In this document: positions 1 through 64,000 of the stretch, in pieces | Numbering within the stretch: position 1 is the first letter of the stretch | Layout of the letters: each line of letters begins with the position of its first letter | NCBI GenBank assembly: GCA_017644005.1 | Contig: JAEPMJ010000001.1 | Span: forward strand, 1,302,001-1,366,000 | Direction: 5' to 3' | Origin: Rhizobiaceae bacterium | GTDB lineage: Bacteria > Pseudomonadota > Alphaproteobacteria > Rhizobiales > Rhizobiaceae | Length of the DNA stretch: 64,000 nucleotides | Notes under the pieces: model-generated | The model's input: the letters and a program-made list of their open reading frames with translations, nothing else | What the model was told of the DNA's origin: nothing | Databases searched by the model: none | Translations under genes and position numbers: made by a program

Positions 1-2
1 AG

Positions 3-494
3 GTGCGGCCGGGCATCAAGATACCGCTGCGTGGCGTGCCCCACCTCATCGTGCACGAACCCGGCAAGCGCGGCATGGCCGAAATCGGACAGACCAACGA
101 CGGGCCGGTGCTCATCGTGCATGGCGACCGCCGCTTCCTGCAGCGTCGCGTCGCCGATTTTCTGAAACGCGAGGCAAAGCGCGAAATCGAGGCTTTGGTT
201 GCCAAACATACGGCCGCTGTTGGCCGGCGCGCGAAATCGGTGCGCTTCAAGGATACGAGCTCCCGCTGGGGTTCATGCACGTCCGACGGCGCGCTCTCCT
301 TCTCCTGGCGCATCGCGATGGCGCCAGGCACCGTGATCGACTACCTCGTAGCGCATGAAGTGGCGCATCTCATCGAGATGAACCACGGACCGAAATTCTG
401 GAAGCTCTGCCGCGAGCTCTGCCCGCGCACCGACGAGGCGAAGGCCTGGCTGAAGCGCAACGGCCCGGCGCTTCAGGCAATCGGGTTCGGCTGA
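3..494 (+). CDS. YgjP-like (DUF45) zinc metallopeptidase, 5'-truncated
   Basis: The visible 163 residues carry a zincin motif, HEVAHLIEMNHGPKFW, in which HExxH supplies two zinc ligands and the glutamate base. Just upstream is the SSRWGSC segment seen in YgjP/SprT-like proteins. Family members are usually about 230-250 aa, so the N-terminal third probably lies before the window, and the GTG at base 3 is not a trustworthy start. The protein is predicted to be a cytoplasmic metal-dependent hydrolase of poorly defined substrate. It ends seven bases before the convergent permease gene. The family call is firm; the function is inferred. Confidence 0.85.
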   Translation: MRPGIKIPLRGVPHLIVHEPGKRGMAEIGQTNDGPVLIVHGDRRFLQRRVADFLKREAKREIEALVAKHTAAVGRRAKSVRFKDTSSRWGSCTSDGALSFSWRIAMAPGTVIDYLVAHEVAHLIEMNHGPKFWKLCRELCPRTDEAKAWLKRNGPALQAIGFG

Positions 495-501
495 GGCGGG
501 C

Positions 502-1596
502 TCAGCGCATCTCCGGGCTGCTCATGCCCGGCAGGATGTTGCGTGCAATCGCGATGGTAATCAGCAGTGCGGGAATGGCTATGAAGCCGCCGATCGGACC
601 CCACAGCCACAGCCAGAACGCCAGTGCCAACAACACCAGAAACGGATTGAGCGTCATGGTGCGGCCAACGACCATCGGCGTCACAAACTGCGCTTCCAGA
701 AAATTGACCCCCAGAAAAGCGAGCGGCGGCACGAGGCTCTGGCCAATTGTATCGCCAATTGAGAGACCCACGGCGAAGAGGATGACGGCCATGATGGCGG
801 GACCGATATAGATGACGAAGTTCAGCAGGCCGGCAAGCGCCCCCCACAGAAGCGGCGAAGGCACGCCGACCAGCCACAGGACCAGCGAGACCGCGACGCC
901 AAGGCCGGCATTGATCGCGGTGATCGACAGCAGATAGCGCGAAACGAGTGCCTCCACGTCGCGGAAGATATGCGCGACCCGCCAGCGCAATCTGCGATTG
1001 AAACAAACCCTCAGCAGGGCCGCGCGGATGTCGTTTCGCGTGGCAACAAAGAAATAGAGGCTCGCCATGAAAAGCAGGATTTGCGCCACGATCGCAGGCG
1101 CAAGAAAGGCGACATCCTCGACGCCCGCGCCCTCCTGCTCGACCTTGAGTGTCGAACCGGAACCACCAATCAGGGAGCCCATCTCCTCCTGAAGGTTCTT
1201 CAGCGCGTTGATCGGACCGCGCAGTTCGGCAAGGTGGATCTGCAGCCTGTTCCAGATCCGCGGCAGCTCACCGGCCCAGAACGAAAGCGGGCCCATCAGC
1301 GCAAGCGCAAGAACGCAGACGGCGGCGATAAACAGAAGCACAACCGCGGCCGACGACACCCAGCTCGCCGCGCCGCGCCGCTCCAGCCATGCCGCGGCCG
1401 GGCCAAGCATCAGGCCGACCGTGACTGCCAGCGCGACCGGCATGAGGATGAACGCGCCAGCGTGTAAGGCAAACACCGTACCGACAATTCCCAGTACGAT
1501 AACGGCGGCGTGAGCCCCGCGGGCAAGCAGAAGATCGATCTCGATCTTGAGCGGCAGGCGCGCGATGGGCGGGCGTTTGGTCTCGGGCTTCTTCAT
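502..1596 (-). CDS. AI-2E family transporter (PerM/YhhT-like permease)
   Basis: This 364-aa multi-pass membrane protein has the AI-2E/PerM layout. Paired N-terminal hydrophobic segments lie near residues 32-70 and another near 85-105, then comes a charged soluble stretch, then about four C-terminal helices with the typical GVNFLEAQFVTPMVVG region. The TPMVVGRTMTLNPFLVL segment is characteristic of the family. Members export small molecules or ions, and only a few have been shown to handle autoinducer-2, so the substrate is unknown. The gene is convergent with the metallopeptidase and divergent from trpF. Its ATG has no strong Shine-Dalgarno sequence. Confidence 0.85.
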   Translation of the reverse strand: MKKPETKRPPIARLPLKIEIDLLLARGAHAAVIVLGIVGTVFALHAGAFILMPVALAVTVGLMLGPAAAWLERRGAASWVSSAAVVLLFIAAVCVLALALMGPLSFWAGELPRIWNRLQIHLAELRGPINALKNLQEEMGSLIGGSGSTLKVEQEGAGVEDVAFLAPAIVAQILLFMASLYFFVATRNDIRAALLRVCFNRRLRWRVAHIFRDVEALVSRYLLSITAINAGLGVAVSLVLWLVGVPSPLLWGALAGLLNFVIYIGPAIMAVILFAVGLSIGDTIGQSLVPPLAFLGVNFLEAQFVTPMVVGRTMTLNPFLVLLALAFWLWLWGPIGGFIAIPALLITIAIARNILPGMSSPEMR

Positions 1597-1999
1597 TTGA
1601 CAGTTCGATTGAATGCGAATTGGGGCCGGATGACGGCCAATGCCGTGACTTCACGTGCCCAAACGCGGTTGTATCCACGTTTCATATCCGGACGTGCATT
1701 ATATTGAACACGTGATTCCTGAGCTTGATTGGCTTCGTCCTGGTTGTCGCGGCTCGTCGGGCGCCGCAAAGCGTACAGGACTTCTCCAAAAAACAAATGG
1801 GCCGCTACGCCGTCGGCAATCCTATATGCAAGTGGCCTCAACACCGGACTTTGAGGACGATTCGCTCGGCCGCGTGTGACTTTACCGCGAGCCGGTCGGG
1901 TCCTGTGTGCTTGCCTCGGGCCAGATCGTTCACCGGCATCTCAAGCGGTATGCGGCTGAATCTCGACACCGGCCCAAGCGCATTGTATTTGCTTGTCAC
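1597..1999. other. 403-bp gap between divergent permease and trpF
   Basis: This gap lies between the permease start and the preferred trpF start and should hold promoters for both. Several short ORFs cross it in different frames, but none has recognisable similarity, consistent codon use or a good ribosome binding site. The LapA (DUF1049) gene often found before trpF in rhizobia is not evident here. I see no tRNA or strong terminator. Confidence 0.5.
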
Positions 2000-2659
2000 A
2001 TGGCGCTCGACATCAAAATCTGCGGGCTGAAAACGCCCGAAACGATCGCTGCCGCACTTGACGGCGGCGCGACCCACATCGGCTTCATCTTCTTCGCCAA
2101 AAGCCCGCGCTATCTGGCTCCCGAACTCGCGGGCGACCTGCGGCTCGCCGCGCGGGGCCAGGCGGATGCGGTGGCAGTCACGGTCGACGCCGACAACGCG
2201 TTTCTCGACGAGATCGTACTCGCCATGTCGCCAGACATGCTGCAGCTTCACGGGCGCGAAACGCCCGAGCGGGTGGCAGCGATCCGCGCGCGCTACAGCC
2301 TCCCGGTTATGAAGGCGCTGTCCGTTTCGGAACCCGGCGATCTCGACAGGATCGCCGCATATCGGGATGTCGCAGACCGGTTTCTGCTCGACGCCAAGCC
2401 GCCAAAAGGCTCCGAGCTTCCCGGCGGCAATGGGGTCACCTTCGACTGGCGCATACTCACCGCCCTTGACGCGGACATCGACTACATGCTTTCCGGAGGG
2501 CTCAACGCCGCCAATATCGGCGAGGCCCAGCGACTGGCGAACCCGCCCGGGATAGACATTTCCTCCGGCGTCGAAAGTGCGCCGGGCATCAAGGATGTGG
2601 GGCTGATCAGAGATTTCTTCGGGGCCGTGCAGGAAGCGCAATCGACAAGCGCGGCCTGA
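2000..2659 (+). CDS. trpF: Phosphoribosylanthranilate isomerase
   Basis: TrpF catalyses the Amadori rearrangement of N-(5-phosphoribosyl)anthranilate to CdRP in tryptophan synthesis. The protein opens with [14 protein letters not shown], where Cys in KICG is the usual catalytic position, and ends with the [10 protein letters not shown] and [10 protein letters not shown] phosphate-binding strands of the TIM barrel. The longer 250-aa ORF starts at 1907, but its first 31 residues are unlike TrpF, so ATG 2000 (219 aa) is preferred. No clear Shine-Dalgarno sequence precedes it. The gene leads the trpF-trpB-trpA-accD-folC run. Confidence 0.93.
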
Positions 2660-2687
2660 CTGGCCCGAACAGCCAGGAGGCCGGGCC

Positions 2688-3908
2688 ATGAACAAGCCGG
2701 CGTTGCCGAATTCCTTCCGCACCGGACCCGACGAGCAGGGCATGTTCGGCATGTTCGGCGGCCGATTTGTCGCCGAAACGCTGATGCCGCTGATCCTCGA
2801 CCTCGAACACCACTGGAACGAGGCCAAGGACGATCCGGCATTCAAGGCAGAGATCGAGCAGCTCAACAAGCACTATACGGGCCGGCCGTCGCCGCTCTAT
2901 TTCGCCGAGCGCCTGACCGAACATCTCGGCGGCGCGAAAATCTACTTCAAGCGCGACGAACTCAATCACACCGGCTCGCACAAGATCAACAACTGCCTCG
3001 GGCAGATTCTGCTCGCCAAGCGCATGGGCAAGACGCGCATCATCGCCGAAACGGGTGCCGGCCAGCATGGCGTGGCCTCCGCCACAGTTGCCGCGCGCTT
3101 CGGTTATCCCTGCGTGGTCTATATGGGCGCCACCGACGTTCAGCGGCAGGCGCCCAATGTGTTCCGCATGAAGCTTCTCGGCGCCGAGGTGCGGCCGGTA
3201 ACGTCGGGCCACGGCACTCTCAAGGACGCGATGAACGAGGCGTTGCGCGACTGGGTGACCAATGTCGAGGACACCTACTACCTGATCGGCACCGCCGCCG
3301 GCCCGCACCCCTATCCCGAGCTGGTGCGCGAATTTCAGTCCGTCATCGGCCGCGAGGTGCGCGAACAGATGATGGAAGCCGAGGGGCGGCTGCCCGATAT
3401 GCTGGTTGCGGCCGTCGGCGGCGGCTCCAACGCCATCGGTCTTTTCCACCCGTTCCTGGACGACGAGGACGTGCAGATCGTGGGCGTGGAAGCCGGCGGC
3501 AAGGGGCTTGCAGGCGACGAGCATTGCGCCTCGCTGACGGCCGGGCGGCCGGGCGTACTGCATGGCAACCGCACCTACCTGCTGCAGAATGAAGACGGCC
3601 AGATCAATGAGGGCCACTCGATTTCGGCCGGCCTCGACTATCCCGGCATCGGGCCTGAGCATTCCTGGTTGAAGGATAGCGGGCGGGTGGACTATGTGCC
3701 GGTCATGGACGACGAGGCGCTGGAGGCGTTCCAGCTGCTCACTCGTCTCGAGGGCATCATCCCGGCGCTGGAACCCGCGCATGCTCTGGCGGAAGTCATC
3801 AAGCGCGCACCGAAAATGGCAAAAGATCAGATCATCGTCATGAATCTGTGCGGCCGCGGCGACAAGGATGTCTTCACGGTCGGCAAGATTCTCGGACATG
3901 AGCTATAG
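2688..3908 (+). CDS. trpB: Tryptophan synthase beta chain
   Basis: TrpB condenses indole with L-serine on pyridoxal phosphate to make tryptophan, as the beta subunit of the alpha2beta2 complex. The PLP-binding lysine lies in HTGSHKINN (about residue 99), and the glycine-rich phosphate-binding loop GGGSNAIG is present near residue 245. The length of 406 aa is normal. An AGGAGG sequence lies about eight bases before ATG 2688. The gene follows trpF by 28 bases. It is separated from trpA by a small unknown gene. Confidence 0.98.
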
Positions 3909-3946
3909 TACGGACGGTGTGCAAGCAGCCGGGAGGCAAGCCAGCC

Positions 3947-4186
3947 ATGTTCGAGATTTACCGTTCGAAACAGAACCCGCAGCATTATGTGGCGATCCGC
4001 GCCGACGACATGCGCGAAAATCCGAAAGGCATCCGAGAAAGCCGCAACCTTGCGCTGATGACACGGATCGCGGATGACGATGCCAAACGCATTGCCTTTG
4101 ACGGCGGCGAGGCGATGAGCCGGATCGCGCGCGACGGGTTTTATGCCTTCGCAGTGACCATCCAGGTGCGCGAACACGCCGAGTGA
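3947..4186 (+). CDS. Small uncharacterised protein between trpB and trpA
   Basis: This 79-aa ORF fills the space between trpB and trpA on the same strand, with 38- and 37-base gaps. The ORF track opens at GTG 3917, but ATG 3947 with GGGAGG upstream is the better start. The product is soluble and charged, beginning [18 protein letters not shown] and ending with [15 protein letters not shown]. There is no signal peptide, membrane segment or cysteine. I do not recognise a family. Position and ribosome binding site suggest a real cotranscribed gene, possibly tied to tryptophan synthase, but that link is only positional. Confidence 0.7.
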
Positions 4187-4223
4187 AAGACTTCAGAGCC
4201 GGACCGGCGAACAGGAAACACGC

Positions 4224-5063
4224 ATGACCACACGCATTGACCGCCGCTTCGCGGCACTGAAAGCCGAGGGCCGGCCGGGGCTCGTGACCTATTTCATGGG
4301 CGGCGATCCCGACTATGAGACCTCGCTGTCGATCATGAAGGCGCTGCCCAAAGCGGGCGCCGACGTCATCGAGCTCGGCATGCCCTTTTCGGACCCGATG
4401 GCCGACGGTCCGGCAATCCAAGCGGCGGGCCTGCGCGCACTCAAGGGCGGGCAGACGCTGGCCAAGACGCTGGCAATGGCGGCAGACTTTCGCAGGCAAG
4501 ACGACGACACGCCGATCGTGATGATGGGCTATTACAACCCGATCTACATTTACGGCGTCGAGCGGTTTCTGCGCGACGCCAAGACCTGCGGCGTCGATGG
4601 TCTGATCGTAGTCGACCTGCCGCCCGAGATGGATGAGGAACTGTGCGTTCCCGCTCTCAAAGCCGGACTCAACTTCATTCGCCTCGCAACGCCGACGACC
4701 GACGAAAAGCGCATGCCGGCAGTGCTGAACAACACATCCGGCTTTGTCTATTACGTATCGATGACCGGCATCACAGGATCGGCGCTGCCCGATACCACCA
4801 AAGTCGGCGCAGCGGTCAACCGCATCAAGGCACATACCGATCTGCCAGTCTGTGTAGGTTTCGGCGTCAAGACGGCCGAGCAGGCGCGAGCGATCGGGGC
4901 TTCGGCCGACGGCGTGGTCGTTGGCACCGCAATCGTGAACGCAGTCGCAAATGTGCTCACCGCCGACGGCAGAAAGACAGCCGATCCGGCGGATGCCGTG
5001 GCAACGCTTGTCGGCGGACTTGCGCAGGGCGTGCGCCAGGCCCGCCTTGCCGCCGCCCAATAG
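4224..5063 (+). CDS. trpA: Tryptophan synthase alpha chain
   Basis: TrpA cleaves indole-3-glycerol phosphate to indole and glyceraldehyde-3-phosphate and channels indole to TrpB. The catalytic Glu and Asp sit in [15 protein letters not shown], and the phosphate-binding [10 protein letters not shown] and [10 protein letters not shown] segments are present. The length of 279 aa is typical. The ATG has no strong Shine-Dalgarno sequence but alignment with the family start ([13 protein letters not shown]) is good. accD follows after 45 bases, an arrangement common in alphaproteobacteria. Confidence 0.98.
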
Positions 5064-5108
5064 TTTCTCCATGTATCGCCGCAGCGTATCCGCGAAGGGA
5101 GACCGCAA

Positions 5109-6041
5109 ATGAACTGGATCACCAACTTCGTCCGGCCGAAGATCAACTCGATTCTCGGGCGCCGGGACATGCCGGAAAATCTCTGGATCAAGGACCCCGA
5201 AACCGGCGAGATGGTGTTCCACAAGGACCTCGAGGAAAACCAGTTCGTCATCCCCTCCTCAGGCCATCACATGCGGATTTCGGCCAAGGAGCGGCTGGAG
5301 CACTTCTTCGACAACGGCGCGTTCGAGACGCTGGATATTCCGAAAGTCGCCACCGATCCGCTGAGATTCCGCGACGAAAAACGTTATGTCGACCGCCTGA
5401 AGGAAGCACGCAACAAGACCGCGCTCGAAGATGCCGTGCTTGCCGCGCAAGGGACGATCGAAGACCTCCCGATTGTCGCGGTGGTTCAGGACTTCGCCTT
5501 CATGGGCGGTTCGCTCGGCATGGCGGCGGGCGAGACCATCATCAAGGCATTCGAGACCGCGCTGGCCGAAAAACGGCCGCTGGTGCTGTTTGCCGCATCG
5601 GGCGGCGCGCGGATGCAGGAAGGCATCCTTTCACTGATGCAGTTGCCGCGCACGACAGTCGCGGTGGATCGGCTGAAAGAAGCCGGCCTGCCCTATATCG
5701 TCGTATTGACCAACCCGACCACGGGCGGCGTCACGGCCTCTTACGCCATGCTGGGTGACATCCATATTGCGGAGCCGGGCGCGCTCATCGGATTTGCCGG
5801 CCCGCGCGTGATCGAACAGACAATCCGCGAGAAACTGCCCGAGGGCTTCCAGCGGGCGGAGTATCTAATGGAACACGGCATGGTCGATATGGTCGTCTCA
5901 CGGCTGGAAATGAAAGCCACCGTGGCGCGCCTGCTGCGCCTGCTGTTGAAGTCGCCTGTGCCGGAAGCGACTGCGGCCGATCCCGACGCACCGGCATTGC
6001 CCGCCCCGGAGCCGGAGAGCGAGCAGCCGGCCACGCAGTAA
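5109..6041 (+). CDS. accD: Acetyl-CoA carboxylase carboxyltransferase subunit beta
   Basis: AccD is the beta half of the carboxyltransferase that moves carboxyl from carboxybiotin to acetyl-CoA, the first committed step of fatty acid synthesis. The crotonase-fold core is clear ([39 protein letters not shown]). The N-terminal zinc-ribbon module is recognisable by [10 protein letters not shown] and [12 protein letters not shown], but all four Cys positions of the classical finger are replaced (D, T, I, S), so zinc binding there is unlikely. The C-terminal tail is Pro/Ala/Glu-rich and probably disordered. A GGGAG sequence precedes the ATG. Confidence 0.96.
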
Positions 6042-6089
6042 TTCGGGTTTTCGTAAACCAGCCCGTACGCCATCGACCGAGACACTTCC

Positions 6090-7421
6090 ATGACGACCCT
6101 AACTGCCGACCAGGAAATCGATCGGCTGATGTCGCTGCACCAGAAGGGCTTCGACCTTTCGCTCGACCGAATCAGATCGTTGCTGGGACGGCTCGGCCAT
6201 CCCGAAAAAAAGCTGCCACCGGTGATCCATATCGCCGGCACCAACGGCAAAGGCTCGGCCGTGGCATTTTCACGGGCGCTGCTGGAGGCCGGCGGCCACA
6301 CCGTACATGCGCATATTTCACCGCATCTGGTACGCTGGCACGAGCGATACCGAATCGCCGGGAAGGGCGGCGGGCAGCTTGTTTCCGACGCTGTCCTCGC
6401 CGATGCGATCCACCGCGCGGCGGACGCAAATGGCGACGATCCCACAACCGTGTTCGAGATTCTCACCGCGGTGGCGTTCCTTCTGTTTTCCGAACACCAA
6501 GCCGACGCCACGATCATGGAAGTCGGGCTCGGCGGACGTTTCGACGCTACCAACGTTATCGAAAAACCAGCCGTATCGGTGATCATGCCGATTTCTCTCG
6601 ATCATGAGGCCTATCTCGGCGACCGGGTCGAGCTGATTGCCGCGGAGAAGGCAGGCATCATCAAACCAGGCGTGCCGGTGGTGATCGGCGCGCAGCCGAG
6701 CGAGACCGCACGCGATGTGCTGATCGAGACCGCGGAGCGCGTGGGCGCACCGGTCATTGCCTACGGAACCGACTTCCTGGCTCATGAGGAAAACGGGCGA
6801 CTGATCTATCAGGATGGATACGGGCTGATGGATATCGCGCTGCCACGGTTACAGGGACGGCATCAGATTGCCAATGCGGCAGCAGCGATCGCGGCGGTTC
6901 GGGCCGCCGGTTTTGCCATTGATGCCGAAGTGGCCGACCGCGCCATGAGCACCGTGAGCTGGCCCGGGCGGCTGCAGAAACTGCCTGCCGGACGCCTGTG
7001 GGAAAACGCGCCGGAGGGTTCCGAAATCTGGATCGATGGCGGGCACAATCCCGGAGCAGGACTGGTGATTGCCGAGGCGCTGGCCGGGGAAGAGGAGCGG
7101 TTTTCGCGTCCGCTGTTCCTGATAGCGGGAATGCTGAACACCAAGGATCAGAGCGGGTTCTTCCGGGCGTTCGAGGGTATGGTACGCCATGTATATACCG
7201 TGCCCGTTGAATCCAGCGATGCGGGTGTGTCCCCGTCGGAACTCACGGTTCGAGCGATGGAGGCGGGGCTGTCGGCCGAGCCGGTTGCCTCCGTCGAAAA
7301 TGCACTGAAGCTTCTGCGCGATACCTGGGACGAGGAAGAAACTCCGCCGCGTGTCCTGATCTGCGGATCACTTTATCTTATTGGCGCTGTCCTGGAAGCC
7401 AACGGCACGCTGCCGGCATAA
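6090..7421 (+). CDS. folC: Bifunctional dihydrofolate/folylpolyglutamate synthase
   Basis: FolC adds L-glutamate to dihydropteroate and then gamma-linked glutamates to folates, using ATP. The P-loop IAGTNGKGS lies near residue 48, followed by HISPHLVRWHER, and the Mur-ligase-like core motif TIMEVGLGGRFDATN is intact. WIDGGHNPGAG marks the C-terminal domain. The length of 443 aa is usual. The gene ends the trp-accD-folC run, directly followed by a bidirectional hairpin terminator shared with trxA. Confidence 0.96.
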   Translation: MTTLTADQEIDRLMSLHQKGFDLSLDRIRSLLGRLGHPEKKLPPVIHIAGTNGKGSAVAFSRALLEAGGHTVHAHISPHLVRWHERYRIAGKGGGQLVSDAVLADAIHRAADANGDDPTTVFEILTAVAFLLFSEHQADATIMEVGLGGRFDATNVIEKPAVSVIMPISLDHEAYLGDRVELIAAEKAGIIKPGVPVVIGAQPSETARDVLIETAERVGAPVIAYGTDFLAHEENGRLIYQDGYGLMDIALPRLQGRHQIANAAAAIAAVRAAGFAIDAEVADRAMSTVSWPGRLQKLPAGRLWENAPEGSEIWIDGGHNPGAGLVIAEALAGEEERFSRPLFLIAGMLNTKDQSGFFRAFEGMVRHVYTVPVESSDAGVSPSELTVRAMEAGLSAEPVASVENALKLLRDTWDEEETPPRVLICGSLYLIGAVLEANGTLPA

Positions 7422-7422
7422 G

Positions 7423-7448
7423 AAAGGCGCGGAAACCCGCGCCTTTTC
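7423..7448. terminator. Bidirectional terminator between folC and trxA
   Basis: AAAGGCGCGG pairs perfectly with CCGCGCCTTT across an AAAC loop, giving a 10-bp GC-rich stem. It is flanked by short T/A runs on both sides and lies in the 48-bp gap between two convergent genes. Confidence 0.85.
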
Positions 7449-7469
7449 CAGGAACCCATTTCCTTCGGA

Positions 7470-7793
7470 TCAGCCGACCGCACCGCCGATCCATGCCGAA
7501 AGTGCGGTCTTGGGAGCGGCGCCCACCTTCATGTCGGCGACTTCGCCACCCTTGAAGAGCATCAGCGTCGGAATGGAACGCACGCCATACTGTGCTGCGA
7601 GCTCTGGGTTCTCGTCAATATTGAGCTTGGCAACCTTGACCTTGCCGCCCAGTTCGTTGGCGATCTCTTCCAGTGCCGGCGAGATCATCTTGCAGGGACC
7701 GCACCACTCGGCCCAGAAATCCACGACGACCGGCTCTGCGGCTTCCAGCACGTCGCTCTTGAAGCTGTTGTTGTCGACTTTCACGGTGGCCAT
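7470..7793 (-). CDS. trxA: Thioredoxin
   Basis: This 107-aa thioredoxin has the redox motif [10 protein letters not shown] and the cis-proline segment [13 protein letters not shown], so it should be the general cytosolic disulfide reductant. The ORF begins six codons earlier, but AAGGAG lies eight bases before the ATG at 7793, giving the canonical MATVKVDN start. It is the last gene of the - strand divL-addA run, 76 bases after addA, and ends at the bidirectional terminator. The chromosomal pairing of trxA with addA is familiar in rhizobia. Confidence 0.97.
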
Positions 7794-7869
7794 TGCGGGC
7801 ACTCCTTGCATGTTCCGAAGTTGATCCAGATGTGGGCCTTCATGCCCGCGCCGTCAAGCTGGCCGCAAG

Positions 7870-10800
7870 TCACGGGGTGGTGAGCGCCTCCAGCGCGGCG
7901 TCGAGCGCTTGTGCGTCGAGCTCGATGAGACGCGGCCCTTCTGTAAAAAGAAGCGCAGCACGCACGGTGCGGCCGGGGTAGATCGGCTCAAGCAGAGCGC
8001 GGTAGATCGCCAGCTGCCGCACCTGGTTTTCCGGCACTTCCTCTGCATTGCGCGGCGCAAGGCGGCCAGTCTTGTAGTCGACGATCAGAACTCCGTCGTC
8101 CGAGACTGCGAGGCGGTCGACCTTGCCCGACACCGACCAGCGGCGCCCGCCCGCCTCCACTTCGCCCATCAGCGACACTTCCGCGCGGGAACCCGGCGCA
8201 AAGACGCCGGCAAACGCCGAATCGGACAGAATCGCACTGACCGATTCGGCAATGCGATCGCGTTCGGTCTGCGGCCAATCAGAAGCAATCGAACAGAGGT
8301 AGCGCTCAAGAGCAGGCAAGCGCTCCGCCGGCGCCATGGTTGGAAGAAGCTGCAGCAGCCGATGAACTGCAATACCGCGCGCCTGCGCAAATGATGGCTC
8401 GCGATTCGGGTCGAGCACCGGCGACGACGCGGGAGCGACTGGCTGTCCTGCATCATCGTCGGGAGTATAGCCAGCGCCGGAAGGTCGTAGCGGAGGCGGA
8501 GGCCTGGGCGCGGCAGGCATAGGTCCGAGCGGATCGGGGGCGACAGTGCGAACTGGCATCTCGCGCTCAGGTTGGTCGATCTGCGGCGCCTCAGCCTCAT
8601 CAAACGTCGTATAGCGGAACCGCAGGGCCGGCACGTCCATGCCCTGGATTTCACGTGATTGGGTATGTTCGGAGCCCTGAAGCGCGGCTTCCACCATGCC
8701 ATGCCAGGAAAGCGTCGGACGGCCACGTACGCCGTGATAACCGCATACGATCAGCCGGTCTTCTGCCCGTGTCATGCCGACATAAAGCAGGCGGCGATAC
8801 TCTTCTTCCGCGGCGTCGCGGATTGACGCGCCCCGACCCTTCGCAAAGGGATTTGCCGCACCCGGTCCGGCGCGCCACAGGTAGCCATCGCCCGACCAAT
8901 CGCCGTTACGTGAGCGAAACGGCATAAGCACGGGAAGGTGTTGTGTATGGAACGCCTCGCTGCCCGGGTCGACCAGAAAGACAACCGGCGCTTCCAGACC
9001 TTTCGATGCATGGACGGTCATGATCCGCACTTCGTCGCGGTTCTGATCCATCTCGCGCTTGATCTCGGGTGCGGATTCATCGAGCGCCGCAAGCAGCGCC
9101 TCCAGCCCATCACCTCCGGTCTGTTCGATCGCCAGGCAGAAGCTCAGAAATTCATCGATCACGTCACCGGCTTCGGCGCCGAGCCGTGCCACAAGTTTCG
9201 CACGCACAGCCGGCGTGCCCGGCGCACCGGCGAGCAGCCCGGCATAAAATTCGAACACCGGCTGGAAAGCCGCGCTGTCTCTCCAGGCTTCAAGCGTTCT
9301 GACAACATTCCCCAACAGCAGGTCGCCTTCGGCCTGGTGGCGCAGGGATGAATAAAGCGACTGGTGATCCCGGTCATGCGCGAACGCAAACAGCTCCTTG
9401 TCGGTCAGGCCGAAGATCGGGCTGCGAAGCAGGGCAGCCAGCGACAGGTCATCCTCCGGCTGCTGCACGAAGCGGGCAATCGCCAGCAGATCCTTCACCG
9501 CAATATGGTCCGTCAACACCAGACGGTCGGCACCCGCCACCGGCACGGCGCGACCAACATCCTTCAGCGCACGGGTCAACGCATGAACGAAGCTGCCACG
9601 CTTGCGCACCAGAACCAGAATGTCGCCCGGCGTGAGCCTGCGTTTCTGACCTTCCAGTATCTCGCCGTCGCGAAGCCAGCTGCCGATTGTATCGGCAATG
9701 GTCTCGGCAAGCCGCACGGAAGGCGCCGAGGCATGGTCGACCGGCTGCGTCCAATCGTCGGGTTCCTCCACCGTCTCCGGTCCGAGCGAGGGCCACAACT
9801 CGACGTAGCCCGGCTGGCCGGTGCGGATGCCGTCATGCACGATCAGGTCTGGATCGCGCGTCAGCCCCTTGCGCCTGATATCGTCGGCAAACACCAGATC
9901 GACGGCCTGCAGCACATCGTCAGTGGAGCGGAATGAGCGGGTGAGCCTTACCCGCTCGAAACGGCCATCGGCAGTCGCAACGCTGCGCGCAAATTCGTAA
10001 CCGCTTTCAGCGAAGGCTTCCGGCACGGCGCCCTGGAAGGAATAGATCGACTGTTTTTCGTCGCCGACGGCGAAGATCGTTCGGCGGATATGGTCGCGCG
10101 CGCCGCGACCGGCAAAGAACTCGGCGGCGAGGCTCTTCACCACGCGCCACTGGTCAGGACTGGTGTCCTGCGCCTCGTCGATCAATATGTGGTCGATGCC
10201 CTGGTCGAGCTTGTATTGCACCCACGCGCTGGCGTCGGCGCGCGCAAGAAGCGCAGAGGTACGGCCGATGAGGTCGTTGAAATCGAGATAGCCGCGGGCG
10301 CTCTTGATGCGCTCGTATCGCGCGATCAGCCAGTCGGCGATGGTGAGCGCCGAGCCTGTTGCCTCGACCATGCGGAACAGCGCCAGCCGGTCGCGCACCT
10401 CCATAATGTGCCCTGCGGCCGCCTGATAGCGATCGTACAGATCGGGCAATTCGAGGCGCAGCTGCTTCTTGAATCGGCTTGCGGCATAGGGCTGGCCGTC
10501 GGTGGATTTGAGGAAGCCGTTCACCAGATGGTCGAGACGCCTTTCCGCCGATGCTTCCGTGAAGGCTGCAGTCATTTCGGGCAGCATATCCTTCACCACC
10601 GCAGCTGCACCTGACAGTTGCGCTTGCTCGGCGAACCGCCGGAAATAGGCCGCATCGAACCGCGGCAGCGGCCATACGCCGGCGGCGACACTGTCAGCGG
10701 TATCGTCCAGCGCAAATCCGAACTCGGTGCGCAAGACCGAGAATCCGCCATCCTCGTCGCGCGCTTCGGCGATGAACCGCCGCAGCCCGTCGCGATACCT

Positions 10801-11409
10801 CACGATCTCGCCCAGCAGCGCATCGAGCCCGAACTCACCGGCTGTCGCCAGAATGTCGGGAAAGGCGCGGGCAAGCGCCGGATCGTGCCCGGTATCTGCG
10901 CCGGCTATCATGTCGCGGCGCGCTTCGGCGATCAGGATCGCTTCCTGGCGCGCATCGAGCATCTCGAAATGACCGGCAATATTGGCCTCCAGCGGAAACT
11001 GCTGCAGCACGGCTTCACAGAAGGCATGGATGGTCTGGATTTTCAGCCCGCCTGGCGTTTCCAGCGCACGGGCAAAGAGCCGGCGCGCCGCGGCGAGCTG
11101 TCTGGTGTCCGGGGAGGCCCCGGTCAGATTGGCGATCACCTCGGCGAGCGGCGCATCCTCCATCAGCGCCCAGGAGGCAAGATCGCCGAAGACGCGGTTC
11201 GCCATATTGGCGGCGGCGGCGCGCGTATAGGTGAGGCACAGCACCTTCGAAGGCTCGCACCCGTCGAGCAATAGCCGCACCACGCGCTGCGACAGTACAT
11301 GTGTCTTGCCGGAACCGGCATGCGCCGACACCCACGCGGAAAGATCCGGCCTAGCGGCCAGTTTCTGCGCGGAGACGGTATCGGCCGGGATGGACAGCTT
11401 GCCGTTCAT
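7870..11409 (-). CDS. addA: Double-strand break repair helicase/nuclease AddA
   Basis: AddA is the UvrD-type helicase-nuclease subunit of AddAB, the alphaproteobacterial counterpart of RecBCD, which resects double-strand ends for RecA. Walker A is SAHAGSGKTHVLSQRV near the N terminus, the Walker B region is HILIDEAQDTSPDQW, later helicase motifs include VGDEKQSIYSFQGA and VRIMTVHASKGLEAP, and the C-terminal nuclease has VLIVDYKTGR. The ORF track opens at 11442, but ATG 11409 overlaps the addB stop as ATGA and gives 1179 aa. Translational coupling with addB is likely. Confidence 0.97.
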   Translation of the reverse strand: MNGKLSIPADTVSAQKLAARPDLSAWVSAHAGSGKTHVLSQRVVRLLLDGCEPSKVLCLTYTRAAAANMANRVFGDLASWALMEDAPLAEVIANLTGASPDTRQLAAARRLFARALETPGGLKIQTIHAFCEAVLQQFPLEANIAGHFEMLDARQEAILIAEARRDMIAGADTGHDPALARAFPDILATAGEFGLDALLGEIVRYRDGLRRFIAEARDEDGGFSVLRTEFGFALDDTADSVAAGVWPLPRFDAAYFRRFAEQAQLSGAAAVVKDMLPEMTAAFTEASAERRLDHLVNGFLKSTDGQPYAASRFKKQLRLELPDLYDRYQAAAGHIMEVRDRLALFRMVEATGSALTIADWLIARYERIKSARGYLDFNDLIGRTSALLARADASAWVQYKLDQGIDHILIDEAQDTSPDQWRVVKSLAAEFFAGRGARDHIRRTIFAVGDEKQSIYSFQGAVPEAFAESGYEFARSVATADGRFERVRLTRSFRSTDDVLQAVDLVFADDIRRKGLTRDPDLIVHDGIRTGQPGYVELWPSLGPETVEEPDDWTQPVDHASAPSVRLAETIADTIGSWLRDGEILEGQKRRLTPGDILVLVRKRGSFVHALTRALKDVGRAVPVAGADRLVLTDHIAVKDLLAIARFVQQPEDDLSLAALLRSPIFGLTDKELFAFAHDRDHQSLYSSLRHQAEGDLLLGNVVRTLEAWRDSAAFQPVFEFYAGLLAGAPGTPAVRAKLVARLGAEAGDVIDEFLSFCLAIEQTGGDGLEALLAALDESAPEIKREMDQNRDEVRIMTVHASKGLEAPVVFLVDPGSEAFHTQHLPVLMPFRSRNGDWSGDGYLWRAGPGAANPFAKGRGASIRDAAEEEYRRLLYVGMTRAEDRLIVCGYHGVRGRPTLSWHGMVEAALQGSEHTQSREIQGMDVPALRFRYTTFDEAEAPQIDQPEREMPVRTVAPDPLGPMPAAPRPPPPLRPSGAGYTPDDDAGQPVAPASSPVLDPNREPSFAQARGIAVHRLLQLLPTMAPAERLPALERYLCSIASDWPQTERDRIAESVSAILSDSAFAGVFAPGSRAEVSLMGEVEAGGRRWSVSGKVDRLAVSDDGVLIVDYKTGRLAPRNAEEVPENQVRQLAIYRALLEPIYPGRTVRAALLFTEGPRLIELDAQALDAALEALTTP

Positions 11410-14400
11410 TCGGGCGGCTCGCCTCCACCCGAGGCCGACCATTCGAGCACACGCGCAAGATGGTCGTAGTCGCCGTCCGTATCCCCCTCACGGAAGGGCA
11501 GAGCGCGGGAGATGTAACCATTCGATTCGGTAGCGTAATGAGCGACCAGAAGCTCCAGCCGCTGCCATGCATCCGCAGTCAACGAGGCCGCTTTGACATG
11601 CTTCTTCTTATATTCGAGCACTGACTCCTCAAACACGCCGCCATTCGCCTTCAGCCGGACATAGGCGAGTTCGTTCGGCTTTCGTTTGCCAGCCTCCTCA
11701 AATGCACCACGCTCCAGCAGCGCACCCTCCAGCGCCAGTTGCGGCGAAAGCAGTGTGTGCGCCTGAGCTTTCGTGGGATAGGAGCCGGTCTTGTAATCGA
11801 GAATGTCGGCATGGCCTCCGGGCAGAAGGTCGATACGGTCGGCCCGGCCATGCAAGGTTGCCCCGGTGCGGCCGATTTTCGCCGCGGTTGCCACCGCCTC
11901 TGCGAGGCGGGCTTCAATCTGCGCCGGACGCTCGTTGCGCTCCCAGTCTACGACCGAACCGGCAAGTGCAACGAAGCGCGGCCACCAGACCGCATGCACA
12001 TCCGGCGGGAGCCTGGCCGTGGCGAAGGCCTTTCGTCCAGCTTCGAGCAGGCGCGCCTCCGCGCCTTCGTCGCGCGGATCCGCACCTGTCGCGACGAAGG
12101 CGTGCAGGATGTCGTGGAACAGCGTGCCGCGATCGGCAGCGCCCGGGTCGCGAATGAACGGGTCGAGCGGGCGCAACCCCAGAACGCGTCTGGCATAGAC
12201 GGCATAGGGGTCGCGGCGCAGCGTCTCGATTTCGGTAACCGAAAAACGCTTGGGGCGCGCGATCACCGGCGGGGTCGGGCTCGGGCGGGCTATGGGGCTT
12301 GCCGCCGGCTGCATGTCGAGCCTTCGCGCGCGGGCGATGAGGGCTGCACCCCGATTGCGCAGCTGCGTTGCCATCGGCTCACCGACATAGGTCAAAAGGC
12401 GTTGCATCCAGCGCGAAGCCACCGCCGGCGCATCGCCGGCGCGCACCGAGCGCGTCAGCATCACCTCCGGCATGCTCGCCGCCATCCAGAAATCATGCGC
12501 TGCCTGGCCGAGGCGACGCTCCGGCGGCTCCAGTTCAAGGCCCGCTTTCATCAGCCGGGACATGAAGCGATCAGCGTTTGCACGGTGCGGCCAGCTTCCC
12601 TCATTGAGACCGCCAAGCACCAGCGTATCGACATGCTGCAACCGGGCTTCCAGCGTACCCCAGATCGCGACTCGGCTGTCGGCTCCCTGGGGCGGTTTCA
12701 CCGCAACGCCGCTGATGAGCGCCGCCAGCATGTCCGGCCACTCGGAAGCCGAGAAGACCAGCGGCGTGGTCGAACCCGTAAGCTCGCGCAGGAATTTGAC
12801 CAGAGCCTCCCCGCCATCACCGCCATAAAGGTCGGCAAGGCCGCCGTCCCCGCTTCTGCCAAGCGCCTCGATGGCCTCAACCGACATGCGCGCGACATCG
12901 CATAGCGACACCTGCGCTTTACCGCGCAGCTCGATCAGCGGTGCGACTGCTTCGGCGATCGCCAGCGTCAGCGCGCGGGCATCGGCGATTTCGGCGGCGG
13001 TGATGCGCGACCGCCAGAAGGGTCTGCGCACCTCCTCACGTTCCATGGCAGCCAGCCGGTTCTCGAAAAGCGCATTCAGCTCCGCGACATCCGGCCGTCC
13101 GGTGCCGCCCCGAAACGCGACCAGCTCCGTGACTTCCGCCGCCCTGCGCGCCGCCCGACGCGGCATTGCACAGCACAGAAGAGGGTTCTTCATCAGCGAC
13201 AGAAGCGCAAGGGGATCGCCTGGCGCCAGTGCCACTTCCACCGTCCGCAACAGCAGCGACGCGGCAGGATAATGCCGCAGCTGGCGGCCACCGGAATCGT
13301 CGGCCTGCAAGCCGAAACGGCGAAGCTCGGCCGCAACGCGGCGCGCCAGCGCGCGGTCCGGCGTAACGAGTGCCGTCTTGCGGCCCTCGCCCACCGCACG
13401 GCGCAGCGCGACGGCGATCGCAAGCGCTTCCTCGTGCTCGTTGGCGGCTTCGACCACGGTGACTTCGTCGAGCGATTTGCCCGCCAGCAGTGCACCTGCG
13501 GTCGAGCGTGACAGCGCCCATTCGCTGGTGGTTTCTGCAGGACGAAGCACCTCGCTGAGAAGGCGCGCCCGGGCCGCAAGTGCGGACGTTGGCTCGCCTA
13601 CTGTCTCGATCTCGGAGCGGTCGGTACCCAAAGCCTTTATCAGCTTCGCCAGTCCGAATTGCGGATGGCCGAAGGTCGCCGGCTGGCGCGGCTCGACGCC
13701 CAGCAGCGACCAGGACGCGTCGTCCATCGCGAGGTCAACGCCTGGCAGTACCACCGCGCCATTGGGCAAGCCGGCAATTGCCGCAAGCAGCCTCGCCGTT
13801 GCGGGAATGGAGCCCGTGGAACCGGCGGCGATCACCGGGCCTTGCGGTGGATTGCGCTTCAGCCGGGCGGTTTCGGCATCAATCATCGCGGTCAGGTGCG
13901 CGCCAGGGCTGGCAAGCCGCCGTGCTTCCAGTTCAGCCGGAAAATACTCGGTGACGATTGCCAGGAAGTCGAGCGTGACCTGCCACCACCCGGCCAGATC
14001 GTCAGGCACGAGTCCCTGAAGCCTGGACCAGTCAGCGCCTTCGATCTCGATCTCGTCCATCAGCGCGGAAAGATCACGCGCCAGCCAGATGGCGTCCGCG
14101 GTTGAGGCGGGCACCACAACATCCTCGCCGAAACGGGCGCGAATGTGTGCAGGCAGACGCGCCTTCCATGCCTGCACCAGCGGTGCCAGCGTCAGCACAC
14201 GATCAAGCGCGCCGATGGGCGGTGCGAGATCAAGTGCGTCGGCAGACACGGGTTCGAACGCCCCGAGGTCTTCCTCAAACTCACCCAGCGGCCGGATCTG
14301 CGGCAGGATTGCGGCGCGGCACCCCAGCCTTTCAAGAAAAGCAGCGCGGAGCTCGCGCGCGGCGCGGCGGGTGGGCACGAAGATGGTGGTCGCGGCGAGA

Positions 14401-14525
14401 GCCAGAGGATCGTCTGGCGGCGCACCCGGCGCCAGACGATTGGTGAAAACGGCATCGGCCAGGGTCGGCAGGAATGCCACGCCGGCCGGAATGGAAAAGA
14501 CCTTCGGCCCCGCCCTGCCGGTCAT
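11406..14525 (-). CDS. addB: Double-strand break repair nuclease subunit AddB
   Basis: AddB is the partner of AddA, with an inactivated helicase-like N-terminal half and a C-terminal RecB-family nuclease. The 1039-aa length fits the alphaproteobacterial form. FVPTRRAARELRAAF lies in the N-terminal region, ETLRRDPYAVYARRVLGLRPLD is the typical central block, and GHADILDYKTGSYPTK holds the nuclease Asp and Lys. Its start overlaps the nucleotidyltransferase stop by four bases (ATGA), and its stop overlaps the addA start in the same way. Confidence 0.95.
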   Translation of the reverse strand: MTGRAGPKVFSIPAGVAFLPTLADAVFTNRLAPGAPPDDPLALAATTIFVPTRRAARELRAAFLERLGCRAAILPQIRPLGEFEEDLGAFEPVSADALDLAPPIGALDRVLTLAPLVQAWKARLPAHIRARFGEDVVVPASTADAIWLARDLSALMDEIEIEGADWSRLQGLVPDDLAGWWQVTLDFLAIVTEYFPAELEARRLASPGAHLTAMIDAETARLKRNPPQGPVIAAGSTGSIPATARLLAAIAGLPNGAVVLPGVDLAMDDASWSLLGVEPRQPATFGHPQFGLAKLIKALGTDRSEIETVGEPTSALAARARLLSEVLRPAETTSEWALSRSTAGALLAGKSLDEVTVVEAANEHEEALAIAVALRRAVGEGRKTALVTPDRALARRVAAELRRFGLQADDSGGRQLRHYPAASLLLRTVEVALAPGDPLALLSLMKNPLLCCAMPRRAARRAAEVTELVAFRGGTGRPDVAELNALFENRLAAMEREEVRRPFWRSRITAAEIADARALTLAIAEAVAPLIELRGKAQVSLCDVARMSVEAIEALGRSGDGGLADLYGGDGGEALVKFLRELTGSTTPLVFSASEWPDMLAALISGVAVKPPQGADSRVAIWGTLEARLQHVDTLVLGGLNEGSWPHRANADRFMSRLMKAGLELEPPERRLGQAAHDFWMAASMPEVMLTRSVRAGDAPAVASRWMQRLLTYVGEPMATQLRNRGAALIARARRLDMQPAASPIARPSPTPPVIARPKRFSVTEIETLRRDPYAVYARRVLGLRPLDPFIRDPGAADRGTLFHDILHAFVATGADPRDEGAEARLLEAGRKAFATARLPPDVHAVWWPRFVALAGSVVDWERNERPAQIEARLAEAVATAAKIGRTGATLHGRADRIDLLPGGHADILDYKTGSYPTKAQAHTLLSPQLALEGALLERGAFEEAGKRKPNELAYVRLKANGGVFEESVLEYKKKHVKAASLTADAWQRLELLVAHYATESNGYISRALPFREGDTDGDYDHLARVLEWSASGGGEPPE

Positions 14526-15247
14526 AGGTTTGCAGAGTGGCGCGCCACGGCCGCTTCGGCGGTCGCGATCGCATCGGGCGTGCCGACCGTGATCCAGTGG
14601 CCCCTCATCGGATGGCCGTAGAGCCGGCCTTCGGCGATCGCCCGGTCGAAATAGAGATTGAGCGAATGCGGTTCGGCAGCTGCGCCGGCAAAAATCCCCG
14701 GATTTACGATGGCCGCACCTGCATAGATCAACCCGTCGGGCGCGCCACCGGCGCGGCTCAATCGGCCATCCTGCGCCAGCAGAAAGTCGGCACGGCCCGA
14801 ATGTCCCGTCGAATGGTCGAGATCGGCAAGCATGAGTAGAATATCCATGCGCGCGTCATCCCAGGCAAGGCCAAGTTCGGCCAGATTTTCGTCACCGCCG
14901 ACCCAGAATGTGTCAGCGTTGAGCACAAAGAACGGCAACGTGCCGAGCCAGGGCAGCGCCCCAACGATGCCGCCTGCCGAATCCAGCAGTTCCTCGCTCT
15001 CATCCGAAATTCTGACACGCGGCGAAGCCCGGCCTTGAAGATGCGCGATCAGCAGAGGCGCGAGGTAATGGACGTTGACCACCGCTTCGCCGACGCCAGC
15101 GTTGGCGAGGGCGTCTAGTCCCCAGTCGATTAACGGTTTGCCCGCGATGGGAACCAGCGGTTTCGGAATGCGCTCCGTAATCGGCCGCATCCGTTTGCCG
15201 AGCCCGGCGGCCAGAACCATGGCTTTGTCGGGTATACGGCCGGTCAT
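14522..15247 (-). CDS. murU: MurU-type sugar-1-phosphate nucleotidyltransferase
   Basis: The 241-aa protein has the sugar nucleotidyltransferase signature AAGLGKRMRPITERIPKPLVPIAGKPL and a metal-binding FVLNADTFWV strand. Together with an AmgK-type kinase, MurU family members turn MurNAc-1-phosphate into UDP-MurNAc, bypassing de novo synthesis in cell-wall recycling. The gene directly upstream contains such a kinase domain and overlaps by ATGA, which supports that role over a generic GDP-mannose or glucose-1-phosphate enzyme. The specific substrate is inferred from context. Confidence 0.82.
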   Translation of the reverse strand: MTGRIPDKAMVLAAGLGKRMRPITERIPKPLVPIAGKPLIDWGLDALANAGVGEAVVNVHYLAPLLIAHLQGRASPRVRISDESEELLDSAGGIVGALPWLGTLPFFVLNADTFWVGGDENLAELGLAWDDARMDILLMLADLDHSTGHSGRADFLLAQDGRLSRAGGAPDGLIYAGAAIVNPGIFAGAAAEPHSLNLYFDRAIAEGRLYGHPMRGHWITVGTPDAIATAEAAVARHSANL

Positions 15248-16755
15248 GCTTCGAGAGCTTCGGCGAGGCCTATTTCCTGAAGGGCCTGCTCCACCGGCGC
15301 CAACGAGGGATGGCGCAGCGCCTGGGCGAAATAGGCGCGGCAGCGGGGCAGGTGACGCATGTAACCCGGCTTACCGTCGCGTTTGTTGAGGCGCACGAAA
15401 ATGCCCAGCACCTTTGCATTACGCTGCGCTGCCATAATGGCGAAGGCCTCGTCAAAGGCAGCACGGTCGAACGGACCCTGCCGCGCTCGCGCCTGCGCAT
15501 AGGTTGACACCACGGCGTCCTGCAAGTCCGGCGGCACTGTCACGCGTGCATCCATTGCCAGCGAGGCAACATCATAGGCAGCCGGCCCATAGACGGCGTC
15601 CTGGAAGTCGATCAGGCCTAGGCAGTCGTTGCCGGCGTGGTTTGCGCGCCAGATTAGGTTTGGCGAGTGAAAGTCGCGCAGCACTATGGTCTTTTCCGCA
15701 CGCTCGAGCCGGTCGAGCACCGCGTTCCAGGCATCGAAAAACTGGTGTCGTTCGTCGTTCGTTATCTGACGGTTCGCCTCATGTGGCAGATACCAGTCGA
15801 GCATCAGAGACAACTCTATCAGCATGGCCTCGCGGTCGTAGTCGGGCAGCCGATGTTCCACGCCCTCCGCGACAGGCAGTACATGCGGCCATGTGTCGGC
15901 GTGCAGATCGGCCAGCAGGCCGGCGGCAGCGAGGTAGCGTTCAGGTATAGGTGTGCCGTCGGCGGCGATAACGCCCTCGTCGCCAAGCTGCTCCAGAACA
16001 AGCAAGCCGTTGTCCAGATCCGATGCATGGACGACGGGTGCGCAGAATCCGGCTTTCTTAAGCGCCGAAGCGACAGCCACGAAAGGCACCACGGATTCGG
16101 CCAGCTTGGCCACCTGGCTGTAGGTTCTGCCGTCCCGGATCGGCGGGCCGTCGGGCCGTCGGGGCGCGTCCATCAGAATGCGCGCGGCGCCATCCGCCAG
16201 CGCCAGTGTTTCGTAAGCGCGGGTGGAAGCATCGCCGATGAGATGCGTGCGGCTGGCATTACCTTCGCCGGCTGCGATCAGGAAGCCGCGGATATCGAAG
16301 GATCGCCCGATGCGGTCCGCCGCCGGGCCGGATGCCGAAATCCTGGCACTGCGGCCCGCGCCTTCTTCGCCGAGTACGACCTCGATGGAATGTGCAGGCA
16401 GGAGTTCGCCGGCGCGCTCGGGCCATTCGACGAGTACAACGCCGTTGGTCGTTGCTTCATCGAAGCCCAGCTCTTCCAGCTCCTCGACCGATGTCACGCG
16501 GTAGAGATCGAAATGCGCGACCGGAAACCGAGCGTCATAGGACTGCACGACCGTGAAGGTCGGGCTTGGCACCTCCAGGTCGGGGTTTGCGGCGAGCGCG
16601 CGAATGATGGCGCGCGCCAGCATGGTTTTGCCGGCACCCAGGTCGCCATGCAGGGCCAGCACGTCGCCTGGCCGCACTGCCGCGGCGAGATCATTGCCAA
16701 GTATCGCGGTCGCGGATTCATCGGGCAAGAAGCGCCGAAAATGGCGCACCGTCAT
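15244..16755 (-). CDS. Fused TsaE ATPase / AmgK-like phosphotransferase
   Basis: This 503-aa protein joins two families. Residues 1-150 are TsaE, the ATPase that helps TsaD/TsaB make threonylcarbamoyl-A37 in tRNA, with Walker A GDLGAGKT at 37-44 and SPTFTVVQSY plus FDLYRV typical of the family. From about residue 165 an aminoglycoside-phosphotransferase fold follows, with catalytic LRDFHSPNLIW and LIDFQDAVYGP, most like the MurNAc/GlcNAc anomeric kinase AmgK. The fusion is widespread in alphaproteobacteria. ATGA coupling to murU supports a cell-wall recycling role for the C-terminal half. The start is six bases after the divL stop. Confidence 0.9.
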   Translation of the reverse strand: MTVRHFRRFLPDESATAILGNDLAAAVRPGDVLALHGDLGAGKTMLARAIIRALAANPDLEVPSPTFTVVQSYDARFPVAHFDLYRVTSVEELEELGFDEATTNGVVLVEWPERAGELLPAHSIEVVLGEEGAGRSARISASGPAADRIGRSFDIRGFLIAAGEGNASRTHLIGDASTRAYETLALADGAARILMDAPRRPDGPPIRDGRTYSQVAKLAESVVPFVAVASALKKAGFCAPVVHASDLDNGLLVLEQLGDEGVIAADGTPIPERYLAAAGLLADLHADTWPHVLPVAEGVEHRLPDYDREAMLIELSLMLDWYLPHEANRQITNDERHQFFDAWNAVLDRLERAEKTIVLRDFHSPNLIWRANHAGNDCLGLIDFQDAVYGPAAYDVASLAMDARVTVPPDLQDAVVSTYAQARARQGPFDRAAFDEAFAIMAAQRNAKVLGIFVRLNKRDGKPGYMRHLPRCRAYFAQALRHPSLAPVEQALQEIGLAEALEA

Positions 16756-16761
16756 CAGCCC

Positions 16762-19296
16762 TCACTCCGCTGCAGCGCGGATGCCCTGCGGCGCCGCGGG
16801 GAAGCGACAGACCACCCTGGTGCCCGCGTCTGTGCCGGTTTCGATATCGACGCTGCCGCCATGCAGCTCGACGAAGCTCTTGACTATGGAAAGCCCAAGC
16901 CCGGCACCGCGGCGGCGGCCGCGTTTGGGTCGTGGCTCAAAACGATTGAACACCGTTTCCAGCACTTCGTCTGGCATACCCGGACCGTCGTCGTGAACAG
17001 AGAATTCGATACCCTCGTCAACGCCGCGGGCAGCGAGCCTGACGGTGCTTCCCTCCGGCGCGAAATTAGCGGCATTGCTCAACAGGTTGAAGAGAATCTG
17101 CCGGACGCGCTGCTCGTCGGCGTGGAAGGAGGCCGGAGCGGACGCGCTGTCAATCTCGAGTTTCAGCTGATGTTCGCGCAACCGCTCACCTATCGCTTCG
17201 GCTGCTTCTTTCACCAGAGCGTCGACCTGCACTTCGCCGATTTCCAGCTCCATGATGCCCGCATCAACCGTGGCAAGATCGAGGATGTCGTTGATGATGG
17301 TGTGCAGCGCCGCCGACGACGAACCTATATGCTCGACATATTCGCGCTGCCGCGCATTGAGCGGGCCGGTCGTCTCCATCGCCAGAAGCTCAGCGAAGCC
17401 ACTGATATTGGTCAGCGGCGAGCGCAACTCATAGGAAACGTGCTGCACAAAGTCATTCTTCAACTGATCGGCGCGCTGCAGGGCTTCGTTCTTGTCCTTC
17501 AGCGCGCGTTCGACATTCACGCTGTCTGTAATGTCGACGAAGGTGATCATCACCTGCCCATTGGGCAGATGAATGACGGCGTAGCGAAGTACGGTGCCGT
17601 CCACCAATTCAACCTGCCCCTGGCGGTCGCGGCGCTCGTCGTCAAAGCCGGTGGCGGCTGCAACAAAGTCGCTCCAGGGACTTTCCTTGGCACGCGCAGC
17701 GCATAGGTCGCGGATCGCAGAAATATGCGTGCCGGCTTCGGCCTGTTTTTCGTCCAGACCCCAGAGGCGGGCAAATGCAGGGTTGGACAGCCGCGCCACA
17801 CCGTCGGACCCGAACACGGCAACGCCTTCGGCCAGGTTGTCGAGCGTTTCGCCCTGCACCCGTACAGCCGTCTTGTACCGGCTTTCCAGGTCGATCTGTT
17901 CGGTCAGATTCTCGAAAATCCACGTCACGCCGCCATTGGCCTGCGGATTGGCAACAACTCGAACCGTGCGGCCGTCCGGCAAGTGCCACCAGTGTTCCTG
18001 CGAATCGACGGCGCGATATGCCTCAAGCAGCGTCTCTTTCCAGCGCCGCCATTCCGGCTGCTCGGCAAGCTTGCCCTCGCTGCGCAGCCTGTCGAGCACC
18101 AATGCGTGCTCGGGCGCGCTTTCCAGAAAGCCGATATCGAGCTCCCAGAGCTTCTGGAAGGCCTGGTTGAAAAAGCGCAACTTGCGGCCGGAATCGAAAA
18201 TCGCGATCGCGGTATTCAACTGATCGAGCGTATGGGCGTGGCTGCGTGCCATACGTTCAGATTGCTCACGCACGCTTTCGGTGTCGCTGACATCCACGGC
18301 AATGCCGGCGGAACCGGCGGCGGTGGCGTGGTCCGTTACAGCGAAAACGCGGCGGTCGCCACCGACCACGGTGGAGAGCTTTCCGGCGAACGCGGCTTCT
18401 TTCTTCTGCTGGTGCGCAATCGCGTCACGCGACTGGGTGCCCAGAAACTCCTTGCCTTCTTCGACGGCTGCATCGGGCGAACGCGCCTCCACGGCTGCCG
18501 CATAGGCATGGTTGACCCAGCGAAGCGTTCCGTCCGGGTGGCGCATCCAGATCGGCATGGCCAGCGCATCGGCAAGGCCGAGCAGCATTTCTCGTTCGTT
18601 GGCGACGAACTGGTGTTCGAGCCGCAGGCGCGCATGCTCCTCGCGCGCTGCGGAAAGAAGTTCGAAGCGCAGAACGCGGCTCACCGGGGAACGACGCCCC
18701 TGCGCCTCGAGCAAGGTGTCACCGCGCGTTGAGACGACAAGATCGAACGGTCTGCCGTTTTCACGGAGCTCCGTCAATGCGCTCTCCAGCTCCGCTGCCG
18801 AATTGGGTTTGAGCCAGCGCCCGAAGGCCAGAAATGCGCCGCGCTCTTCCGGAACGCCGGTGTCAGCCGGCAAACTGCCGACGACGTCGGGTTTACCGGC
18901 CTCGTTCATCCAGACCACGGCCTTCTGGTCGTTGAGATTGAGCAGCGACTCCGTGCGCTGGAGCAAAGCACCCGATTGCGATAGCCGCTCGCGCAAATCG
19001 AGGTTTTCGTCTGCAGTGCGCGCGCGTTCGCGGATCAGCCAGATCGCCGACAGCATTGCCGCGCCGGTGGTGCCAATGAAAACCGCAAGCTGGATGACTT
19101 CCCATGCGCCGAAGAGATCGCCGCCGCCCGTCTGCGCCTGGGCCGAGAACGGCTGCATTGCGGCTACGCCCGAAGCCAGGGCCGCAACCAGCCTGTTGCA
19201 GGCAGAAGACCGCCCGCCAGATCCTGAACGATCTGTACCTTTATGCGCGCCGCGTACCGCAGCGCCGCCCGCCTTTTGCGAGACCACTCCTGGCAA
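16762..19296 (-). CDS. divL: DivL-like PAS sensor kinase with Tyr in the H-box
   Basis: This 844-aa membrane kinase has one N-terminal transmembrane segment (about 67-88), several PAS-like regions and a full HisKA-HATPase_c core with the N box FNLLSNAANFAP and G boxes DDGPGMPD and GAGLGLSIVKSF. The H-box reads FVQHVSYELRSPLT, so Tyr622 occupies the phospho-acceptor position. That is the hallmark of DivL, the pseudokinase that reads DivK phosphorylation and controls CckA and hence CtrA. The family call rests on this substitution and the PAS-rich layout. The start is uncertain within about 45 codons. The gene heads the run leading to tsaE/amgK and addBA. Confidence 0.88.
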   Translation of the reverse strand: MPGVVSQKAGGAAVRGAHKGTDRSGSGGRSSACNRLVAALASGVAAMQPFSAQAQTGGGDLFGAWEVIQLAVFIGTTGAAMLSAIWLIRERARTADENLDLRERLSQSGALLQRTESLLNLNDQKAVVWMNEAGKPDVVGSLPADTGVPEERGAFLAFGRWLKPNSAAELESALTELRENGRPFDLVVSTRGDTLLEAQGRRSPVSRVLRFELLSAAREEHARLRLEHQFVANEREMLLGLADALAMPIWMRHPDGTLRWVNHAYAAAVEARSPDAAVEEGKEFLGTQSRDAIAHQQKKEAAFAGKLSTVVGGDRRVFAVTDHATAAGSAGIAVDVSDTESVREQSERMARSHAHTLDQLNTAIAIFDSGRKLRFFNQAFQKLWELDIGFLESAPEHALVLDRLRSEGKLAEQPEWRRWKETLLEAYRAVDSQEHWWHLPDGRTVRVVANPQANGGVTWIFENLTEQIDLESRYKTAVRVQGETLDNLAEGVAVFGSDGVARLSNPAFARLWGLDEKQAEAGTHISAIRDLCAARAKESPWSDFVAAATGFDDERRDRQGQVELVDGTVLRYAVIHLPNGQVMITFVDITDSVNVERALKDKNEALQRADQLKNDFVQHVSYELRSPLTNISGFAELLAMETTGPLNARQREYVEHIGSSSAALHTIINDILDLATVDAGIMELEIGEVQVDALVKEAAEAIGERLREHQLKLEIDSASAPASFHADEQRVRQILFNLLSNAANFAPEGSTVRLAARGVDEGIEFSVHDDGPGMPDEVLETVFNRFEPRPKRGRRRGAGLGLSIVKSFVELHGGSVDIETGTDAGTRVVCRFPAAPQGIRAAAE

Positions 19297-19413
19297 TGTC
19301 TTGTTCCTTTTCGCCGCCTTCGTGCCAAGACCGCCCGCTGCGCGCCTCTCTGCCGGAGACGTCGCGAATCAGGGCAATGTACCTGCAAGGGGATTCGGGG
19401 TGAAGGAGGCCCA

Positions 19414-19444
19414 ACAAAAAACCGGGCGACACGGGGCCGCCCGG
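19414..19444 (-). terminator. Rho-independent terminator of ahcY
   Basis: Read on the minus strand, CCGGGCG and CGCCCGG form a 7-bp stem around a 9-nt loop and are followed by TTTTTTG. It sits about 26 bases after the ahcY stop and before divL, so it separates the two units. Confidence 0.85.
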
Positions 19445-19470
19445 CTCATATCATCGGGTATCTCGCCGGA

Positions 19471-20871
19471 TCAGTAGCGGTAGTGGTCCGGCTTGAAGGG
19501 ACCCTGCGGCGTAACGCCTATATAGGAGGCCTGCTCGTCGGAGAGCTCGGTCAGCGTTGCACCCAGCTTGTCGAGATGCAGGCGGGCCACTTTCTCGTCG
19601 AGATGCTTGGGGAGGACGTAGACCTCGTTCTTGTACTGGTCGGACTTGGCCCACAGCTCGATCTGAGCCAGCACCTGATTGGTGAAGGACGCCGACATCA
19701 CAAAGCTCGGATGGCCGGTGGCGTTGCCGAGATTGAGCAGGCGACCTTCAGAGAGCAGAATCATGCGGTTGCCGCCGGGGAACTCGATCATGTCGACCTG
19801 GGGCTTCACATTGGTCCATTTCAGGTTGCGCAGCGCGGCAACCTGAATCTCGTTGTCGAAGTGGCCGATATTGCCGACGATCGCCATGTCCTTCATCTTG
19901 CGCATGTGATCGATGGTGATGACGTCTTTGTTGCCTGTCGTGGTGATCACGATGTCGGCGGTCGGAGCGGCATCTTCCAGCGTCACGACCTCATAGCCAT
20001 CCATCGCCGCCTGCAGAGCGCAGATCGGATCGACCTCCGTGACACGCACGCGCGCGCCGGCGCCGCGCAGCGACGCAGCCGAACCCTTGCCGACATCGCC
20101 ATAGCCGCAGACAACAGCAACCTTGCCGGCCATCATGACGTCGGTGGCGCGGCGAATGCCGTCGACCAGCGATTCCTTGCAGCCGTATTTGTTGTCGAAT
20201 TTCGACTTGGTGACGCTGTCATTGACGTTGATTGCAGGGAAAGGCAGCAGGCCCTTCTTCTGAAGCTGGTAAAGCCGATTGACGCCGGTCGTGGTTTCTT
20301 CCGATACGCCGCGGATCGCATCACGTGTCCTGGTAAAGAAGCCGGGGCTTGCGGCCATGCGCTTCCTGATCTGGGCGAAGAGTATCTCTTCCTCCTCATT
20401 ACCGGGCTTCGACAGAACGTCCTCGCCGGCTTCGGCGCGGGCGCCAAGCAGGATGTACATGGTGGCGTCGCCGCCATCATCGAGGATCATGTTGGAGGGC
20501 TCGCCGTCCGGCCATTGGAAGATCTGATCGGTGTAACCCCAGTATTCCTCCAGCGTTTCACCCTTGATGGCGAAAACGGCCGTGCCGCCGGCGGCTATTG
20601 CCGCCGCTGCATGATCCTGGGTGGAGAAGATATTGCAGGAGGCCCAGCGAACGTCGGCGCCCAGCGCCTTCAGGGTCTCGATCAGAACGGCCGTCTGAAT
20701 GGTCATATGCAGCGAGCCGGAGATGCGCGCGCCCCTGAGCGGCTTTGTGTCGCCAAATTCCTCGCGGCAGGCCATCAGGCCCGGCATTTCGGTTTCGGCG
20801 ATTTCGATTTCCTTGCGGCCCCATTCGGCCAAACCGATATCGGCAACGACATAGTCGTTTGCTGTCGTCAT
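19471..20871 (-). CDS. ahcY: Adenosylhomocysteinase
   Basis: AhcY reversibly hydrolyses S-adenosylhomocysteine to adenosine and homocysteine, relieving product inhibition of methyltransferases. The NAD-binding [20 protein letters not shown] loop, the [14 protein letters not shown] segment and the C-terminal KPDHYRY are all diagnostic. The ORF extends five codons upstream, but GCGGAG before ATG 20871 and the [12 protein letters not shown] start argue for 466 aa. A perfect palindrome upstream looks like a SahR operator, so expression probably responds to S-adenosylhomocysteine. A hairpin terminator follows. Confidence 0.97.
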
Positions 20872-20980
20872 GTGATCGCTCCGCAATGTCCAATGTGAAG
20901 GGTATATCCGCCGTGGCGCCCGGGCGCGCGGATCAGACTGGCTGACTGCCTAGCAGATCGCAGCCGGCGCCTCAATAGGA

Positions 20981-20998
20981 TATAAAGAAATCTTTATA
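20981..20998. promoter_or_regulatory. SahR-like operator upstream of ahcY
   Basis: TATAAAGA-AA-TCTTTATA is a perfect 8-bp inverted repeat with a 2-bp spacer, 110 bases before the ahcY start. It resembles the ATAAAG...CTTTAT palindromes assigned to the ArsR-family regulator SahR in proteobacteria. The regulator gene is not in this window, so the assignment rests on sequence resemblance and the target gene. Confidence 0.65.
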
Positions 20999-21011
20999 CG
21001 GCTATGTGTGC

Positions 21012-21299
21012 TCAGATTTCCTCGCCAAACCCGGAGGACACCAGCTCCTCCAGAGCGTCGAGGGCAGCTAGTGCATCCGGACCCCGGCCGCGCACGGCGA
21101 TGGAACAGCCGGTGCTCGCTGCGAGCATCATAAGCCCCATGATCGAGGTGCCGCCAACGGTAACGCCGTCCTTTTCCACCTCGATCACGGCATCGAAGCC
21201 GGACACCGTTTCCACAAATCTGGCCGATGCGCGGGCATGAAGACCACGCTTGTTGACGATGACGAGTTCGCGGGAATGCGGTGGAGTGTCTGCTGCCAT
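21012..21299 (-). CDS. ptsH: HPr-family phosphocarrier protein
   Basis: This 95-aa HPr-like protein has the phospho-histidine in NKRGLHARASARF and the regulatory serine region VGGTSIMGLMMLAAS, the site used by HPr kinase. It passes phosphate from enzyme I to EIIA proteins. No sugar-specific EIIB or EIIC gene is nearby, so it more likely serves a regulatory PTS (PTS-Ntr-like) than sugar uptake. Its start codon immediately follows the stop of the EIIA gene upstream, implying cotranslation. Confidence 0.93.
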   Translation of the reverse strand: MAADTPPHSRELVIVNKRGLHARASARFVETVSGFDAVIEVEKDGVTVGGTSIMGLMMLAASTGCSIAVRGRGPDALAALDALEELVSSGFGEEI

Positions 21300-21701
21300 C
21301 TATTTTGCGGCCAGAACCTGGCTGGCGACATTGATGTATTTGCGGCCGGCCGTCTGCGCCTGTTCAAGCGCGGAAGGCAAATCGTCGTTGCGCCTGACGC
21401 TTGTCAGCTTGATCAGCATCGGCAAATTGACACCGGCAACGACCTCAATCTTGCCCGGCTGCATGACTGAGATAGCCAGATTGGAGGGCGTGCCGCCGAA
21501 CATGTCGGTGAGAACGATCACACCGGTGCCGCTGTCGGCCCTGCCAACCGCTTCCAGAATATCGACCCGACGTTTCTCCATGTCGTCGTCAGCGCCGATC
21601 GACACCGTTTCCAGACCGTCCTGCGGGCCCACAACATGCTCGACGGCATGTTTGAATTCTTCCGCGAGTCGACCGTGCGTCACGAGCACGAGACCGATCA
21701 T
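21300..21701 (-). CDS. PTS EIIA component, mannose family
   Basis: The 133-aa protein matches the EIIA-Man fold, with the active-site histidine in VLVTHGRLAEEF and the conserved GVIVLTDMFGGTPSN loop. In alphaproteobacteria this stand-alone EIIA, with HPr and a short HPr kinase, forms a regulatory phosphorelay without a dedicated permease. Gene order here is hprK, EIIA, HPr on the minus strand, directly downstream of chvI-chvG. Its exact targets are unknown. Confidence 0.92.
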   Translation of the reverse strand: MIGLVLVTHGRLAEEFKHAVEHVVGPQDGLETVSIGADDDMEKRRVDILEAVGRADSGTGVIVLTDMFGGTPSNLAISVMQPGKIEVVAGVNLPMLIKLTSVRRNDDLPSALEQAQTAGRKYINVASQVLAAK

Positions 21702-21735
21702 ATTGTTGCAGGCTCCCGTTGTGGGCGAACTACTC

Positions 21736-21751
21736 GGCCTCCCGGGAGGCC
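21736..21751. repeat. 16-bp perfect palindrome before the EIIA gene
   Basis: GGCCTCCCGGGAGGCC is a perfect 16-bp inverted repeat with no spacer, located in the 143-bp gap between hprK and the EIIA gene, 35 bases upstream of the EIIA start. It could be a protein-binding site or an mRNA hairpin. I cannot assign a regulator. Confidence 0.5.
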
Positions 21752-21844
21752 ATTCGACAGGGGCGCTATCTTGTCGACGACTATCGCGTTGACAACCCCA
21801 ATTTTGCCGGCGTCGCTACCAAAACGATATTATCTTGCTGCTTT

Positions 21845-22300
21845 TCAGTCCATGCTGGCCACAAAGGGCGGCGATTCCAGATAGGCACGGATCGCCAGAG
21901 CCGCCTGATGGGCATTTCTGCGCGGCAGGCGCAGCTGCGGCACTGTGACGCCGGCCAGCACTGCCGGGCGCGCTTCCTGAAAGCGCGGCACCGCATCTTC
22001 GGGCAACAGTTCGACCACCAGATCAACGACCGCCGCGGGCTCAAACGCGATGGCGGACGGCCTGTGGCCGCGGACCTCCACCAGGCCGGACGTCGTCGCC
22101 GGAGCACGAGCGATCAGCCGGCCCTGCTCCGGCTCAAGCAACAGCTGATCGTCGCAAACAAGGCGCACAAAGCGACCCGATGCGCGGCAATAGTCGATCA
22201 GGGCCAGGCAAAGCCCGGTCTTGCCGGAACCGGACGGGCCGGTGACGACAATGCCGCGGTCTGCGATCACCAGCATCGAGGCATGCAGGTTTTGCGGCAC
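21845..22300 (-). CDS. hprK: HPr kinase/phosphorylase, short alphaproteobacterial form
   Basis: This 151-aa protein keeps only the catalytic domain of HprK. The P-loop VVTGPSGSGKTGLCLAL and the VDLVVELLP region are present, and the Firmicutes-type N-terminal domain is absent, as usual in alphaproteobacteria. It should phosphorylate HPr on the conserved Ser. Its start abuts the chvG stop with no gap. That links carbon/PTS signalling to the ChvG/ChvI envelope and acid-stress system. Confidence 0.93.
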   Translation of the reverse strand: MPQNLHASMLVIADRGIVVTGPSGSGKTGLCLALIDYCRASGRFVRLVCDDQLLLEPEQGRLIARAPATTSGLVEVRGHRPSAIAFEPAAVVDLVVELLPEDAVPRFQEARPAVLAGVTVPQLRLPRRNAHQAALAIRAYLESPPFVASMD

Positions 22301-24088
22301 CTATCTCGGCTCGGCCGGCAGCGAAATGATGAAACGGGCACCGCGGATGTCGCCGGGTTTGGCGCCGATGATGTTCTCCGCAGTCAGCGTGCCGCCATGC
22401 GCCTCGATGATCTGGCGGCTGATGGAAAGCCCCAGGCCGGAGTTCTGGCCAAACGAGTCACCTTCCGGACGGTCGGTGTAGAAGCGTTCGAAAATCCGCT
22501 CCAGCGCATCCGGACGAATACCCGGGCCATTGTCCTCGATGGCAACGACGACCCGCCGGGCGGAGCGCGAGAGGCGCACGACGATGCGCCCGTTTTCGGC
22601 AGGTGCGAAGGATCGTGCGTTTTCGATCAGGTTCGTCACCACCTGACCGAGCCGCAGTTCATGCCCGTTAACGGCGAAACCGCGCGCGCCGGACGGCAGT
22701 TTGTCGACCTTGAGTTCGATATCGACCGGTTTGTGGCTCCGGTTGAGCTCACGCGAAACGGCAATTACCTCGGTCAGGAACTTCCTCATATCGAGGTTTT
22801 CGGCATCGACCCTTGCGAGCTCGGCATCGAGCCGCGATGCATCCGATATGTCGGTGATCAGGCGGTCGAGTCGGCGTACGTCATGCTGGATCACCTCAAG
22901 CAGCCGGGCGCGTGCGGCTTCGGTCTTGGCGAGCGGCAGTGTTTCCACCGCACTGCGCAGCGAGGTAAGCGGATTTTTCAGCTCATGGCTAACGTCGGCG
23001 GCGAAACTCTCTATCGCCTCGATTCGGGCATAAAGCGCGTTGGTCATCTCCCTCAGGGCAATCGAAAGGTTGCCGATCTCGTCCTGACGTTCGGAGAAAT
23101 CCGGGATTTCCTCACGGCTCTTGACCCCGCGCTTGACCCGAACCGCCGCTGCCGACAGGCGCCGGAGCGGATTTGCGATCGTAGATGCCAAAAGCAGGGA
23201 GAGTATCGCGGTAACGATTGCGGCAACGCCAAAGACGCGGAAGATGGCGCGGCGCTCGGCCGCGACGATCTTGTCAATGTCGCCGCCCTGTGTCGACAAG
23301 AGCAAAGTTCCAAGCACCGCGCGAAAGCGCTGGATCGGAACCGCCACCGACACGATCATCTCGCCCTGCTCGCTTACCCTCACAACCGTGGAGGGAGCGC
23401 CCGCCAGTGCGTTCATGACTTCCGGAAACGCCGCGCCGTTGCCGCCAGGCTGCTCGTAATAGACCGGCAGGTCCGAGCGCCGGAACAAATCGGCGATAAT
23501 TTTCTGGGCACGGTCGATGAGGCCGGGCTCTTCCTCCGTCACCGGCTCCAGCTCGTAGCGCAAAACCTGGCCGCGGGAGTAGAGATGCCGCGAATCAAGC
23601 AACAGGTTGGCGTCGCGATCGTAAATGCGGGCGCGGGTGCGGGTCGGCGAGATCAGCCGCCGCAAAACAGGAGCCACACGTTCCGGATTGATCGGGAAAT
23701 GAAGGCTGTCCAGCTGATCGGTGGTTGGCGGCAGGCTTTCACCGGCCTGCAACTCGAGCAATCTCTCCGGGTCGATACTGATGGAGTCGGTTTCCACCGT
23801 GGCGGAGGCCGCAACCGCGCCGGCGATGATCTCGCCCTGTGTCATCAGGCTCTCGACGCGCGCGTCTATGAGACCGTCGCGGAACTGGTTCAGGTAGAGA
23901 ATGCCAACAACCAGCACGCCCAACGCCGCCAGATTGAGAAACAGGATGCGCCGGGTGAGACTTGAAAAGACATAATGGCCCAGCAGCCGGCGCAGCGGGC
24001 GGGTGAGCACACCGCTCACATGGCTCAGAAAGCCATATTGCGGGGCCTGCTTCCGGCTCCGGTTTTTGCTGTCGGCGGCAATCGCCAT
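22301..24088 (-). CDS. chvG: Sensor histidine kinase ChvG (ExoS family)
   Basis: This 595-aa sensor has a first transmembrane helix near residues 48-66, a periplasmic stimulus-sensing domain, a second helix near 260-280, a HAMP linker and a HisKA core with phospho-acceptor His368 in ADVSHELKNPLTSL. The N box (QVVTNLIENARSF) and G boxes (EDNGPGI, GLGLSISRQI) are intact. ChvG/ExoS with ChvI controls acid response, envelope polysaccharide, motility and symbiosis or virulence genes in rhizobia and relatives. The gene lies 19 bases after chvI and abuts hprK. Confidence 0.95.
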   Translation of the reverse strand: MAIAADSKNRSRKQAPQYGFLSHVSGVLTRPLRRLLGHYVFSSLTRRILFLNLAALGVLVVGILYLNQFRDGLIDARVESLMTQGEIIAGAVAASATVETDSISIDPERLLELQAGESLPPTTDQLDSLHFPINPERVAPVLRRLISPTRTRARIYDRDANLLLDSRHLYSRGQVLRYELEPVTEEEPGLIDRAQKIIADLFRRSDLPVYYEQPGGNGAAFPEVMNALAGAPSTVVRVSEQGEMIVSVAVPIQRFRAVLGTLLLSTQGGDIDKIVAAERRAIFRVFGVAAIVTAILSLLLASTIANPLRRLSAAAVRVKRGVKSREEIPDFSERQDEIGNLSIALREMTNALYARIEAIESFAADVSHELKNPLTSLRSAVETLPLAKTEAARARLLEVIQHDVRRLDRLITDISDASRLDAELARVDAENLDMRKFLTEVIAVSRELNRSHKPVDIELKVDKLPSGARGFAVNGHELRLGQVVTNLIENARSFAPAENGRIVVRLSRSARRVVVAIEDNGPGIRPDALERIFERFYTDRPEGDSFGQNSGLGLSISRQIIEAHGGTLTAENIIGAKPGDIRGARFIISLPAEPR

Positions 24089-24107
24089 TCACAGCTGCTC
24101 CGCGACT

Positions 24108-24809
24108 TCACGCCTCACGGAAGCGGTAACCCACGCCGTAAAGCGTCTCGATCATGTCGAACTCGCCATCGACCGATTTGAACTTCTTGCGCAGCCGCTT
24201 GATGTGGCTGTCGATCGTGCGGTCATCAACATATACCTGCTCATCATATGCCGAATCCATCAATGCGTCTCGGCTTTTCACCACGCCCGGACGCTGCGCC
24301 AGCGAGTGCAGGATGAGAAATTCCGTCACCGTGAGGGTGACCGGCTCGCCTTTCCAGGTGCAGGTATGGCGTTCCTGATCCATGACGAGCTGCCCGCGTT
24401 CCAACGACGCCGACTGGGTGCCCACCGTCTTGGCGCCGGTTTCACGCGCACTTGCGCGCCGCAGCACGGCGCGGACGCGTTCGACAAGAAGACGCTGCGA
24501 GAACGGCTTGCGGATAAAGTCGTCGGCGCCCATCTTGAGGCCGAAGAGTTCGTCGATTTCATCGTCCTTCGAGGTCAGGAAGATCACCGGCAGGTCGGTC
24601 TTCTGGCGCAGACGGCGCAGAAGCTCCATTCCGTCCATGCGCGGCATTTTGATATCCAGAATTGCCATGTTCGGCGGCCGCGCCGCCAAGCCTTCCAGCG
24701 CTGAGGCGCCGTCAGTGTAGGTCTCGACGCGGTAGCCTTCGGATTCCAGGGCGATCGACACCGAGGTCAGGATATTACGGTCGTCATCGACAAGAGCGAT
24801 TGTTGCCAT
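24108..24809 (-). CDS. chvI: Response regulator ChvI (OmpR family)
   Basis: ChvI is an OmpR-type response regulator: a receiver domain starting [22 protein letters not shown] with the phospho-Asp in [13 protein letters not shown], then a winged-helix DNA-binding domain ending GVGYRFREA. The ORF track opens 43 codons upstream, but ATG 24809 with GGGAGC upstream matches the family start and gives 233 aa. It is divergent from pckA, and in Agrobacterium and Sinorhizobium ChvI is known to affect pckA expression. Confidence 0.96.
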
Positions 24810-25165
24810 ATCAAAGTGCTCCCTCATAATCGGCGTCCCTTCCATCTTGGGAAGATGCCTTGTGGCGGACAAATTTAGTACAAAATGTGGCAGCGCCCCA
24901 TATACCAGATCCGATATGTGCAGCTTTCCTGCCGGCATGGCGGATCAGAGTGCCGGCCATTGCGTTATCCACATTTACAGAAATTCACCGCCTTTAAACG
25001 ATTTAGGAATTTTTCAAATTTTTTAAATCGATTAATGATTTGAAAATACTCGCTTATTCTGTTTTGGCACAAAAAGTCCGCTCTGATTGGTCCTTTGGCC
25101 GCCCGGCGCGGGAACACCCAGCATTCCCGGCCGACAGCGCCAACACCAAACAAGCGAGAGGGAGC
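24810..25165. promoter_or_regulatory. 356-bp divergent chvI-pckA control region
   Basis: This gap must hold the promoters for chvI-chvG-hprK and for pckA. The pckA-proximal half is strikingly AT-rich around 24975-25065 compared with its GC-rich surroundings, including CAAATTTTTTAAATCGATTAATGATTTG, with TTAAATCGATTAA as an imperfect palindrome. I did not recognise a defined operator, and no gene is supported there. Confidence 0.55.
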
Positions 25166-26776
25166 ATGACCGAGCAAGGTACGCGTAATCCCGAAAACGG
25201 AATCGAGACCATCGGACTGACCGGAACCGGCACTGTCCGCTACAATCTGACCGAAGCCGAGCTTTACGAACATGCGCTGCAGCGCGGCGAAGCCCAGCTT
25301 ACCGCCGACGGCGCGCTTGTGGCTTACACCGGGCAGCATACGGGCCGTTCTCCCAAGGACAAGTTCGTGGTGCGCGATGCGTCCACCGATGCGACGGTCT
25401 GGTGGGACAACAACGCGGCGATAGCGCCGGAGAATTTCCAGCTCCTTTTCGACGATTTTCTCGACCACGCGAAAGGCCTCGAGCTCTACGTTCAGGACCT
25501 TTCGGGCGGGGCGGACGCCGAACACCGGCTGCCGACGCGGGTGATTACGGAATTCGCCTGGCATTCGCTGTTTATCCGTAACCTCCTCATTCGTCCCGCA
25601 CGGGCCGACCTTGCCGGCTTCATCCCGCAGTTCACGATTATCGATCTGCCGTCCTTCCGTGCCGATCCGGCTCGCCACGGCACGCGCAGCGAAACGGTGA
25701 TCGCCATCGATTTCAGCCGCATGCTGGTTCTGATCGGTGGCACCGCCTATGCCGGCGAGATGAAGAAATCGGTCTTCACAGCGCTCAACTATCTGCTGCC
25801 GGAAAAAGGCGTGATGCCAATGCACTGCTCGGCCAACGAAGGCCCGGCAGGTGATGCTGCGGTTTTTTTCGGCCTGTCCGGCACCGGCAAGACCACGCTT
25901 TCGGCTGATCCGTCGCGCACACTGATCGGCGATGACGAGCATGGCTGGGGGTCTGCCGGCATCTTCAATTTCGAAGGCGGCTGCTATGCCAAGACAATCC
26001 GCCTTTCGGCCGAGGCCGAGCCGGAAATCTTCGCCACCACGAAACGTTTCGGCACGGTGCTGGAAAATGTCGTGCTCGACGAAGTGCGCGCACCCGATTT
26101 CAACGACGGCAGCCGGACCGAAAACACGCGCTGCGCCTACCCGCTGCACTTCATTCCGAACGCAAGCGACACGGGGCGCGCAAGCCATCCGAAGAACATC
26201 ATCATGCTGACAGCCGATGCGTTCGGCGTATTGCCGCCCATTGCACGCATGACTCCCGCGCAGGCAATGTACCACTTCCTGTCCGGCTACACCGCCAAGG
26301 TGGCCGGCACCGAACGCGGCGTCAGCGAACCGGAAGCCACCTTTTCGACCTGTTTCGGTGCTCCCTTCATGCCGCGACATCCGTCGGAATACGGCAATCT
26401 GCTGCGTGAGCTGATTGCCGAGCACGGAGTCAATTGCTGGCTGGTCAATACCGGCTGGACGGGCGGTGCATATGGCACGGGCCAGCGCATGCCGATCCGC
26501 GCGACCCGGGCGCTGCTGGCGGCGGCGCTCGACGGCTCGCTCGCTGACGCAGAATTCCGCACCGACCCGAATTTCGGCTTCGAGGTGCCGCTGGCAGCCG
26601 AGGGCGTGGACACGGCGATTCTCGATCCGCGTTCGACCTGGGCCGACCCGGCCGCCTATGACGCGCAGGCGCGCAGGCTTGTCGGCATGTTTATCGACAA
26701 TTTCGCCAAGTTCGAGAGCCATGTCGATGCGACAATCGCAGGCGCGGCACCCCGGCTCAACGTCGCCGCCGAGTAG
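25166..26776 (+). CDS. pckA: Phosphoenolpyruvate carboxykinase (ATP)
   Basis: PckA decarboxylates and phosphorylates oxaloacetate to PEP, the entry to gluconeogenesis on organic acids. The kinase P-loop [16 protein letters not shown], the metal/substrate loop [20 protein letters not shown] and the Arg-containing [14 protein letters not shown] are all present. The ORF track starts at 25040, but GAGAGGGAGC before ATG 25166 and family length (536 aa) favour the later start. A terminator hairpin lies just downstream. Regulation by ChvI is plausible from the shared divergent region. Confidence 0.97.
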
Positions 26777-26798
26777 TCATTCTGCAACTCGATCCAGC

Positions 26799-26826
26799 AG
26801 GGCCCGCCATCGCGCGGGCCCTTTGC
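26799..26826 (+). terminator. Terminator after pckA
   Basis: AGGGCCCGC and GCGGGCCCT form a perfect 9-bp stem with a 6-nt loop, followed by a weak T run (TTGCATT), 22 bases after the pckA stop. Confidence 0.75.
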
Positions 26827-26859
26827 ATTGGCGAGGGTGTGGCGTAGACCGAACCCGTT

Positions 26860-27297
26860 ATGACGAGTACGGGTATCACAGAAATCGCTCCCGGCGTGAC
26901 GGTTGCCGAAGCCGACCTTGAAGAGCAGTTCATCCGCTCGTCGGGGCCGGGCGGGCAGAATGTCAACAAGGTGGCGACGGCAGTGCAGCTGCGATTTGAC
27001 GCCCTCAACGCCCCAGGACTTCCCGACGCGGTGCGGACAAGGCTTTTCCGGCTCGCCGGCCAGCGCGCCACCAAGGAAGGCACCGTTATCATCGAGGCCA
27101 GCCGCTACCGTACCCAGGAACGCAACCGCGAAGATGCGCGCGAGCGGCTGTTCGCTCTGATAGCTGAAGCAGCGAAGCCACCGCCGCCGCCGCGCAAGAA
27201 AACCCGTCCTTCCAAGGGCGCGGTGGAACGGCGCCTGAAGGCAAAGGCGGGACGCTCGCAGCTGAAAAAGATGCGCGGCCGCGTCGATCGCGAATGA
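26860..27297 (+). CDS. arfB: Alternative ribosome-rescue factor ArfB
   Basis: ArfB (YaeJ) hydrolyses peptidyl-tRNA on stalled non-stop ribosomes. The catalytic GGQ lies at residues 31-33 in SSGPGGQNVNKVATAV, and the C-terminal tail is rich in Lys and Arg (RKKTRPSKGAVERRLKAK), as needed to enter the empty mRNA channel. The length of 145 aa is right for ArfB and excludes full-size RF1/RF2. The stop overlaps the upstream extension of the next ORF but not its real start. Confidence 0.95.
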   Translation: MTSTGITEIAPGVTVAEADLEEQFIRSSGPGGQNVNKVATAVQLRFDALNAPGLPDAVRTRLFRLAGQRATKEGTVIIEASRYRTQERNREDARERLFALIAEAAKPPPPPRKKTRPSKGAVERRLKAKAGRSQLKKMRGRVDRE

Positions 27298-27380
27298 CCC
27301 TTCAGACCGATTTGGACTTTCCATTCGCGGCATCGGATGCAAAAGTTCATACCGAACCAACAAATGAGGAGGCTCACAGG

Positions 27381-27833
27381 ATGGGCATATTCGATTTCGT
27401 CAAGAATGTGGGCAAGAAGCTCGGTATCGGGGATGACGAAGAAGCTCCGGACGCCGACAGCCTCAAAAAGGAACTCGATTCACATTCGCTCGGCACCGAT
27501 GATGTGAAGATCGAGGTGGTGGGCGACAAGGCGGTTCTGAAGGGCGTTGTTTCGGACCAGTCGGTATTCGAAAAGGCAGTCGTGGCCGTCGGCAACACGC
27601 TGGGCATTTCCAAGGTCGAAGCGGACGAACTGACCCTGAAGGCCGAGACAGCGAAGGAGCCGGTGTTCTACACGGTCAAGAAGGGAGACAACCTCTGGAA
27701 GATCGCCGAGGCCAATTACGGCAAGGGCAAAGGTGCCAAGTACCCCGTCATCTTCGAAGCCAACAAGCCGATGCTGAAAGACCCGGACAAGATCTATCCC
27801 GGCCAGGTGCTGCGCATTCCCGCGCTCGACTGA
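27381..27833 (+). CDS. BON and LysM domain protein (Kbp/YgaU-like)
   Basis: This 150-aa protein has an N-terminal BON domain (about residues 25-85) and a C-terminal LysM domain starting VFYTVKKGDNLWKIAEANYG and ending YPGQVLRIPALD. The layout matches E. coli Kbp/YgaU, a potassium-binding stress protein, and no signal peptide is visible. The ORF track begins 29 codons earlier, but GAGGAGG precedes ATG 27381. A strong terminator follows, so the transcript likely ends here. Confidence 0.92.
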   Translation: MGIFDFVKNVGKKLGIGDDEEAPDADSLKKELDSHSLGTDDVKIEVVGDKAVLKGVVSDQSVFEKAVVAVGNTLGISKVEADELTLKAETAKEPVFYTVKKGDNLWKIAEANYGKGKGAKYPVIFEANKPMLKDPDKIYPGQVLRIPALD

Positions 27834-27855
27834 CGCCGACGTACCGAATCTAAAG

Positions 27856-27891
27856 AGGCCGGTTTCGGGTTGCCCGGAACCGGCCTTTTTT
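27856..27891 (+). terminator. Strong rho-independent terminator after the LysM gene
   Basis: A 14-bp stem with one G-T wobble (AGGCCGGTTTCGGG pairing with CCCGGAACCGGCCT) closes a 3-nt loop and is followed by TTTTTT. It lies 22 bases after the BON/LysM stop. Confidence 0.92.
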
Positions 27892-27904
27892 GTGATGAAC
27901 GGCC

Positions 27905-28522
27905 ATGCAATCGCTTCCCGACGGTATCCGCCATCTCCCCGCCTGTCTCGACACTGCCGCACAACGGCTGCTGGTGAACGACATTCGCGCGGTCGTGACC
28001 GCAGCGCCGCTCTACACGCCGGTCATGCCACGCACCGGCAAGCAAATGAGCGTTCGCATGACCAATTGCGGAGAGCTCGGCTGGGTGACCGACAAGGAAC
28101 GCGGCTACCGTTACCAAGCCACACATCCCGTGACAGATGAACCGTGGCCAGCAATTCCCGAAAGGCTGCTGGATGTTTGGCGAGCGGTGACCGGCGATCC
28201 GCGCGATCCGCAGGCGTGTCTGATCAACTTTTACGACGCGACTGCGAAGATGGGGCTCCACCAGGACCGCGACGAAGAAGATCTTACGGCGCCCGTAGTG
28301 TCAATTTCTCTCGGTGACAGCTGCCTGTTCCGTGTCGGCGGCACCAAGCGCAACATGCCGACGACTTCCTTTCGACTGGAAAGCGGCGATGTCGTCGTGC
28401 TTGGCGGAGCGGGGCGGCTCGCCTTTCACGGGGTGGACCGTATCTACGCCGGAACCTCGCCATTGCTCAAAAACGGAGGACGGATCAATCTGACGCTGAG
28501 GCGGGTGAACTACCCCGGATAG
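27905..28522 (+). CDS. alkB: DNA oxidative demethylase AlkB
   Basis: AlkB removes 1-methyladenine and 3-methylcytosine lesions oxidatively with Fe(II) and 2-oxoglutarate. The iron-binding HxD lies in MGLHQDRDEEDLTAPVVSISLG, the distal His in GRLAFHGVDRIY, and the 2-oxoglutarate Arg in GRINLTLRRVN. The 205-aa length fits the bacterial enzyme. The start lies just behind the upstream terminator, so it needs its own promoter in a very short gap. No Ada-type regulator is adjacent. Confidence 0.95.
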   Translation: MQSLPDGIRHLPACLDTAAQRLLVNDIRAVVTAAPLYTPVMPRTGKQMSVRMTNCGELGWVTDKERGYRYQATHPVTDEPWPAIPERLLDVWRAVTGDPRDPQACLINFYDATAKMGLHQDRDEEDLTAPVVSISLGDSCLFRVGGTKRNMPTTSFRLESGDVVVLGGAGRLAFHGVDRIYAGTSPLLKNGGRINLTLRRVNYPG

Positions 28523-28601
28523 CTACGCAAATGCTTGCTTAACAAATCGAAACTACCCTTCTACACGAAGAAGAACGACCCACGAGGGTGAGCACGTAGC
28601 G

Positions 28602-29858
28602 ATGACAGACCGGCAAGCGCCCATCACCGGCGGCTCCGATTGGGTCTATGCAGCCATCGTCGTGGCAGCCGGCCTGCTTTTCGGGCTGACCAACCAGTAT
28701 CACCTCTGGACACTCGACGAGAACGGCTTCTCCGTTCTCTCCGAACGCCTGCCCTACTGGGACTTCACCAATCTGTGGGCCGGCTCGAAGATGGCGCTCA
28801 ACGGCAACGCTGCCGCGCTTTTCGATGCCGAGTTATACCGCGCCGCGCTGCGAGCAATGCTTTCGCCGCTATTACCCGATCAGGAATGGAGCTATCCCCC
28901 CAGCATGGCGTTGATTGGCGCGCCTTTGGCGCAGTTGCCGATCTTTCCGGCCTATCTTGTGTGGACGTTCGGCACGATTGCTTGCCTGTTTCTGGCGATC
29001 AGACCACTTGGACTGCCCCTTGCGGTCCAGATCGCAGCCGCAGTCTCGCCGGCAGTGCTGGTCAACACCGTATTTGGACAGAACGGCGCGCTCACCGGCG
29101 CTCTTCTGATCGGTGGGCTGCTGGCCGTGCAGAAAAGGCCGATCCTGGCGGGTGTCCTTTTCGGCCTGCTCACCATCAAGCCGCATTTAGGCATACTCGT
29201 GCCGGTTTGCCTCCTCGCCAGCTGCAATTGGCGGGCGTTCGGCTCCGCTGCCGTTACCACTGTTCTGGTCGCGCTCGCCACGGGCTTTGCCTTCGGCTTC
29301 GACACCTGGCCGATGTTTCTTGCCAATACCAGCCCGCTGATGACCGCGATTATGGAGGCGCCCTACCCGCAGCCTTACCACGCGAACGCCATGACCGTTT
29401 TCATTGCCGCCCGCTCGATCGGGGCGAGCGTATCGGTGGCGTATGCTGCACAGCTGGCGGCAACACTTGCAGCGGCGTCGTTCGTGATCTGGCTCTGGCG
29501 CCCCTCAAATCCGGTCGAATTCAGGATGCGTGCGCTGTTGACCGCGACGCTGGCCATCGTGGCGACGCCCTATGGATACAGCTATGATGCCATTCCCCTG
29601 TGCGTCGCAGTCGCCTTCTTGTTGGTCACGGTGCCGAAGCCGCCCGTCACTTTTCTGGCATTCCTCTGGCTTTCGCCACTTGCGATCCATCTGCTCCATC
29701 AACAAGGCACAGGTTTCGGCGTCCTGTTCCCGGTCAGCCTATGTGTATGGATGGGAATGCGCTGCCTGAACGATGTCAGATCGGCTCAGTCGGCCACCGC
29801 AGCAGACGAGGCCACGAGATCGGAGCGAAGCCATATCGTTGCCGCCGAGTTGCGGTAA
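28602..29858 (+). CDS. DUF2029 / GT87-family membrane glycosyltransferase
   Basis: This 418-aa protein has about nine to ten hydrophobic helices and the features of DUF2029 (GT87) polyprenyl-phosphate-mannose-dependent transferases. These include an acidic first loop (YWDFTNLWAGSKMALNGNAAALFD), PDQEWSYPPS and LLTIKPHLGILVP. Characterised relatives build mycobacterial mannosylated lipids; in rhizobia the acceptor is unknown, so envelope glycosylation is an inference. Its last 73 bases overlap the convergent gene on the other strand. Confidence 0.85.
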   Translation: MTDRQAPITGGSDWVYAAIVVAAGLLFGLTNQYHLWTLDENGFSVLSERLPYWDFTNLWAGSKMALNGNAAALFDAELYRAALRAMLSPLLPDQEWSYPPSMALIGAPLAQLPIFPAYLVWTFGTIACLFLAIRPLGLPLAVQIAAAVSPAVLVNTVFGQNGALTGALLIGGLLAVQKRPILAGVLFGLLTIKPHLGILVPVCLLASCNWRAFGSAAVTTVLVALATGFAFGFDTWPMFLANTSPLMTAIMEAPYPQPYHANAMTVFIAARSIGASVSVAYAAQLAATLAAASFVIWLWRPSNPVEFRMRALLTATLAIVATPYGYSYDAIPLCVAVAFLLVTVPKPPVTFLAFLWLSPLAIHLLHQQGTGFGVLFPVSLCVWMGMRCLNDVRSAQSATAADEATRSERSHIVAAELR

Positions 29859-31381
29859 ACGACGCGATAGTTCTCTAGCGCAACCTGAATCACGGAGTTG
29901 GTGCTGATCGCAGCCTGACCCGCGGTCTTGCGACTCCCGCCGGCAAGAATGACGTCTGGCCTCAATTGCTGCAATTCGGCAGCAGCGTCCGCGATATGCC
30001 GATCGCGCAGCGACCTAAGACGTTCGACGTCTGCCGAGCCAGCGGCCGCCATCATCGTTTCAGCATTTTCGACCGCCCAGAGACTGGCGTATCGCGACTG
30101 ATACCGACCCTCGATCATTCGCGTGAGCGGGAATGCAGCCTGCATGCGCGTAGCGACGGAAGCGACCGTCGGACGCGCGACATGTGCTGCAATGGCGTCG
30201 CGTGTGCGACCGAGCTCCGCCTTCTGCGACGCCTCGAGAACGCCCTGACCTATACCCGCGGCAACAAGGCCAATGACGAGAAAAATGCCCGCAGCCACCG
30301 CAAGTCTGGCTGTCGAGGCCCATTCCCGATAGCGCGGCACGGTCCAGAGCTGCACGCAGAGACCCAGCATGCCGAATACATGGATGGGCATCGCCTGATA
30401 GTCCCAGCCCTTTCCCATCCAAAGATAGCAAGGGACATAGCCCAGCGCTGCAAGGAACAGCAAAGCTGCCCCCCTGTCGATCCGCCCCGGCCGTGCGACG
30501 GCGAACGCAACCGCAGCAAGGATGAACAGTCCGGCTACCGGGCGAGCCAGATCACCATGAAGGATCCCTTTGCGTGCCGGCAGATAAAGCTCGGCGAGCA
30601 TCGGCATGAGATCGGTAAAAAACGCCCGGTAAAAGACTGCCACCACAGCCAAATAAGCCAGCGTTATGGCCGCACCCAGAAGGGCCTCAACCGTTAGCAG
30701 AGGGCGCAGCGACCGCCGCATGAAACACAAGCCAACGGTCGGCAGGGCAAGCGCCAGAACGGCGAATGGCGGTTTGATCATGACGAAAACAGCTGCGCCG
30801 GCGCCTGCCAAAACGTGAGCGAAGGTGCTTCCGGAGTGGAAATCCGACGTCGTGTCGCGTGCGATCAGCAGGGCCAACCAAGGCAACAGGGCGATGATGC
30901 CGATCTGCTCACGTTGACCGAAGTTACCGGGGAAAAGGTAGAGTACGGCGGCAACCGCTACAGGTGCAAGCCAACCAAATCGAGGTGCGGAAAACCGGTC
31001 GACGGCCTGAAGAATTCGGGCACACAAGGCCACAGACGCCAGCGCAAATGCCGGAATGCCAAGGGAGAGAAACAACTCGGCGGGCACGCCGGTGAAGCGC
31101 TCACCAAGTGTAAACGGCATGTAGAGCCAGACCGAAAAAGGCGGGTTGGTCTCGATCACATCGACATAAAGCCCAGCGCCGTCGAGCAGACGGTTGCAGA
31201 CGACAATCAGGTAAGTGACGTCGACGTTACCCGGCACCACGGCATATGAAAGCCACGCCACAAGCGCTGCAATCAATAGGCTCGCATTCGACGGGTTGAC
31301 CAGCCGCCTGCGATCGACGCCGCTGTGCGACGGCGAATAGCCCCGCGCAGTCATATCCGTGTTGTTGGAGTTGGCGCCCAT
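29786..31381 (-). CDS. Multi-pass membrane protein, GT-C-like
   Basis: This 531-aa protein has roughly ten transmembrane helices, an early luminal motif YVDVIETNPPFSVWLYMPF reminiscent of the acidic-plus-PP loop of GT-C glycosyltransferases, and a long soluble C terminus. I know no exact family name. The ORF track begins at a TTG at 31453; ATG 31381, with GAGG five bases upstream, is more credible. It converges on and overlaps the DUF2029 gene by 73 bases, hinting that the two membrane proteins act on related envelope glycans. Confidence 0.72.
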   Translation of the reverse strand: MGANSNNTDMTARGYSPSHSGVDRRRLVNPSNASLLIAALVAWLSYAVVPGNVDVTYLIVVCNRLLDGAGLYVDVIETNPPFSVWLYMPFTLGERFTGVPAELFLSLGIPAFALASVALCARILQAVDRFSAPRFGWLAPVAVAAVLYLFPGNFGQREQIGIIALLPWLALLIARDTTSDFHSGSTFAHVLAGAGAAVFVMIKPPFAVLALALPTVGLCFMRRSLRPLLTVEALLGAAITLAYLAVVAVFYRAFFTDLMPMLAELYLPARKGILHGDLARPVAGLFILAAVAFAVARPGRIDRGAALLFLAALGYVPCYLWMGKGWDYQAMPIHVFGMLGLCVQLWTVPRYREWASTARLAVAAGIFLVIGLVAAGIGQGVLEASQKAELGRTRDAIAAHVARPTVASVATRMQAAFPLTRMIEGRYQSRYASLWAVENAETMMAAAGSADVERLRSLRDRHIADAAAELQQLRPDVILAGGSRKTAGQAAISTNSVIQVALENYRVVYRNSAATIWLRSDLVASSAAVAD

Positions 31382-31475
31382 CCAGCCTCTGCCGCAGCGC
31401 ATATGCCGGCTTGTTCGAGGAGCGTAGTCGGGCTGCAACCTAGCGCAAGGCAACTAACTGCATGTTAACGCAGGC

Positions 31476-32441
31476 TCAGAGCTTTCTGAGCGCGACTTCC
31501 ATAACCCGGTGTTCTGCGCCCTTGCGCAGGATGAGATTGGCCCGGGGACGCGTGGGCAGGATGTTCTCGTGCAGGTTCTTCAGGTTGATATTGGCCCACA
31601 GGCCTTCGGCGATGGCGCGCGCTGCATCCTCGGAAAGTCGCGAATAACGATGAAAGAAGGATTCCGGATCGCGGAAAGCGGTTTCGCGAAGACGCATGAA
31701 ACGCGAGACATACCAGTGATGCAGCAGGTCCTCATCCGCGTCGACATAAATCGAGAAATCAAAAAAGTCCGACACGAACGGCACGATCTTGCCGTCCTTG
31801 GGCAGTTCGCGCGGCTGCAGAACGTTCAGTCCCTCGAAGATCAGAATATCGGGCCTGTCGATGGTGACGAATTCCCCCGGCACAACGTCATAGACCAGAT
31901 GTGAATAAAGCGGTGCACGCACATTGCGCTTGCCCGACTTGATGTCGGTCAGGAAGCGCAACAACGCGCCGACATCGTAGCTTTCGGGGAACCCCTTGCG
32001 CTCCATCAGATTTTCGCGCCGTAACACCTCGTTGGGCAGCAGGAAACCGTCGGTGGTGACGAGGTCCACCTTGGGGCTTGAGGGCCAGCGCCGCAGCAAC
32101 TCCTTGAGGATGCGCGCGGTTGTCGACTTGCCAACGGCGACCGACCCGGCCATTCCGATGATGAAAGGCGTCTTCACTGCATCCTGGACGGAGAAGAACA
32201 CCTTGCGCTGGTCGAAAAGCAGCTGGCTCGCCTCCACATGGGCGGAAAGCAGCCGCGACAGCGACAGATAGATGCGCCGCACCTCCTCCAGGTCGATCGG
32301 CTCGTTGAAGGACGAAAGCCGGATGACTTCGTCATTGGTGAGCGTCAGCGGCGTATCGGCACGAAATGCCGACCATTCCTCGGCGGAGAAGAACCGGTAC
32401 GGGGAGTATTTGTTTGTCGAGGCCAGCTGATCCATCGCCAT
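31476..32441 (-). CDS. coaA: Type I pantothenate kinase
   Basis: CoaA phosphorylates pantothenate, the first and feedback-controlled step of coenzyme A synthesis. The P-loop [30 protein letters not shown] and the C-terminal [13 protein letters not shown] block are standard for the 321-aa prokaryotic type I enzyme. It is the last gene of the his run, 20 bases after hisE, an arrangement typical of rhizobia. With coaE at 45 kb, the window holds the first and last enzymes of the pathway. Confidence 0.97.
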
Positions 32442-32461
32442 CCAATTTCTGCCTGGAAAGG

Positions 32462-32782
32462 CTATCTGCCGCGGGAGGCCTTTTCGGCGATGCCTGACTG
32501 GCCGGTTCGTTGCTCAAGTTCCGCAAATACGGAGCTGAGGGGAATACCAGCAATTTTGAGCACCACGAGCCAGTGATACAGCAAATCCGCGCTTTCCGAA
32601 ATCAGCGCGTTTTTGTCGTCCTGGATGGCCGCGATCACGGTTTCCACCGCTTCCTCGCCAAGTTTCTTGGCGGCCCTGGGCTGCCCCCCAGCGAGGAGAC
32701 GGGCTGTCCAGGAAGCTTCGTCACCGGACGATGCACGTTCGGCAATGATGCGTTCCAGATCTGCAAGTGAGAAGTCGCTCAT
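32462..32782 (-). CDS. hisE: Phosphoribosyl-ATP pyrophosphatase
   Basis: HisE removes pyrophosphate from phosphoribosyl-ATP, the second step of histidine synthesis. The MazG-like fold motif [15 protein letters not shown] and [13 protein letters not shown] metal-binding helices are present. The ORF opens 41 codons earlier with unrelated sequence, so ATG 32782 ([13 protein letters not shown]) is chosen, giving 106 aa. It follows hisF by 19 bases. HisI is not fused to it and is not in the window. Confidence 0.95.
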
Positions 32783-32801
32783 GCCTATTCCCCTGTCGCG
32801 C

Positions 32802-33584
32802 TTATGCAGCGTCAAGCCGCACGGCGACGCCCGCTTGTGCCATATGCGCCTTCGCCTCGGCAATCGAGTAGGTGCCGAAATGGAAGATCGAAGCGGCCAG
32901 CACACCCGTCGCGCGGCCCCTCAAAACACCATCAACCAGGTGATCCAGCGTACCGACACCGCCCGACGCAATGACCGGAGCAGGCACGGCATCGGCGACG
33001 GCGCGGGTGAGGTCGAGATCATAACCTTCCTTGGTGCCGTCGCGGTCCATCGAAGTGAGCAGGATTTCGCCCGCGCCCAGCGCCACCACCTTGCGGGCGA
33101 ACTCAATGGCATCGATGCCGGTCGGCTCGCGACCGCCATGGGTGTAGATTTCCCAGCGGGCCGGCTCGCCGTTCGCCGACACACGGCGCGCGTCGATGGC
33201 GACCACGATGCACTGATCGCCGAATTTGTCGGCGGCTTGCGCCACGAAATCCGGGTTCTTTACCGCGGCGGTGTTGATCGACACCTTATCCGCTCCGGCG
33301 AGCAGCAGCTTGCGGATATCGGCGACCTGGCGCACACCGCCACCCACGGTCAGCGGCATGAAGCAATGCTCGGCGGTGCGCGCGACGACATCGAAGATCG
33401 TCTCGCGATTGTCCGACGAAGCGGTGATGTCGAGGAAGCAGAGTTCGTCGGCGCCGGCGGCGTCATAGGCGATCGCCGCCTCCACCGGATCGCCGGCATC
33501 GACGAGATCGACGAAGTTGACACCCTTGACGACACGGCCGTCCTTCACATCCAGACAGGGGATGACACGTGATTTGAGGGTCAT
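32802..33584 (-). CDS. hisF: Imidazole glycerol phosphate synthase subunit HisF
   Basis: HisF is the cyclase barrel that uses ammonia from HisH to convert PRFAR to imidazole glycerol phosphate and AICAR. The catalytic Asp residues lie in [13 protein letters not shown] and [10 protein letters not shown], with [15 protein letters not shown] typical of the family. The length is 260 aa. Its start ATG overlaps, as ATGA, the stop of a 36-codon ORF made from a partial copy of its own 5' end. Confidence 0.97.
33536..33584 (-). repeat. hisF 5'-end repeat, copy within the gene
   Basis: These 49 bases are the first 16 codons of hisF plus one base. They match 44 of 49 bases of a second copy 107 bp upstream (33643-33691) in the same orientation. 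Confidence 0.9.
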
Positions 33585-33691
33585 TGGACGGCCTCTTTCT
33601 GCTTTTGCGCATCCTCGCCGCTTCGCGGCTGCGGGTGGCGCGGGCCGTCCTTGACGTCCAGGCAGGGGATGACACGCGATTTGAGGATCAT
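33581..33691 (-). pseudogene. 36-codon partial hisF duplicate, coupled to hisF
   Basis: This short reading frame is absent from the ORF track. It begins [16 protein letters not shown], nearly identical to the HisF N terminus, then runs into [15 protein letters not shown], encoded by a segment with the hairpin GCCGC-TTC-GCGGC (33617-33629). Its TGA overlaps the hisF ATG as ATGA. Five differences in 49 bases show the copies have diverged. It is most simply a relic of a local duplication plus an inserted palindrome. A role as a coupled leader ORF is possible but untested. Confidence 0.75.
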
Positions 33692-33708
33692 TTTTCCAGC
33701 TCCGCGCG

Positions 33709-34155
33709 TCAGGCCGCTACCGCGCGCGCTACAGCGTCACGCATGATCCGGCGGTGGAACGGCAGGATGAGCCGTAGATAGGTACGCCCAAAGAGATTGT
33801 GCGGCCGGACCCAGGTCGCGGCGTAAGCAACATTGTGGCGGCACAACACCGAAATGCGGAAATCCAGATGGCGGTCGTCAAATCCGAGCAGAATCTCGTC
33901 TTTGGCGCGCCCTGCCACCGGGAAAATGCCGAAACGGTCGCCACTTCGGCTGCGGCCTTTCAGCTTGAACGGCAGCACCGCAATTGCGCGCAGCAAGAGC
34001 AGGCCCTTCACCCAGGCCGGAAACGCGGTCGCCCTGGTAACGACGGCTTCGACGTCGAGCGCGGTTTCGCCGGCATAACAGTCGACAAAATCCCGCGGAC
34101 CCAGGAGATCGGCCAGCAATGTACCTTCCGGCAGTGGGGTCTCACGGACTTTCAA
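33709..34155 (-). CDS. DUF2867 family protein in the his operon
   Basis: This 148-aa protein is encoded between hisA and hisF. It resembles DUF2867, with a conserved [13 protein letters not shown] start, an internal hydrophobic stretch ([14 protein letters not shown]) and the typical ending [21 protein letters not shown]. Its stop precedes the duplicated hisF leader by 17 bases, and its start overlaps the hisA stop by four bases. Function is unknown. Cotranslation with histidine genes is suggested only by position. Confidence 0.75.
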
Positions 34156-34925
34156 CGGCGTTCTTCCTCGAAAAGCGCATCCTCCGGCGCCTCGCCCCGC
34201 AGCACCGCCAGCGCCTCTGCGGGATCGATGCGGCCGTCATAAAGCGCGCGGCCGGAGATCGCGCCTTCCAGCCGCGCCGAGTCGGGCATGGTCATGCGTA
34301 CGATGTCGGCCAGCGAGGCGAGGCCACCGGACGCGATGACGGGAATGGACACGGCATCGGCCAGAGCGATGGTCGATTCCCAGTTGATGCCGGTCAGGAC
34401 ACCGTCGCGGTCGATGTCGGTATAGATGATCGCCGCGACGCCGGCACCTTCGAAGCGTCTGGCAAGCTCTTGGACTTCCAGCTCCGACGCCTCCGCCCAA
34501 CCCTCGACCGCGACCTTGCCACCGCGCGCGTCGATGCCGACTGCAATCTTGCCTGGAAAGGCAGCCGCAGCCTGTTTCACGAGTGCCGGGTCACGAACCG
34601 CGACAGTGCCCAGAATGACCCGCGCCAGTCCCTTTTCGAGCCAGGCCTCGATATGCGCCATGGAGCGGATGCCACCGCCAAGCTGAACCGGGTTCTTCGT
34701 CGCGGCGAGGATCGCCTCCACCGCCGCGCCATTGCGGCTTTCGCCGGCGAAGGCGCCGTCGAGATCGACCACATGCAGCCACTCGAAGCCCTGATCCTCA
34801 AAGGCCTTGGCCTGCGCGGCCGGGTCCGGATTGTAAACGGTGGCGCTCGCCATCTCGCCGAGCTTGAGGCGCACGCATTCGCCGCCCTTGAGGTCGATCG
34901 CGGGAAACAGGATCAAGGCGACCAC
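34152..34925 (-). CDS. hisA: ProFAR isomerase HisA
   Basis: HisA isomerises ProFAR to PRFAR in a TIM barrel related to HisF. The catalytic Asp residues lie in [15 protein letters not shown] and [11 protein letters not shown], and [10 protein letters not shown] is the half-barrel phosphate site. The ORF begins with GTG at 34925, overlapping the end of hisH by 13 bases. A downstream TTG two codons later is also possible because most HisA proteins start near ILFPAID. The length is 257 aa. Confidence 0.96.
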
Positions 34926-35563
34926 CTCAGAAAATTCGCGATCAGGGCCAGACCCAGTTTCTGGCTCTTTTCGGGGTGAAACTGGGTGCCGACCATATTG
35001 TCGCGCGCGACAGCGGCGGTGACTTTGCCGCCATAGTCCGTTGTGGCGAGCAGGTCTTCGGTGCGCGCAGCCGCGAGGTGGTAGGAGTGGACGAAATAGG
35101 CGTGCAAGCCGTCATCGCCGGTCGAAATGCCGTCGAACAGCGGGTGGTTTTTCGCCAGCTCTATCGTATTCCAGCCGATCTGCGGGATCTTGAGCGCCGG
35201 ATCTGATGGTTTCATTTCCACCACGTCGCCAACGATCCAGCCGAGGCCTTTCGTGGTCGTTTTCTCCAGCCCTCGTTCCGACATCAGCTGCATGCCGACG
35301 CAGATGCCGAGAAACGGCCGGCCCTTGTCCATAACAGCCTCTTCCAGCGCCTCGACCATGCCGGAAACAGCATCGAGGCCGGCGCGGCAGTCGGCATATG
35401 CACCGACACCCGGCAGCACGATGCGGTCAGCCCTGCGGACAGCTTCGGCGTCCGCCGTTACCTCAATTGAAGCAGCCTTCCCCCCTTCGCGCGCGGCACG
35501 CTCGAAGGCCTTCGCAGCGGAGCGGAGATTGCCCGACCCGTAATCGATGATCACAACACGCAT
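34913..35563 (-). CDS. hisH: Imidazole glycerol phosphate synthase subunit HisH
   Basis: HisH is the class I glutamine amidotransferase that feeds ammonia to HisF. The nucleophile Cys is in [11 protein letters not shown] and the His-Glu pair in [13 protein letters not shown], while [18 protein letters not shown] is the usual start. The length of 216 aa is typical. It lies two bases after the DUF2628 gene and overlaps hisA, supporting coupled synthesis of the HisH/HisF complex and pathway. Confidence 0.97.
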
Positions 35564-35565
35564 GG

Positions 35566-36033
35566 TTATCTGCGGTCCGGATAGGCAAAAAGCCCGAGAG
35601 CCGGCGCGCCCGATGAAGCGGGTGCCGGAGGGTACCGCGTTTCGCGCCGCGGTGCATCGCCGCGAACCGATGACTCCCCGTGAATGTCGAAATAACGCAG
35701 CATCGCTTCGTCTTCGTTGGACGCCTCGACGATACCCGCCTCACGCCAGCCCTGGCGGCGCAGCGCGGCAACACGAAGCGAAGCGCCTTCCAGCGCCACA
35801 TAGATGGAAATCAGCAGCGACAGGCCCATCGCCACATCCTGAAGGCCGGCGAGTTCGCCGCCAACGCCAAGCGCCATCACTACAGCGAACACCAGCAGCG
35901 CCTCGACCCACATTCGGTGCCACAGCAGCCAGATGAACGGCAGGATCAGTGCCACGAACGAAAAGCCGTCTCTTACGAAGCGAGTTTCGCCGTCCGCGCG
36001 GGACGACGGCTCCATGACGACATAACTCGCCAT
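35566..36033 (-). CDS. DUF2628 membrane protein
   Basis: This 155-aa protein has hydrophobic stretches around residues 25-70 ([19 protein letters not shown], then [19 protein letters not shown]) and 74-90, fitting DUF2628 proteins with two to three membrane helices. The soluble C terminus includes [24 protein letters not shown]. It is conserved between hisB and hisH in many rhizobia, but its function is unknown. Gaps to hisB and hisH are only nine and two bases, so it is almost certainly cotranscribed. Confidence 0.82.
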
Positions 36034-36042
36034 TTCAGCACC

Positions 36043-36654
36043 TCATCCGTTCAATGTTCCCTTGGTCGAGGGAATGGCGCCCGCCTGGCGCGGGTCGATC
36101 TCGCACGCCGTGCGCAGCACGCGGGCTGCTGCCTTGAAGCAGGTTTCCGCGATATGGTGGCTATTGTCGCCATAGTGGTTGGCGATGTGCAGCGTAACGC
36201 CGGCATTCTGCGCCAGCGCATGGAAGAACTCGCGGAACAATTCGGTATCGAACGTACCTATCTTGGGCGACGGAAAGGCGACTTTCCAGACGAGATAGGG
36301 CCGGCCCGAGATGTCGATCGCCGCGCGGGTCAGAGTTTCGTCCATGGCAAGGTCGAGTGAGGCATAACGCGCCACGCCGCGCCGCTCGGCCAATGCCTCG
36401 GCCAATGCCTTGCCGATGGCGATGCCCGTGTCCTCAACCGTGTGATGATCGTCGATATGAGTATCGCCGCTGGCTTTCACCTCCATATCGATGAGCGAAT
36501 GGCGCGACAGCTGCTCCAGCATATGGTCGAAAAAGCCGATACCCGTTGTGATATCGGAACGGCCGGAGCCGTCCAGATTGACGCTGACGGAAATTGCGGT
36601 TTCGTTGGTCTTGCGCTCGACGCTTGCGCGACGTGCCGTTTCAGCGGAGGCCAT
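36043..36654 (-). CDS. hisB: Imidazoleglycerol-phosphate dehydratase
   Basis: HisB dehydrates imidazole glycerol phosphate to imidazole acetol phosphate with a manganese cluster bound by His-rich motifs. These are visible as [25 protein letters not shown] and [15 protein letters not shown]. At 203 aa it is the monofunctional form, without the phosphatase domain fused in enterics. It is the first gene of the his-coaA run. The 157-bp gap to divergent hslV holds both promoters. Confidence 0.97.
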
Positions 36655-36811
36655 GGTCTTTGGGTTCCGGTTGAAGATGGGCGCCTTCTACCAGCCGATA
36701 CCGCCAATATCCAGAACCATCCCGCACCTGCGAAAAGGAGCAGTTTGCATTAGGGTAGCTGGCGCATACATAAAGCGGCCAGAGCGAGTTTGGCGCAAAG
36801 CGCCGGAGATA

Positions 36812-37363
36812 ATGATGAGCGAACAGCAATCCATGCATGCCACGACAATCGTTACCGTGCGCAAAGGCGGCAAGGTGGTGATTGCCGGCGACGGCCAGGT
36901 GAGCCTTGGCCAGACGGTTATGAAGGGCAATGCCCGCAAGGTGCGACAGGTCGGCAAAGGCAATGTGATCGCCGGTTTCGCGGGCGCAACGGCCGATGCC
37001 TTTACTCTGCTGGAGCGGCTGGAGGCCAAGCTCGAACAATATCCCGACCAGCTGATGCGCGCTGCTGTGGAACTCGCCAAGGACTGGCGCACCGACCGCT
37101 ATCTGCGCCGTCTCGAAGCCATGATGCTGGTCGCCGACAAATCGGTGACGCTGGCGCTGACCGGTACCGGCGACGTGCTGGAGCCCGAGCACGGTGTGAT
37201 GGCCATCGGTTCGGGCGGCAATTACGCACTTGCGGCGGCACGTGCACTGATCGACACCGACCTGGACGCGGAGGACGTTGCCCGCCGCGCCATGCAGATC
37301 GCGGCCGATATCTGCGTCTACACCAATCACAACATCGTGGTGGAGACACTCGATGCCGCCTGA
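36812..37363 (+). CDS. hslV: ATP-dependent protease subunit HslV
   Basis: HslV is the N-terminal-threonine peptidase of the HslUV chaperone-protease. The catalytic region is [23 protein letters not shown], with [24 protein letters not shown] following. The ORF track starts far upstream at 36491, but CGGAG before ATG 36812 gives a 183-aa protein with a short propeptide, as in other rhizobia. The gene overlaps the acetyltransferase gene by 11 bases. A heat-shock promoter is expected in the hisB gap, but I could not identify one convincingly. Confidence 0.96.
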
Positions 37364-37895
37364 TGGCGCCGGCATCAGCTTTGCGCCGGTGACGGCCGCG
37401 CATTACGGGCTTCTGCGCGAATGGCTGAGCCGTCCGCATATGCGCGAATGGTGGGGTGAGCCCGAAACCGAGCTCGGCTACATCGTCGACATGGTGGAAG
37501 GGCGCGATACGACCCGGCCATTCCTGATCATGCTTAGCGGCGAGCCCGTCGGGTACATCCAGTGCTGGTTCGTCGGCCACCATCAGAACGAAAAGTGGGT
37601 AAAGGACCACCCCTGGCTTATGGAGCTACCTAAGGAAACCGTCGGTGTCGATCTTTCGATCGGCGATCCCGACCGCCTGTCCGCGGGTATCGGCACGGCT
37701 GCGCTGACAGCCTTCGTCGCAATGCTGCGTACAGAAGGTTTCGACGACATCATCATCGATCCCGACCCGGACAACCGCCGCGCCGTACGCGCTTACGAAA
37801 AAGCCGGCTTCCTGCCAATTCCCGAACTTGAGGGGCGCACCGGCGACGTTCTGCTCATGCGGTATGCGCCAAAACCGAACGAGACACACATATGA
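37353..37895 (+). CDS. GNAT-family N-acetyltransferase between hslV and hslU
   Basis: This 180-aa protein has a GNAT acetyl-CoA fold resembling aminoglycoside 6'-N-acetyltransferases and siderophore-type acetylases: [16 protein letters not shown], a central GYIQCWFVG strand, and [14 protein letters not shown] as the acetyl-CoA loop. Its start lies inside hslV and its stop overlaps the hslU start (ATGA), so all three are translationally coupled. ATG 37353 with GGTGGAG upstream replaces the earlier ORF start. The substrate is unknown; drug resistance should not be assumed. Confidence 0.88.
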
Positions 37896-39205
37896 CCACA
37901 TTTTCCCCGCGCGAGATCGTTTCCGAACTCGACCGCTACATCATCGGCCAGAAAGACGCCAAACGCGCCGTTGCAGTGGCGCTGCGCAATCGCTGGCGCC
38001 GGCAGCAGCTCGAGGGCGCCATGCGCGAAGAAGTGATGCCGAAAAACATCCTGATGATCGGACCGACGGGCGTCGGCAAGACCGAGATTTCGCGCCGTCT
38101 GGCGCGGCTCGCCGGTGCGCCCTTCATCAAGGTCGAGGCGACCAAATTCACCGAAGTCGGTTACGTCGGCCGCGATGTGGAGCAGATCATCCGCGATCTG
38201 GTGGAAGTCGCCATCGGGCTGGTGCGCGAGAAGAAGCGCGAAGAGGTTAAGGCACGGGCACATCTGAATGCGGAAGAACGGGTGCTCGACGCGCTTGTCG
38301 GCAAGACAGCAAGTCCGGCCACACGCGACAGCTTTCGCCGCAAGCTGCGCAACAACGAACTCGACGACAGCGAAATCGAGATCGAGGTGGCGGATACCGG
38401 ATCCGGCGGTATGCCGAACTTCGAGATTCCGGGCATGCCAGGCGCCAATATCGGCGTCATGAATATCAACGACATGCTGCAGAAGGCGATGGGCGGCCAG
38501 CGTACCAAACCGCGCAAGACGACGGTGAAGGATTCCTATGCGCTGCTGATCAACGACGAGTCAGACAAGCTGCTGGACCAGGATGCTGTGGTGCAGGAAG
38601 CGCTTTCCAGCACCCAGAATGACGGGATCGTGTTTCTGGACGAGATCGACAAGATCGCGGCCCGCGATGGCGGCATGGGCGCCGGCGTCAGCCGCGAAGG
38701 CGTACAGCGCGACCTGCTGCCGCTTGTCGAGGGGACGACTGTGGCGACCAAGTACGGCCCGGTGAAGACAGATCATATTCTGTTTATCGCGTCGGGCGCG
38801 TTCCATGTCTCGAAGCCATCCGACCTGTTGCCCGAACTCCAGGGGCGGCTGCCGATCCGCGTCGAACTCCGGGCGCTCGAAAAAGAAGATTTCCGCCGCA
38901 TCCTGACCGAGACCGAAGCCAGCCTGATCAAGCAATATACGGCGCTGATGCAGACCGAGGGGCTGACGCTCGAGTTTACCGACGATGCGATCGACGCGCT
39001 GGCCGGTATTGCCGTCGATCTCAATGCATCGGTCGAGAACATCGGCGCGCGACGTCTGCAGACGGTGATGGAGCGTGTGCTCGATGATATTTCGTTCAAT
39101 GCACCGGACAGTGCCGAAAAGGAATTCACCATCGACGCCGAATATGTGACCAAGAATGTGGGCGATCTCGCCAAAAACACAGATTTGTCGCGATTCATCC
39201 TGTAG
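37892..39205 (+). CDS. hslU: HslUV protease ATPase subunit HslU
   Basis: HslU is the AAA+ unfoldase that feeds substrates to HslV. Walker A is [17 protein letters not shown], Walker B is [14 protein letters not shown], the pore motif appears as GYVGRD, and the C terminus LSRFIL inserts into HslV. The 437-aa length and intermediate I domain are normal. The start overlaps the acetyltransferase stop by four bases. Its promoter is shared with hslV. Confidence 0.97.
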
Positions 39206-39222
39206 AAGGCGGGCAGCCGGGC

Positions 39223-39256
39223 CGGGCACAACGATCAGTTCGCGTAATTGTGCCCG
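39223..39256. repeat. Inverted repeat downstream of hslU
   Basis: CGGGCACAA and TTGTGCCCG are perfect 9-bp arms separated by 16 bases, starting 18 bases after hslU. There is no T run, so this may be a weak terminator, an mRNA-stabilising hairpin or an operator for the next gene. Confidence 0.45.
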
Positions 39257-39328
39257 ACTGCGGCTCGACACGCGCGCCGGCAGTTTCTAACCTGAGGCGT
39301 CCCTCGTTTCGGTAACCCTGGGGTGATC

Positions 39329-40300
39329 ATGAAGTTGCGGATGCTGCTTGTACTGGCTTGCCTGGCCCTTGGCCTGGAGACCGGTTTGGCCGCCGTGCTC
39401 GTGCCTGAAGGCAACCGGAACGCAAAACAACCCGAGATTCCCTACGGTTCAGGCAGCCGAACGAAAGCCGCCAAGACGACCTACGACGCCAAATATGAGC
39501 GGGTGCTGAAACTGCTGCGCAACGACGAGCAATTGCGCAAAAAGATCGAAACGACCGCCAGGGACTATGGAATCGATCCGATCCATATCGTTGGCGCCAT
39601 CGTCGGCGAGCATACATACAATGTGGATGTCTACGACCGGCTCCAGACCTATTATGTGAAGGCAATTTCCTACCTGCGCAGCGCGGTGGACTTCCGCCAC
39701 GACGGTGAAAGCGTCGACGATTTCATCAAGCGCCCGCAATTCGATGACTGCAACGAACTCAACGGCAGCTACGCAACCTGGACCTGCCGCGAAGCGGTTT
39801 GGAACGAGGAGTTCCGGGGTAAGGTCGTAGATGGGAAGAAATTTCCCGACGATCGCTTCGGCGCGGTGTTTTTCCAGCCTTTCTACGCCGGACAGACATT
39901 CGGCATTGGCCAGCTGAACCCGCTGACCGCGCTGCAGATGAGCGATCACGTCCATAAAGTATCCGGACTTCCAAAACTCGATCACCGGCGGGCGGCGCAA
40001 GTCTACAAGACGATCATGGACCCGGATCTGTCGCTGCCCTATGTCGCCGCATCGTTGAAAAAGGCCATCGACGCCTATGACAGGATCGCCGGTTACGACA
40101 TCTCCAGGAATCCCGGCATCACCGCCACGCTTTATAATGTCGGCGAGCCGGACGCGCGGGCCTACGCGCTAAAATCAGAGAATGCCGCGCGCCGAATGCG
40201 TGGGCAGGCGCCGCGCATGCCGCAGGAAAACTACTATGGCTGGTTTGTGAACAACAAGCTGGAGCAACTGCGCGAGCTGTTTCCCGAAGTTACGGATTGA
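39329..40300 (+). CDS. DUF1402 family exported protein
   Basis: This 323-aa protein starts with a signal peptide (MKLRMLLVLACLALGLETGLAAV) and matches the DUF1402 family of alphaproteobacteria. The segment DYGIDPIHIVGAIVGEHTYNV and later TFGIGQLNPLTALQMSD recall lysozyme-like transglycosylase folds, where the Glu in GEHTYN could be catalytic; that is an inference. An in-frame GTG two codons upstream is an alternative start. It sits alone after hslU and converges with the XRE regulator with a six-base gap. Confidence 0.8.
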   Translation: MKLRMLLVLACLALGLETGLAAVLVPEGNRNAKQPEIPYGSGSRTKAAKTTYDAKYERVLKLLRNDEQLRKKIETTARDYGIDPIHIVGAIVGEHTYNVDVYDRLQTYYVKAISYLRSAVDFRHDGESVDDFIKRPQFDDCNELNGSYATWTCREAVWNEEFRGKVVDGKKFPDDRFGAVFFQPFYAGQTFGIGQLNPLTALQMSDHVHKVSGLPKLDHRRAAQVYKTIMDPDLSLPYVAASLKKAIDAYDRIAGYDISRNPGITATLYNVGEPDARAYALKSENAARRMRGQAPRMPQENYYGWFVNNKLEQLRELFPEVTD

Positions 40301-40306
40301 GCCAGG

Positions 40307-40660
40307 CTATTCGTTGCCCAGCAACGACAGCAGCTGCGCGAGTTCGTCTTCAGTGAGAGTAGAAATGCGTCTGGCCAGAAGGTTGGCGAGTTCGGTCGCG
40401 GCCGGCGAAAGGCCCGCCGTATCGACAACGACCCTCGGATCGGATCCGGCAGCCAGTTGCTGAAGTTCCTCGACATCGTCCCAGATGAGATTGAAATAGC
40501 CGATGATCTTCTGGGTCATCGCCCAACTCGGTGCACTGCGATGACCATGTTCCAGCGCCGAGAGATAGGCGGCGCTTACCCCCAGCGCCTCGGCCATCTC
40601 CTTCTGATTGACGCCGCGTTCACGCCGCAACTGCCGCAGCTTCTGGCCGAATGGCGTCAT
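40307..40660 (-). CDS. XRE-family transcriptional regulator
   Basis: The 117-aa protein has an N-terminal helix-turn-helix (FGQKLRQLRRERGVNQKEMAEALGVSAAYLSALEHG) and a C-terminal helical tail that may dimerise or bind a ligand. The ORF extends 39 codons upstream in sequence belonging to the Smr gene, so ATG 40660, which overlaps the Smr stop as ATGA, is preferred. Targets are unknown. The tight coupling to Smr suggests a shared mRNA. Confidence 0.88.
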   Translation of the reverse strand: MTPFGQKLRQLRRERGVNQKEMAEALGVSAAYLSALEHGHRSAPSWAMTQKIIGYFNLIWDDVEELQQLAAGSDPRVVVDTAGLSPAATELANLLARRISTLTEDELAQLLSLLGNE

Positions 40661-41205
40661 GTGCCGCCTCCAGGTGTACGACGCAGCTTGACGTAGAACG
40701 CGCCGTCGCCGCCATGCCTTCGCGAGGCTGACGAATAGCCGCTGACAAGTCCGCGAAACGGCGCGGTGGCAAACCACGCGGGAACGGCGCGGCGCAGAAC
40801 TCCTTCGCTCGACGGCGAAGAACCCTTGCCGGTGATGACAAGGACGTGACGAATCCCCTCTCCGTGGGCTCGGTGAAGAAACGACAGGAGCAGACTGTGC
40901 GCAGCAGCCTGGGTAAGGCCATGCAGATCGATGCGGGCTTCAATCTGGATACGACCCTTGGCAATGCGGCCATGGGTTTTGGTGTCGATGGAAGACGGAC
41001 GCGAAGCGGGACGTGGCGGTTTCTGCTGGTCTGGCGCCGGCAGCGACCCGCGTTTCGGCCTTGCCGGTGGCGGGGCAGCAGGTTCAGGCTCCCCATCCCC
41101 CACTTCAGGCTGGCCGCCGCTGCGGTCGAGCGGTGTGACAGTGCTGGCAACCCGCCCCCACAATATTCGGTCTTCCGCCGTCAGCGTCTTTCGCTTGCGG
41201 CTCAT
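40657..41205 (-). CDS. Smr domain protein (MutS2 C-terminal-like)
   Basis: This 182-aa protein has a disordered, Pro- and Arg-rich N terminus and a C-terminal Smr domain marked by IDLHGLTQAAAHSLLLSFL and HVLVITGKGSS. Stand-alone Smr proteins are nucleases or nucleic-acid-binding proteins linked to ribosome-collision rescue or DNA repair. Which applies here is unclear. It overlaps mltA upstream (ATGA-type) and the XRE gene downstream. Confidence 0.9.
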   Translation of the reverse strand: MSRKRKTLTAEDRILWGRVASTVTPLDRSGGQPEVGDGEPEPAAPPPARPKRGSLPAPDQQKPPRPASRPSSIDTKTHGRIAKGRIQIEARIDLHGLTQAAAHSLLLSFLHRAHGEGIRHVLVITGKGSSPSSEGVLRRAVPAWFATAPFRGLVSGYSSASRRHGGDGAFYVKLRRTPGGGT

Positions 41206-42308
41206 GCCCAGTGCTCCGCAAGAGCCGCCGGAACAAGCATGTAGAAATCCGCCTTGTTGCGGATAACACCTGCAACCGCGCCCGCTGCCTGACCCGACCC
41301 GGTGAAGAGATCGCCGCGCGCCGGGCCGATAATGGCCGAGCCGGTGTCCTGCGCAATCATCAGGCGGCGAAATCCACTGCTTCCAAAAGCGTGCAGCGAT
41401 GGCGAGACGACGAACATCGGTGTCGCGAAAGTATGCAGCAGACGGTCCACAGCAAGTGAGCGGCCCGCAGTCAGCGGTACCTTGGCGGCCGCGACCGGCC
41501 CTGCCTCTTCATCATCGACCGCAGCCTCGCGAAAAAAGATGAAAGACCTGTTCTGCCACAGGATCTCGTCGTGCCGTGCGGGATTGGCAGCGAGCCAGGC
41601 GCGGATCGATTGCATGGTCACGTCAGCCAGCGGGATTTCTCCCATGTCGGCGAGAACGCGGCCGATGCCGGTGAAGGGATGGCCCGATTTCGCGGCATAG
41701 GTGACGCGTAACGTATCTCCCTCGGCCATGCGCAGGCGTGCAGCTCCCTGAATGTGAATAAAGAAAAGATCGATGCGATCGGATAGCCAGGCGATCTCAA
41801 GGTGACGGCCGGCAAGCGCGCCGGATTCAATCGCCCGGCGATCGAAATATTCCGAAATCACCCCTCCATGGCGGCGTCCGAAACGAAAGGACGGATCGAT
41901 CTCGGCCGAACGGTTGTCGTCGTCCAGGTCGATCAGATCGTCAGGACGGCGATAGAGGGGAAAACGGAATTCGCGGGTTCTTACGCGGGATGCGCGGGCT
42001 TCCGGCTCATAAAAGCCGGTGACGAAGCCCGTGTCGCGCCCGGGCCGTATCAGAAACGGCCGGAAATGGCGCTCGAAAAAGGCCCGGGCTTCGCCGGCGG
42101 TAATGCCGGCCATGGTTCGCGCTTCGGCGAAAGCCGGCAGAAAGGCCTCTGCCGGTACTCCTATAGCACCGCTTCGATAGGGCTTTTCCGCCGCCCGGAA
42201 TCCGCAGCGGCGAAACGCGGCAAAGGCGGCCTCATGATCGTCGGTATCCCAACCCGGAAGGCTGTCGAAGGTTCTTGCAGCAAACTCAACTCGCGGGAAC
42301 GCCGCCAT
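41202..42308 (-). CDS. mltA: Membrane-bound lytic murein transglycosylase A
   Basis: MltA cleaves the MurNAc-GlcNAc bond to make 1,6-anhydromuropeptides. The MltA fold and 3D domain are evident from DTGFVTGFYEPEARASRVR, FFIHIQGAARLRMAEGDTLRVTYAAKSGHPFTGIGR and the C-terminal IAQDTGSAIIGPARGDLFTGSG with catalytic Asp. No signal peptide or lipobox is seen, whether it starts at ATG 42308 (368 aa) or at the TTG at 42359, which is unusual for a periplasmic enzyme. It is followed by smr with a 4-base overlap. Confidence 0.92.
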   Translation of the reverse strand: MAAFPRVEFAARTFDSLPGWDTDDHEAAFAAFRRCGFRAAEKPYRSGAIGVPAEAFLPAFAEARTMAGITAGEARAFFERHFRPFLIRPGRDTGFVTGFYEPEARASRVRTREFRFPLYRRPDDLIDLDDDNRSAEIDPSFRFGRRHGGVISEYFDRRAIESGALAGRHLEIAWLSDRIDLFFIHIQGAARLRMAEGDTLRVTYAAKSGHPFTGIGRVLADMGEIPLADVTMQSIRAWLAANPARHDEILWQNRSFIFFREAAVDDEEAGPVAAAKVPLTAGRSLAVDRLLHTFATPMFVVSPSLHAFGSSGFRRLMIAQDTGSAIIGPARGDLFTGSGQAAGAVAGVIRNKADFYMLVPAALAEHWA

Positions 42309-42333
42309 CACCCGGCCGCCGGCCTTGCCGCTG

Positions 42334-43038
42334 TCAGTCGTCGGCTTCGGTCGCGACAAGCTTCCAGTTGGGGTCGTTGGAGCGGGTATCGCGCGCGAAG
42401 GTCCAGACGTCCTTGACCTCTGCCACCGTTTCGGGGTCGCCGTCGATCACCTCACCGCTCTTGTCGAGCGTGGCCGAAATAAGCTCGCTGACAATCCGCA
42501 GTGTTATGTGCGCTTCCGAACCCTTCAGTTCGGCAGACACTATGTCCGCCTTGTCGATACCAACGAAGGACGATTGCACCTTCTCGGAGCGTGATTCGCG
42601 GTCGTCGATCGCCGCAACAAATCCTTCGTACACCTCGCGTGACAGAAGGTTCCTGAGCGTGCGCTTGTCGCCATCGGCGTAGGCCATGACGATCATCTCA
42701 TAGGCCAGTTTGGCACCGTCGACGAAAGAGCTCGGATCGAAATCCGGCTCAGCGTCGCGAATGGCGCGCAGGCCTTTGTTCAGATCCGAACCAGGTTTAG
42801 CGACCGCATCGATTGATACGTACCTGTCCTCGGTCTCTGCCGCATCCTTTCGGCGGGGCAGGGATATGACATTTTCCTGGGCGTTGTCGTTTTCCTCGTT
42901 GCGGGTACGACCCGCGGTGTAGGGGTCGAATGGCGGACGCTCGTTTCCCGTACGCCGGCCCAGCACATTGCGGAGCTGATAGAAAATCACCACAGCCGCG
43001 ACGAGAAAAAAGATCGTTCCGAAGTCGAAGAATTGCAT
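42334..43038 (-). CDS. Tim44/TimA-like membrane-anchored protein
   Basis: This 234-aa protein has one N-terminal transmembrane helix (FDFGTIFFLVAAVVIFYQL), a charged disordered linker and a C-terminal Tim44-like domain (AKLAYEMIVMAYADGDKRTLRNLLSREVYEGF). Alphaproteobacterial TimA is the bacterial relative of the mitochondrial import motor scaffold Tim44, and its role in the inner membrane is still unsettled. It is divergent from fxsA and 25 bases upstream of mltA. Confidence 0.92.
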   Translation of the reverse strand: MQFFDFGTIFFLVAAVVIFYQLRNVLGRRTGNERPPFDPYTAGRTRNEENDNAQENVISLPRRKDAAETEDRYVSIDAVAKPGSDLNKGLRAIRDAEPDFDPSSFVDGAKLAYEMIVMAYADGDKRTLRNLLSREVYEGFVAAIDDRESRSEKVQSSFVGIDKADIVSAELKGSEAHITLRIVSELISATLDKSGEVIDGDPETVAEVKDVWTFARDTRSNDPNWKLVATEADD

Positions 43039-43215
43039 TTGATTCGCCAGTTATTCAGGGCATTTCGTCCATTTAAGGCGATCCGCCAGCCGCGGCCCGA
43101 TTTTCCGCGTGTTTTCCACTTCACATATAGAACGCACGGCAACATCATTCAAATCAAGTCAATGAATCCCTATTTGGTGAAAATCGCCCGTTGTCGCGCA
43201 TAAGGATTCGCTCAT

Positions 43216-43695
43216 TTGCCGTTTTCGCTAATTCCGTTCCTGCTTCTGGCCATACCGATCGCCGAAATCGCCGTTTTTTTGGTGGTCGGCGGGCAAATCG
43301 GCGTGCTTGCGACCATATTGCTGATTCTCGCTACGGCTGTAACTGGTTCGATCCTGCTGCGAATTCAGGGCTTTGGCGTCATGTCGCGCATTCGTCAGAC
43401 AATGGATGCGGGGCAATTGCCCGGACGCGACCTGGTGCATGGGTTCATGATCATGGCCGCCGGGCTTCTGCTTCTCACTCCCGGCTTTATTACAGATTCG
43501 ATTGGCTTCCTGCTTTTCGTGCCCGCATTCAGGGATCTTGCCTGGTCGCTGGTGCGCGACCGTGTCGCGGCGGCGGAAGGCACCTCTTTCCAATGGCGGA
43601 CGGGTCGCGGAGGCCAAACGATCGATCTCGACGCCGACGAGTTCGAGCGCGAAGCGCAGCGCGAACCGCGTGACGGTCAAGAACGACTCAGGTGA
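43216..43695 (+). CDS. fxsA: FxsA family membrane protein
   Basis: FxsA is a small cytoplasmic-membrane protein whose overproduction eases F exclusion of phage T7 in E. coli; its normal role is unclear. The 159-aa product has three to four helices starting [20 protein letters not shown], with the family motif [19 protein letters not shown] and a C-terminal charged tail. The start is TTG at 43216, supported by AAGGA eight bases upstream. It is divergent from the Tim44-like gene and precedes secB. Confidence 0.9.
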
Positions 43696-43798
43696 ATCGC
43701 GCCGCGCCGCGCCTTGTCACCTAGGGCCACCCATGCTAGCCAGCGGCCCAATTTCGGTTTGGCCGCGGCGCGGCCGGTATTACAGGGACTTCCGCTAC

Positions 43799-44305
43799 AT
43801 GGCCAATGAGAGCAACGGGAACGCCGCCGCCGCGCAGGCGCAGCCAGCGCAGAACGCGGTTATCAACATCCTAGCGCAGTATGTGAAGGACTTCTCGTTC
43901 GAGAGCCCGGGCGCGCCGCAGTCGCTTAAGGGGCGCGACAACAAGAACCCGTCGATCAACATCAATGTCAACGTCAACGCCAATCCGATAGCGGACAAGG
44001 AATACGACGTGGCAATGACGCTGACCGCGCAGGCTACTTTCGACAAAGATGTTCTCTTCAATGCCGAGCTCGTTTACGGCGGTGTATTCCGTATCGACGG
44101 CTTCCCGCAGGAACACATGCTGCCGCTGCTGTTCATCGAATGCCCGCGGCTGCTTTTCCCGTTTGCGCGTCAGATCATCGCCGATGCAACGCGCAATGGC
44201 GGCTTCCCGCCGCTGCTCATCGATCCGATCGATTTTGCAAAAATGTTCCAGCAGCGCATGGCCGAGGAGCAGGCAAAGCAGGCCGGCGCACCCAAGGCCG
44301 GCTGA
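43799..44305 (+). CDS. secB: Protein-export chaperone SecB
   Basis: SecB holds preproteins unfolded and passes them to SecA. The 168-aa protein shows the family core: [45 protein letters not shown] and [40 protein letters not shown]. The ORF track begins 99 codons upstream across fxsA, so ATG 43799 is used. It converges with dnaQ after a 14-base gap, and the pair fxsA-secB is typical of this lineage. Confidence 0.96.
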
Positions 44306-44319
44306 GCCGGCGGCTGGGT

Positions 44320-45015
44320 TCAGCCAGCCTTCAGCCAGATCGCGTTTTCACCCAGTTTCGCGACCATCGCAGCGTGGGCTTCCAGCTCCGCGCTGCTGAT
44401 ACGCGGTGGCAGCGGATTTGGACGGGCGCCAAACGAGACGGTCGCAATTACCGTTTCATCGCGTTCATCAGTGTCGGTGGCGATATCCAGCCCAAGCGCC
44501 GCCTGACGCCCACCGATCAGCTCGATATAGACCTCGGCGAGAAGCTCCGAATCCAGGAGAGCGCCGTGCAACGTGCGATGTGTGTTGTCGATGCCGTAGC
44601 GCCGGCACAGGGCATCGAGTGAATTCGGCCCCATCGGATGTTTGCGTTTGGCGATAGCCAACGTGTCGACGATGCGCTCCGGCGCTATCGGATCGGCACC
44701 TATTCGTTCCAGTTCGGCATTGATGAACCCGGCATCGAAACCCGCATTGTGGGCGACAATGTCCGCCCCTTCTGTGAATTCCAGGAATGCATCCACGACC
44801 TCGGCGAAGCCAGGTTTACCGACGAGATCGGCATCGCTGATTCCATGCACCGCCTGCGCCTCGGGGTGAACCCTGCGGTTACCGGGATTGATGTATTGAT
44901 GAAACGTCCGGCCGGTCGGGAACTTGTTGACTAGCTCGACGCCGCCAATTTCGATGATTCGATCAAGCCGCGGGTCAAGACCGGTGGTTTCGGTGTCCAG
45001 AATGATCTCACGCAC
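44320..45015 (-). CDS. dnaQ: DNA polymerase III epsilon subunit (proofreading exonuclease)
   Basis: DnaQ is the 3'-5' proofreading exonuclease of the replicative polymerase. The DEDDh residues are visible: MREIILDTETTGLDP, ADIVAHNAGFDAGFINAEL and YGIDNTHRTLHGALLDSELLAEVY, where His and Asp complete the site. The length is 231 aa. It lies 17 bases after coaE on the minus strand run ppsR-maf-aroE-coaE-dnaQ that leads away from the probable origin. Confidence 0.97.
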   Translation of the reverse strand: MREIILDTETTGLDPRLDRIIEIGGVELVNKFPTGRTFHQYINPGNRRVHPEAQAVHGISDADLVGKPGFAEVVDAFLEFTEGADIVAHNAGFDAGFINAELERIGADPIAPERIVDTLAIAKRKHPMGPNSLDALCRRYGIDNTHRTLHGALLDSELLAEVYIELIGGRQAALGLDIATDTDERDETVIATVSFGARPNPLPPRISSAELEAHAAMVAKLGENAIWLKAG

Positions 45016-45032
45016 TGCCAGGCGGCTCCCGT

Positions 45033-45629
45033 TCAGCCGGACCGGTCGCGCGCCTTGAGTGTCTCGATCAGTTGGCGAACTGCGGTGCGCGCCGCTTCCA
45101 TACCGGCGCCGGTATCAATGACGAAATCGGCATTGCGCCGCTTCTCGCGATCCGGAACCTGATTCGCCAGTATTGCGGCGAATTTTTCCTCGGTCATCCC
45201 CGGCCGTGACATTACCCTCGACTTTTGCACTTCAGGTGACGCCGTAACCACAAGAATATCGTCAACCCGACCGGTCGCGCCCGTTTCGAACAGCAGCGGA
45301 ATGTCGAGCACGACAAGCGGCGCCCCCGCCTTGCGGTGATGCGCAACGAAGACATCCTGGTCGGCGCGCACGAGCGGATGAATGATCTCTCCCAGCCGAC
45401 GCAGCTTCTGCTGGTCGTTAAGCACTGTGGCTGCGAGCCGCTCGCGGTTGACGACTCCGTTGGACGCGGTGCCTGGAAACTCCGCCTCGATAAGCCCGGC
45501 CGCCTTGCCGGCGTAGAGTCGATGGACGGTTGCGTCGGAATCGTGGACGGGAATTCCCTCATCTACAAACATCTTCGCGGTCGTCGACTTGCCCATGCCG
45601 ATCGAACCGGTAAGGCCGAGTATGATCAT
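45033..45629 (-). CDS. coaE: Dephospho-CoA kinase
   Basis: CoaE performs the last step of coenzyme A synthesis, 3'-phosphorylating dephospho-CoA. The P-loop [19 protein letters not shown] and the [12 protein letters not shown] lid/nucleotide segment are intact. The 222-aa ORF includes 24 upstream codons inside aroE; ATG 45629 overlaps the aroE stop as ATGA and gives 198 aa. It is coupled to aroE and followed by dnaQ. Confidence 0.96.
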
Positions 45630-46480
45630 CGCCCAGTCTCCAGATCGGCGACAATATGCGCTCTGAGGCCCGCCGTCACCTGCGGGCGTTGCCCGAACCA
45701 ACGCTCGAAGCCAGGCACTGCTTGATGAAGCAGCATGCCCAGACCATCGACAGCAACAAGACCGCGGCGGCGGGCGGCGGCCAAGAGGCTGGTTTCCAGC
45801 GGTGAGTAAACAATGTCAGTGACGACAGCGGCCGTTGGAAGCGGCGCGACGTCGATCACGAGTGGCGGCTGACCGCTCATGCCCAAAGAGGTGGTGTTGA
45901 TCAGCAGATGACAGTGCGGCAGCAGACCGGGTAGTTCATGCCATGCGTGTGCGCCAACCCCAGAATCAAACAGTTGCGCCAATCCGGCTGCCCGTTCGCG
46001 GGTACGGTTGACGACGTGGATATTGGCCACGCCAGCGGTTCGCAATGCAACGATTACCGCGCGCGCCGCGCCGCCTGCGCCGAGAACAACCGCCGTTTCG
46101 GCACTACGCCAAGCCGGTGCACCAGCATCGAGATTTGCCGCGAAACCATAAGCATCCGTATTGCCGCCTATCATCTCGCCTTTTTCGAGCCAGAGCGTGT
46201 TCACTGCGCCTATCGCTTCGGCCGCGGCGTCGCGGCGCGCCGCGAGACGGAATGCGTGCTCCTTGTGGGGGATGGTTACATTGCCGCCGACCCAGCCGTT
46301 CTGCGTCAGGTGGCTTGCAAAATCGGCGAAGCGCTCCGGAGCGACATCGACAGCTTCATAGCTGCCGGCAAGGCCCAGTTCGGCCAGCCAAAAGCGGTGG
46401 ATCAATGGCGAGCGCGAATGCGAAATCGGATGGCCGCATACGAATGCCCGCCGCCCGACATCAGCCATCGATTGCCCCAT
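45626..46480 (-). CDS. aroE: Shikimate dehydrogenase
   Basis: AroE reduces 3-dehydroshikimate with NADPH in the shikimate pathway that feeds the trp genes at the other end of this window. Substrate-site residues lie in [16 protein letters not shown] and [13 protein letters not shown], and the nucleotide-binding [15 protein letters not shown] loop follows. Two ATGs, 46480 and 46468, are both possible; both overlap the end of maf. The length is 284 aa from the first. Confidence 0.96.
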
Positions 46481-47069
46481 GTTCCCGCAAAACCTGAAGG
46501 AGCGGCAGAAGTGGCATGCCGACGATTGTGAAATAGCTGCCTTCGACTGTATCGAACAACTGCGCGCCGAGGCCCTCTATCTGATAGCTGCCGACGCTTT
46601 TCAGGGCAGCGTCGCCAACCGCCGAAAGGTAGCGTCCGGCATAGTGCGGACTGAATTCGCGCATGGTCATATAGGCAGTATCGACGCAGTGCCAATTCAC
46701 CTTGCCGGCTTCTGCGATCACGACCGCGCTGTTCAGTTCATGGGTACGGCCGGAAAGCTCGATCAGGTTGCGGCGCGCCTCATCCATATCGGCTGGTTTG
46801 TGAAACCGCCTGTCTCCGAGATTCATCGTCTGATCGGCCGCGATCACGATCGTATCGGGAAACCGCAAACTGACTTCAGTTGCCTTGGCCTCTGCCAGGA
46901 TCAGTGCAAGTTCGGCCGGTGTGGTGCCTGAATCGTCTATCGCCGTCTCGACCGCGCGTTCATCGACATCGGGGAGTTCGATTCGAAACCGCACTCCCGC
47001 ATTTTCGAGCAGCATGCGGCGCCCAGCGCTGCCTGAAGCGAGAATGACCTCACGGGACTTGGTGAGCAT
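46461..47069 (-). CDS. maf: Maf family nucleotide pyrophosphatase
   Basis: Maf proteins hydrolyse noncanonical or modified nucleoside triphosphates such as dTTP, UTP or m7GTP. The [15 protein letters not shown] start, DERAVE segment and VIAADQTM catalytic region are present in this 202-aa protein. Its subclass, and so its nucleotide preference, is not clear from these motifs alone. It overlaps aroE and is 33 bases downstream of ppsR. Confidence 0.92.
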
Positions 47070-47102
47070 GATGCCTGCCTCTCCGATCGTGGCTTCGCCG
47101 CG

Positions 47103-47939
47103 CTAGCGCGCCTTGCCTCGCAAGGCAAGGATCGCGGCTGCTGTTTCCTCGATCGAGCGGCGTGTAACGTCGATCAGCGGCCAACCATGACGGCTGCACA
47201 GTTGCCGTGCATAGGTCAGTTCTTCTGCAATCACTGCGCGGTCGACATAGTCCTGAGAGCGGTAATCGCCGCTTGAACCGAGGATCCGGTTTTGCCGAAC
47301 ATGCGAGATACGTTCCGCCGAAGCCACGAGTCCGACCACGAGCGGGCCTTTGGCGCCGACCACCTCTGGCGGAACGGGCAAGCCGAGAACGATAGGTACG
47401 TTTGCCGTCTTGATACCGCGATTGGCGAGATAGATGCTGGTCGGCGTCTTCGAGGTGCGCGATATGCCAACCAGCACGACGTCTGCAGCGTCGACGTCGT
47501 TCAGCATCTGGCCGTCATCGTGCTCGAGCGTGAAATTCAGCGCATCGATACGGGTGAAATACTGCGCGTCAAGGACGTGTTGGGCACCAACCCTGCGACC
47601 GGCGGGAGTGCCGAGATATGATTGAAAAACCGTCAGAACCGGCTCGAGCACCGAAACACAGGGGAGGCCCAATGCGGCGCATTTTTTGTCGATGGTGGCG
47701 GCGAGCTCTGTGTCGACGACTGTATAAAGTACGATACCGGGTTCTTCCTCAATATCAGTGAAGGCCCGTTCGAGCTGCTTTCGATTGCGGACTAGCGGGT
47801 AGATGTGCTCGATCGACCGGGCATTCGTGTATTGCGCTGCTGCCGCGCGCCCCGCTGCCAGCAGGGTTTCTCCGGTCGCGTCGGAAATCATGTGCAGGTG
47901 AAAGAAGCTCTGCGGCTTGCTCACATGATCGTCTGGCAT
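47103..47939 (-). CDS. ppsR: Bifunctional kinase/pyrophosphorylase (PPDK/PEPS regulator, DUF299)
   Basis: This family switches pyruvate phosphate dikinase or PEP synthase on and off by ADP-dependent phosphorylation and phosphate-dependent dephosphorylation of a Thr. The P-loop [21 protein letters not shown] and [15 protein letters not shown] start define it. The ORF begins 34 codons earlier, but ATG 47939 gives the family-like 278-aa protein. It is the first leftward gene from the probable origin. Confidence 0.93.
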
Positions 47940-47951
47940 GCTGTGATGTTG

Positions 47952-47960
47952 TGTGGACAA
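47952..47960 (-). promoter_or_regulatory. DnaA-box-like 9-mer
   Basis: The minus strand reads TTGTCCACA, one base from the TTATCCACA consensus, 13 bases before the ppsR start codon. Confidence 0.55.
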
Positions 47961-48010
47961 AGGAGGGTTCCGGCGGATGTTTGTGCACCGACAATCTAGC
48001 AGAGGGCCTG

Positions 48011-48019
48011 ATATCCACA
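48011..48019 (+). promoter_or_regulatory. DnaA-box-like 9-mer
   Basis: ATATCCACA differs from TTATCCACA only at the first base. It lies in the same gap, 51 bases from the other candidate box and in the opposite orientation. Confidence 0.5.
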
Positions 48020-48316
48020 ATTCACCGTGGTGAGCGAGCAATGCCGGTGCTGTGCGGAATTACCGTGTGGTTCGGCCTTTATCCCATCCATGGTCTGGCG
48101 AATGCGACAGTTGGTTCGTTTGCAAGTCGTTGAAATGCAACGTATCAGGTCGGTTGTCCCCGCAATTACCGTTGAAGTTTGGTCTGGGAGATGACGGGAC
48201 CGGGCAAATGGTACCTTTAGAGGTGGCTGTGGGTTGGCTTGCGACCCCGCAAGTCACAGAGTCATAGAATCAGAAAATCTTTCTGAATTGGTTTTCTATT
48301 TATTTACTGCGTTGGA

Positions 48317-49360
48317 ATGGGTAGCGCGCTCATGGCTGAACGTAATGTGCTCAGGGTCCTGAAAGGCGCTACGGCCTTTCCGCCTCCAATCTGGATGATG
48401 CGTCAGGCAGGACGGTATCTGCCGGAATATCGCGCGACACGATCAAAGGCGGGCAGTTTTCTCGACCTGTGCTACAACCCGGAACTGGCCTGCGAAGTTA
48501 CGCTGCAGCCGATCCGGCGCTTCGGTTTCGATGCCTCGATCCTGTTTTCCGATATTCTGGTTGTGCCGCATGCACTTGGCCGCGATCTACGGTTCGATGA
48601 GGGTGTTGGTCCGCGCATGACGCCGATAACGGCGCAGGAGATTGCCGGGCTCGACGACGATGGGTTTCACGTGAATCTTTCGCCTGTCTATGAGGCTGTG
48701 CGGAAGATCAGGTCGGAGCTGCCGGAAAAGACGACTCTACTCGGGTTTTGCGGTGCGCCCTGGACGGTTGCCACCTATATGGTCGCCGGGCGCGGTACGC
48801 CCGATCAGGCGCCGACTAGGTTGTTCGGTTATCGTAACCCTGAAGCGTTGGATGAGCTTCTGAACCTTCTTGCCGACCTGAGTGCCGACTATCTGGCAAA
48901 CCAGGTCGATGCCGGCGCCGATGCCGTACAGATTTTCGATTCCTGGTCGGGCGTATTGGATGAAGCCGCCTTTCAGAGATGGTGTGTGAGGCCGGTGGCT
49001 CGGCTCCTGGCGCGATTTCGGGCGCGTCATGCCGATGTGCCCGTGATTGGTTTTCCGCGCGGCGCCGGACTTGCCTATAACAGTTATCGCCAGCAGACCG
49101 GCGTTACGGCACTGGCACTCGACTGGACGGTGCCGTTTGCGCAGGCGAAACAGCTGCAGGCTGTGGGTGCTGTGCAGGGCAATCTCGATCCACTACGGCT
49201 CGTCGCCGGCGGAGCGGCGTTGGAGGAGGGTGTGCGGGCGATACTCGAAACACTGGGCGACGGGCCGTTGATCTTCAACCTGGGGCACGGAATTACGCCC
49301 GATGCACCGGTGGAACATGTCGATCAGATGATCAGACTGGTCAGGGGCGCTCAGCGATGA
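48317..49360 (+). CDS. hemE: Uroporphyrinogen decarboxylase
   Basis: HemE decarboxylates the four acetate arms of uroporphyrinogen III to coproporphyrinogen [20 protein letters not shown] holds the substrate-binding Arg residues, and [16 protein letters not shown] is the second signature. The ORF has ATGs at 48317 and 48332; neither has a clear ribosome binding site, and the shorter start ([10 protein letters not shown]) looks more like the family. hemJ overlaps its stop by four bases. It flanks the probable origin. Confidence 0.96.
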
Positions 49361-49872
49361 GTGCCGGAGCGCCTCTATTTAGGGCATTTGTTGCTCTCGG
49401 CGCGCTGGCGGTGCTTGCGGTGCTGTTTTTTCTTATCGAGCCGGGTGACGCCTACTACTGGATCAAGGCGCTGCATGTGATAGCGGTAATTTCCTGGATG
49501 GCCGGCATGCTTTATCTACCGCGGCTGTTCGTCTATCACGCCAGTGCCGTTGCCGGTTCGGAGAAATCCGAGACCTTCAAGGTGATGGAACGCAGGCTTT
49601 TACGTGCGATCATAAACCCGGCGATGATCGTTACCTGGGCCGCGGGGCTTTGGCTGGCCTGGTACGGATTTGCGTTCAAAGGCGGGTGGCTTCACGCGAA
49701 GATCGTGCTTGTTTTTGTGCTGTCCGGCGTTCACGGATACCTGTCGGCGTCCGTTCGCAATTTCGCCGAAGACCGCAACGAAAAGTCGGCCCGCCACTGG
49801 CGGATCGTCAATGAAGTTCCCACATTGCTGATGATCGTTATAGTGGTCCTGGTGATCGTGAAGCCGTTCTGA
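49357..49872 (+). CDS. hemJ: Protoporphyrinogen oxidase HemJ
   Basis: HemJ is the membrane protoporphyrinogen IX oxidase used by many alphaproteobacteria in place of HemG or HemY. The 171-aa protein has four to five helices and the conserved [26 protein letters not shown] and [19 protein letters not shown] segments with key His and Arg/Lys residues. ATGA overlap with hemE couples the two haem genes. The following 157-bp gap has no recognisable gene. Confidence 0.94.
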
Positions 49873-50029
49873 CACGGCCGGCGTTACGAATGACCGCTTG
49901 CTCTTTGCGGGCGGCGGGGATATGAGTCGCAACCTCTCCCGGTACAGAGCGCCACGTCTTCAGCAGCCTGCTTCTGCGTTCCGCGCTTCCGCGATCCCGC
50001 CCATTTTCCCGCTTTCTCCCTCATAGCGT

Positions 50030-51295
50030 TTGACGGACATGAAATTACAGGAACTTAAAAACAAAGGTCCGACGGACCTGATAGCATTCGCCGAGTCGCT
50101 CGAAGTCGAGAATGCCAGCGTCATGCGCAAGCAAGAGCTGATGTTCGCGATTCTGAAGAAGCTTGCTGCGCAGGATACCGAGATCATCGGCGAAGGTGTT
50201 GTGGAAGTGCTTCAGGACGGGTTCGGTTTCCTGCGTTCCGCCAACGCCAACTATCTGCCGGGGCCGGACGATATCTACATTTCACCGTCGCAGATCAGAC
50301 GCTTCTCGCTGAAGACCGGGGATACGGTCGAGGGGCCGATTCGCAGTCCGAAGGAAGGCGAGCGCTATTTTGCGCTTCTCAAGGTCAACACGATCAACTT
50401 TGAAGATCCCGAGAAGATCCGTCACAAGATCCATTTTGACAATCTGACGCCGCTTTATCCGGATTCGCGGTTGCGGATGGAGATCGACGATCCGACGAAG
50501 AAGGATCTGTCGGCGCGGGTTATTGATCTGGTTGCGCCGTTGGGCAAGGGTCAACGTGGCCTTATCGTCGCGCCGCCACGCACCGGTAAGACGGTACTGT
50601 TGCAGAACATCGCTCATTCCATCACGTCCAATCATCCCGAGTGCTTTTTGATCGTGCTTCTGATCGACGAGCGTCCCGAGGAAGTGACCGATATGCAGCG
50701 TTCGGTGAAGGGTGAGGTTGTGTCCTCTACCTTCGACGAGCCGGCAACACGCCACGTTCAGGTGGCGGAGATGGTGATCGAGAAGGCCAAGCGGCTGGTC
50801 GAGCATGGGCGCGATGTCGTCATCCTCCTCGATTCGATCACGCGTCTCGGCCGCGCCTACAACACAGTTGTTCCGTCCTCGGGCAAGGTGCTCACGGGTG
50901 GCGTTGACGCCAACGCGCTGCAGCGCCCGAAACGTTTCTTCGGTGCTGCTCGCAATATCGAAGAGGGTGGCTCGCTGACGATCATCGCGACCGCGCTTAT
51001 CGATACCGGCAGCCGCATGGATGAAGTGATCTTCGAGGAATTCAAGGGTACCGGCAACTCAGAAATCGTGCTCGATCGCAAGGTGGCGGATAAGCGCATT
51101 TTCCCGTCGATGGATATTCTCAAGTCGGGTACGCGGAAGGAAGACCTTCTCATCGCCCGGCAGGAGTTGCAGAAGATATTTGTTCTGCGACGTATTCTGG
51201 CCCCGATGGGGACGACGGATGCCATCGAATTCCTCATCGACAAGCTGAAGCAGACGAAAACCAATTCGGATTTCTTCGATTCGATGAATACCTGA
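50030..51295 (+). CDS. rho: Transcription termination factor Rho
   Basis: Rho is the hexameric RNA helicase that ends many transcripts. The N-terminal RNA-binding domain ([29 protein letters not shown]), Walker [15 protein letters not shown], Walker [17 protein letters not shown] and the Q-loop/R-loop regions are intact. The length is 421 aa from a TTG at 50030 (MTDMKLQEL). ATG 50039 is an equally possible start because neither has a strong Shine-Dalgarno sequence. The rho-mnmE gap after it carries GANTC-rich repeats. Confidence 0.96.
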
Positions 51296-51363
51296 TCGAT
51301 TCGGATTCGAAACGAACATCAACGGATCATTAACCATAGAGCTCGATTCGGACTCGAAATGAA
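51296..51363. repeat. Pair of 21-bp GANTC-rich direct repeats in the rho-mnmE gap
   Basis: The first copy (51296-51316) is TCGATTCGGATTCGAAACGAA and the second (51343-51363) differs at two bases. Each carries two GANTC sites. A fifth GATTC lies in the rho end at 51278, so there are five sites in 78 bp. TTAACCAT, a CtrA half-site-like motif, lies between the repeats at 51330-51337. CcrM methylates GANTC in this class, so cell-cycle control of mnmE or of origin-proximal chromatin is suggested. Confidence 0.8.
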
Positions 51364-51393
51364 ATGGCGCCGGCGGATTCGCCGGTGAGCGCG

Positions 51394-52710
51394 ATGCGCC
51401 AGTCCGACACCATTTTTGCACTATCGAGCGGCGCCCCACCCAGTGGCGTCGCAATTGTCCGCATTTCTGGCTCCCGTGCCAAAGATGCGGTGCTCCGGAT
51501 TTGCGGACGTGTTCCGGAAGACCGGATGGCGGAGTTAGCCGATTTGCGCGATGCAGGTGGTGAACTGCTCGACCGGGGGCTTGTAATCGTGTTCACGGGG
51601 CCACGTAGTTTCACGGGTGAGGATTGCGCAGAATTTCAAATTCATGGGGGCCGGGCCTCAATTGCTGCGGTGATCGATGCCCTTGGCCAGATCGAAGGCT
51701 TGCGGCAAGCGGAGGCCGGTGAGTTTACCCGGCGCGCTTTCGTCAACGGTAAAATGGATCTGACCGGTGTGGAGGCGCTGGGAGACCTGATTTCCGCTGA
51801 AACTGCGGTGCAGCGCCGTTTCGCGTTGGCCAATGCCGACGGTTCGGCCAAGGCGCAATACGACAACTGGCGCGAACGTCTGCTGCATGCACGAGCCATG
51901 ATCGAAGCGGAGTTGGATTTTTCGGACGAGGGTGATGTCCCCGGTTCCGTCGCGGACGAGATCTGGCGGGACGTAAGGCTGCTTGCCGAGGAGATGGCAA
52001 TCAAGGTTTCAGAATCCAGGAAAGCGGAAATCCTCAGGGATGGTTTTCGGGTGGTAATTCTGGGTGCGCCCAATGCCGGCAAATCGAGCCTGATTAACCG
52101 GCTGGCCGACAGGGACGTCGCGATCATTTCAGATGAGGCGGGTACAACGCGTGATCTGGTCGAGGTGGTTCTCGACCTCGATGGTGTGCGTACGGTGGTT
52201 ACCGATACAGCGGGTTTGAGGGACGATCCTGGATCTGTAGAGGCTCAGGGCATCGCCCGGGCCCTGGACAGGGCTGCCGATTGCGACCTTGTTTTATTGC
52301 TTGAAGATCTCTCGAACCCGACAGCTGTTGATGTACGAACCGAAGGTAAGGTCCTGCGCATCGGATCGAAGGTCGATCTTGTGCCGGACTCCGGCGCAGG
52401 GTCTTATGATGTTGTGATTTCGACCAAGACGGGTTCCGGGATTGGCCGGCTGATCGAACGTATACGGGAAGAGGCACAGACCCGGATCGGTGGGTGGTCT
52501 GGGGAATTGTTGCCATTCCGGCTCCGTCAAGTAGAGCTTCTCCGTGCAACGGTGAGTCACCTTGAGAGTGCATTGAACACGCAAACCGAGCTTGAATTGA
52601 AGGCCGAAGCGCTTCGTCTCGCCGCTGACTCCATCGGCTCCATCGTCGGGGAAATCAGGACGGAGGAGGTGCTCGGCAGGATATTCAGCCAGTTTTGTAT
52701 CGGCAAATGA
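51394..52710 (+). CDS. mnmE: tRNA uridine-5-carboxymethylaminomethyl GTPase MnmE
   Basis: MnmE with MnmG makes cmnm5U34 in tRNA wobble positions. The N-terminal tetrahydrofolate-binding domain (SDTIFALSSGAPPSGVAIVRISG, GRASIAAVIDAL), the GTPase P-loop GAPNAGKSSLINRLADRD and the C-terminal FCIGK with catalytic Cys are all seen. The ORF track begins at 51364, but GGTGAG precedes ATG 51394 (438 aa), whose start fits the family better. Its stop codon lies inside a parS-like site. Confidence 0.96.
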   Translation: MRQSDTIFALSSGAPPSGVAIVRISGSRAKDAVLRICGRVPEDRMAELADLRDAGGELLDRGLVIVFTGPRSFTGEDCAEFQIHGGRASIAAVIDALGQIEGLRQAEAGEFTRRAFVNGKMDLTGVEALGDLISAETAVQRRFALANADGSAKAQYDNWRERLLHARAMIEAELDFSDEGDVPGSVADEIWRDVRLLAEEMAIKVSESRKAEILRDGFRVVILGAPNAGKSSLINRLADRDVAIISDEAGTTRDLVEVVLDLDGVRTVVTDTAGLRDDPGSVEAQGIARALDRAADCDLVLLLEDLSNPTAVDVRTEGKVLRIGSKVDLVPDSGAGSYDVVISTKTGSGIGRLIERIREEAQTRIGGWSGELLPFRLRQVELLRATVSHLESALNTQTELELKAEALRLAADSIGSIVGEIRTEEVLGRIFSQFCIGK

Positions 52711-52723
52711 TTCACGTGAAACA
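52708..52723. promoter_or_regulatory. parS site 1, overlapping the mnmE stop
   Basis: TGATTCACGTGAAACA matches the parS consensus TGTTTCACGTGAAACA at 14 of 16 bases and keeps the TTCACGTGAA palindrome. The mnmE TGA stop is its first three bases. Confidence 0.8.
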
Positions 52724-52767
52724 TTGGCATTATGATTGCTGGGCGATAGACATCCAGGGCGTGGGGT

Positions 52768-52783
52768 TGTTTCACGTGAAACG
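52768..52783. promoter_or_regulatory. parS site 2, between mnmE and mnmG
   Basis: TGTTTCACGTGAAACG matches the parS consensus at 15 of 16 bases, with a GTTTCACGTGAAAC 14-bp perfect palindrome. It lies 30 bases before the mnmG start. Confidence 0.92.
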
Positions 52784-52812
52784 GAATCGGTGCCGTAACG
52801 AGTATTCGCGAA

Positions 52813-54675
52813 ATGATGGACTTTGATGTCATTGTGATCGGCGGCGGGCATGCCGGATGCGAAGCCGCATCGGCATCCGCACGAGCTGGAGCCAACACGG
52901 CGTTGGTTACGATTTCGGCCGAAACCATCGGCATTATGTCGTGCAATCCTGCCATCGGCGGGCTCGGAAAGGGCCATCTGGTGCGCGAAATCGATGCCCT
53001 TGATGGTGTCATGGGCCGAGTCGCTGATGCGGCCGGTATTCAATTTCGTCTGCTCAATCGTCGTAAAGGGCCTGCGGTTCGCGGACCACGTACCCAGGCG
53101 GACCGGAAGCTCTATCGCAATGCCATGCAGCGTGAAATGGCAGCTCAATCCGGCCTTTCGGTATTGGAAGGCGAAGTTGTCGATATCGGTTTCGCAGAAG
53201 GGCATGTGACGCATGTCGAACTCGGCGATGGCCGCGTTCTGACATGTTGTGCCGTTGTGCTGACTACGGGCACGTTCTTGCGGGGACTTATTCACATTGG
53301 CGACAAACGCTTTCCGGCGGGCCGTATGGGTGAGAGCGCTTCGACGAAACTATCTGAGCGCATAGCGGCCGCCGGTTTTACGTTGGGCCGGTTGAAAACA
53401 GGTACGCCGCCCAGGCTTGATGGTCGGACGATCGGCTGGGCTTCGCTCGATATGCAGAAGCCGGACGATGAACCGGTGCCGTTTTCCCTGATGACCGACC
53501 GGATCGCCCAGCCGCAGATCGATTGCGGAATTACCCGGACCGTCGACCGCACGCACGAAATTATCCGCGCCAACCTTGAGCGGTCAGCAATGTACTCCGG
53601 ATCGATCAAGGGTGTCGGACCCCGTTACTGCCCCTCGATCGAAGACAAGATTGTCAAGTTCGGCGACCGAGATGGTCATCAGATCTTCCTGGAGCCGGAG
53701 GGGCTCGACGATCCAACCGTTTATCCCAATGGCATATCGACGTCGCTGCCGGAAGATGTACAGAGGGCGCTGCTTGCAACAATTCCCGGGCTGGAAAATG
53801 CAGTGATGCTGAAGCCGGGTTATGCGATCGAATATGACCACATCGACCCGCGTGAACTGGATCCTACCCTGGAGACGCGACGCGTCAAAGGCCTATTCAC
53901 GGCAGGTCAAATCAACGGGACGACAGGGTACGAGGAGGCCGCAGCTCAAGGATTGCTGGCGGGGTTGAATGCAGCGCGGGGGGCCGGCGACCAGCCACTC
54001 GCGGAGATCAGCCGAACGGATGCCTACATAGGTGTCATGGTCGACGACCTTGTTCATCGCGGCATTACCGAACCTTATCGCATGTTTACATCTCGTGCAG
54101 AGTTCCGGCTTTCCTTGCGCGCTGACAACGCGGATTTACGACTGACGCCTCTCGGTCACAAGTTCGGTATTATCGGGCCGAATCGACTGGGCAGATATGG
54201 TGAGATTGAAAACCGACGTGCGGCTGCGCGTGGTCAATTGCGGGCTCTATCCGTCACTCCCAATGAGGCGGCTTCGCATGGCGTGCGGCTTAATCTGGAC
54301 GGTGTGCGCAGAAGCGCCTACGAGCTCCTTTCCTATCCCGGAATTGGGTTTCCGGAGCTGGTGCAAATCTGGCCGCAGCTCGCGTCTGTCGATGGTGCAA
54401 CTGCCGAGGCGATGGAAACCGAGGCGCGGTATGCCGTCTATGTTGATCGCCAACAACAGGAAGTGGCGTATATCCGCCGCGAGGAACAGACGGCGATTCC
54501 CGAGGGGCTCGACTACAGCAGTCTCGCCGGCCTTTCCAACGAGTTGAAGCAGAAATTGGCAGAACGGTCGCCGCGGACGATTGCAGAAGCACAACGTATG
54601 GACGGTATGACGCCTGCGGCGCTGGCAATCGTCATTTCCGCAATTCACCTTCAGAGCCGTCGCGGCGCGGCATGA
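52813..54675 (+). CDS. mnmG: tRNA uridine-5-carboxymethylaminomethyl synthase MnmG (GidA)
   Basis: MnmG is the FAD-dependent partner of MnmE. The dinucleotide fold [23 protein letters not shown], the [20 protein letters not shown] segment and the C-terminal [21 protein letters not shown] block are diagnostic. The length of 620 aa is normal. The start lies 102 bases after mnmE, a space filled by two parS sites. Its stop overlaps the rsmG start as ATGA. Confidence 0.97.
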
Positions 54676-55298
54676 ACGATGGCCGATACGCTGAGCTGCT
54701 TCGGGTTGCCGGGCCCGTTTCACGTGAAACATTTGACCGGCTCATCGCATTTCAGGCGATGTTCGAAAAATGGGCAGCGCGAATAAACCTCGCTTCGCCC
54801 TCGACTATTCCCGAACTCTGGCGCAGGCATATTCTGGACAGCGCGCAACTATTGCCGCTGGTTTCTGATGCTTTGCGTTTTGTGGATCTGGGTTCCGGCG
54901 GCGGATTTCCGGGCGCGGTTTTGTCCGTGCTCCTCTCAGATAGGGGCGGGGCATCGATTGCACTGGTGGAAAGCAATCAGAAGAAGGCTTCCTTCCTGCG
55001 CAACGCGATAGCAGGCACGCCGGGCTGCGTCGTCGCAAAGCGCATCGAGGAGTTTGCCAACTCTGGAGAGAGCGCGGATGTCGTGACCGCACGTGCTTTG
55101 GCCCCGTTGCCCAAACTTCTGGGCCTCGCAGAACCCTGGCTCTCGAGTGGTGCAAGGGCGCTTTTTCACAAAGGCAGGGATTACCGGCGCGAAATCGAAG
55201 AAAGCCGTGACGCCTGGCAATTCCGTCTGGTAGAACATTCGAGCGTGATCGATGCGGCAAGCGTGATCCTGGAAATTTCCGATCTCAAGAAGCGCTGA
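54672..55298 (+). CDS. rsmG: 16S rRNA (guanine527-N7)-methyltransferase RsmG
   Basis: RsmG (GidB) methylates G527 of 16S rRNA; its loss can give low-level streptomycin resistance. The SAM-binding motif [19 protein letters not shown] and the preceding [13 protein letters not shown] are conserved. The length is 208 aa. A third parS site lies inside the gene, encoding part of [12 protein letters not shown]. It overlaps mnmG by four bases and precedes parA by 45. Confidence 0.95.
54716..54731. promoter_or_regulatory. parS site 3, inside rsmG
   Basis: CGTTTCACGTGAAACA matches the parS consensus at 15 of 16 bases and includes the perfect palindrome GTTTCACGTGAAAC. It lies about 0.6 kb before parA. 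Confidence 0.92.
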
Positions 55299-55343
55299 AG
55301 CTGGCGATCGCCCGAGGAGTCACCATACGAGGCCGTTGCGAAT

Positions 55344-56132
55344 ATGAGCCCCCGCATCATCACAGTTGCCAACCAGAAGGGCGGCGTCGGCAAGACAACG
55401 ACAGCAATCAATCTGGCTACGTCGCTAGCCGCAATCGGCGAAAAGGTCCTAGTTGTCGACCTTGACCCGCAGGGCAATGCCAGTACCGGCCTGGGTGTCG
55501 ATCGTCAGGAGCGATTGGTATCGTCCTATGACGTGCTGACCGGCAAATCGACGCTGGCCGACGCTGCGATGGCTACGGCGGTCCCCGGCCTTTCGCTGGT
55601 TCCCTCGACACTCGACCTGCTTGGCATCGAAATGGAGATCGCTGCGGCGCCCGATCGCGTGCAGCGGTTGCGCAAGGCGCTGCGCGAAGATTCTCGGCCC
55701 AGCCCTTACAGCTATGTTCTGGTCGACTGCCCGCCATCGCTTAACCTGCTCACACTGAACGCCATGGCAGCTGCAGATTCGGTCCTGGTGCCTCTGCAGT
55801 GCGAATTCTTTGCGCTGGAAGGCCTCAGTCAGCTTCTTGCAACGGTCGAGCAGGTGCGCGGGTCGATCAATCCCGGCCTGGAAATTCAGGGCATAGTCAT
55901 GACCATGTATGACGGGCGCAACAACCTGGCCAATCAGGTTGTTGAGGATGTGCGCGATCATATGGGCGACAAGGTGTACGACACGGTGATACCGCGCAAT
56001 GTGCGGGTGTCGGAAGCGCCGTCATACGGCAAGCCCGTCATTCTCTACGACCTCAATTGCACCGGTAGCCAGGCCTATCTGCAACTCGCATCGGAAGTAA
56101 TCCGACGCGAACGCCATCTGCGCGCCGCTTGA
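55344..56132 (+). CDS. parA: Chromosome partitioning ATPase ParA
   Basis: ParA is the Walker-type ATPase that moves ParB-parS complexes. The deviant Walker A ITVANQKGGVGKTTTAINLAT, VVDLDPQGNASTGLGVD and YVLVDCPPSLNLLTLNAM are intact. At 262 aa it is the chromosomal type, without the N-terminal HTH found in plasmid type Ia ParA. It lies next to parB, and three parS sites are found within 2.7 kb upstream, completing a full parABS locus. Confidence 0.97.
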   Translation: MSPRIITVANQKGGVGKTTTAINLATSLAAIGEKVLVVDLDPQGNASTGLGVDRQERLVSSYDVLTGKSTLADAAMATAVPGLSLVPSTLDLLGIEMEIAAAPDRVQRLRKALREDSRPSPYSYVLVDCPPSLNLLTLNAMAAADSVLVPLQCEFFALEGLSQLLATVEQVRGSINPGLEIQGIVMTMYDGRNNLANQVVEDVRDHMGDKVYDTVIPRNVRVSEAPSYGKPVILYDLNCTGSQAYLQLASEVIRRERHLRAA

Positions 56133-56175
56133 TGAACCCACATTGATTCGGCAGCGAAATGACAGGACCATCAGC

Positions 56176-57066
56176 ATGAACGAAGATCAGTCCAGGAGGC
56201 GCCTCGGCCGCGGTCTTGCCGCGCTGATCGGCGAAATGGACAAGCCGACCGAAAAAGCCGCCGAACCGAAAGCACCCGCCGATGGCCGGGTCCCGATTGC
56301 CTTTATTGCACCGAATCCCCGCAACCCACGCCGTGCCTTTGCCGACGCTGATCTGGCCGATCTGGCGCAGTCGATACGCGAGCATGGCATTGTGCAGCCG
56401 GTGGTTGTGCGGCCGACTGCCGATACCGAACGTTACGAGATCATCGCCGGTGAGCGCCGCTGGCGGGCTGCGCAGCGCGCCGGTGTCACGGACGTTCCGG
56501 TCATTATCCGCGATGTCGACGACCGGGTGGCGCTCGAACTCGCGATCATCGAGAACGTACAGCGCGCCGATCTCAATCCGGTCGAAGAGGCTAATGGCTA
56601 CCAACAGCTCATCGACGAGCACAGTTACACGCAGGCCGATCTGGCGCAGGTTATCGGCAAAAGCCGCAGCCATGTGGCGAACACGCTGCGGCTGCTGAAG
56701 CTGCCGGCGGTCATTCATGATCTGCTTGTCGACGGAACGCTCTCGGCCGGCCATGCACGTACCCTTGTGACGGCCGACGATCCCGCCGGCCTGGCCAAGC
56801 GAATCGTGGAAGAGGGACTTTCAGTGCGTCAGGCCGAAGCATTGGCGCAGACCAAGGAAGGCCGCGAGCCAGCGCAGCAACCTGAAAACAAACCCGGTCA
56901 TGCCGAGCAAACCAAGGATGCCGACACGATCGCGCTTGAAAAACTGCTTACCGATGCCACCGGCCTCAAGGTTCAGGTGCAGCACAAAGCCAAGGGCGGC
57001 GAAGTGCGTATTGCCTATCGTACGCTGGAGCAGCTGGACGAACTTTGCCGACGCCTTAATCCGTGA
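56176..57066 (+). CDS. parB: Chromosome partitioning protein ParB
   Basis: ParB is the parS-binding CTPase clamp. RRLGRGLAALIG is the ParA-interacting N terminus, IAPNPRNPRRAFADADLADLAQSIREHG and YEIIAGERRWRAA are the CTP-binding motifs, and YTQADLAQVIGKSRSHVANTLRLL is the HTH. The ORF begins 11 codons earlier at a TTG; ATG 56176 with CAGGA upstream is preferred (296 aa). It is convergent with holA. Confidence 0.97.
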   Translation: MNEDQSRRRLGRGLAALIGEMDKPTEKAAEPKAPADGRVPIAFIAPNPRNPRRAFADADLADLAQSIREHGIVQPVVVRPTADTERYEIIAGERRWRAAQRAGVTDVPVIIRDVDDRVALELAIIENVQRADLNPVEEANGYQQLIDEHSYTQADLAQVIGKSRSHVANTLRLLKLPAVIHDLLVDGTLSAGHARTLVTADDPAGLAKRIVEEGLSVRQAEALAQTKEGREPAQQPENKPGHAEQTKDADTIALEKLLTDATGLKVQVQHKAKGGEVRIAYRTLEQLDELCRRLNP

Positions 57067-57124
57067 GCGGCTCTAGGCTCTGCTGTTTCTCGGGATCAAC
57101 TTAACTTATTGTTTTTAAAAGAAA

Positions 57125-58165
57125 TTATCTGCCCGAGCGGGCGCCTGTGACTGCAGCGGCCAAGAGCGCCTGGCGTGTCGCTGCGACTGACAGCTCGGGA
57201 CGCTGCCTGGTTTCCAGCACAGCGCCGTTAATGCGCTCCAGGACCCTGGTGCAGGCATCGGCAGTCCAGTTGGAGAGCGCTCTTTCGACCAGCCTGCGGC
57301 GCGCAAAGAAAACCGGCGGTCTTGCGGACGCGACGACCGAGGATGCCGGCTGGCGGTCACGATCCATCTTGTCGCGCATCAGTTGCAAGGCCTGAAACTG
57401 CCGCATCGCGGCTGCCAGCAGCAGGAATGGCTGGGTACCGGCACCAATCAACCGCGAAAAGGCAGCATCGAATTCCGCCGGACGCCCCGCCAGAACGGCG
57501 TCAATCACATCGTCCAGCGAGAGACCTGCCGCATCGCCGGCGGCTTCGCGTACGTCCGCCAGCTCGATACGCTCCTTGCCTTTGCAATAGAGAACCAGCT
57601 TTTCAATTTCTGCGCGCGAGGCCAGGCGATCACCTCCGAGCCCTGCTTTCAGCACTTCCCGTGCGTCGGATGTGATACCGAGCCCCGCTTCCGACAGCTG
57701 TTGCTCAATAAGACCGTCCAGCGCACGCGCATCGTCGGAATAGCAGGGCAATGCCATACCGGCTTTTGCGGTCTCGACGGCGGTGCGCAGTGCCGCGTTC
57801 TTACGCAGTTCGCCAGCCTCAATGAGCAGGAGTGCATCTGCCGGCGGAGCGGCGGCGAGCGAGGAGACGGCATCGGCAAACGGCTTGTCAGTGCCTGCGC
57901 CGGTGATCCAGACCAGCCGCCGGTCGGCAAACATCGGTACGGTACGCATCTCGTCGACTAGCCGGCCAGGATCGTCCGCCAACCCCGCGGCATCCATACG
58001 TACAACGGTGAAAGCGTCATCCAGCGGCAAGCCCGTCGACGCAGCAAAGCGCTTGGCACGTTCCGAAACGAGCCCGCGGTCGGGGCCATAAACAAGGACG
58101 ATACTGGCCCCAGGGTGCGGCTTGACCAGCCAGCCGTCGACCTCATGCGCTTTCTTCTGTGCCAT
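57125..58165 (-). CDS. holA: DNA polymerase III delta subunit
   Basis: HolA is the clamp-loader delta subunit. The 346-aa protein begins MAQKKAHEVDGWLVKPHPGASIVLVYGPDRGLVSERAKRF and shows the RVDEM-like region RLVDEMRTVPMFADRRLVWI and IEKLVLYCKGKERIELADV. In rhizobia holA normally follows leuS and lptE, but neither gene is seen upstream here. The gene converges with parB over a 58-base gap. Confidence 0.94.
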   Translation of the reverse strand: MAQKKAHEVDGWLVKPHPGASIVLVYGPDRGLVSERAKRFAASTGLPLDDAFTVVRMDAAGLADDPGRLVDEMRTVPMFADRRLVWITGAGTDKPFADAVSSLAAAPPADALLLIEAGELRKNAALRTAVETAKAGMALPCYSDDARALDGLIEQQLSEAGLGITSDAREVLKAGLGGDRLASRAEIEKLVLYCKGKERIELADVREAAGDAAGLSLDDVIDAVLAGRPAEFDAAFSRLIGAGTQPFLLLAAAMRQFQALQLMRDKMDRDRQPASSVVASARPPVFFARRRLVERALSNWTADACTRVLERINGAVLETRQRPELSVAATRQALLAAAVTGARSGR

Positions 58166-58402
58166 GTTCTGTGGCTAGCACAGCGTTCGCCAAATGCGAA
58201 TCGGAAAGTAAGGTCGTGAGCCACCACGGAGAAGGTGGCTGTCCGGTCGCCAAGAAAATCGGTTCCAGGAACCAATGCCGTGACGAGGAGTTCCCTGCAG
58301 CCAGATGCACTACTCATGGAGAGCGTGCTTTGCGGGAGACCGGGCTTGTTGTCGGCGATCCAGTCCAGGTGGTTCGCCAGCCGCCAGCAGCAGTGCGTCG
58401 GT
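58166..58402. other. Gap between holA and the GntR gene; possible synteny junction
   Basis: I see no convincing gene in these 237 bases. Short ORFs cross it without recognisable similarity. There is no tRNA and no clear inverted or direct repeat that would mark an integration site. It is the point at which conserved backbone gives way to the catabolic cluster. Confidence 0.45.
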
Positions 58403-59077
58403 TTATGGATCCGCGGATGCTGTCGGCTTCCTGCTGTCCTGCACGATATGCGATATGATGTTCACAGCTGTCTTCGCCACGTGTCTCTTCATTGCTTCAC
58501 TGGCGCCGTCACCATCGTTTTTCAGTATGCAGTCGACGACTTCCTGATGTTCCTCCCGCGATTGGGCGACACGGCCCTCCGAGAATAGGAACCGGGCGTG
58601 AAACATGGAAAGCCGATTTCGAACATCGAGGGTGATGTCCCGCAACGCATCGTTATGGCATGCGTCGTAGATAGCCCGGTGCAGGGCATGGTTGGCTTCT
58701 GCGTAGGCAGCCATGTCGTGGAGCCTGATTGCCTCCATCCCCCGCTGGTGAAGCATGCGGATATGTTCGCGCTGCACCGAGTCAGCGCGCAGGGCACAAT
58801 ATTTGGCGCAAAGGCCCTCCAGTTCCCCAGAGGCTTCATACAGGTTGCGGAGCGTCGCCATATCGATCGTTGCGACGGTAAATCCGCGACGCGGCTGATG
58901 CTCTATCAACCGCGTAGAGGCGAGCTCGCGCAGCGCGTCGCGAATAGGACTGCGTGAGACTTCGAAGCGGTTTGCAAGGGATTGCTCGTCCAGCCGGTCT
59001 CCCGGCAGAAGCTCACCTTTCAGAATTTCTTCCGAGAGGGTGTTGGCAATCTTTCGACTCAGAGTGCTGCTCGCCAT
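58403..59077 (-). CDS. GntR-family (FadR/FCD) transcriptional regulator
   Basis: This 224-aa regulator has an N-terminal winged helix (LSEEILKGELLPGDRLDEQSLANRFEVSRSPIRDALREL) and a C-terminal FCD ligand-binding domain (YEASGELEGLCAKYCALRA, EEHQEVVDCILKNDGDGASEAMKRHV). FCD proteins usually sense an organic acid and repress a divergent catabolic operon. Here the divergent neighbours are GST, hydrolase and transporter genes. GCGGAG before ATG 59077 sets the start; the ORF extends 51 codons further without support. Confidence 0.93.
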   Translation of the reverse strand: MASSTLSRKIANTLSEEILKGELLPGDRLDEQSLANRFEVSRSPIRDALRELASTRLIEHQPRRGFTVATIDMATLRNLYEASGELEGLCAKYCALRADSVQREHIRMLHQRGMEAIRLHDMAAYAEANHALHRAIYDACHNDALRDITLDVRNRLSMFHARFLFSEGRVAQSREEHQEVVDCILKNDGDGASEAMKRHVAKTAVNIISHIVQDSRKPTASADP

Positions 59078-59212
59078 GGGACTCCGCTTGTTCCAGGACC
59101 GATTGACTCGATCGCAATGTTGTATGTCGCAGACATTAGCAAGACGTCCCTTGCTTTTCCAGACATATCTGTCGACAGTGTACCTAGATTGTACGCAAAA
59201 AGGATAAATTGG

Positions 59213-59989
59213 TTGATCGTTCTTCATCATGCCTGGGATTCGCTTCAGTCATTCAAGGTCCGGATGTGCCTTGCCGAAATTGGAATTCCCTGGGGCGACC
59301 ATGCCCTGAACCTCACTGAGTTCGATCACCTCACTCCGGCATATTTGGCGCTCAATCCCGATGGCCTGGTACCTGCTCTAGAGACAGCCGAAGGAGTTCT
59401 GACAGAATCTTCCACGATAAACGCCTATCTGGACGAAGCGTTCAATTCCATGCGGCTGCAGCCGGACGATGCGTTTGCCCGCGCGCGCATGCGGTGGTGG
59501 TGTCAGCATGAAGACACAGTGGTTCACCCGGCGATAAGACCGCCGACCTTCAATCTCTACATCAAGCCAATTCTCGCCGGACTGTCACCGGAAGTCATGG
59601 AGCAGCGGATCTCCCGCCATCCGCACCCGGAACGCGCGGAGACGTACAGGGCTGCTGCGTCGGCGCCCGTGGATGATGCCGCAGTGATCGCAGCCTTTCG
59701 GAGCCTCGATCTGACAATGTCCCGCATCGACCTGGCGGTGGAACAACGGCGCTGGCTAGCAGCAGACACATTCTCGCTTGCGGATATCGCCATGGCGGCA
59801 ATGGTCGAGCGAATAGAAATGCTGGCGCTGGGGAGCTTGTGGGAAAGGCATCCCGATGCACGGGCCTGGTCGGAGCGGGTCGCCCGGCGGCCATCGTTCA
59901 AGCGAGCGCGGGAACCGAGAAGTGCCGAGAAGCCCTCACCTGTCGATCAGGAACTCGTTCGAAGGCTAATGGGCATGGCATTCGGATAG
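59213..59989 (+). CDS. Glutathione S-transferase family protein
   Basis: The 258-aa protein has a thioredoxin-like N-terminal domain (HAWDSLQSFKVRMCLAEIGIPW, NPDGLVPALETAEGVLTESSTINAYLDE) and a helical GST C-terminal domain ending WLAADTFSLADIAMAAMVERIEM. The ORF track opens at 58982 inside the divergent regulator, but TTG 59213 has AAGGAT eight bases upstream and gives a sensible GST start. It may open, isomerise or conjugate an intermediate using glutathione, in line with maleylacetoacetate isomerase or LigE-type enzymes, but the reaction is not identifiable. Confidence 0.85.
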   Translation: MIVLHHAWDSLQSFKVRMCLAEIGIPWGDHALNLTEFDHLTPAYLALNPDGLVPALETAEGVLTESSTINAYLDEAFNSMRLQPDDAFARARMRWWCQHEDTVVHPAIRPPTFNLYIKPILAGLSPEVMEQRISRHPHPERAETYRAAASAPVDDAAVIAAFRSLDLTMSRIDLAVEQRRWLAADTFSLADIAMAAMVERIEMLALGSLWERHPDARAWSERVARRPSFKRAREPRSAEKPSPVDQELVRRLMGMAFG

Positions 59990-60014
59990 GTCTCACATAC
60001 AAAGATTATCACTT

Positions 60015-60044
60015 GCATACAATTATTAGCTATTGTATGCATAC
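60015..60044. promoter_or_regulatory. Nested palindromes, candidate GntR operator
   Basis: GCATACAAT and ATTGTATGC form perfect 9-bp arms with an 8-bp spacer (60015-60040), overlapping a perfect 10-bp palindrome GTATGCATAC (60035-60044). They lie just before the hydrolase gene. A related half-site ATTGTACGC occurs at 59188-59196 between the GntR and GST genes. Such TTGTAYGC sites fit a FadR-type dimer. Confidence 0.65.
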
Positions 60045-60074
60045 GGAAATCGAGAATGAGTGAGGAGAAGTCAC

Positions 60075-60998
60075 ATGCCAGTCATCGCATTCGGCACATA
60101 CGCATCCGACGGCAGGGAATACCCAGCCGTTATCTGCAACGGAGCGATCTATGACGCCGAAGCGCTGCGGGACGCGGGAATCCACGTTCCCAATGGAGAC
60201 TGGTCTAATGGCCAGGCAGGCCTGTTCCTCGAGAATCTGTGCGCTGATCGAAGCGATTGGAGTGAGGTGGCCGACGCGATCCGCACAGCGGCAGCGACCG
60301 GTACCGTACGCACCGTTGCCGATACGGCGAAGCTCGCCGCGCCCTTCCGCCCGCGGCGAATCTTCTGTGCCGCATCGAACTTTGTCGATCACGCGGACGA
60401 AATGGGTACCGTGCTTGCAGCTAAGGCTGAGAGCAAGCCGTACATGTTCCTGAAGCTGGAAGACTGCGTCGTCGGTCCGGGTCAACCGGTGCTAATGCCT
60501 GAGGCGACCAGCCAGCTCGACTGGGAGGTTGAACTGGCCGCCGTTATCGGCAAGCCGGCGCGACACGTGTCCGTCGCCGAGGCGCTGAGCCATGTGGCGG
60601 CCTACACGGTAGTCAATGATGTGACGGCACGCGACATGAATGTGCGCAGCGACTATCCCTTCAAGTTCGACTGGTTCCAGGGCAAGTGCCACGACAGTTT
60701 TGCACCCTTCGGTCCCTGGCTGGTGCCCGCATCGCAGATACCTGATCCGCAGAAGGTCGGTCTCAGACTGTCAGTCAATGGCACGGTGATGCAGGAGGGC
60801 ACCGCCGAGGAGATGATCTGGAAGGTCAACGAACAGATTGCCTACCTGTCGACGATCCTGACGCTCAAACCCGGTGACGTGATAGCGACGGGGACGCCGA
60901 CCGGCGTCGGCATGGGGCGCGGCGTCTTTCTCAAGCGAGGAGATGTCATGACGGCGGCCATCGCCGAGGTCGGAGAAATCACCAATCCGGTTCAATAG
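60075..60998 (+). CDS. Fumarylacetoacetate hydrolase family protein
   Basis: This 307-aa enzyme belongs to the FAH superfamily, which includes fumarylpyruvate and fumarylacetoacetate hydrolases and 2-oxohept-3-enedioate hydratases. Metal-binding acids are seen in DWEVELAAVIGKPARH and VVNDVTARDMNVR, with FCAASNFVDHADEM and the C-terminal GDVIATGTPTGVGMGRG loop. GAGGAG precedes ATG 60075. The gene has its own upstream operator. A ring-fission product is the likely substrate class, but the exact reaction is open. Confidence 0.9.
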   Translation: MPVIAFGTYASDGREYPAVICNGAIYDAEALRDAGIHVPNGDWSNGQAGLFLENLCADRSDWSEVADAIRTAAATGTVRTVADTAKLAAPFRPRRIFCAASNFVDHADEMGTVLAAKAESKPYMFLKLEDCVVGPGQPVLMPEATSQLDWEVELAAVIGKPARHVSVAEALSHVAAYTVVNDVTARDMNVRSDYPFKFDWFQGKCHDSFAPFGPWLVPASQIPDPQKVGLRLSVNGTVMQEGTAEEMIWKVNEQIAYLSTILTLKPGDVIATGTPTGVGMGRGVFLKRGDVMTAAIAEVGEITNPVQ

Positions 60999-61031
60999 CC
61001 GGACTTGCACAGAAAACAAGGGAGGATGAGC

Positions 61032-62027
61032 ATGTACAATCACGGACGCAGGCCATGTGCAATGGCGGCTGCCGCTGCGCTGGCAATTCTTGCCGCAGGC
61101 CCAGCGAAGGCTGCCGAGGAGATCAGCTTCAATATGGCGTGGTTGCCGCAGGGCAGCGTCGCGGGACCGATCATTGCGGAGGCGAAGGGCTGGTTCGACG
61201 AAGCAGGACTGAACGTCAAGCTGTCTCGCGGTTACGGTGGTTCACGCACGGCCAACGAGGTCGACCAAGGGATGTTCACGGTCGGTTATGTCGATCCGAT
61301 CAATGTCGGCCTCAATCGCCAGAACGGCGGCAGCCTGCGCATGATCGGCGTCATAAACGGGGTTTGGCCGGCCGGCGTCTGCTACGTCAAGAAAGACGAT
61401 GACGATCTGAGGGGTATCGACGATCTCGTCGGTCTCAAGATGGGCGGAGGAGCAGCGTCCCCTGTGCACAACATCCTGCCGGCATGGCTCGAAATGAACG
61501 GCCGCAAGCGTGACGATATATCACTTCTGCGTCTTGAGCCGGCTGTTGTCGATGCCTCCCTTCTGGAAGGCAGAATCGACTTGGCCGAGTGCTGGCGTGC
61601 ATCCAATCGCGCAGTCCTCCAAAAGATCGCCCGCGAGAATGGCAAGGAAGTCGGCTGGATCGAATATTCCGATCATGGCCTAAATGCCTATGGCAGCGGC
61701 TTCGTTGCCACCGAGGCGTCCATAGCCGAGATACCGGAGGCGTTGGAGGCTTTCCTCCAGGCATCCTATCGGGGTTATGAGTTTGCAATGAAGGAGCCGG
61801 AGGCAGCGACCGACATCCTGCTCGCCGAGTATCCGAGTCTGGATCGGGAGATCACTCTGCAGCAAATCAGGGAGCTACCTTCCCTGCTTGCTCCTTCCGG
61901 CGAGATCGAGGCGACGTTCGACGTAGATCGCATCGGCGCCACCTACACGTTGATGACCGAGGCATTCGGTCTGGATCCTGAAGGGGTCAAGCCGGATCAA
62001 CTCTTCACCAACACGTTGGCCGAGTAA
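61032..62027 (+). CDS. ABC transporter substrate-binding protein (NitT/TauT, NMT1-like)
   Basis: This 331-aa periplasmic protein has a signal peptide (MAAAAALAILAAGPAKA, cleavage near AKA-AE) and an SsuA/THI5-like fold: FNMAWLPQGSVAGPIIAEAKGWFDEAGLNVKLSRGYGG. Relatives bind taurine, sulfonates, nitrate, pyrimidine precursors or aromatic acids. GGGAGG six bases before ATG 61032 favours this start over the two upstream Met codons. The permease and ATPase follow on the same strand. Confidence 0.92.
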   Translation: MYNHGRRPCAMAAAAALAILAAGPAKAAEEISFNMAWLPQGSVAGPIIAEAKGWFDEAGLNVKLSRGYGGSRTANEVDQGMFTVGYVDPINVGLNRQNGGSLRMIGVINGVWPAGVCYVKKDDDDLRGIDDLVGLKMGGGAASPVHNILPAWLEMNGRKRDDISLLRLEPAVVDASLLEGRIDLAECWRASNRAVLQKIARENGKEVGWIEYSDHGLNAYGSGFVATEASIAEIPEALEAFLQASYRGYEFAMKEPEAATDILLAEYPSLDREITLQQIRELPSLLAPSGEIEATFDVDRIGATYTLMTEAFGLDPEGVKPDQLFTNTLAE

Positions 62028-62085
62028 GGTAAGCGTCGGCCCGCATTCTCTCGCGGGCCGGCAGCTTTCAAGTCAGGAGATTGAC

Positions 62086-62613
62086 ATGGCTAAACCGCAG
62101 CCTCGCAAGATGGGTCATATCGTGCTGCACGTGCGCGATATCCGCAAGTCCTTCGAATTCTACACGGAGGTGGTCGGCCTGACGCTCTCGGACTGGATAG
62201 AAGACAAGCTGGTGTTCTTGCGTTGCGGCGCAGACCACCACGATCTGGCCCTGGTGCAGATCCCACCCGACGCTGAAAATCGCGAAGACCTCTATAGCGT
62301 CAATCGGCCCGGATTGGAGCATTTCGCGTATGAACTGGGCTCACTTGAAGAGATTGAGGCCGCAGCCCGCCATATCCAGTCGAAGGGTGTCAAGATCGAG
62401 CGCGGTATCGGAAAACACGGACCGGGTGAGAACCTGTTCCTCGTCTTCAAGGATCCCGACAACAACAATGTCGAGTTCTACGCCGACATGGTCCAGGTGA
62501 CCGAGAGGAACCCGTACAAACCAAGCGTTTGGAAGGATGACGTCACTGCATTCGACCAGTGGAAATTCGAGAAGTTCCTGGTCGAGCCGCCCAGGGGCTG
62601 GGGTGAGAACTGA
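62086..62613 (+). CDS. VOC-family protein, extradiol dioxygenase-like
   Basis: This 175-aa protein has two beta-alpha-beta-beta-beta repeats of the vicinal oxygen chelate fold. Candidate metal ligands are His in MGHIVLHVRDI, His in LEHFAYEL and Glu in NNNVEFYADM, the 2-His-1-carboxylate pattern of type I extradiol dioxygenases. However, the LVFKDPDNNNVEF stretch lacks the usual catalytic Tyr. It might be a ring-cleaving dioxygenase, glyoxalase-like isomerase or hydrolase. It sits between the binding-protein and permease genes. Confidence 0.85.
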   Translation: MAKPQPRKMGHIVLHVRDIRKSFEFYTEVVGLTLSDWIEDKLVFLRCGADHHDLALVQIPPDAENREDLYSVNRPGLEHFAYELGSLEEIEAAARHIQSKGVKIERGIGKHGPGENLFLVFKDPDNNNVEFYADMVQVTERNPYKPSVWKDDVTAFDQWKFEKFLVEPPRGWGEN

Positions 62614-62642
62614 ATGCAGGATCTCTTGAAGGAAATTTTCGC

Positions 62643-63395
62643 ATGAGCGAATTGTTCTCAAGGCTGCGGTTCCCAGAGATTGTGTTCTTCGGACTCATTG
62701 CGCTGTGCTGGGAAATGGCGTCGGAGTGGTTTGGCATACGACCTTACCTGTTGCCTCCGCTGTCGTCGGTTCTGGCGGCGTTGTGGAACAATGCGGGCGA
62801 TCTCTACCGCCACAGCATTGTGACTCTGAACGAAGTCGTCGTCGGTTATCTCTGGGCAGTCGCGGGTGGGCTGGCACTCGGTCTGATAATACACGCGGTG
62901 CCGATTGCGCGCCGCACCATCTATCCGCTCATAGTCCTGTTTCAGGGTCTGCCAAAGGTAGCGCTCGCGCCACTTATGGTGATCTGGTTCGGCTACGGGC
63001 TGACGTCCAAGGTGCTGATGGCGTTCCTCTTCGCCTTTTTTCCCGTTGTCATCGGGATGCTGGGCGGGCTGGAGAGCGTGCCATCGCAACTGCGCGAACA
63101 CTTTGATGCGATCGGCGCCTCGCGCTGGACACGCTTCTGGCGGCTTCAGATGCCGGCCGCGCTGCCATCGATCGTCGACGCCTGCAAGACGGCAATGCCG
63201 CTCGCGGTGATCGGTGCCATTGTCGGAGAGTTTGTCGGTGCAGAAGGCGGGCTGGGTTACGTCATCCTTTCCGCCAACGCTTCAGCTCGGTCCGACCTCT
63301 TGTTTGCCGCTCTGGTGGTGATCTCGATCCTGTCGACGCTCCTCTACCTGGTGGTCGAGCTTCTGGGGCGCAAGGTCTGGTGGCGCGGCGTCTAG
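62643..63395 (+). CDS. ABC transporter permease (NitT/TauT type)
   Basis: This 250-aa inner-membrane protein has about six helices and the binding-protein-dependent transport EAA loop (FDAIGASRWTRFWRLQMPAALPSIVDACKTAMPLAVIGAIVGEFVG). It should pair with the substrate-binding protein at 61.0 kb and the ATPase at 63.8 kb, forming a homodimeric pore. It begins 29 bases after the first VOC gene. Confidence 0.93.
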   Translation: MSELFSRLRFPEIVFFGLIALCWEMASEWFGIRPYLLPPLSSVLAALWNNAGDLYRHSIVTLNEVVVGYLWAVAGGLALGLIIHAVPIARRTIYPLIVLFQGLPKVALAPLMVIWFGYGLTSKVLMAFLFAFFPVVIGMLGGLESVPSQLREHFDAIGASRWTRFWRLQMPAALPSIVDACKTAMPLAVIGAIVGEFVGAEGGLGYVILSANASARSDLLFAALVVISILSTLLYLVVELLGRKVWWRGV

Positions 63396-63453
63396 GTCGC
63401 GCACCACTCACAAAGCAGTCACGACTTTCACAAGAAGCCAAAGGAGAACTTCA

Positions 63454-63849
63454 ATGGCAAAACTACGTCACGTCGCCATCCAAGTTAAGGAGCACGCCAA
63501 GGCCGCTCAATTCTATGTGGACGCACTCGGCATGGAGATCGTCGGTCAGACAGACTCGCCGCTCGCCTCCGGTACCTATGTTTCGGATGGCACTGTCACG
63601 CTTGCGCTGCTGGAATATAAAGCGGACGAGTGGGCAGGCCGAGACAAGGACGATATCGCGATTAACCATATCGGTTTCTGGGTCGATGACCTCGACGAAC
63701 AGAGCGACCTGATCAAGAAGAATGGCGGCACCTTTTTCAAGGAACTACCGCTGTCGAAGGACTCACTCTACTACGAGATGAAGTTCCGCGATCCGAACGG
63801 CATCATTTTCGATGTCTCTCACAATGGCTGGGTCGGAGCATCAAAGTGA
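63454..63849 (+). CDS. VOC-family protein, second copy type
   Basis: This 131-aa protein is a shorter VOC member, starting LRHVAIQVKEHAKAAQFYVDALGMEIVG with a second His in INHIGFWVDDLD. The usual third ligand is Asp rather than Glu in GIIFDVSHNGW, which may alter metal binding. It is not closely similar to the other VOC protein here. AAAGGAGA precedes the ATG. Its stop overlaps the start of the ATPase gene as GTGA. Confidence 0.85.
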   Translation: MAKLRHVAIQVKEHAKAAQFYVDALGMEIVGQTDSPLASGTYVSDGTVTLALLEYKADEWAGRDKDDIAINHIGFWVDDLDEQSDLIKKNGGTFFKELPLSKDSLYYEMKFRDPNGIIFDVSHNGWVGASK

Positions 63850-64000
63850 CAAGCCAAGCCAATCCGGCGGATGCGAAAGCAGCCGCCGGGGCCATCAGCA
63901 TTCGCGGCCTGTCCAAGACGTTCGGTGCGCTGAAGGTCCTCGATAAGGTGGACTGCACCATAGGAGAAGCCGAGTTCGTCTCGATCCTCGGTCCGAGTGG
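63846..64000 (+). CDS. ABC transporter ATP-binding protein, 3'-truncated by window
   Basis: This gene is not in the ORF track. A GTG start at 63846 overlaps the VOC stop and opens a frame reading ...AISIRGLSKTFGALKVLDKVDCTIGEAEFVSILGPSG, ending at the window edge exactly inside Walker A (GPSGxGKST). About 51 codons are visible. It is the expected ATPase of the neighbouring NitT/TauT-type importer. Confidence 0.9.
   Translation, partial: MTSQANPADAKAAAGAISIRGLSKTFGALKVLDKVDCTIGEAEFVSILGPS

Follow-up and report, generated by a model that had tools for sequence, protein, structure and literature searches.

The window, the 64,000-nucleotide stretch of Rhizobiaceae DNA analysed here, ends within a run of genes that begins beside a divergent gene for an FCD-family GntR regulator (58403–59077, minus strand; PF07729, 84.7 bits; PF00392, 65 bits). 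The regulator's open reading frame spans 58403–59230, with the likely start at 59077 and a possible upstream ATG at 59230. Facing it on the plus strand are genes for a divergent, accessory glutathione S-transferase (GST; 59213–59989, start probably near 59213; PF13417/PF00043), an FAH-superfamily hydrolase or decarboxylase resembling FAHD1, HpaG and KDR hydrolase (60075–60998, probable start 60075), an NMT1/SsuA-like periplasmic substrate-binding protein (SBP; 61026–62027, probable start 61026–61032), a single-domain extradiol-dioxygenase-like protein, VOC1 (62086–62613), a TauC/SsuC-like ABC permease (62643–63395), a methylmalonyl-CoA-epimerase-like VOC protein, VOC2 (63454–63849), and an ABC ATPase, of which only the start lies in the window (63846–64000; full gene 63846–64634). 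These eight genes had been listed in an earlier note on this DNA, and their coordinates and families were borne out. When the sequence was extended past position 64000, 3.2 kb more of the run was found, consisting of the remainder of the ATPase gene followed by genes for a DHDPS-fold (DapA-fold) lyase (64659–65567), a RutE-type malonic semialdehyde reductase (65564–66190) and an alpha/beta hydrolase (about 66170–67232, all in numbering continued past the window), identified, like the ATPase, by open reading frames and family matches. Intergenic gaps in the FAH-to-ATPase run are about 27–58 bp, and VOC2 and the ATPase overlap by 4 bp. Two candidate operators were located: a GntR half-site, TTGTACGCA, before GST (59189–59197, plus strand), which is kept in 4 of 4 close relatives and belongs to a class of sites occurring 3 times in the 64 kb against 0.37 expected, and an inverted repeat, TGCATACAAT-N8-ATTGTATGCA (60014–60041), as candidate operator of the FAH operon.

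The block is flanked by holA and by a tRNA-Gly(GCC) gene (67604–67678, window numbering continued) adjoining the end of the island. A blastn comparison revealed an empty site in a genome of the same genus, where homology ended at L005:1208 and picked up again at 10583; the acquired island (L005:1209–10582) covers 58209–64000 of the window and continues to about 67582. VOC1 was 96–97% identical to proteins of Nitratireductor pacificus, N. soli and Stappia, whereas the adjacent HolA was only 44–56% identical in the same comparison, and we concluded from these identities that the 9-kb block was acquired by horizontal transfer. Neither direct nor inverted repeats were found within either of the island junction regions, which were searched separately. 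The 350 bp that separate the last gene from the tRNA gave no plasmid match, and their derivation from an insertion sequence was rejected.

We compared 60 loci from Proteobacteria, Actinomycetota and Acidobacteriota. The order FAH-SBP-VOC1-permease was kept in most of them, across all three phyla, with the pairs VOC1-permease, SBP-VOC1 and FAH-SBP adjacent in 53, 52 and 49 loci; the location of a VOC gene within the transporter genes is therefore old. The block is thus shared by three or more bacterial phyla, and its arrangement is not a matter of chance. The earlier note had proposed a single unit for uptake and catabolism and had named scattered homologous neighbourhoods as evidence that would speak against it; instead the neighbourhoods were conserved and, together with the empty site, they indicate that the gene run is one co-inherited uptake-and-catabolism unit, which is probably also co-regulated. 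Several loci differ in their accessory genes. RidA is carried by type B loci and a kynurenine-formamidase-like hydrolase by some relatives, the window's own locus having neither, and in variant loci with an AspDH-like gene the DHDPS/RutE pair is mostly missing. We found no earlier description or published function of this gene combination in the literature; in part of the text of a paper on aromatic catabolism in C. metallidurans CH34, the 3-hydroxyanthranilate genes are listed and the adjacent module is not mentioned.

VOC1 (PF00903, 81 bits; HpaD, 74.7 bits; model pLDDT 88) has six invariant residues, H11, H51, H52, H79, H111 and E130. Its 2-His-1-Glu metal triad, H11, H79 and E130, was invariant in 35 loci, with E130 aligning with the HPCD-type glutamate. 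The positions of HPCD His200 and His248 are also kept, in the invariant motifs HHDLAL (H51/H52, matched by motif) and GKHGPG (H111, matched by alignment). At the position of the active-site tyrosine of known extradiol enzymes (Tyr257 in HPCD), however, VOC1 has an invariant valine, V120, where its closest PDB relative, 3b59, has tyrosine. Because this tyrosine is replaced in all VOC1 proteins, the reaction of VOC1 may differ from catechol cleavage. Structure searches with VOC1 gave general VOC and extradiol matches, the best being 3b59, whereas the top Foldseek matches of VOC2 (PF00903, 60.5 bits; model pLDDT 92) were 3oa4 and methylmalonyl-CoA epimerase structures, so that the predicted fold of VOC2 is closest to those epimerases and not to dioxygenases. 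The ring-cleaving role mentioned for VOC dioxygenases in the earlier note thus fits VOC1 with its extradiol residues but not VOC2.

The FAH enzyme (PF01557, 240 bits, with PDB relatives) retains the H-x-x-E motif and metal residues; H111-x-x-E114, E156, E158, D187 and K209 were invariant in 21 loci. The DapA-fold enzyme scored 220 bits against a cut-off of 206 with the dapA model and retains Tyr133, the Schiff-base lysine and the position of the carboxylate-binding Arg138. The DapA triad Thr44/Tyr107/Tyr133 is nevertheless broken, Thr44/Thr45 being Ser/Gln and Tyr107 being Phe in 12 of 12 relatives. These active-site residues, and several further paralogues in the genome (the closest 33% identical), ruled out ordinary lysine biosynthesis for this gene. 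The RutE-like reductase exceeded the curated cut-off of the one broad model on which its assignment rests (NF003768, 246.5 versus 152 bits). The NMT1-type SBP (PF09084, 100.8 bits; SsuA_fam, 58.6 bits, below cut-off), the BPD_transp_1 permease (PF00528, 106.8 bits; TauC, 100 bits, and SaoP, 102 bits, both below cut-offs) and the NitT/TauT-like ATPase together constitute an ABC importer of the NitT/TauT type. The same three families make up SsuABC and TauABC, from which the module differs in that all its scores lie below the curated cut-offs of the named members and VOC genes are interleaved.

Genome-wide, 3-hydroxyanthranilate dioxygenase (3-HAO) is over-represented among genomes that bear the module. 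Of 19 such genomes or records, 15 had the gene (15 of 18 without the window's own genome). Among 13 module genomes that exclude the window's own, none of them picked for 3-HAO and not phylogenetically independent of one another, 10 had it, versus 27 of 299 and 4 of 146 in background samples of the family; the module-bearing genomes within those family samples, the window's own excepted, all had it (4/4). In Acidobacteriota, Cupriavidus and Burkholderia, genes for 3-HAO, kynureninase, an ACMSD-like protein, aldehyde dehydrogenase and RidA lie at the same locus as the module, and in N. pacificus GntR is 1.4 kb from 3-HAO. In known aminophenol pathways, a RidA-type deaminase accompanies the ring-cleaving dioxygenase (PMC4539516, PMC6449761). 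The window's own genome and three other module genomes lack 3-HAO; the kynurenine link is therefore not obligatory. The module also differs from the kynurenine/3-hydroxyanthranilate (nba/onb) pathway it accompanies in that none of its own enzymes is an Nba enzyme.

From active-site residues and gene context, the block probably cleaves the ring of a small aromatic compound. We propose, with a probability of about 0.45, that it is an acquired operon under GntR control that imports a small acidic aromatic, opens it by extradiol cleavage and ends in pyruvate and malonic semialdehyde; the substrate would most likely be an ortho-aminophenol- or catechol-type acid of the tryptophan-kynurenine/3-hydroxyanthranilate family. 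We infer the order of steps as follows. The NitT/TauT-type importer would take up the compound, VOC1 would open the ring, VOC2 and here perhaps also GST would isomerise the cleavage product, the FAH enzyme would hydrolyse, hydrate or decarboxylate it, and the DapA-fold enzyme would cleave it to pyruvate and a carboxylated aldehyde; the RutE-type reductase would convert malonic semialdehyde to 3-hydroxypropionate, and the alpha/beta hydrolase would take off an acyl or formyl group. One consistent chemistry would be opening of the ring to a 2-hydroxymuconate/4-oxalocrotonate-like diacid and its hydration to 4-hydroxy-2-oxoadipate, followed by cleavage to pyruvate and malonic semialdehyde. Such a route needs no aldehyde dehydrogenase, consistent with there being none in the island. 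As the earlier note had found for the window, there is also no ring-activating oxygenase, which holds for the entire island, window part and extension alike. The catalytic diversity of the DHDPS and FAH superfamilies weighs against this proposal.

One of the closest known parallels is the homoprotocatechuate (Hpa) meta-cleavage pathway, which likewise has a VOC extradiol dioxygenase (HpaD-like) and an FAH enzyme (HpaG-like), and whose lyase yields pyruvate and a carboxylated aldehyde, as suggested for that of the module. Unlike it, the module lacks a semialdehyde dehydrogenase, a monooxygenase and an HpcH-type aldolase, has a single-domain, Tyr-less dioxygenase and an interleaved ABC importer, and contains no orthologues of HpaD, HpaE, HpaG, HpaH or HpaI (HpaD, 74.7 versus 321 bits; HpaG-C, 170.7 versus 276; HpaI-NOT-DapA, 187 versus 397). 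VOC1 shares its one-domain type I extradiol architecture with L-DOPA 2,3-dioxygenase (LmbB1; PMC12311729) and similar single-domain VOC dioxygenases. L-DOPA dioxygenases are biosynthetic and keep the active-site tyrosine, whereas VOC1 has the invariant valine and lies in a transporter operon.

A rather unlikely alternative is an N-heteroaromatic route, in which VOC1 would cleave a hydroxylated ring of pyridine or pyrimidine type, a formyl or amide group would be removed by the alpha/beta hydrolase, and the 3-aminoacrylate so formed would give malonic semialdehyde for a RutE-like reduction, in parallel with the Rut and Kpi pathways. One relative of the SBP is the pyrimidine-binding protein 3ix1, and RutE, RutD and RutC, the lower half of the Rut pathway, have counterparts in the reductase, the alpha/beta hydrolase and the RidA of type B loci; RutA, RutB, RutF and RutG are missing, and a ring dioxygenase replaces the luciferase-like monooxygenase. 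The Arthrobacter 4-hydroxypyridine pathway has a similar set of dioxygenase, alpha/beta hydrolase (KpiB) and FAH protein (KpiD) (PMC7356986). Against this route, known pyridinediol dioxygenases belong to the LigB or amidohydrolase families and not to VOC, the DapA-fold enzyme is left unexplained, and the window's own locus lacks both RidA and a formamidase-like hydrolase. Homology to the mimosine/3,4-dihydroxypyridine enzymes PydA and KpiC was ruled out, these dioxygenases being of the LigB or amidohydrolase family.

We consider it improbable that the genes serve sugar-acid or keto-acid catabolism without ring cleavage; the FAH enzyme would then hydrolyse a 2,4-diketo-3-deoxy acid, the VOC proteins would be epimerases, and the DapA-fold gene would encode a KDG-type aldolase. 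The best NCBIfam match of the FAH enzyme, 2,4-didehydro-3-deoxy-L-rhamnonate hydrolase (198 bits, under the cut-off of 500), the 2-hydroxyacid dehydrogenase gene in 28 of the 60 loci and the epimerase-like fold of VOC2 favour it, but VOC1 keeps the full extradiol histidine set, the 3-HAO association would go unexplained and importers of the NitT/TauT type are not known as typical carriers of sugar acids.

The earlier note had suggested a possibly glutathione-dependent route, with gentisate and homogentisate routes as models; GST would then be the maleylpyruvate isomerase and the FAH enzyme the fumarylpyruvate hydrolase. GST matches maleylacetoacetate isomerase (MaiA) and maleylpyruvate isomerase weakly and adjoins FAH in the 6 of 60 loci that have it, yet because it is missing from the other 54 this route is weak. 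In addition, GST scored 60 bits against the MaiA cut-off of 171, its best solved relatives are a plant GST, LigF and assorted GSTs, its N-terminus, SLQSFKVR, differs from the familiar zeta-class motif, and the DapA-fold and RutE-like genes would be left without a role; we regard the route as very unlikely. A sulfonated aromatic resembling 3-sulfocatechol, cleaved to sulfite and 2-hydroxymuconate, is least probable of all, for although the importer is SsuA/TauC-like and 12 of the 60 loci have a TauE/SafE-family exporter gene next to the module, genes for TauE, for sulfite oxidase or specific to sulfonates are missing from the window's island, importers of the NitT/TauT type transport many anions, and every importer score fell under the sulfonate cut-offs. 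Thus, of the imported aromatic or sulfonated compound suggested earlier, the aromatic part suits the extradiol residues of VOC1 and the sulfonated part is weak.

Returning to the proposed import and extradiol cleavage of an acidic aromatic, a more specific version is possible but doubtful: a mobile, undescribed ring-cleavage pathway that, in three or more phyla, would operate alongside the kynurenine/3-hydroxyanthranilate route and in which a Tyr-less single-domain VOC protein would act on an imported amino-aromatic to yield pyruvate and malonic semialdehyde. Such an extradiol enzyme, if real, would test which residues ring cleavage needs. A gene order that holds so strongly from phylum to phylum, in a block transferred whole, is the mark of a real pathway whose substrate has apparently gone unnamed so far, and the link to 3-HAO narrows the substrates to a short, testable list from tryptophan or N-aromatic turnover.

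The positions and families of the eight genes listed in an earlier note (GntR, GST, FAH, substrate-binding protein (SBP), VOC1, permease, VOC2 and ATPase) were both confirmed. When the sequence was extended beyond 64 kb, a check proposed there, the unit was found to continue past the end of the window. In the extending sequence L005, for which window numbering is obtained by adding 57000, the unit genes past position 64000 encoded an ABC ATPase, a DHDPS-fold enzyme, a nitroreductase-fold enzyme scoring above the NCBI cut-off for malonic semialdehyde reductase (246.5 bits against 152), and a MetX-like alpha/beta hydrolase. Core genome returned 3' of these genes, with a YbaK-like editing protein, thioredoxin, a Lon-type protein, a Y-family polymerase and a DnaE2-like protein.

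The note had also taken the genes as a single unit, and their order was mostly kept across 60 loci (54 in GTDB genomes, 5 on plasmids, and the window's own), being common to Proteobacteria, Actinomycetota and Acidobacteriota. VOC1 and the permease were adjacent in 53 of the 60, SBP and VOC1 in 52, and FAH and SBP in 49. We concluded that the module genes form one unit, with a probability of about 95%. Three layouts were found. Type A (the window's locus, Actinomycetota, Alcaligenaceae, Variovorax) adds VOC2, a DHDPS-fold enzyme and usually the reductase (RutE), and some of its loci also have an arylformamidase-like hydrolase. Type B (Herbaspirillum, Massilia, Roseateles) has in addition a 2-hydroxyacid dehydrogenase, an esterase-like hydrolase, a DHDPS-fold enzyme other than that of type A, RidA, RutE and, in many cases, TauE. 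In type C (Acidobacteriota and some Alphaproteobacteria) an aspartate-dehydrogenase-like gene is accompanied by another hydrolase. In five type C loci (L030, L033, L055, L057 and L032) the aspartate-dehydrogenase-like gene lies near VOC1 and is ~51-72% identical to the L033 copy; L055 has this gene and no 3-hydroxyanthranilate dioxygenase (3-HAO) in the locus. Next to the reductase gene, type B loci encode a TauE/SafE-family exporter (12/60 module loci, e.g. L031:10078-10869), a hint that an anion, for instance sulfite or an organic acid, is exported. Several Burkholderiales loci (L072:7454-9391, L042, L070, L071) have a large LVIVD-repeat protein close to the module, 77-88% identical to the copy in strain CH34.

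Sequence comparison showed the gene block to be an acquired island. In a genome of the same genus, holA and tRNA-Gly(GCC) adjoin with 48 bp at the island's place, where the window's genome has 9.37 kb, and searches of the five other genomes of the genus did not find the module. The 8.8 kb stretch from GntR to the hydrolase also occurs in Nitratireductor pacificus and N. soli at 82-84% DNA identity, with no homologous flanks in either. VOC1 is 96-97% identical to the N. pacificus, N. soli and Stappia proteins, whereas HolA is 56, 56 and 44% identical, respectively. No integrase was seen at the island, and neither junction region, each searched by itself, contained repeats. Directly after the last island gene there is a run of 13 G at 67278-67290 (L005:10278-10290), in ~350 bp of unmatched sequence ahead of tRNA-Gly that is possibly junction debris. 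Both module promoters share TTGTAYGCA, which is largely conserved in close relatives; all three occurrences in 64 kb are there, against 0.37 expected and with 0 of 100 shuffles reaching three, a count that is partly circular as the motif was derived from these same sites.

The earlier suggestion of a dioxygenase-like VOC protein held for VOC1, a single VOC domain (structure model pLDDT 88). Alignment to homoprotocatechuate 2,3-dioxygenase showed that the metal ligands His, His and Glu are kept as H11, H79 and E130, and catalytic His positions 200 and 248 as H51/H52 and H111, the former being our own assignment from the HHDLAL/HDTAL motif; all were invariant in 35 loci. At the Tyr257 position VOC1 has an invariant Val, whereas L-DOPA 2,3-dioxygenases, known one-domain enzymes, conserve Tyr (PMC12311729). 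VOC1 is with reasonable likelihood a ring-cleaving dioxygenase. VOC2 (invariant H6, H72, E108 and D120) appears more likely to be an isomerase than a second dioxygenase, because its closest folds are BH1468 (3oa4) and methylmalonyl-CoA epimerases. FAH keeps the H-x-x-E and metal residues of acylpyruvase-type enzymes, the residue roles being taken from FAHD1. In the DHDPS-fold enzyme, with residue roles taken from E. coli DapA, the Schiff-base Lys, Tyr133 and Arg138 are retained. This enzyme is probably not DapA, because Ser-Gln replaces Thr44-Thr45 and Phe replaces Tyr107 (12/12 relatives); the retained Arg138 would suit a carboxylate-bearing aldehyde.

Of the pathway reading in the note, the importer was supported. 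The analogy to glutathione-dependent gentisate routes found no support, as GST is an add-on in 6/60 loci and cannot be recognised as a maleylpyruvate isomerase. We propose instead a route, whose step order, end products and substrate we infer, that accounts for every conserved enzyme. After import, VOC1 would perform extradiol cleavage, VOC2 would isomerise the product, FAH would act, and the DHDPS-fold enzyme as a lyase would give pyruvate and malonic semialdehyde, the latter then being reduced to 3-hydroxypropionate. We name pyruvate and malonic semialdehyde tentatively. The entire island has no ring-hydroxylating or flavin monooxygenase; it also has no aldehyde dehydrogenase, so the product of ring cleavage should itself be an acid, or else a further enzyme should take part. 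Known aminophenol pathways use a ring-cleaving dioxygenase and then a RidA-type deaminase (PMC4539516, PMC6449761), a pairing matched by type B; that the substrate is related to aminophenol or kynurenine is a rather doubtful suggestion.

In two Acidobacteriota the module continues into aspartate-dehydrogenase-like, aldehyde dehydrogenase, 3-HAO, ACMSD-family amidohydrolase and kynureninase genes, with RidA among them in L033. It lies amid 3-hydroxyanthranilate genes in Cupriavidus metallidurans CH34 and Burkholderia arboris, kynureninase adjoins it in Roseateles and Herbaspirillum, and in N. pacificus GntR is ~1.4 kb from 3-HAO. Also adjoining the N. pacificus module is a second possible operon (L007:1-6132) with a kynurenine-formamidase-like hydrolase, an aldehyde dehydrogenase, a different DHDPS-fold enzyme (75% identical to one adjoining 3-HAO in L032), 3-HAO and a Liv/Urt-type binding protein. 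Among its genes no ACMS decarboxylase was recognised, and this operon could encode a variant form of the 3-hydroxyanthranilate route. Genome-wide, 3-HAO occurred in 15 of 19 module-bearing genomes or records. Leaving out the window's genome and five picked for looking kynurenine-linked, it was in 10/13 module genomes, against 27/299 in the window's family (Fisher p ~4e-8, relatedness and differing taxa ignored) and 4/146 in another family. The module was rare in these family samples (3/299 and 2/146), and every carrier had 3-HAO except the window's own genome, one carrier being the centre of its sample and another, N. pacificus, a previously known carrier. As 3-HAO was absent from the window's genome (93% complete) and from two Variovorax genomes with the module, the module can exist without it. 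We found no description of this gene set in the open-access literature, and an earlier one elsewhere is possible. We concluded that the module is a catabolic operon of the meta-cleavage-like kind that includes an importer of its own.
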